Assembly (NCBI GenBank): GCA_029559475.1
Contig: JAKQBN010000031.1
Span: forward strand, 1-25,187
Reading direction: 5' to 3'
Length of the DNA: 25,187 bases
Source: a bacterium
GTDB lineage: Bacteria > UBA4055
Part shown: in pieces, positions 1 to 25,187 of the stretch
Numbering within the stretch: position 1 is the first letter of the stretch
Layout: each line of letters begins with the position of its first letter
Notes under the pieces: model-generated
The model's database searches: none
What the model saw: only the letters and a program-made list of their open reading frames with translations
What the model was told of the DNA's origin: nothing
Translations under genes and position numbers: made by a program

Positions 1-22
1 CTTCATTGCTCCTTGAAGTATT

Positions 23-51
23 TTGCATTTTGGTTACGAATAGGTTATATT
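23..51 (+). promoter_or_regulatory. Sigma-70-type promoter of the tRNA-Ala gene
   Basis: TTGCAT at 23-28 and TATATT at 46-51 are separated by exactly 17 bases. Each hexamer is close to the housekeeping consensus. The predicted start (about 58) is a few bases before the mature tRNA 5' end at 63, which fits a stand-alone tRNA transcript. This is seen directly as a motif match; activity is inferred. Confidence 0.65.
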
Positions 52-62
52 ACATGACGTCT

Positions 63-136
63 GGGGGATTAGCTCAGTTGGCTAGAGCATCAGGCTGGCA
101 GTCTGAGGGTCATGGGTTCGAATCCCATATTCTCCA
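63..136 (+). tRNA. tRNA-Ala (anticodon GGC)
   Basis: A full cloverleaf can be folded by hand. The acceptor stem is 63-69/129-135, the D stem 72-75/85-88, the anticodon stem 90-94/102-106 with loop CTGGCAG (95-101), and the T stem 112-116/124-128 with loop TTCGAAT. Loop bases 97-99 give anticodon GGC, which reads the GCC/GCU alanine codons. Base pair 3:70 is G:U (base 65 with base 133), the known alanine identity element, and the discriminator base 136 is A; both support alanine. The 3' CCA is not encoded (ACT follows), so it must be added by a nucleotidyltransferase. The tRNA stands alone with its own promoter and hairpin. Confidence 0.97.
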
Positions 137-147
137 CTAAAATGATA

Positions 148-169
148 AATCGGTTATCCGATTATTTTT
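148..169 (+). terminator. Rho-independent terminator after tRNA-Ala
   Basis: A perfect 6-bp stem, AATCGG (148-153) with CCGATT (158-163), closes a 4-base loop and is followed by ATTTTT. It begins 12 bases after the tRNA and overlaps the stop codon of the convergent membrane-protein gene. It may also stop the leftward operon, although the T run on that side is poor (TATCATTTT). Confidence 0.65.
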
Positions 170-647
170 CAGCGAGTTCTTTGATGCGCTCAGTTTTCCA
201 GCCGTCCCATGCGAGATAGCCCGAGAGCAGACCCATAAAGATTAAAAAAAAGATATGCTTGAAAATTATTTTGGTTATCGGGTATCCGTAATAATCCGTC
301 ATAACTGCAGGCAGCCAGACACCCTGCTGCAGCATTCCGTGGGATAGGATCGTGAGCCACATGGCTTTTTTATTATTCTTATCAGGTAATTTTAAGAGTT
401 CTTTGTTCGCTTTCCACATCAAAGGCAGAGAAGCAAAAAATGCCAGCAGAACAACTATAGCGCAGATAATTAAATTAAAGGTCATCTTAGATGTTGCTTC
501 GTTTTCGAAATAACTGTAGGCTACGCGAAATATCAAACCGAATGCGAATAGAGTTGTCAGAAGAGCAGACTGATCTTTTACAAATTTCTTTTTATCATCT
601 GCTTTAACAGATAGAAGGATTCTTTCATTCAAAGGTGTTTTATTCAT
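162..647 (-). CDS. Uncharacterised four-helix membrane protein
   Basis: I do not recognise a family. The 161-residue product has about four hydrophobic segments (roughly residues 29-46, 55-78, 98-114 and 126-146), a charged Lys-rich N-terminal stretch and a charged C-terminal tail ending in KELAEK. This suggests a small inner-membrane protein. AGGAT about seven bases before the ATG supports the start. It is the last gene of the leftward run, 20 bases after the nucleotidyltransferase gene, and its stop lies in the hairpin shared with the tRNA gene. Co-transcription with rpoN and the nucleotidyltransferase is inferred from spacing only, and no function can be assigned. Confidence 0.75.
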   Translation of the reverse strand: MNKTPLNERILLSVKADDKKKFVKDQSALLTTLFAFGLIFRVAYSYFENEATSKMTFNLIICAIVVLLAFFASLPLMWKANKELLKLPDKNNKKAMWLTILSHGMLQQGVWLPAVMTDYYGYPITKIIFKHIFFLIFMGLLSGYLAWDGWKTERIKELAEK

Positions 648-667
648 TTAATTATCCTAAAGTGATA

Positions 668-1123
668 TTAATCAGTCAATTTTTCAATATCGTCAAGGTC
701 TTTATGCCTGCCGCTGGCGATTTTGTTTTGTATAAGATCTTCTTTAGAAATAATGCTGACTTCTATTCCGTCGATAGTTACTATTTGCCTATTTTTAAAG
801 CATTTATCAAATTCAACTCCTGAGATCTGACTTAGAATTTCAAGTCTTACCGGCGGAAAACCTATCCTGACCATCTGCCCTTCTTCGGAGAAGAGTTTAT
901 ATGTATTTGGATCAAAATCTATTCCGAAGTCTTTTAATGCATAAATAATGTTATTTAAATTATCAATTTCTTTAACATCAGCCCAGATATCCATATCGGC
1001 AGTAGCTCTAGGATAACCGTAATATCCTACGGCATAGCCGCCAATAAGAAGATATTTAACTCCATGGCTGTTTAACAATTTCAAGAAATCTTTGAAGTCT
1101 TGGGGGATCGTCCCTGTAGCCAT
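668..1123 (-). CDS. Nucleotidyltransferase-fold protein (DUF6036/AbiEii-like)
   Basis: The 151-residue product opens with a helix and then the GG-Y-AV-x-YYGYPRAT segment followed by DMDIW (about residues 27-46), the signature of the minimal nucleotidyltransferase fold: a GG motif followed by D-x-D metal ligands. A conserved PP.RLEIL strand and a late ISKEDLI..K segment match the family seen in toxin or abortive-infection-type nucleotidyltransferases. I chose ATG at 1123 over an upstream in-frame TTG at 1129; AGGA lies about nine bases before the ATG. The gene overlaps the 3' end of the small upstream gene by 68 bases in another frame, so the two are likely translationally coupled. The pair resembles a toxin-antitoxin or accessory two-gene unit appended to the rpoN operon; that role is inference. 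Confidence 0.82.
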   Translation of the reverse strand: MATGTIPQDFKDFLKLLNSHGVKYLLIGGYAVGYYGYPRATADMDIWADVKEIDNLNNIIYALKDFGIDFDPNTYKLFSEEGQMVRIGFPPVRLEILSQISGVEFDKCFKNRQIVTIDGIEVSIISKEDLIQNKIASGRHKDLDDIEKLTD

Positions 1124-1259
1124 ACACAATTTTCCTGTTGATTTCTAAAGCTTCGAGTCTCTCAGCGGGTGATTTTCTTGCCCAATATTCTTTTTCGTCA
1201 TCACTATTGAAAGGTGTTATTTTTATAACTGATTTATTAAGTTTTAATTCATCCTGCAT
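1056..1259 (-). CDS. Small conserved partner of the nucleotidyltransferase
   Basis: This 67-residue protein contains the segment EKEYWARKSPAERLEALEINR followed by a Y-GY.D.P.RLQR tail. From memory, this kind of short protein is often encoded directly before DUF6036-type nucleotidyltransferases. It has no membrane segment or signal peptide and is strongly charged and probably helical. Its ATG follows the rpoN stop codon without a gap, and AGGA within the last rpoN codons serves as its ribosome binding site. Its 3' end overlaps the nucleotidyltransferase gene by 68 bases. It could act as an antitoxin or regulator of its neighbour; the sequence alone does not show this. Confidence 0.75.
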   Translation of the reverse strand: MQDELKLNKSVIKITPFNSDDEKEYWARKSPAERLEALEINRKIVYGYRDDPPRLQRFLEIVKQPWS

Positions 1260-2678
1260 CTATAGTTCCTTTCTCATTCTCGAGATCGGGAAGCCGAGTT
1301 CCTCGCGGTACTTCTGAACAGTGCGTCTCGCGGCCGTATATCCCTCTTCCGCCAGAATGTCGGATATTTCCTGGTCGGACAGCGGTTTTCTTTTATCCTC
1401 AAGAAAGATCATGTCGCCGATCCTGTCTTTGATGACCGTTGTTGATACATCTTCACCTCTTGATGTTGCCGAACGTTCGGAAAAAAAGTATTTAAGTTCG
1501 AATATCCCGAAATCAGTATCGGCATATTTGTCTTTTACGGATCTTGATATAGTGGCAATATCCATCCCGATATCATCTGCGACATCTTTAAGGATCATCG
1601 GCTTAAGCCTGTCGGGGCCGTATAGAAAAAATTCCCTCTGAATCTTGACGATAGATTCCATGACATGCTTTAAAGTGTTCCTGCGCTGATGAACAGCATT
1701 TATGAACCATTTTGCGGATTCTATCTTTTTCTTAACATAATCCTTTGCGCCGGTCTTGGGATTCTTGGAAAGATAAATACTTTCGAACTGTTTGTTAATG
1801 CTCAGATTCGGTATTGAGGCATTATTAAGAATGACTTCGAATTTTCCTTCGACTTCTTTGACGATAAAATCTGGAGTTATGGAAAGGCTTTGAGGTTCAG
1901 TATTCTCCCACAGTTCAGCAGACTTTGATCCGCCAGGCTTCGGGTTCAATGATTTTATTTCCTCGATTATCTCCTGCATCTGTTCATGCTCTATGCCGGT
2001 TTTTTTCATTATCTGTGCGTATCGTTTATTCACAAGATCATCATAATGATCTTTTAATACAATGTATGTATCCTCAAGGTAAAGTTCTCTTGATCTGAGC
2101 TGAACGATCAGGCATTCTCTCGTGTCCCTCGAAGCGATTCCGACAGGTTCGAACCGCTGTATGGTCTTTAATACCCTCAAGATAGTTCTTTCTGTTGCTT
2201 CGGGAAATTCGTTCTTGACCATTTCAAGTTCGACTTTGAAAAATCCGTCTTCATCAAGGTTATCTACAATGTAAGTCGCGATCTCGGAATCGAGTTCGTT
2301 CAAGAAATTCTCGCTGATCTGATCGTACAGAGAATCGCGCAGTGTCCTCTGATACGCCTGTCCGAATTCCCTGTCGCCTGAATCCTCGTCATCTCCGCTG
2401 CCTTCATCTGAATATTCTGAATCGTAATTCGAAAACGTTTTTATCAGATCTTTAAATTCCTTTTCCTTCTTTTCCTCAATCTGCTCCTTTCGGGCCTGAA
2501 CTATATCTTCATTCTCTATTCCGTCCGAAGCTTCTAAAAACGGATTCTCCTCTAATTCTTCCTGAATCTTTTCCTCAAGCTGAAGAACGGGCAGTTCGAG
2601 CAGAGTGGAATTTAAAATGACCACGTTTTTTAAAGCGGTCTTTGTCTCAAGCTTAGTGCCCAGAGTCTGTTTCGGCAT
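1260..2678 (-). CDS. rpoN: RNA polymerase sigma-54 factor
   Basis: This is the alternative sigma factor that needs AAA+ activators and recognises -24/-12 promoters. The 472-residue product shows all three regions. The N-terminal activator-contact region is Gln/Leu-rich (L..LP.L.LEEKI..ELEENPFLE). An acidic region II spans roughly residues 55-105. The core-binding and HTH regions follow, ending in the RpoN box ARRTVQKYREELGFP close to the C-terminus. Length is typical of the family. I chose ATG at 2678, with GGAGG six bases upstream, over TTG at 2684. It overlaps the lptB 3' end by 26 bases. The lptB-rpoN order is widespread in diderm bacteria, so the neighbourhood itself is ordinary. Confidence 0.98.
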   Translation of the reverse strand: MPKQTLGTKLETKTALKNVVILNSTLLELPVLQLEEKIQEELEENPFLEASDGIENEDIVQARKEQIEEKKEKEFKDLIKTFSNYDSEYSDEGSGDDEDSGDREFGQAYQRTLRDSLYDQISENFLNELDSEIATYIVDNLDEDGFFKVELEMVKNEFPEATERTILRVLKTIQRFEPVGIASRDTRECLIVQLRSRELYLEDTYIVLKDHYDDLVNKRYAQIMKKTGIEHEQMQEIIEEIKSLNPKPGGSKSAELWENTEPQSLSITPDFIVKEVEGKFEVILNNASIPNLSINKQFESIYLSKNPKTGAKDYVKKKIESAKWFINAVHQRRNTLKHVMESIVKIQREFFLYGPDRLKPMILKDVADDIGMDIATISRSVKDKYADTDFGIFELKYFFSERSATSRGEDVSTTVIKDRIGDMIFLEDKRKPLSDQEISDILAEEGYTAARRTVQKYREELGFPISRMRKEL

Positions 2679-3432
2679 TTTCAACCTCCATTTCTGTTTC
2701 GGGACGATGAAGTTTAAAATTTTCTCCGAGATACATTTTTCTGGCCGTAGGATCTTTTGCCAGAAATTCGGAGGAGCCTTCGATCATGATCTTTCCGTCA
2801 AAAAGTATATAGGCACGGTCGGTTATTTTTAATGTTTCATAAACGTTATGGTCGGTGATAAGTACACCTATCCCCTTTTTCTTAAGGCCGACAACAATAG
2901 CCTGGATCGACTCGATCGTGACAGGATCGACACCTGCGAATGGTTCGTCGAGAAGAATATAATCGGGATTTGTGACGAGCGACCGGGTTATTTCCACCCT
3001 TCTTCTCTCCCCTCCGCTAAGTGAATAGCCGCTGCTTTTTCTTATGTGTTTGATCTTGAGTTCATCAAGAAGGACTTCAAGCCTTTCGTGTCTTTTTTTT
3101 GAATTTTTTTCTACTCTCTGAAGGATAGCCATAATATTATCCTCGACGGATAATTTTCGGAACACTGAAGCTTCCTGCGGAAGATAGCCCAGCCCGTTGC
3201 GCGCCCTTTTATACATGGGCATTTTCGCGACATCGACGCCGTTGAGGAAGACCTTACCGCCGTTGGGCTTGATCATGCCGGTAAGCATATAGAAAGTCGT
3301 AGTTTTTCCGGCTCCGTTCGGTCCCAATAAACCTACGATCTCTCCCTTTCTGAGTTCGATAGTGACAGACTTTACGACCTCTTTCCTGCCGTAAAATTTC
3401 TGCAGTCCTTCTGCTCTTAGCACCTGTTCCAT
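2653..3432 (-). CDS. lptB: LPS export ABC transporter ATP-binding protein
   Basis: This cytoplasmic ATPase powers extraction of lipopolysaccharide from the inner membrane with LptF/G. The 259-residue product has Walker A GPNGAGKTT at 37-45, a Q-loop in GYLPQEASVFRKL (about 82-94), the signature LSGGERRR at 138-145, Walker B with catalytic Glu (ILLDEPFAGVDP, 159-170) and the switch His in ITDHNV. The FRKLSVEDNI stretch is typical of LptB rather than other ABC ATPases. ATG at 3432 was chosen; a GTG at 3438 would give a 4-base overlap with the upstream stop codon. A short acidic tail after about residue 240 extends past the usual end. It follows the OstA-like gene and overlaps rpoN. Confidence 0.97.
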   Translation of the reverse strand: MEQVLRAEGLQKFYGRKEVVKSVTIELRKGEIVGLLGPNGAGKTTTFYMLTGMIKPNGGKVFLNGVDVAKMPMYKRARNGLGYLPQEASVFRKLSVEDNIMAILQRVEKNSKKRHERLEVLLDELKIKHIRKSSGYSLSGGERRRVEITRSLVTNPDYILLDEPFAGVDPVTIESIQAIVVGLKKKGIGVLITDHNVYETLKITDRAYILFDGKIMIEGSSEFLAKDPTARKMYLGENFKLHRPETEMEVENAETDSGH

Positions 3433-3434
3433 AT

Positions 3435-4796
3435 TCACTTCTTCTTTTTCAGCCCTTCGCGTTTGATCTTATCGGGATAGTAGATACCCTCGCATCCGGA
3501 AATTATCGAAGCGTTGTCAATGTCCCCGTTCTTGAAATTTATTATAATTTCATCTCCGAGAAGGTAATTGGACGCTTCCGAGGTTTTCTTTTTCTCCCTT
3601 CTGATAAAATACAAACCTTCTGCCTCTTTTGAAACAATTATTTTCGAAATTTCTTTGTCGGAAAACCACAGATTCATCAGTTTTCCCTTTAGAAAATCGA
3701 GTTCGTCCGGATTTTCTTTATCGGGTTTTGATTCAAAATAGGGATTTCCGTAAACCGTTCCCTCTTTCGGATATGTTTCCTTTTCATCCATTACCAAAGA
3801 TACCGAATCGCCGGTTACAGTATGATATTCATAAGTGATAATCGGTCTGTCAAAGAATTTTACAGTTCCTGTCTTCTGATCATAAGATGCGTGTTTTGTG
3901 TCTATGTTTAGTTTATTTTGTTTTATATTGACCTTTCCGTAAGCGTCTCCCCGTGCAAGTTCTTCATTATATTTTATTCTGTCCGCCTTAAAATATATCG
4001 TGTCCTGCTCAAGTCTGTCGATCTGAGTGAAGCTGCATTTTCCGATGGTTTCCACATCTAGGTTTTCGAACAAAAACTTTCCTCTTTCTGCAGAAAAAAA
4101 AGCGTCTTTTTTTACAGGCAGTTTCTGAACTATCTTTGAAATTTTAGCCGGATCGGCCTTACGAAAGTCCATGTACGGATCAATAAATTCGTGAGATTCG
4201 ACATTAAATCTGCTGTCGAAAGAAAGAAGTTCTTTTCGGACATCATAACGGAATTCCCGTGTTTTGAGTCTCGCGTATCTTAGCGAATCGATATAAAGCA
4301 CGCTGTCCACATCGTTTGAAGTCACGATATCATTTTTCGTGTCGTATTCCAGCCTTTTGCACCAGAGCGCCGACATATAACTGTAATATTTAACAATTAC
4401 CGAATCATACACCGAAACGCTGTTGTTTATTTCATTCATCGAGGCGTTCTTACCCGTGATCAGAAAATCTTTTTCTGTAATTCTTATGTCCCCGGAAAGA
4501 TAGGCTAATTTACCGTTCGGCGTTTTCGACAGGGTCGCGTTCGAGCATTTGATGGTTCTTGAAGTATCGCTGAACAGAATGTTCCTGAACAGCCTCGCGT
4601 TCGTCATATCTCTGTCGATAACTGCGCTGTCGCATTTCACTCTGTAAATATCGTATTCGATATCGATATTGCCGTAGATGGTCTTTCCGCCCAAAGGATT
4701 CTGTTTGAGAATATCCGCACTGTTGATCTTTAAAAGGGTCGCCGAGTTGAGCTGCACCAAAACCAGTATCAGTATTTTGAAACAGTACCGATTCAT
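3435..4796 (-). CDS. OstA-like (LptA/LptC-type) periplasmic LPS-transport protein
   Basis: The 453-residue protein starts with a signal peptide (hydrophobic residues about 5-20). It then shows the repeating short beta-strand pattern of the OstA/LptA fold: YGNIDIEYD, LSGDIRITEKDFLITGKNAS, then YGKVNIKQNKLNIDTKHASYD. In FCB bacteria OstA-like proteins of this size build or cap the LPS bridge across the periplasm. Its position directly before lptB supports that role. It begins with an ATGA overlap (4 bases) with coaX. There is no LPS-porin C-terminal domain, so it is not full-length LptD. The family call is good; the exact place in the Lpt bridge is inferred. Confidence 0.87.
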   Translation of the reverse strand: MNRYCFKILILVLVQLNSATLLKINSADILKQNPLGGKTIYGNIDIEYDIYRVKCDSAVIDRDMTNARLFRNILFSDTSRTIKCSNATLSKTPNGKLAYLSGDIRITEKDFLITGKNASMNEINNSVSVYDSVIVKYYSYMSALWCKRLEYDTKNDIVTSNDVDSVLYIDSLRYARLKTREFRYDVRKELLSFDSRFNVESHEFIDPYMDFRKADPAKISKIVQKLPVKKDAFFSAERGKFLFENLDVETIGKCSFTQIDRLEQDTIYFKADRIKYNEELARGDAYGKVNIKQNKLNIDTKHASYDQKTGTVKFFDRPIITYEYHTVTGDSVSLVMDEKETYPKEGTVYGNPYFESKPDKENPDELDFLKGKLMNLWFSDKEISKIIVSKEAEGLYFIRREKKKTSEASNYLLGDEIIINFKNGDIDNASIISGCEGIYYPDKIKREGLKKKK

Positions 4797-5515
4797 TTGT
4801 TCATTCTGCTGATTATATAAGCGCCCATGGGAACGGTATGTTTCTCGACAGTATGATCGAAATCCACGAGCTGTGAGATCAGTTCAGCGTCGCCGCCTGA
4901 AAGAACAATATGCAGCTTAGCAGACAGTCTTTCGGAGATCTCTTTTATAAAATCATTACATACTCCGGCGATTCCGTTCTGAACTCCGGACATGATGCAT
5001 TCTTTGGTTGAGCGTCCTATGAATACTCCGCTGTCCAATTTCTCATTAAGTTCCGGGAGGAGTGCGGTTTTTTTTGCCAGCGCTTCGAACTGAAGCCTTA
5101 TTCCGGGCAGGATCATTCCGCCCTCGAATTCGCCGCGTCCGCTGATTATTTCGAAAGTTACGGCAGAGCCAAGATCGATCACGACGGCGTTCTTTTTAAA
5201 ATTTTTTACTGCATAAGCGACATTGCACAGCCTGTCTATCCCGAGTTCCGTAATGTCTGTATATCTGCTTTTCAGATCTTTATAATGTTCATGTCTGATT
5301 ATAAAAGGATCAGATCCAGATGCTTTTCTGACCGCATCAGATGTGAGATCTGTTTTTTCAGGAACTACGGATGCAATAATTATCTCCGGAGCCGGTTTGC
5401 CGGATACTGTTTTTTTCAGCGTCTTTACATCAAAGAGCGCGCTGTTTGTTACGCATCCGTTTTTTAATTCATATATCTTTGAAGATGTGTTACCAATGTC
5501 GACAACTAACGTCAT
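4793..5515 (-). CDS. coaX: Type III pantothenate kinase
   Basis: It phosphorylates pantothenate with ATP in the first step of coenzyme A synthesis. The 240-residue product carries the ASKHA-fold motifs in order: the phosphate-1 loop VDIGNTSSKIY at 5-15, GIDRLCNVAYAVKNF (substrate loop) near residue 92, VVIDLGSAVTFEII with the phosphate-2 GSAVT, GGMILPGIRLQFEAL, and a C-terminal LSGGDAELI adenosine loop. The length is slightly below the usual 250-260. It sits 3 bases after rsfS and overlaps the OstA-like gene by 4 bases. CoaX is usual in lineages lacking CoaA. Confidence 0.96.
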   Translation of the reverse strand: MTLVVDIGNTSSKIYELKNGCVTNSALFDVKTLKKTVSGKPAPEIIIASVVPEKTDLTSDAVRKASGSDPFIIRHEHYKDLKSRYTDITELGIDRLCNVAYAVKNFKKNAVVIDLGSAVTFEIISGRGEFEGGMILPGIRLQFEALAKKTALLPELNEKLDSGVFIGRSTKECIMSGVQNGIAGVCNDFIKEISERLSAKLHIVLSGGDAELISQLVDFDHTVEKHTVPMGAYIISRMNK

Positions 5516-5518
5516 TTA

Positions 5519-5860
5519 TCAGTCCGCCTTTTCAATTTTAACATCTTTCCAGATGGTTTCAAGCTTGTAATAATCTCTTGTTTCAGGATCGAAGATATGA
5601 ACGACTACATCCACGAAGTCAATAAGGACCCACTTGAGGTTTGTTGTCCCCTCGTAGCCGATAGGCTTGACGCCTTCGCGGGAAAGCTCTTTCCTTATAT
5701 GATCTGCTAGAGCGCGTACATGCTGGTCGACCGATCCTGTTATTATTACGAAATAATCGAAACTCGAAGTAATTCCTTTCAGATCGATTATCATGATGTC
5801 AAAACCCTTTTTATCGAGGGCCAGTTCCGTGATCCTTTTTGCCAGTGCGTAACCTTCCAT
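5519..5860 (-). CDS. rsfS: Ribosomal silencing factor
   Basis: RsfS binds uL14 on the large ribosomal subunit and blocks subunit joining when nutrients fall. The 113-residue length is typical. Conserved segments are DIMIIDLKGITSSFDYFVIITGSVDQHVRALADHI (split here as motifs D-x-KG, DYFVI-TG and S-x-x-QV/H-A-A), then GYEG....WVLIDFVDVVVHIF..E.RDYY.LE.IW. GGGAGC a few bases before the ATG supports the start. Its ATG overlaps the cdsA stop by one base (TAATG), so the two are coupled. Confidence 0.96.
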   Translation of the reverse strand: MEGYALAKRITELALDKKGFDIMIIDLKGITSSFDYFVIITGSVDQHVRALADHIRKELSREGVKPIGYEGTTNLKWVLIDFVDVVVHIFDPETRDYYKLETIWKDVKIEKAD

Positions 5861-6678
5861 TATGCTCCCTTATTTATAAGATAATTTATATACAGATAAA
5901 CTGCCGGAGACACGAAAATAAGGCTGTCGAACCTGTCCAGTATTCCGCCGTGTCCCGGTATTATGTTAGATGAATCCTTTACGCCGAAATCCCTTTTCAG
6001 CATGGATTCGAATAGATCGCCGATCTGCCCGAATACCGAAATAACAACGGACAGAATAATAGCCTGTTCAAGAGTGAATATAATGCTGATGCCCGTGAAC
6101 CGCCAGATAAGAAATCCCGCAAGGGCTCCGAATATCAGTCCGGAAACCGAGCCTTCAATTGTTTTTTTCGGGCTTATTCTTTCAAGCAGTTTATGTGTTC
6201 TGAAAAGTTTAGAGCATCCCAATCCTCCGAAATAGGCGAATGAGTCTGTCGCTATGATCACTCCGTAAATGAAAATGAAGGTCATCGGAGTCGTGTCGCT
6301 CACAGCGCCTAATAGAGTAGCGGGGAAGAGACCGCAGTAAATTATCATAAGCGTATAACCTGAGGAAATGTTAGATGATCTGTCCCGGCCTCTGAATATC
6401 TCTGTCCCGAATAAAATGAACGATATGAGCAGAACGTATTCGGCGGAAAGTTCGAAGCCGCCAGCAAAAAAAACTATGGGAACCAGTGATGTCAGATAGA
6501 TCGACAGCGGATTTAAATGAACATGCCTTCCTTTATAAAAACTGTATATCTCTTTCGCGCCGAGAAAAGAGATGATAAATAAAAATGAAGCGAAATAACT
6601 CATTCCGAGGAACGGAGTGTACAAGATCACGGGTGCGGCGATCACCGCGACGATTATCCTTACTGTCATGTTGTTCAT
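5860..6678 (-). CDS. cdsA: Phosphatidate cytidylyltransferase
   Basis: This integral membrane enzyme makes CDP-diacylglycerol from phosphatidate and CTP, the branch point of phospholipid synthesis. The product has many hydrophobic helices and the family signature near the C-terminus: LKRDFGVKDSSNIIPGHGG followed by LDRFDS. SPKKTIEGSVSGL, another conserved stretch, precedes it. I prefer ATG at 6678 (272 residues) because AAAAGGA lies five to six bases upstream. An ATG at 6717 would overlap the PASTA gene stop by four bases and add 13 polar residues. Confidence 0.96.
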   Translation of the reverse strand: MNNMTVRIIVAVIAAPVILYTPFLGMSYFASFLFIISFLGAKEIYSFYKGRHVHLNPLSIYLTSLVPIVFFAGGFELSAEYVLLISFILFGTEIFRGRDRSSNISSGYTLMIIYCGLFPATLLGAVSDTTPMTFIFIYGVIIATDSFAYFGGLGCSKLFRTHKLLERISPKKTIEGSVSGLIFGALAGFLIWRFTGISIIFTLEQAIILSVVISVFGQIGDLFESMLKRDFGVKDSSNIIPGHGGILDRFDSLIFVSPAVYLYINYLINKGA

Positions 6679-6713
6679 AACTGTCCTTTTTGTATCAGTT
6701 CTTTTGCAGACCG

Positions 6714-7517
6714 TCATTCGTCTTTCAGGCTGTCTTGCGCAACTGTAGATTTCGTAAGAGACGAGATCAGCAGACGTATCTTCGCTCCCTGATAAACTAT
6801 CTCGCCGGGAGCAGGTTTCTGATCTATGACCGTATTCGGCAGAAGTTCCGTATTCTTGTAGTACACAATCTCAGATATTTTGAATCCGCCCCGTTTTAAA
6901 GTTTCAGCGGCGTTCTTGAGAACCTGTCCTTTTACGTCAGGGATTATGTATTCCGAAGGATGCTTGCCCACGCTTACTACAATGAAGATCCTGTCCCCGA
7001 TGTCCACAGTATCATTCACAACTAATGACTGACCCATTACCACGCCGTCAGGATACTGCTCGCTGAATTCATATAAGACCGTGTCGGGTACAAGTTTCGC
7101 CTCGGCGATCTTATAAAGCGCGTCCTGGGGCGACATTCCGATAAGCTCGGGAACAATTGCCGGCTGTGCGCCTTTAGATACCGTCACATATACTTTTCTG
7201 CCGCGCTTGCACTCAGATCCGGCTTTCGGATGCTGATCAAGTATCGTACCAGCGGGTTTATTGAAATCCACTTTTTTCGTTATCTCGTCAGACAGAAAAA
7301 AGCTGTCAGTTTCAAGAATCGTTCTGGCCGAATCAATGCTCATTCCGATAACAGAAGGGATCTCGAATTCCTGACCTGCCCGTGTATATTCCGGCATAAT
7401 TATAGTATCAAGATACATAACGACCGAGAACATTATTATTCCGAGAACGAACATCGAGACCAGAATTGAAATATAATAGGTTTTAACGAACGTATAAACC
7501 GCTTTAACGAACTTCAT
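6714..7517 (-). CDS. Membrane-anchored triple-PASTA domain protein
   Basis: The 267-residue protein has one N-terminal transmembrane helix (about residues 15-37) and then three PASTA domains in the periplasm (about 50-118, 120-186 and 190-255). Each has the PxVxGM/Q...A...L pattern and the later Q.P..G pattern. No kinase domain is present, unlike Firmicute PknB/StkP. Stand-alone PASTA proteins of this shape are common in FCB bacteria and are thought to bind peptidoglycan or division proteins; that role is from general knowledge. The start at 7517 was chosen for AGGAA six bases upstream; it overlaps the cyclophilin gene by 14 bases. It lies 35 bases before cdsA. Confidence 0.9.
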   Translation of the reverse strand: MKFVKAVYTFVKTYYISILVSMFVLGIIMFSVVMYLDTIIMPEYTRAGQEFEIPSVIGMSIDSARTILETDSFFLSDEITKKVDFNKPAGTILDQHPKAGSECKRGRKVYVTVSKGAQPAIVPELIGMSPQDALYKIAEAKLVPDTVLYEFSEQYPDGVVMGQSLVVNDTVDIGDRIFIVVSVGKHPSEYIIPDVKGQVLKNAAETLKRGGFKISEIVYYKNTELLPNTVIDQKPAPGEIVYQGAKIRLLISSLTKSTVAQDSLKDE

Positions 7518-8100
7518 TTTTATTCCTGTAGAATTCAAATTTCTCCGAATCGAAATATTTTTCGAGATATGCTTTGTTTATTTTTATTTCCTTAAACGGA
7601 TCATCAGTCGAATCACGAGGAGCTAAGGATATTTTTTTCGCCGTATCGAATCCTTCAGCCGTCCGTCCAAATACGGTATATTTTCCATCGAGATGAGGGA
7701 GTTCTTTCATGCATACATAAAATTCGAATTTATCAGATCTTTTTTCCGGGTTGACATCATCGCCCATCCTCGCTGCCGCAAGCGCTCCTTTAAAATGGAT
7801 CTTATGGATCTCGGGAGGTATTGTCGCTTCCTCTACCGTAGAGTCTCTTCCCGCCTGTATAACAAAATCCGGAATTACCCTGTGAAAGATCTTTCCGTTA
7901 TAAAAACCTGACGAAACAAGGTCTTTAAAATTCTTTACATGACCCGGAGCGGCATCATCGAAGAACGTGAACCTGATTGTTCCGGAATCAGTCTCGAATA
8001 CAGCTGAACTGACTGTATATTTCAGGCTGACGCATTTTCCGCACTGTGCTGAAGTCATGAAATAGAAAATAAATAATATGAACGGGACCGCTTTTATCAT
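7504..8100 (-). CDS. Periplasmic cyclophilin-type peptidyl-prolyl isomerase
   Basis: It catalyses cis-trans isomerisation of prolyl bonds in exported proteins. The 198-residue product has an N-terminal signal peptide (hydrophobic about 3-17) and a cyclophilin core: VKNF..LV..GFY.G..FHRVIPDFVIQAGRD with the catalytic Arg in FHRV, then GALAAARM and LDGKYTVFGR. The usual GSQFFI stretch is replaced by KFEFYV. A Cys follows the signal helix (SAQC), but Gln at -1 is a poor lipobox, so a lipoprotein is doubtful. It heads the leftward run. No Shine-Dalgarno lies before the ATG, consistent with the leaderless promoter arrangement noted at 8107-8135. Confidence 0.92.
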   Translation of the reverse strand: MIKAVPFILFIFYFMTSAQCGKCVSLKYTVSSAVFETDSGTIRFTFFDDAAPGHVKNFKDLVSSGFYNGKIFHRVIPDFVIQAGRDSTVEEATIPPEIHKIHFKGALAAARMGDDVNPEKRSDKFEFYVCMKELPHLDGKYTVFGRTAEGFDTAKKISLAPRDSTDDPFKEIKINKAYLEKYFDSEKFEFYRNKNEVR

Positions 8101-8106
8101 GGAGTA

Positions 8107-8135
8107 AAAATACGAATTTTAAGCGATTATATCAA
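8107..8135 (-). promoter_or_regulatory. Candidate promoter of the leftward envelope operon
   Basis: On the minus strand TTGATA (8135-8130) and TATTTT (8112-8107) are 17 bases apart. The predicted start would fall at or next to the cyclophilin ATG at 8100, giving a leaderless mRNA. A perfect TATAAT (8131-8126) overlaps the spacer but has no good -35 partner, so it is the alternative. Confidence 0.4.
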
Positions 8136-8153
8136 TAAGTTTAATTGAAGAAT

Positions 8154-9536
8154 TTATTTTAAATACAGCATTTTTTTCGAGTCCTTCATAACTCCGTTCA
8201 CCTTCAATCTGTAATAGTAAAGACCGCTGTTAAGACCGGACGCATCGAACATTATGGAATGTCTGCCCGCCTCCATTTCATTTACGGCAAGCTTTTTTAC
8301 AAGCTGTCCCGCAATGTTAAATACGCTAAGTTCAACTATGCCTGCCCGTTTTAAAGAAAACAGGATATTTGTTACAGGATTGAAAGGGTTAGGATAGTTC
8401 TGGTATAGTTCCGTCGTTAAAGGTAAAGCACTTACATCATCTTCTATAGAAGACGGATCGTACTCATAACAGCCGATGTCCGGAACCGCATCTCTTGTAA
8501 AGCCCGCAAGGTCATAGGCAGGTACGTCAGAATTCCATATCCCTGCATTGCGCAAGGGCGAATACTCCTGTATCCACCAGTGTCCTTTATCGGGATCGGA
8601 AAAGTAAGGTGAATCAGGATCGCCGGAATTGTTGGAAGAAAGCACAATATTGTTCTCGCCGTAATAGGTAATGCCGATCCCGCCTTCTACAGCGCAGTTA
8701 TTAATATCCGGTATAGTAGCTTCATCCAGAATATAAAAATCATCGGAATCATTGCAGTAGAAAACGGAATTCGTAATGTCTGCAAAGTGGGGTGAATATC
8801 CGAAATTGAACAGATCTATACCGCCGGTGCCTGATACGGAAGTATTTTTCGCAAAAGTGCAGTTGTTAATTACTGTTACATAACGATAGCTAATTATTGC
8901 TCCTCCGTATTTAGCACTATTGTTATAAAACAGACAGTTTTCAAATACAACATCATAACCCCATGTATCCATAAATACAGCACCGCCGTTAATCGAGGCA
9001 TAATTATCCCTGAATATGCAGTTACGGTAAATTGATGAAGCCCTATAAACATACACACCTCCACCAAAACGGTTCGGATCTAGTGTACCGTTTGCATTTC
9101 CGTGGCAGATAGTTACTACGTCTAAGATTTGAACAGCTCTCATTACATGATAACAATTGTCTGAGTTATTTCCTTCTATTCCTATGTCACCAGTAAATAC
9201 AGTTTCATTATTTTTAATGTCTCTTTGCGATATATCAGTCTCTGTTACTAAAAAGCCTCCGTATATAAAGTTATGATGAGCACTGATAGACATATCCCTC
9301 TCATCTTCAGGATCGTCGACCAGACGATTAGGCTTATAAATACCTTTAGCAATCCAAAAGTCAGCATCTTCAATACTGTCCAGGATATCCTGAAGTTACT
9401 CAGCACTTCCGGCATTTTCCCAGGAGCTGCCGTCTCTTGTTCCTGATTCTTCAGGTGTGACGTAAATAATGCCGGCGCAATATATCTGAAATATAGTAAC
9501 AAGAATTGTAAGGATGATCATTTGTCTTATTTTCAT
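8154..9536 (-). pseudogene. Type IX-secreted beta-helix-like protein broken by a stop codon
   Basis: Read from ATG at 9536 there is a clean signal peptide (MKIRQMIILTILVTIFQ...), then YVTPEESGTRDGSSWENAG, the usual start of right-handed parallel beta-helix surface proteins. An in-frame TAA at 9398-9396 (codon 47) follows. The same frame then runs on without a break for 414 codons: repeated short strands with N.C.F and VF.NCLF.NNSA patterns, then a C-terminal sorting domain with the YPNPFNP motif, ending LYYYRLKVNGVMKDSKK. The first later ATG (9293) yields 379 residues without a signal peptide, which could not be exported. A single base change explains the break. Assembly error or readthrough remain possible. 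Confidence 0.85.
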
Positions 9537-9597
9537 TTTACACCATCTTCATTTAAATCGAACATAGGTATCGCACATATCGGAATAATTCTTATAT

Positions 9598-9795
9598 TCA
9601 ATTATTCTTGGAATATTTTCCGGCTTTTTCAGCTATCTCGTCAATCGTCATATTTTCAAAAAGATCTTTCCGCCACTTTGTATAGTCAAACTTTTCTCTG
9701 TTAATAAGAACAATAAATCTTTCTACTTCGACTGTGTCCAGCTTAGATTTAAGAGCCTGAAATCCTTCCTGCTTTATCATTGTATCGGTTTTCAT
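9598..9795 (-). CDS. Small partner of the PIN-domain protein (putative antitoxin)
   Basis: This 65-residue protein is highly charged, with the pattern KQEGFQAL...L..VE.ERFI.LI..E.FDYT.WR..LF...TIDEIAE.A. From memory, small proteins of this pattern occur next to PIN-domain proteins or other toxins in many bacteria; I know of no formal family name. Its ATG directly follows the PIN gene stop codon. GGAGGA inside the last PIN codons is a strong ribosome binding site, so its own translation is well supplied. The order toxin first, partner second is the reverse of most vapBC loci. An antitoxin role is inferred from pairing only. Confidence 0.75.
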   Translation of the reverse strand: MKTDTMIKQEGFQALKSKLDTVEVERFIVLINREKFDYTKWRKDLFENMTIDEIAEKAGKYSKNN

Positions 9796-10239
9796 CTAAT
9801 CCTCCATTTTCGCAATAAACTCTATCGGGTCAATTATTTTCGGGTCTCCGTATAGTTTTGCTCCTTTCAATATCCCCTTGTCAACCGTAATAAAATAGTC
9901 AGCGCATGAATTCTTCGCAGCAGCCAAATGCAGAGAATCTTTTTTGCTGAATCCGTACTTGTTTATTCTGTGAGCTTCTTCAACAATGGAATCAGTTTTA
10001 CTTACTGTAATTGCACATAAAGATTTCCATGTTTTAATTTCATCTTTTATAGTCTGATCGGGATTCTCACTATTCTCATAATCAAGCATAAAAGACCATA
10101 CAAGTAATAATAGACCCTCTCTAACTAATTGCTGTATTGCAAGTTTTGCCTGTGTTTCCAGGTAAATGCTTAAAAAACTCTGATCGTCATAAGGTCTGTT
10201 AAAACAGCAATTATCAAGGTATATTTTAAGTTTTCTCAT
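9796..10239 (-). CDS. PIN-domain ribonuclease (VapC-like toxin)
   Basis: The 147-residue product has the PIN-fold acidic residues in order: Asp9 in YLDNCCFNRP, Glu55 in LDYENS, Asp101 in KKDSLHLAAA and Asp120 in FITVDKGIL. These form the metal site of RNases that cut tRNA, rRNA or mRNA in VapBC systems. GGAGAG seven to eight bases before the ATG supports the start, and a promoter with a 17-base spacer lies just upstream. It is followed without a gap by the 65-residue partner. The catalytic residues are intact, so it is probably active. Confidence 0.86.
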   Translation of the reverse strand: MRKLKIYLDNCCFNRPYDDQSFLSIYLETQAKLAIQQLVREGLLLLVWSFMLDYENSENPDQTIKDEIKTWKSLCAITVSKTDSIVEEAHRINKYGFSKKDSLHLAAAKNSCADYFITVDKGILKGAKLYGDPKIIDPIEFIAKMED

Positions 10240-10262
10240 AGTTTCTCTCCATATTCACTTTC

Positions 10263-10291
10263 AATATACAAAAGAAGAGCTTTCAAATCAA
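10263..10291 (-). promoter_or_regulatory. Promoter of the PIN toxin pair
   Basis: On the minus strand TTGATT (10291-10286) and TATATT (10268-10263) are separated by 17 bases. The predicted transcript start is near 10256 and is followed by GGAGAG and the ATG at 10239. Both elements match the tRNA promoter style of this genome. Confidence 0.55.
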
Positions 10292-10308
10292 TTTAAATAA
10301 ATAATCAC

Positions 10309-10337
10309 TTTATAAACATAAATTAATTGTTTATATT
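10309..10337 (+). promoter_or_regulatory. Weak candidate promoter for the folK-rsmB gene run
   Basis: TTTATA (10309-10314) and TATATT (10332-10337) are 17 bases apart and 38 bases before the folK ATG. The -35 match is only three of six. An alternative is TTGTTT (10327-10332) with TATAAA (10348-10353), but its 15-base spacer is short. A promoter should lie in this divergent gap; which one is uncertain. Confidence 0.3.
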
Positions 10338-10374
10338 ATTCGCGGGGTATAAAACTGAACCGCTTGGGGATATT

Positions 10375-10872
10375 ATGAGCGAGAAAATAATTCTGTCTCT
10401 CGGCAGCAATATGGGAGACAGGCTGTCGAATCTGAAAAAGGCATGCGAAAGGCTTAGATCGAACGGTTTTGAAATAGAAAAGATTTCGTCCGTTTATGAG
10501 ACCGAACCTGTAGGGATGCTCGATCAGAATTATTTTTATAATATCGCGGTTTCGGGATCTTTCGGAGAGGAACCTGATGATCTTTTAAACATTATCAACA
10601 GGATCGAATCGGAACTGGGCAGGGAGAGAGTGATAAAATACGGGCCGAGGACGATAGATATCGATATTATATTCTTCGGAGAGCGGGAGATACACAGCCT
10701 TGACCTTATGGTCCCGCATCCTGAGTACAGGTACAGGAAATTCGTGCTGGAGCCGGTACTTGAGATCGAACCTGATATTGCGGATGTTTCGGACGGTAGA
10801 AAGCTGAAAACAATATTAAGCGAGTGCGTAGATAATTCAAAAGTGATAAAAAAAGATGAAATTCAATCTTAA
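10375..10872 (+). CDS. folK: HPPK, 6-hydroxymethyl-dihydropterin pyrophosphokinase
   Basis: It transfers pyrophosphate from ATP to 6-hydroxymethyl-dihydropterin in folate synthesis. The 165-residue product has SLGSNMGDR at 8-16, SSVYETEPVGMLDQNYFYN with the pterin-binding Glu/Asn region, LGR.R..K.GPRTIDIDIIF carrying the Asp pair that binds magnesium, and LMVPHPEYRYRKFVLEPV. Length is normal. ATG at 10375 was chosen because GGGGA lies about five bases upstream; the reading frame is open to 10327 but that start lacks a site. It overlaps the next gene by 17 bases. Confidence 0.97.
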   Translation: MSEKIILSLGSNMGDRLSNLKKACERLRSNGFEIEKISSVYETEPVGMLDQNYFYNIAVSGSFGEEPDDLLNIINRIESELGRERVIKYGPRTIDIDIIFFGEREIHSLDLMVPHPEYRYRKFVLEPVLEIEPDIADVSDGRKLKTILSECVDNSKVIKKDEIQS

Positions 10873-11497
10873 TCAGATATACATAGCCGTCGAAGGAGCA
10901 ACGGGTAGCGGCAAGAATCAGCTGGCTAAAAAGCTGTCGGAAAAGCTCAGCGCGAATCTGATCAATGACAAAGGGTATTTTCAGAATCCTTTCCTTGCGG
11001 ATTTTTATCAGAACCCGGAAAAGTTCGCCCTTCCACTGCAGTTGTTTTTCCTGACAATGAGGTATCAGCAGCAGGTCGAGATACCATTCGGCGATCTGTT
11101 CAGAAACAATATCGTGGCGAACTACATATTTAACAAAGATCAGATCTACGCGTCATACAATCTTGACGATAAAAACTTCACCCTGTACAATCAGATACTC
11201 AAAGTAATGAACCCGAACATTCACACGCCCGATCTGGTGATCTATCTTCACGCTCCCGATCCGGCAATGCTTTTCGATAATATCAGGAAGAGAAAAAGAG
11301 TGTTCGAAAAAGAAATAAACGAAGCGTATATCGAAGGCCTGAACAAAGGCTACATATATTTCTTCGACCATTTCAGGGAGTGTCCGCTGCTGATAGTTAA
11401 TATCGACGGACTGAATCCTGATAATAAAGAACATATAAAATTGATACTGAAGGAGATCGAAAACGGGATCGACGACAGTAAATATCTAAAAATCTAA
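10856..11497 (+). CDS. Deoxynucleoside kinase-family protein
   Basis: This 213-residue protein belongs to the dCK/dGK-type deoxynucleoside kinases that phosphorylate deoxynucleosides for salvage. It starts with a P-loop EGATGSGKN (13-21), then PFLADFYQNPEKFALPLQLFFL with the typical substrate-side helix, RYQQQ, NYIFNKDQIYA and LVIYLHAPD followed by a lid segment rich in Arg/Lys (RKRKRVFEKEI). In FCB genomes such a gene often follows folK, as here. Odd point: the last P-loop position is Asn21, where Ser or Thr normally binds the magnesium. It may therefore have weak or altered activity. The family call is strong, the substrate unknown. Confidence 0.85.
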   Translation: MKFNLNQIYIAVEGATGSGKNQLAKKLSEKLSANLINDKGYFQNPFLADFYQNPEKFALPLQLFFLTMRYQQQVEIPFGDLFRNNIVANYIFNKDQIYASYNLDDKNFTLYNQILKVMNPNIHTPDLVIYLHAPDPAMLFDNIRKRKRVFEKEINEAYIEGLNKGYIYFFDHFRECPLLIVNIDGLNPDNKEHIKLILKEIENGIDDSKYLKI

Positions 11498-11508
11498 AAA
11501 GAGAGAAA

Positions 11509-11685
11509 ATGGACAACTGGATGCAGACATGGGGAGCGCTGGTATTTGCGGGAGTAATATATGTAGCTTATCAGCTCGGAAAATTGAGGGGAAGATGGGA
11601 AGTTCTTTCGGGGAAATTCAATCGTAAAAGACAGCAGCCCGGAAGAGAGAATGTTGAGAAAGCCGATTACGAAGAAATAAAATAA
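11509..11685 (+). CDS. 58-residue membrane-anchored protein
   Basis: A short open frame fills the gap between the kinase and HD-GYP genes. AAAAAGAGAG lies just before its ATG. The product has one hydrophobic segment (about residues 8-22, ALVFAGVIYVAYQLG), then a basic stretch (LRGRWEVLSGKFNRKRQQ) and an acidic tail, ending YEEIK. The positive-inside rule places the C-terminal part in the cytoplasm. It is 11 bases after the kinase gene and 9 before the HD-GYP gene, so the spacing is operon-like and supports real coding. No family is recognised. Confidence 0.6.
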   Translation: MDNWMQTWGALVFAGVIYVAYQLGKLRGRWEVLSGKFNRKRQQPGRENVEKADYEEIK

Positions 11686-11694
11686 GGCGGGATC

Positions 11695-13191
11695 ATGGAT
11701 TATAAAGAGCTTGTTTTCGCTTTGAACCGGATAGGTATAGCTTTGGGATCCGAGACAAAGCTGCAGAATCTTTTTAATCTGATCGTGGATGAGATAATAA
11801 ATTTCGCGGACTGTGATGCCTGCTCGCTTTATATAAAAGATCCCGTGAAGAATGAACTTGTTTTCCAGGCTACGAAAACACTTTCGCTGAAACACAGGAA
11901 AGGAACAGAGAGCGTATTCAAGTCTTTCTCAGTTCCGATAGAACTAAAATCGATAGCCGGCTACACAGCCATAAAAGGAGAGACGGTCAATCTCGAGGAC
12001 TGCTATAATATTCCTAAGGAAACCTCTTACGATTTTAACGAATCATACGATCAGAAAACAGGTTATAAAACAGTTTCTATGCTTTCCGTTCCCATGAAGG
12101 ACAATGAAGGCGATGTGCTTGGAGTAATTCAGCTTATCAACAAATTCGATAAAAAGGGGAAGATAGTTCCGTTCTCGAAAGAATTCGAAGAGATCATACT
12201 TTCACTGGCGAGCCAGGCTGCAGTCGCTCTTATAAACGCGCGCCTTCTCGAAGCCAACAGAAATCTGTATAAAGCTCTCGTAGAAGCTTTTTCAGAAGCT
12301 ATCGAAGCCAGAAGCCCGCATACTGCCGGTCATTCAAAAAGAGTGGCATATATTTCGAACCTGATCGCCGTGCATATAAACAAGAAAGACGACGGTTATT
12401 TCGGGAACATATTCTTTTCAGAGGAAAAGCTTGAGGAGCTTAAATACGCTGCACTTCTTCATGACGTAGGCAAGGTCGCCGTTCCGGAAAGCGTTCTTGA
12501 CAAAAGGAACAAGCTCGAAGAAGATGAGGTTGCAATTATAAAGAACAGGTTCGAGATAATAAAATTCTCTACGGATTTTAACATACACGATGATAAAGTG
12601 AAAAACGAATTTTTGAAGCAGATCGAAGCAGATCTCAAATTCATTCTTGAAAAGAATACTCCGGGATTTTGTTCCGAAGACGATAAAAAGAAGATCATAG
12701 AAATAGGAAACAAAATTTTCATTGATTTCGACGGAGTTGAGCATCCGTATCTTGAAGAAGATGAGATCTATATGCTGACGAACTTCGTGAAAGGGAATTT
12801 CTCACCTGAAGAATGGGAAAAAATGAAGAGGCACGTAAACAACACACTCGACATTTTGGAGACTGTTCCATTCACGGATGAGCTTAAGGACATTCCAAGA
12901 ATAGCCGGTGCGCATCACGAGATGTTAAACGGTAGCGGATATCCGTTCAGCGTTCAAGGCGACGGAATTATGCTTCAGTCGAGAATACTGGCGGTCGCAG
13001 ATGTTTTTGAAGCTCTTACGGCTTCTGACAGACCTTATAAAAAAGCCATGCCGATAGAAAAAGCCGTACAGGTGATAGGTTTTATGGCCAAGGACGGCGA
13101 GCTGGACAAAGAACTGGTCGGGATGTTCATTTCAGACGGACTTTATCAGAAATATCTGGAAGCCAGAGATAACGGTCAGATAAATGTTTAA
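11695..13191 (+). CDS. GAF/HD-GYP cyclic-dinucleotide phosphodiesterase
   Basis: The 498-residue protein has an N-terminal GAF domain (about 5-185, with CDACSLYI and SMLSVPM) and a C-terminal HD-GYP domain. Visible metal and substrate residues are HTAGHSKRV (209-217), HDVGKVAVP with His256-Asp257, HHEMLNGSGYP at 407-417 and the later RILAVADVFEALTASDRPY. HD-GYP enzymes hydrolyse c-di-GMP (some act on 3',3'-cGAMP). A segment of about 95 residues (about 275-370), rich in Lys/Glu/Phe, separates the HD motif from the MKRH...HHE part, where canonical enzymes have about 10-20 residues. GGCGGG before the ATG supports the start. It overlaps the lipoprotein gene by 8 bases. Confidence 0.93.
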   Translation: MDYKELVFALNRIGIALGSETKLQNLFNLIVDEIINFADCDACSLYIKDPVKNELVFQATKTLSLKHRKGTESVFKSFSVPIELKSIAGYTAIKGETVNLEDCYNIPKETSYDFNESYDQKTGYKTVSMLSVPMKDNEGDVLGVIQLINKFDKKGKIVPFSKEFEEIILSLASQAAVALINARLLEANRNLYKALVEAFSEAIEARSPHTAGHSKRVAYISNLIAVHINKKDDGYFGNIFFSEEKLEELKYAALLHDVGKVAVPESVLDKRNKLEEDEVAIIKNRFEIIKFSTDFNIHDDKVKNEFLKQIEADLKFILEKNTPGFCSEDDKKKIIEIGNKIFIDFDGVEHPYLEEDEIYMLTNFVKGNFSPEEWEKMKRHVNNTLDILETVPFTDELKDIPRIAGAHHEMLNGSGYPFSVQGDGIMLQSRILAVADVFEALTASDRPYKKAMPIEKAVQVIGFMAKDGELDKELVGMFISDGLYQKYLEARDNGQINV

Positions 13192-13675
13192 AAATATTAC
13201 CGTAATATTTATATCTGTTATTTTATTTTCCTGCGCATCAACTTCAGATAAGGGAAAACCGCTTGGGACCGGAAAGCCTAAATTCGCATCGCTCGAACTT
13301 GAAGAAATATCCTATCATCTCAGCTCGGAAGACGGATCCTACAGTTTCGGCAAACCATTAAAACTATACCTCAAAATGAAGAACAACTCGCAGTCCAGAA
13401 AAACCTTCACATTCTCAAAAAATAAATTTTTTATCCTTACTGTAAGCAGCGAACTGAGCAGAATGCTAAAATCAACTGATATCCCGTCATCCGGCTATAT
13501 GCAGGGCAACAGTTTCGAACTCTATCCGGAGGAAGAAAAGGCTTTCGAGATAACGACTGATACATCAGATGAATTTTTCGCTAAAGAAAACACTCTATTC
13601 TGCCAGATCAGACTGTTCTTTCTGCCCAAGCAGTTCAGAAGAAATGCGCTTTCAATATATATAGAGAAAAAATGA
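13184..13675 (+). CDS. Hypothetical lipoprotein
   Basis: The 163-residue product has a type II signal peptide: a hydrophobic stretch (residues 4-15) and lipobox LFSC, with Cys at position 17, so it should be lipid-anchored. After a Gly/Lys-rich spacer the remainder is beta-strand-like (LELEEISYHL, LKLYLKMKNNS, FFILTVSSEL), which suggests an immunoglobulin-like sandwich. The segment FELYPEEEKAFEITTDTS resembles BsuPI-type or intracellular-proteinase-inhibitor domains, a guess from the pattern. The gene overlaps the HD-GYP gene by 8 bases and sits 23 bases before the MBL-rhodanese gene. Function unknown. Confidence 0.8.
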   Translation: MFKNITVIFISVILFSCASTSDKGKPLGTGKPKFASLELEEISYHLSSEDGSYSFGKPLKLYLKMKNNSQSRKTFTFSKNKFFILTVSSELSRMLKSTDIPSSGYMQGNSFELYPEEEKAFEITTDTSDEFFAKENTLFCQIRLFFLPKQFRRNALSIYIEKK

Positions 13676-13698
13676 AGTAATGCTTTCGGGAGTGATAA

Positions 13699-15120
13699 AT
13701 GATAGTTAAGCATTTTTTTGTAAAAAAAATAGCACACAGTTCATATATGCTTCTCGGTAAAAGGTCTGCTATTGTGATCGATCCTGTCAGAGAAGTTGAC
13801 GAATACATTGAAGAAGCACGGAATTACGGCATTTCAATAACACATGTTCTGGAAACTCATCTTCATGCGGATTTTATTTCGGGACACATGGAGCTCGCCG
13901 CAAGAACAGGCGCAGAGATATATGCGCCATTGAAAGGAAAGTGCAAGTTCAAACATACAGCCGTAAAAGAAGGGGACGAGATCAAAGTCGAGGACATATT
14001 GATTAAAGCTGTCGAAACACCCGGCCATACTCCCGAGCATTTAAGTTATGTTGTATCAGATATATCAAGAGGGAATGATCCCTTCGGCGTATTTTGCGGG
14101 GACACGCTTTTCGTGGGAGATGTGGGAAGACCTGATCTTTTTCCGGACATTTCAGAAGAACTTGCAGGTCAGCTTTATGACAGCTTATTCGGCAAGCTGA
14201 TGAAGCTCCCCGATTTCTGCGAAGTCTATCCGGCTCACGGAGCAGGTTCGCTGTGCGGCAGAGCTATGGGCGCAAAATGGAGATCTACGATCGGATATGA
14301 AAGGAAATACAATGCGGCTCTTCAGCTTAAAAATAAAAAAGAATTTATAAAGTCGCTGACTACAAATATGCCGCCCGCGCCTGACCATTTTTCAAAATGC
14401 AGCGATATAAACAGGACCGGTCCTGCTTTGCTGAAGAACCTGCCTGAGCCGGAAATTCTTGATGTAAAAGAATTCAAAAAAAGGTCAGATAATAAAAATA
14501 CTTTAATTCTTGATACCAGAACATATAACTCTTTCGGAGGGCAGCACATTCCCGGTTCGATCAATATTGATCTGGAAGGAAATTTTCCCACATTTGCAGG
14601 CTGGGTGATCCCGCAGGACAAAAAAGTACTGCTCGTTATTGACAGCCATGAAAAATGTTCAGACATAGTAAAATGGTTAAACCGCGTAGGAATAAATAAG
14701 GTTGAAGGTTACCTTGCAGGCGGTATGTTCGAGTGGGCCAGGAGCGGAATGGAAACGGCTCATGTACACCAGCTTTCAGCAAAAGAACTTTATACAGAAA
14801 TGAATGGTAAAAGAAAAAATTTCGTACTTATTGACTCAAGAGCTGAAGGCGAATTCATTAGACAGAATATCAAGGGATCGATAAACATTCCCGCTCCCGA
14901 TATGAGAACGAGATATAAAGAACTTGATAAAAAACTTACTTACGCACTGATATGCAGTACAGGGCACAGGTCAAGCCTTGCAGCAAGTATATTAAAAGCC
15001 AAAGGATTTAATAACATTCTTAACGCAGCCGGAGGCATCACAGGCTACGCCAATGCCGGATATGTACCTGAATGCCGGGTGTGCATCAATCTTCACGGTT
15101 CAAGATATCATAACGATTAA
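13699..15120 (+). CDS. Metallo-beta-lactamase/double-rhodanese sulfurtransferase
   Basis: The N-terminal 240 residues form an MBL-fold domain of the ETHE1/persulfide dioxygenase type: THLHAD at 53-58, PGHTPEH at 108-114, CGDTLFVGDVGRPDL at 133-147 and YPAHGAG near 180. Two rhodanese domains follow. The first (about 252-350) has DSH where the active Cys should be and is likely inactive; the second (about 357-455) has CSTGHRS with Cys419. A C-x-x-C pair (459-462) lies in the tail. Such proteins oxidise or transfer persulfide sulfur. Its neighbours are two YeeE/YedE sulfur-import halves, which supports a role in thiosulfate or polysulfide use. GGGAG before the ATG fixes the start. Confidence 0.94.
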   Translation: MIVKHFFVKKIAHSSYMLLGKRSAIVIDPVREVDEYIEEARNYGISITHVLETHLHADFISGHMELAARTGAEIYAPLKGKCKFKHTAVKEGDEIKVEDILIKAVETPGHTPEHLSYVVSDISRGNDPFGVFCGDTLFVGDVGRPDLFPDISEELAGQLYDSLFGKLMKLPDFCEVYPAHGAGSLCGRAMGAKWRSTIGYERKYNAALQLKNKKEFIKSLTTNMPPAPDHFSKCSDINRTGPALLKNLPEPEILDVKEFKKRSDNKNTLILDTRTYNSFGGQHIPGSINIDLEGNFPTFAGWVIPQDKKVLLVIDSHEKCSDIVKWLNRVGINKVEGYLAGGMFEWARSGMETAHVHQLSAKELYTEMNGKRKNFVLIDSRAEGEFIRQNIKGSINIPAPDMRTRYKELDKKLTYALICSTGHRSSLAASILKAKGFNNILNAAGGITGYANAGYVPECRVCINLHGSRYHND

Positions 15121-15138
15121 TTTATAGTTGAGGCTGAT

Positions 15139-15654
15139 ATGATGAGCTATTTAACACAGATACGCTGGTCTCCCTATGCAGTAGGCGCAGGCATAGGAAT
15201 TCTCAGCTGGTTCACTTTCATATTTTTGAAAAAGCCCATCGGATGCTCGACAGCGTTCGCAAGGGCATCGGGCATGATAGGCAAACTCTTCAGCAGGAAA
15301 ACAATTAACGGGAAGCAGTATTTTAAAGAATATCCGCCTGTAATAGATTGGGAGATCATGTTCGTAATCGGGATCGTGATAGGCGCATTCATTTCGGCTT
15401 ATATTTCCGGCGATTTTAATATTATCACTGTTCCGAGATTATGGGCTCGGGAATTCGGAGACAGTTTTATCTTCAGGATCATAATATCAATTATCGGAGG
15501 AATTTTTCTGGGCTTCGGAGCGAGACTTGCCGGAGGGTGTACCAGCGGACACGGAATTTCAGGAGCGATGCAAATGGCTGTGAGCAGCTGGGTATCTGCC
15601 ATATTTTTCTTTATCGGCGGCGGAGTTACGGCTTATCTGATGTTCAGTCTATAA
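15139..15654 (+). CDS. YeeE/YedE-type sulfur transporter half 1
   Basis: The 171-residue membrane protein has about four hydrophobic helices and the family Cys motifs: IGCSTAFARASGMIG at about 34-48 and ARLAGGCTSGHGISGAMQ near 132-149. In the characterised member TsuA (YeeE), conserved Cys residues pass thiosulfate across the membrane; that is established knowledge of the family. Here the protein is one half and the next gene the other. GAGG lies six bases before the chosen ATG at 15139, while the alternative ATG follows three bases later. It is 18 bases after the MBL-rhodanese gene. Confidence 0.92.
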   Translation: MMSYLTQIRWSPYAVGAGIGILSWFTFIFLKKPIGCSTAFARASGMIGKLFSRKTINGKQYFKEYPPVIDWEIMFVIGIVIGAFISAYISGDFNIITVPRLWAREFGDSFIFRIIISIIGGIFLGFGARLAGGCTSGHGISGAMQMAVSSWVSAIFFFIGGGVTAYLMFSL

Positions 15655-15667
15655 AAAGGGAAAGACT

Positions 15668-16207
15668 ATGAATAATAAAAAAATTTTAATACTGAGTCTG
15701 GTTTTCGGAATAATATTCGGTTTTCTGCTTCAGAAAGGCGGAGCCACAAAGTATGATGTGATAGTTGCCCAGCTGCTATTCAACGATAATACAGTAGTAA
15801 AGATCATGCTTACCGCCGTCATTACAGGAATGACAGGGATCTATATATTAAAAGAGTTTAAACTGGTTTCTTTGTATCCCAAGCAGGGATCATTCGGGAT
15901 AAACGCTGTCGGAGGGCTCATCTTCGGTGTAGGTTTCGCTGTGCTCGGATATTGCCCCGGAACTATTGCCGGTGCGATCGGCAACGGATATATAGATGCG
16001 GCAATCGGCGGAACTGCCGGAATACTTGCAGGATCATACTTATACGCTTTGCTCTATCCGAAAGCGTTTATTAAGCTGAATAATTTCGGCAATTACGGAA
16101 ATAAAACACTGCCTGAATTGCTCAGAGTTAATGACTGGGTGATGATATTCTTTACCGTTTGTATAGTTTTCAGCATTTTTATGATCCTTGAAGCGCACGG
16201 ATATTAG
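15668..16207 (+). CDS. YeeE/YedE-type sulfur transporter half 2
   Basis: The 179-residue membrane protein has four to five hydrophobic helices. Conserved stretches are FGFLLQKGGATKYDVI, LGYCPGTIAGAIGNGYIDAAIGG with one Cys (about residue 98), and a helix-rich end. Proteins of this type (YeeE/YedE, DUF6691-like) are usually encoded right after a half with the GGCTSGH motif, as here, and together form a full transporter. GGGA upstream supports the ATG. It sits 13 bases after half 1 and 12 bases before rsmB. Confidence 0.9.
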   Translation: MNNKKILILSLVFGIIFGFLLQKGGATKYDVIVAQLLFNDNTVVKIMLTAVITGMTGIYILKEFKLVSLYPKQGSFGINAVGGLIFGVGFAVLGYCPGTIAGAIGNGYIDAAIGGTAGILAGSYLYALLYPKAFIKLNNFGNYGNKTLPELLRVNDWVMIFFTVCIVFSIFMILEAHGY

Positions 16208-16219
16208 GATGGATATATT

Positions 16220-17521
16220 ATGAAATTAAGAAAATTATTCTACAATACCGTTCTCAAGATATATAACAAACGGCTTTCATTCGAGTCGCTTTATTCTGAA
16301 GTGCTTGAAGGTCTGGAGGACAGGGAAAAGCGAAGGCTGATCAATCTGGTCAACCAGTTTTTCAGGAATTTTAATTATCTCGAACAGTATTTTATTGAAA
16401 ATATCGATAAGAATATTGATGATCAGGAATTAAAGATCAGTATGCTTATCCTGTGCGCAGGAACGGAGTATTTTTATCTCGACAGCTCAACGGATTATTC
16501 GGTAGTGAACGATTTCGTGGAGATAGCGAAGGAGGAGCTGGGACAGGGCAAAGCCAAATATATTAACGCGATCCTGAGAAAGATGACTAAACTGACTTTG
16601 TCCGATGAGGATAAAGTTTCAAAGAAAGCGCTTTATCTGTCTCATCCGCAGTGGGTCGTTGACAGGCTTATAGAAAGCTACGGTAAGGAAACGTCAGAGG
16701 AAATGCTGAAATTCAATCAGTCGGTTCCGCCTGTTTATGTCAGGGCTAACCGGATAAAAAACAGCAGACAAGAGCTTAAGGTTCAATTGGAAGGCGAAGG
16801 AATAATTTCTTCCGATGTAGAACACTTTGAAGATTTTCTTAAGGTAGAAAAGGGCAATGTTCTTTCTTCACAATCATTTGAAGAAGGCAGGTTCTATATC
16901 CAGGACCCGTCGCATTCGCTGCCGGTTCTCGTGCTTGAGCCGAAGAAGAACGAAAAGATACTCGATCTGTGCTGTGCGCCGGGCGGAAAGTCAACATATA
17001 TTCAGGAGCTGACCGGCAATAAGGTCAAACTTCACCTGAACGATATTTCAATGAAGAAAAGAGTTCTGATAAAAATGAATTTTAAACGGCTGGGGCTTGA
17101 ATTCAATAAGCTGACCTTTCAGGAAGCCCAGAAATTTCAGGTGTTCGAGGAATTCGACAAGGTACTTATCGACGCTCCGTGCACAGGCAGCGGCAATTTC
17201 AGGCGTCATCCCGAGAGCAGGTGGAATAAGGATGAGGAGATGCTTTCTCAGCTTAATAAGCTCCAGCTTGACATTTTAAAAAGAGCGTCGAATTTCGTCA
17301 AGAAGAACGGGATAATGGTATATTCTACCTGCTCCATTTTTAACTGCGAAAATATGGATATCGTGCAGAAATTCATAGCAGATGACGATCATTTTATGCT
17401 CGATAAAGCTGATAACTCAAGTCTGGATATTTTCAAAAACGCGGACGGCAGCTATGCCGTTAATCCCGGCATTCATCATCACGAGGGTTCTTTCGCTGTC
17501 AGAATGAGAAGGGTTAGGTAA
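16220..17521 (+). CDS. rsmB: 16S rRNA m5C967 methyltransferase
   Basis: RsmB methylates C967 of 16S rRNA with S-adenosylmethionine. The 433-residue product has the NusB-like N-terminal RNA-binding domain (about 5-130) and then the RsmB/NOL1 catalytic domain: SAM-binding ILDLCCAPGGKS at 247-258, IDAPCTGSGNFRRHP with the release Cys321, and MVYSTCSIFNCEN with the nucleophilic Cys371. The final HEGSFAVRMRR segment is also typical. GGATGG before the ATG supports the start. It ends the rightward run. The NusB part distinguishes it from the shorter NSUN-type enzymes. Confidence 0.95.
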   Translation: MKLRKLFYNTVLKIYNKRLSFESLYSEVLEGLEDREKRRLINLVNQFFRNFNYLEQYFIENIDKNIDDQELKISMLILCAGTEYFYLDSSTDYSVVNDFVEIAKEELGQGKAKYINAILRKMTKLTLSDEDKVSKKALYLSHPQWVVDRLIESYGKETSEEMLKFNQSVPPVYVRANRIKNSRQELKVQLEGEGIISSDVEHFEDFLKVEKGNVLSSQSFEEGRFYIQDPSHSLPVLVLEPKKNEKILDLCCAPGGKSTYIQELTGNKVKLHLNDISMKKRVLIKMNFKRLGLEFNKLTFQEAQKFQVFEEFDKVLIDAPCTGSGNFRRHPESRWNKDEEMLSQLNKLQLDILKRASNFVKKNGIMVYSTCSIFNCENMDIVQKFIADDDHFMLDKADNSSLDIFKNADGSYAVNPGIHHHEGSFAVRMRRVR

Positions 17522-17579
17522 AGATAGTAACGGGTTCGCTTTTATCTGAATTATGAAAATCATGTATGAAGGTCTGTGA

Positions 17580-17921
17580 TCAAGACTTTGCTTTCAGCAC
17601 CATCAGAAGCAGCGTGTACGCGCCGGCTGTCAAAGCCGCAGAGATCAAAAGGCTAAGATAAAAATTGATCTGCATTTTCAAAAACACAGGCAGAGCTATG
17701 AACAGCACTAACGACGGGATCACCAGCCAGAAGATATCCTTCGATACTTCTGAAATCTTGGCAACGTCGCCCGTGTCGATATACATCCAGACGAACGCGA
17801 GAACCGATAACAGCGGCAGGGACGCCAGAAGCGCTCCCGCGGTCGAATTCCGCTTCGATATCTCTGATACAGCTACGATTATAACAGCCGATATGACAAC
17901 TTTTACGACGTAATAGATCAT
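17580..17921 (-). CDS. DUF3147-family membrane protein
   Basis: The 113-residue protein is almost entirely hydrophobic with four helices (about 3-21, 27-49, 63-82 and 86-109). The stretch VSEISKRNSTAGALLASLP, followed by WMYIDTGD, is characteristic of DUF3147 as I remember that family. Function is unknown. It is convergent with rsmB, 58 bases away. I see no clear terminator in the gap (17522-17579). Confidence 0.85.
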   Translation of the reverse strand: MIYYVVKVVISAVIIVAVSEISKRNSTAGALLASLPLLSVLAFVWMYIDTGDVAKISEVSKDIFWLVIPSLVLFIALPVFLKMQINFYLSLLISAALTAGAYTLLLMVLKAKS

Positions 17922-17963
17922 GATTAAAATCTATGAAATAAATTTAATAAAGTCAACGGAGGA

Positions 17964-18095
17964 CTATTTATACTGTTTTTTTTCAACGCCATGCTTATCA
18001 GTCCCGAAGAAAGCGAACCAGAGAGTTCCCGCAATGCCGAATCCGAAAGCTGTGAGTAAATTTACCGATGGACTTATCATCCCCGTAAATTGCAT
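17964..18095 (-). pseudogene. Remnant of an MFS transporter 3' end
   Basis: The segment reads MISP.VNLLTAF, then GFG.AGTLWFAFFGTDKHG, the C-terminus of the intact MFS transporter encoded at 21812-23029, but it ends with a different tail (VEKKQYK then TAG). Bases 17988-18082 match 21821-21915 at 90 of 95 positions in the same orientation. Three of the five differences are silent third-position changes, consistent with past selection on a paralogous gene rather than fresh copying. The similarity stops sharply at 18083, 27 bases before the LamG protein stop codon. Nothing of the other about 370 transporter residues remains here. Confidence 0.8.
17988..18082. repeat. 95-bp direct repeat, copy 1 (MFS gene tail)
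   Basis: It is 90/95 identical to 21821-21915 in direct orientation, offset 3833 bases. Mismatches are at 18030, 18033, 18035, 18036 and 18068. The two copies bracket the 1187-residue protein gene. Confidence 0.93.
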
Positions 18096-18110
18096 GAATC
18101 TAATATTGAA

Positions 18111-21100
18111 TTATTTAATATTTTTAATGTCTGCATTATTTATTGGTCTTTTTGTTCCGCTTACAGCAACGACATAATAGAACTTCTTACTTTCTGAGTG
18201 TGCTATAGTCCAGCTTGTACCATCGAAGATACCTGAAGCCGATACATCTTGAAAACTGCCGTAAGGATCATCGGAAGCATACACCTTATATGAAGTTGCT
18301 CCGTGAACAGCATCCCAGATGATCTTAATGTCTAATCCGATTATCTCTGTAACGATATTTTGCGGGATGCTCAAGTTGTCGCTTGTTATAATAAGCTGAC
18401 TGAAATCAGTTATTCCGGAGAAATTAACCGTATTTGTAGCTGCGTCAACACTAACTGCGGTCAGGTTATAAGTCCAGCTGCTGTCCGAAGTGCTTGCACG
18501 GGTATAGAGTTTAATTTTGGCAGGATTAGACTCATCATTGGAAGTAAGATCTTCACTGAGAGTTAATGATATATCTGCCGAGAGCATGCCGGTACCGAAT
18601 TTATGTACTACCCAGTATTGAGAATCGAAAATTGTGACCGGATAAGGATTAATATTCGGAGGCAGATTGATTTTTGACACCACGAGCGTATCTGTTCCTG
18701 TCTTTGAAGTAACATTCATCGAAACTCCGGTTCCGGTAAAATCAACAATTCCAGTGGTGCTCACGATCTGCGAATTAACATGTCCGTCCCCGAACGGAAT
18801 AGTAGAATTTACCCAATCGGTATCATCCATATTTGTCAGTGTGCCCAAGTTCCCGCTAATTAAATCACTTGCAGTAGTACCTGATCCTTCATTAAATTGC
18901 CAATAGCTCACAAGCCCTGTTTCCGATCCGTCTAAAGGTAAATGAATATTTTCCCTAATCTCCTGCAGGCTTCGTACCGTATTCCAAAGTCTTACTTCCT
19001 CAATCTTACCGTCAAAGTATCTGGAATTAAAATCAACTCCAATCCTCAGAGGATCGCTGTTTGAATTTACCGTTAAAGGTGTGCCTGTTAAAGTTTGCTC
19101 AACTCCGTTCAAATATAACCTTCTTGTTCCGTTATTGTTAACCGCAGCTATATGATACCATTTTCCTTCTTCAAGGATACCGTTCGAAGTTGATAATTCG
19201 TCAAAGGTTAAACCTGTATAAGGAGATATGCTGCTTAGCCTCAGGGAATATCCGTTCGCGCTTGAAGTCTGATATTTTGAAACAATACCCGCCATAGTCG
19301 CGAATACGGAAGGCTTGATCCACGCTTCGATTGTATAATTGTTTGTAAGATCGAGACTGCTATCATCAGCGATTGTTGCATAATCATTCACTCCGTCAAA
19401 ATCCAAAGCAGTAACGGGTGCATTACCTATGCCGGCGCCTATACCTGTAAGAGTGATATATTTAGTTTCGCAATCTGTAGAAGAGTGAGTGATTGTCCCG
19501 TTGTATTCAATATTCTCAATTGGAGAAAATTTAACAAAAATGGTGTCAGATACAATTCCGTTGACCGGTGTAATTGATAAACTGTTAGAATAACCGGTGT
19601 TTTGCGACAACGATATATTAAATTCTGAGGAGACGGTTAAATTAAGATCTGACTTCAAATCTTGAGCGACTACATAATATTTTTTTACGGGAGAATTACC
19701 AAGAAGAACATTTCCGAAAGAAATGTCAGAAATTCCAGCCTGTTTATAATATTTAATATTGCCGTCTTTTTCACCGATAAGCACGTCAAGTAATCCGTCC
19801 CCGTCAAGATCGGTAAATGCAGGAGATGAGTAATATCCTACGTCAATTCCGTTGAAAGATTGAGTAACAAGCGTAAATGAGGTTGAATTTGCTGCGACTT
19901 GTTCATAGTGGTTAATATTACCGTCAAGCTCACCTACAAGCATGTCAAGTAATCCGTCACCGTCAAGATCGGTAAATGCAGGAGATGAGTAATATCCTAC
20001 GTCAATTCCGTTGAAAGATTGAGTAACAAGCGTAAATGAGGTTGAATTTGCTGCGACTTGTTCATAGGGGTTAATATTACCGTTAAACTCACCTACAAGC
20101 ATGTCAAGTAATCCGTCCCCGTCAAGATCGGTAAATGCAGGTGAAGAGTAACCTCCTACATCTATTCCGTTAAAAGATTGAGTAACAAGCGTAAATGAGG
20201 TTGAGTTCGGTGAACTTTGCTCATAATGGTTTATATTGCCTTCATTGTCACCGATTAGCATATCAAGTAATCCGTCACCGTCAAGATCGGTAAAAGCGGG
20301 GGCTGAGTAAGCTCCTACATCAATTCCGTTGAAAGATGCTGTAACAAGAGAAAATAAAGTTGAATTTGCTGCGACTTGTTCATAATGATTTATATTGCCG
20401 TCATACTCACCGATAAGCATGTCAAGTAATCCGTCCCCGTCAAGATCGGTAAATGCAGGTGAAGAGTAACCTCCTACATCTATTCCGTGGAAAGATGCTG
20501 AGATCGATTCGAAATTATTCAGGTCTGTTAAAGTTATGGATGGTGGTAGATATTCTCTCGAAACGATAAACTGACCGAAACCGGAAATACCGTTGAAAGT
20601 TGCAGAATTTACGGCAAAATTAACACTAGATGCATCTTTTAGATACAGCCATTCTGTGTCTAAATTGCTGTTTCTTTCGTAAAGCGTTATCTTAGACGGA
20701 TGTGAAGCATACCAATCTTCAATATCCTCGCTTACTTTATAGTTCACATCAGCAGAAATTGCACCTCCGCCGAAGCTGTTTATCACCCAGTATTGCGAAT
20801 CGTATGTTTCATCTATACCGGTCGGCAGAATATTCGGGGGGATATCAATCTTCGAAACTATAAGCGTATCTGTCCCTGTCTTTGAAGTAACATTCATCGA
20901 AATTCCCGTTCCTGTAAAATCAACACTTCCAGTAGTACTGATAATTTTCAAATCTGACGAACCCGTGCCAAACGGTATTTTTGAAGATACCCAGTCCGAG
21001 TCATCCATATTGTAAAGAGTGCCGCTCGCTCCTCCGACAGCGTCCGACAGCGCAGTTCCGGATCCTTCATTGAACTGCCAGTTGTTTAAAAGTCCCGTTT

Positions 21101-21674
21101 CCGTTCCAGTTAAGGATAAGTGCATATTTTTTCGTATTTCGTCAGCTGTTCTCGCAGTATTCCATATCCTGACCTCATCAAGTTTTCCCGATAATGCTTC
21201 AGCAGAAGTGCTTAGGTAGAAAGTTCCATCGGAGGCGTATAAACCACCGGCAGGTACAGTTGTTTTCATGAGCCTGCCGTTATAATACAATTTCATCGTT
21301 GTGCCGTCATAAGTCCCCGCAACATGGAACCATCCGCCTGTAGTCAGAATATTATCGATCACGATACTATATAAGCTACCGTCCGTTTTCCTAATATAAA
21401 AATGAAGCTGATTTGTACCGCTTGCGCCGTCATATCTTAAAACTGCAACTTCGGGAACTATTGATACATATCTCTGTATCTTTCCCGCTGAAAGTTCGTT
21501 ATGATATACCCATGCCTCTATTGTGACCGCTGTCATCGAAGTACTTATCCCCGAACCGGAAACGTAGTCGTTCACGCCGTCGAATTCGAGACATTTGCCG
21601 GGAATAGTGTCAACAGCAAAAACCTGCAGAATTGCCGCCAGCAGGAAAGTAATTAAATAGCCCGAGAGTTTCAT
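18111..21674 (-). CDS. Large secreted LamG / FG-GAP repeat / Fn3 surface protein
   Basis: The 1187-residue protein has a signal peptide (1-20), LamG/concanavalin-like domain 1 (about 28-235), a linked beta-sandwich module (244-373) and five FG-GAP/VCBS-type repeats of 53 residues (392-642), each with a calcium-binding DLDGDGLLD. An ASH/HYDIN-like Ig domain (645-748), a second LamG (755-962), a second copy of the beta-sandwich module (969-1097) and an Fn3 domain (1101-1172) follow. The LamG-sandwich unit is therefore duplicated. No YPNPFNP-type sorting domain follows the Fn3; the last 15 residues look like an unstructured run to the stop. Likely a surface adhesin or glycan binder. GGAG seven bases before the ATG supports the start. 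Confidence 0.92.
19745..20505. repeat. Five tandem 159-bp repeats in the surface protein gene
   Basis: The same site within the unit (GTCAAGTAATCCGTC or one change) starts at 19785, 19944, 20103, 20262 and 20421, exactly 159 bases apart each time. The two leftmost units are almost identical at base level, including silent sites, which points to recent copying or gene conversion. Each unit encodes one FG-GAP repeat. Confidence 0.97.
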
Positions 21675-21708
21675 GATAGGCTCCGAATTATTAGATAAAT
21701 TATAATGA

Positions 21709-21737
21709 ATTATAATAAATGCTCAGAATATAATCAA
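21709..21737 (-). promoter_or_regulatory. Promoter of the large surface protein gene
   Basis: On the minus strand TTGATT (21737-21732) and a perfect TATAAT (21714-21709) are 17 bases apart. A second TATAAT (21704-21699) follows 10 bases later without a good -35. The predicted start near 21702 gives a leader of about 28 bases containing GGAG before the ATG. Confidence 0.6.
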
Positions 21738-21811
21738 TAAATAAAATTTAATATCTGAAATTGATCCAGAATGCTATCCCGACTTAGCCTATAAGCATCA
21801 TCATGCGGCTA

Positions 21812-23029
21812 CTATTCTTCGCCATGCTTATCAGTCCCGAAGAAAGCGAACCAGAGAGTTCCTGCGACACCGAATCCGAAAGCTGTGAGTAAATTTACCG
21901 TTGGACTTATCATCCACAAAAAAGCACCGGAAAAGGCTGAGACGGAGACTACGGAATCTCTTACAAGATAATACAGACCGAACATACTTGCCTTTCTGTT
22001 TTCAGGCGCAAGTTCCATAATTAGTGTTTTTCTCGTAGGCTCACCAAATTCCTTTAAACCGCGGAGGAAAAAAGCGAGAATCAGCATCGTAAACGAATTC
22101 GTAAAAAGTAAAGCTAACGGGAAAAAAGTAAAAAAGACAAATGTCATTAAGACAAAAGGTTTCTTTTCTGTATTATCGGCAAAATAAGCTACGGGAATAT
22201 AAACGACCATAGCCGTGACCATTTCGACCGTAGTCAGAATTCCGAATTCGAAGGCCGATACAGGATTCGTTATCGTCTGCATGCACCATACAACAACAAA
22301 AGCATAAGGGATTTGTTCGCAGAACCTGACGAGAATATCTGAAACAAGAAGTCTTTTTAAGGAGACCGGCATTTCCTTCCATAATTTTAAAGGATTTTTT
22401 GTTGCTGAATTTTTAAGACTCTCCGTTTTGTCGTTTTTATGATCCGTTATCATGATCTGCTGTAATACTGTAGCGACAAGCGCAAGAATAAGAGCAACGG
22501 AAAACCCTATTTTTATACCGGTTTTTATGCCTAAAGCGGTAATAAACGCCCCGCCGATGAGGGGTCCGAGGAACATCGGGATCCGCCTGACAAGAGAGTG
22601 TACCGACATACCCATAGTTCGCTTATTCTTGGGCAGAACATCAGAAATGATCGTAACTGTCGCAGGCAGTGAAATCGCTGTCCATGATAAAAAAAGAAAA
22701 GAAGCCGCTATAACAGCCTGCCATTCGGGAATAATTATCACGATAATAAAGCCGGTCATGGCTAAAATGTTAAAAATCAAAAGGGATTTTTTTGTACCGA
22801 CCTTCTCGACAAGATAACCGCCGGGAAAAGAGTACAGAGCTGAAAGAAGATTGTCAAGCCCGTTAAGTAATCCCACCGACCAGAGACCGCCTCCGAGAGC
22901 TAATAGGTACATCGGCAGGAATCTTTCAGCCATTTTCTCGCCGAGGCCGACGAGAATGACCATAGAGAGTAAACCCAGGATACTTTTCTTTAATCCTAAA
23001 AATGCTGATGTTTTTCTTATCCTGCTCAA
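21812..23029 (-). CDS. MFS transporter
   Basis: The 405-residue protein has twelve hydrophobic segments in two halves and the MFS loop 2-3 signature in degenerate form (GGYLVEKVGTKKSLL). FLRGLKEFGEPTRKTLIMELAPENRK is a conserved loop in the second half. The substrate is unknown. The gene starts with TTG at 23029, since no ATG precedes the first helix. It is preceded in the same frame by ATT and then the TAG stop of the ChrB-domain gene, a gap of three bases, with AAAGAG as a weak ribosome site. Its neighbour suggests metal- or oxyanion-related efflux, but that is inference. Its last 95 bases are repeated at 17988. Confidence 0.9.
   Translation of the reverse strand: MSRIRKTSAFLGLKKSILGLLSMVILVGLGEKMAERFLPMYLLALGGGLWSVGLLNGLDNLLSALYSFPGGYLVEKVGTKKSLLIFNILAMTGFIIVIIIPEWQAVIAASFLFLSWTAISLPATVTIISDVLPKNKRTMGMSVHSLVRRIPMFLGPLIGGAFITALGIKTGIKIGFSVALILALVATVLQQIMITDHKNDKTESLKNSATKNPLKLWKEMPVSLKRLLVSDILVRFCEQIPYAFVVVWCMQTITNPVSAFEFGILTTVEMVTAMVVYIPVAYFADNTEKKPFVLMTFVFFTFFPLALLFTNSFTMLILAFFLRGLKEFGEPTRKTLIMELAPENRKASMFGLYYLVRDSVVSVSAFSGAFLWMISPTVNLLTAFGFGVAGTLWFAFFGTDKHGEE
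21821..21915. repeat. 95-bp direct repeat, copy 2 (within the intact MFS gene)
   Basis: This is the partner of 17988-18082 (90/95 identical). This copy lies inside the intact transporter gene and encodes its last 31-32 residues except the final two. Confidence 0.93.
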
Positions 23030-23032
23030 AAT

Positions 23033-23464
23033 CTACTCTTTCGCAGTTTGCAATCTGCACCATGCGTATAATGCGTCATAAACATAAAACTGATGCTCAA
23101 GATTTTCGAGGTCTTCAGGATATCTTAGACTATAGCCTACCGCAATAGCCTCAACTCCGGCAGCGATAGGATCCTTGTCGAACGAGTCAGTGTCGGCGGC
23201 ATTAATAATTTTTGACATTCTGAGCAGAGCTTCATCTTTCAACTCATATTTTTTTATTATGCTTACAAAGGAACATTCATCTCCATGATGTCCAAGCTCA
23301 GCGTTGGGGATATCAAACGGTATCGCACCTGAAGATCTTGCTGTTTCTTCGACACTGCATTTCGGCACGAATATGAATTCAGCCTCAGAGTCAACGAATC
23401 GTGATATAAGCCACGGGCAGGCGACTCTGTCAACATGTACGTGCGATCTTGTAATCCATTTCAT
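23033..23464 (-). CDS. ChrB C-terminal-domain protein (chromate-resistance family)
   Basis: The 143-residue protein begins KWITRSHVHVDRVACPWLI, followed by SRFVDSEAEFIFVP, the hallmark of the ChrB_C family. It continues with FDIPNAELGHHGDECSFVSII and a helical end. Conserved His, Asp and Cys residues (HVDRVACPW, HHGDEC) probably bind a metal. In ChrB this domain accompanies a chromate-sensing region; the stand-alone form is common and often sits beside transporters, as here with the MFS gene. AGGA eight bases before the ATG supports the start. It ends in TAG followed, in the same frame, by the MFS gene. A chromate role is a family label, not shown. Confidence 0.9.
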   Translation of the reverse strand: MKWITRSHVHVDRVACPWLISRFVDSEAEFIFVPKCSVEETARSSGAIPFDIPNAELGHHGDECSFVSIIKKYELKDEALLRMSKIINAADTDSFDKDPIAAGVEAIAVGYSLRYPEDLENLEHQFYVYDALYAWCRLQTAKE

Positions 23465-23480
23465 ATATTTTCCTAATTTT

Positions 23481-23503
23481 ATTTCCTCAAAAATCCGTAT
23501 TCA
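23481..23503. repeat. 23-bp perfect direct repeat, copy 1
   Basis: It is identical over 23 bases to 24890-24912, 1409 bases away. This copy sits between the AlbA_2 gene and the ChrB gene, and the AlbA_2 stop codon TGA (23503-23501) is its first three bases on the minus strand. Confidence 0.95.
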
Positions 23504-24865
23504 ATTTTCTAAAATCTCAACAATTCTCTTACCGAATTCTGTCAACTTATACATTTGCATACTGCTTCTTGGTTTTTCAGGTATTGTCATTTCAATCAAT
23601 TTGTGTTCTAAGGCGGGTTGCAGATAATTGATCCTGAAATTCTCTCTGTCTGCCAGTTGTAATTTATCCTGTAAATCCTGCCTGTTGTGCTCGCCTGTCA
23701 TTACAGATAATAATCTTCTGACTTGCGGGGTCACTTGCGGGGTCACTTGCGGGGTCACTTCACCTTGTTTTGTTTTATAAAGAACTACCTGCAAGCCTCC
23801 GTCCATCTCATTGATATCCGGATCAGGAAGCTTTGCTTCTTTACAGGAATTGATTATTTTTAGAATACCGCGACCCCATGTGTCAATGTAACCAGCCTTG
23901 AAACACGCATCAGCTAAATTCGGATTTCTCGGGCGTGAGTTATGTTCTTTTCTCAGGTTTTCAAGGGATAAACCCTGTGGAAGTGTGCCTTCGTTCCATA
24001 TAGACAGTCTGTCGTCAAAGACCCGAATCTGTACAGGTGCTCCCATATAAGTCCTGTGAACAAGGGCATTTAGCAGCATTTCTCTTAAGGCGGCAAAAGG
24101 ATATTCGTATTTTTCTATTCGCTGTAAGCCTTCAAAGGCTACGGGTCTGGTTAAAAACTTATAACTCAATTGAACAAAAACTTCATTAAGAATATAAACA
24201 AGATTACCTTCAACTATCTCGTGAAATTTAAGGTCTGATGAATCTTTACCGAATCTGCCGATCTTTACCTGAATATTTGGAAAAAATCTGTTCGGGTCTT
24301 TTCCGAAAAGAATTATAGCAGCTCTTTTGATCTTTCCGTGTTCAGTCAAACGGAGTTTATCAAGTATCTGAGTTGCGCTTAATCCGTCGGTGTCAGGCAT
24401 CCTGCCTTTTTCCTTGCTGTCTTCAACAAATTTTGCAATGCTCTTTTCGTCAATATCTTGAATTCCTGCTCTATCCTCAATAACATCATCCCATGTCTTA
24501 CCGGCTTTTTTTAAAAGAAATTCGTTAAGCTCAACACCTGTCAATTCCAGGTTTGTGCTGCCAGTCCTATAATAATACCTGCCTCTAAAAGAAACAGGAA
24601 CCGAATACGGATCAACCTGAATTGAAATATATTTCTTCCCGTTTTCATCGTGAAGCTGAATATCGCAAATTATCCCCATCGAATTGCGGATTTTTTGAGG
24701 AATATTTTCCATCAAGCTTTTATAATCTTCAATATCAACAGCATTTCCGCCATCATCTTTGCCGATAAAAATAGTACCGCCGATCGCATTTGCAAATCCG
24801 CAGACCCATTTCAGATATTCATCTTGCCAGCTTTGCTTATATTCTATATTTTGTTTTTCAGGCAT
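23501..24865 (-). CDS. AlbA_2/GHKL-type DNA-binding ATPase-like protein
   Basis: The 454-residue protein has an N-terminal AlbA_2 (Schlafen-type) domain (about 5-120: E.KQSW..E.LKWVCGFANAIGGTIFIG.DD.G), then a GHKL-type ATP-binding region with N-box REMLLNALVHR (about 261-271), NEGTLPQG and GYIDTWGRGILKI (about 325-337). A flexible linker of three VTPQ repeats and a C-terminal winged helix (about 385-454) follow. Such proteins are annotated as transcriptional regulators or RecG-like and are abundant in accessory DNA. ATG at 24865 was chosen because GAGG lies nine bases upstream; the ATG at 24880 overlaps that site. A 23-bp direct repeat brackets the gene. Confidence 0.9.
   Translation of the reverse strand: MPEKQNIEYKQSWQDEYLKWVCGFANAIGGTIFIGKDDGGNAVDIEDYKSLMENIPQKIRNSMGIICDIQLHDENGKKYISIQVDPYSVPVSFRGRYYYRTGSTNLELTGVELNEFLLKKAGKTWDDVIEDRAGIQDIDEKSIAKFVEDSKEKGRMPDTDGLSATQILDKLRLTEHGKIKRAAIILFGKDPNRFFPNIQVKIGRFGKDSSDLKFHEIVEGNLVYILNEVFVQLSYKFLTRPVAFEGLQRIEKYEYPFAALREMLLNALVHRTYMGAPVQIRVFDDRLSIWNEGTLPQGLSLENLRKEHNSRPRNPNLADACFKAGYIDTWGRGILKIINSCKEAKLPDPDINEMDGGLQVVLYKTKQGEVTPQVTPQVTPQVRRLLSVMTGEHNRQDLQDKLQLADRENFRINYLQPALEHKLIEMTIPEKPRSSMQMYKLTEFGKRIVEILEN
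23721..23760. repeat. 12-bp tandem repeat, three units
   Basis: ACTTGCGGGGTC occurs three times in a row (23721-23756) plus four bases. On the minus strand it encodes the VTPQ repeats in the linker of the AlbA_2 protein. In-frame units of 12 bases can gain or lose copies without frameshift. Confidence 0.95.
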
Positions 24866-24887
24866 AAAATAATTCCTCATACGGTCT

Positions 24888-25187
24888 TCATTTCCTCAAA
24901 AATCCGTATTCATAGACCTTTGGTTCGATCTTCTTAGCCAGTATTTTCAGCTTGTCACGAAGGTCGCCGATCAGTTTCATATAAATTTCGTCATTGCTTT
25001 TATTGTGCATCTTGCCTTTTTCGTCCCTGCCCTGAAAGTGTTCACGAATGTCGTATAATGAAGCATTTACGTTGCATTTAGGCTGCTTGTGATAATATCT
25101 CCAAAGCTCTCTGCCCGTATCAAAAACGGCTTTAGCCGCATCTGAGAATTCCAATGGTGTAGTTCTATCATGCTTAGCATCAAAAAG
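24888..25187 (-). CDS. C-terminal part of an unrecognised protein (runs off the window)
   Basis: The frame is open to the window edge (99 codons plus TGA), so the start lies outside. The visible part is helical and charged: AAKAVFDTGRELWRYYH, NVNASLYDIREHFQGRDEKGKMHNKS and then ILAKKIEPKVYEYGFLRK at the end. It resembles the C-terminal tails of large multidomain proteins (possibly of restriction-modification type), from vague memory only. No function is assigned. The last seven residues are encoded within the 23-bp repeat. A TTG at 25154 could be an internal start, but continuation of the frame makes a longer gene likelier. Confidence 0.7.
   Translation of the reverse strand, partial: LFDAKHDRTTPLEFSDAAKAVFDTGRELWRYYHKQPKCNVNASLYDIREHFQGRDEKGKMHNKSNDEIYMKLIGDLRDKLKILAKKIEPKVYEYGFLRK
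24890..24912. repeat. 23-bp perfect direct repeat, copy 2
   Basis: This is the same 23 bases as 23481-23503. On the minus strand this copy encodes the EYGFLRK end of the upstream partial gene and the first base of its TGA stop codon. Confidence 0.95.

Follow-up and report, generated by a model that had tools for sequence, protein, structure and literature searches.

The AlbA_2 gene in this stretch of DNA was probably inserted at the 3′ end of its neighbour, a restriction-modification (RM)-like gene that we call X, with duplication of that end, as in insertion with long target duplication (ILTD). The locus is most likely a case of this known, but mechanistically unexplained, kind. The window, that is, the whole stretch analysed, is an entire contig (C68, 25,187 bp) of a 2.28-Mb metagenome-type draft genome (G000), and the order on its minus strand is X, repeat, AlbA_2, repeat, ChrB_C, MFS, LamG gene and small membrane protein gene. 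The features are as follows.

24888..25187, minus strand: 3′ part of gene X (contig overlap, family alignment, structure and fold search); the rest lies at C26:10825-13074
24887..24912, minus strand: outer repeat copy, the native X 3′ end (EYGFLRK and TGA); exact over 23 bp at 24890-24912
23501..24880, minus strand: complete AlbA_2/HATPase_c_4/Fic-like_C gene, 459 aa (PF04326, PF13749, PF21247; dN/dS 0.07)
23478..23503, minus strand: inner repeat copy, the duplicated X 3′ end, which provides the AlbA_2 stop TGA; exact over 23 bp at 23481-23503, with 17 bp retained in G008
23033..23464, minus strand: ChrB_C gene, which the inner copy now precedes (PF09828)
21812..23029, minus strand: MFS transporter gene, target of a second putative 3′-end insertion in the window (PF07690)
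21820..21915, minus strand: copy 1 of a 96-bp repeat, the MFS gene 3′ end; 94.8% identical to 17987-18082
18111..21674, minus strand: LamG/FG-GAP gene, a single-gene insert between the 96-bp copies (Pfam scan and repeat comparison)
17987..18082, minus strand: copy 2 of the 96-bp repeat, a leftover MFS 3′ end (..AFGFGIAGTLWFAFFGTDKHG..; repeat comparison)
17580..17921, minus strand: 113-aa membrane protein gene, right edge of the variable locus, common to G002 and G008

Apart from these features, a 40-bp intergenic stretch of the window, at about 17517-17556, is an interspersed repeat: G000, G001 and G002 hold copies of it at several sites, with 88-97% identity.

The 3′ end of gene X is found at both ends of the AlbA_2 gene

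Pairwise comparison within the window showed that positions 23481-23503 and 24890-24912 are identical at 23/23 bases and directly oriented, exactly as an earlier note on this DNA had described. The repeat can be extended to 23478-23503 and 24887-24912 with 25/26 nt in common, the copies beginning TTTATTTCC versus TTCATTTCC. The sole mismatch lies in the stop codon, which is TGA in the X copy and TAA in the duplicate, where the same note had read it. On the minus strand, the outer copy occupies the interval from 32 to 10 nt 5′ of the AlbA_2 start codon, and the inner copy starts at the AlbA_2 stop codon (TGAATACGG...); the two copies thus do sit at the two ends of the gene, as had been claimed.

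The repeat is genuine and well above chance. In 600 trials with 180-bp random flanks of matched dinucleotide make-up, the longest common match did not exceed 12 bp, and about 1e-9 matches of 23 bp are expected between two such flanks. No third copy of the 23-bp motif was found in the 2.28-Mb draft genome with up to 3 mismatches allowed, and the motif was absent from the 2.9 million viral contigs searched. With just this one pair in the genome, the motif is no ordinary scattered repeat between genes, a possibility that the earlier note had raised; both an interspersed repeat and an att site were rejected on these counts.

Neither a transposase domain nor an integrase was detected in the AlbA_2 insert, in agreement with the earlier note, or in the neighbouring genes scanned by Pfam, and the insert has no inverted repeats at its ends. 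The AlbA_2 protein scores above the Pfam cut-off for PF04326 and PF13749, and its domain order and full length are those of AlbA_2 (Schlafen-type)/HATPase_c_4 proteins with a Fic-like C-terminus, which are common in the bacterial family of the window and on plasmids. Unlike most of these relatives, which are devoid of such repeats, the focal gene follows an RM-like gene whose end, the target, is duplicated. At 23721-23760 the gene contains an in-frame 12-bp tandem repeat (VTPQ, three and a bit units), with one unit more in G008, which forms a length-variable linker preceding the C-terminal domain.

Gene X belongs to an RM-like family

The window ends inside X, and its sequence depends on joining two draft contigs through an exact 141-bp assembler (k-mer) overlap with the end of contig C26; once joined, X encodes 802 aa and is not a small gene. 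Scanning five members of the X family gave no Pfam match and no clear NCBIfam match, and a PDB sequence search with the X profile returned spurious Rab matches only. In the family alignment, WxExK is invariant, the D33 residue before it is nearly so, and an NPPY motif is present. The AlphaFold model of the X homologue L096 (mean pLDDT 83.7) has DrdV as its best fold match, followed by CamA and LlaBIII, with a global TM-score of only 0.27. DrdV is a single-chain RM enzyme. Motifs and fold match indicate a nuclease motif and an N6-adenine methyltransferase motif in one X chain, and from these X is predicted to be, most likely, a single-chain (Type IIG/IIL-like) RM-type enzyme.

A single scan yielded 430 confirmed relatives, which are proteins of about 800 aa found mostly in Bacteroidota. 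The C-termini of the aligned relatives read (K)VYxYGFLK/R or a close variant. Therefore, 24890-24912 is the native X end and 23481-23503 is the duplicate, and the assignment of the outer copy to the end (EYGFLRK) of the neighbouring gene, made earlier from the window, was borne out.

We then considered 88 X loci from other genomes (L096-L175 and L177-L180), comprising 80 from one species-genome scan, four on viral contigs and four from whole-genome searches. AlbA_2 was near X in none of them (0/88), and none had a downstream copy of its own X 3′ end (0/88; longest match 8-12 bp). From the first of these counts, AlbA_2 is an addition behind X in the lineage of the window. Tandem X genes occur at 8 or more of the 88 loci; their 3′ ends agree almost completely over about 30 bp, and further upstream they are often only about 60% identical.

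The locus is old and lies in a hotspot

An orthologous AlbA_2 locus is present in G008, which belongs to another genus of the same family, with 92% amino acid identity in AlbA_2. The AlbA_2 genes of the two genomes differ by a dS of 0.46 and a dN of 0.034 (dN/dS 0.07), and AlbA_2 therefore appears to be old at this site and under purifying selection; by these rates the gene is functional and the insertion old. In G008 the order is HAD-type gene, toxin-antitoxin pair, first 20 X codons, AlbA_2 and membrane protein gene, X being deleted from about codon 20 to just short of its end. This genome retains 17 bp of the inner copy (GATTTTTGAGGAAATAA) and, on the outer side, TGAGAAAATGA. DNA identity between G000 and G008 reaches 89% in AlbA_2 and 83% in the X promoter region versus 71-73% in the flanking core genes, and for this reason the X-AlbA_2 block was probably transferred between genera as one unit.

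Within the genus of the window, G002 has the HAD and membrane protein genes with X, AlbA_2, ChrB and MFS all absent between them, which identifies the locus as a hotspot. Within the family, X was found in G000 only, plus the remnant in G008. In no genome searched was X joined directly to ChrB, and the family holds no other ChrB_C gene through which the empty site could be sought. The earlier proposal of a one-gene insertion that leaves its target intact is sustained by the duplicated X 3′ end and by the 0/88 count, and the focal empty site that it called for was not found.

The divergence of the repeat itself is at odds with such an age. At a dS of 0.46, a neutral 26-bp copy is expected to show about 6 changes with respect to the X end, whereas 1 is observed, a gap that calls for gene conversion, constraint or a more complex history; copy-to-copy conversion or constraint may have acted on the repeat. 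We also observed internally deleted AlbA_2 remnants in L036 (G003:C91, 336-514) and L039 (G002:C81, 6489-6596), in which ~35 codons from the start of the gene survive at 81-87% DNA identity.

The same architecture surrounds other cargo

The window contains a second single-gene insert of this anatomy, the LamG/FG-GAP gene, which lies between 96-bp copies of the MFS 3′ end that are 94.8% identical. About 438 kb of G000 was sampled for further repeat-bracketed inserts. In contig C37, the last 56 bp of an ABC permease gene are repeated at 93% identity (C37:57118-57173 and 58922-58977, or L183 17118-17173 and 18922-18977), and the copies enclose a VapBC-type toxin-antitoxin pair and an XRE gene. 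In G003:C305 (L205) the permease end is joined directly to sequence homologous to the region beyond the G000 inner copy, with a score of 54 against that region and 22 against the insert side. By this comparison G003:C305 is the single-copy empty site of the permease/toxin-antitoxin insert. The kind of comparison suggested in the earlier note, fruitless at the AlbA_2/ChrB site, succeeded at a sister locus.

Weaker cases in the same 438 kb concern the 3′ end of an ATPase gene (55 bp, 82%) and, with 28 bp each, a VWA gene and an ORF6N gene; for the VWA gene, in C37, the empty site was not found, the whole segment being missing from relatives. Repeats at IS21-like ends and between tandem paralogues (MacB-type permeases, the C44 pair and the C47 paralogous family) were discarded as irrelevant. 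Downstream copies of gene 3′ ends with a score of at least 18 numbered 5 in about 438 kb, one tandem paralogue pair and one case beside IS ends included; each of the six control placements gave 0-3. From locus to locus, the repeats (26, 56 and 96 bp) are unrelated in sequence and length.

X itself is found as cargo. It is bracketed by 31-137-bp repeats at 7/88 loci, as compared with 4/279 control genes (Fisher p = 0.005). At L116 the final 137 bp of prfC, together with its stop codon, recur after X at 97% (4732-4868 and 7504-7640); at L118 X lies at the 3′ end of the gene for a CoA-transferase subunit (4899-4946 and 7560-7607); and at L144 the metG terminator is repeated around X. At L135 the repeat duplicates the 5′ part of rpiB; therefore 3′ ends are not the sole targets. 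The neighbour names prfC, metG, rpiB, HAD, VapBC, XRE and CoA-transferase were read by eye from sequence. In the L118 copy behind X the final stretch differs, as if the CoA-transferase gene had got a foreign end. For the MFS and CoA-transferase genes, the slightly different ends on the two sides would agree with a donor that had its own version of the end; drift accounts for them too.

The repeat architecture is thus not specific to AlbA_2. Conversely, when about 40 other AlbA_2 loci were surveyed, as the earlier note had suggested, the longest flank-to-flank match was mostly 5-10 bp. Besides the 23 bp of the window, longer matches came from a tandem AlbA_2 array (39) and from single pairs of 24 bp and 13 bp, so that repeats of at least 20 bp flank AlbA_2 at two other loci only (the array L006/L036 and L022). 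In L022 the 24-bp direct repeat lies at 138-161 and 1884-1907 around an AlbA_2-type gene, and on one side similar sequence continues past the repeat.

Discussion

ILTD is known for RM genes (PMC3031569, PMC3874152, PMC4978471, PMC1643837), and the first three of these papers cite Nobusato et al. (2000) and Furuta et al. (2010) for it. It is an integrase-free, RM-linked form of gene gain, first described in Helicobacter, with duplications on the order of 100 bp. The focal AlbA_2 behind X resembles it in the direct repeat of target sequence that encloses the gene and here equals the target 3′ end, in the lack of a transposase or integrase within the insert, and in its link to an RM gene, X being predicted as such from motifs and fold. 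A parallel is the H. pylori RM cluster flanked by a direct repeat and thought to have been inserted into another RM cluster (PMC4978471). The cases described here differ from ILTD in their cargo, which is AlbA_2, a LamG gene and toxin-antitoxin genes and not RM genes only, and in their targets, which are mostly gene 3′ ends. As to length, 26 bp contrasts with about 100 bp and lies at the short end of a range from tens to about 100 bp, which also holds the 56 and 96 bp of the parallel cases. The failure to find the focal empty site, the short duplication, the mere 17 bp of inner copy in G008, the 1 change versus about 6 and the draft state of the assembly, with X joined across two contigs, speak against this assignment.

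The main rival, since tandem X arrays are common, is that a second X once followed and the inner copy is all that is left of it, from an X-AlbA_2-X array or an X-X array invaded by AlbA_2. The near-identical 3′ ends of tandem X genes over less similar upstream sequence, and the TGA/TAA difference between the copies, which is frequent among tandem X genes as well, fit this history. It would, however, require a loss that ended precisely at the AlbA_2 stop codon and spared 25 nt; there is no X similarity before TGAATACGG, and an X-AlbA_2-X array was seen at none of the 88 loci (0/88), so we regard it as unlikely. Less probable still is a site-specific cassette, in which AlbA_2 with a 3′ attachment site would circularise and integrate at the X 3′ end through a recombinase acting in trans. 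Genomic islands and ICEs that use gene 3′ ends likewise duplicate the target end as att direct repeats and restore its function, and several inserts in G000 share this geometry. By contrast, our inserts carry one or few genes and no common att between loci, the repeats of 26, 56 and 96 bp being unrelated, no integrase was recognised in the genes scanned by Pfam, and the motif is a single pair in the genome and missing from the viral contigs. Three related candidates were set aside: a transposon or IS with target-site duplication (terminal inverted repeats and transposase both absent), an integrase-borne island (integrase absent from the insert and the neighbouring genes scanned) and an integron gene cassette (motif unique, repeats elsewhere unrelated).

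We give little credit to an ordinary operon in which the repeat is coincidental or serves as a shared ribosome-binding or terminator sequence. The GAGGA within the repeat could indeed be a ribosome-binding site, and in G008 it lies 10 nt before the next start codon; but 23 identical bases with EYGFLRK codons in non-coding DNA are too much for a 5-6-bp motif, the chance expectation is about 1e-9, and the 23-mer does not recur at other gene ends. Least credible is the idea of the earlier note that the AlbA_2 protein moves its own gene. In favour of such a self-mobilising element, the repeat brackets the gene exactly and no partner transposase accompanies it. This reading is nonetheless unsupported, because the flank survey was negative, because AlbA_2, a GHKL ATPase and a Fic-like winged C-terminus make no recombinase, and because the same repeats surround unrelated cargo; AlbA_2 has moreover been long at its site (dS 0.46), and we rejected it.

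We return to insertion with target duplication as the best reading, and infer that the process behind the sister cases also gave rise to the focal repeat. According to this model, a piece of roughly 1.39 kb with the AlbA_2 gene would have inserted at the X 3′ end and directly duplicated 26 bp of it, leaving X intact while the duplicate end supplied the AlbA_2 stop codon. AlbA_2 would not be the driver of this event, because the LamG gene, the VapBC-type and XRE genes and X itself show the same anatomy. The chemistry may be staggered breakage and fill-in, or alternatively a crossover between the 3′ end of the host gene and the same 3′ end on a donor or circular copy that also holds the cargo. 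After insertion, X and AlbA_2 would have been inherited or transferred jointly, and in G008 X would later have been deleted with AlbA_2 retained.

These observations touch on the question of how defence and regulator genes arrive and stack up without transposases. The AlbA_2 locus, the LamG case and the permease case with its empty site provide concrete two-copy and one-copy junctions outside Helicobacter, and the unannotated X family provides an RM-like set for counting and testing insertions with target duplication. A wider proposal, which we advance tentatively and hold to be doubtful, is that the family of the window and the carriers of X in general gain modules of one to few genes in an integrase-free manner that favours 3′ ends, copies 25-140 bp with the stop codon among them, and so leaves the target gene unharmed. 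If this were true, it would amount to a general and unrecognised route of neutral gene accretion, in which X is both cargo and landing site.
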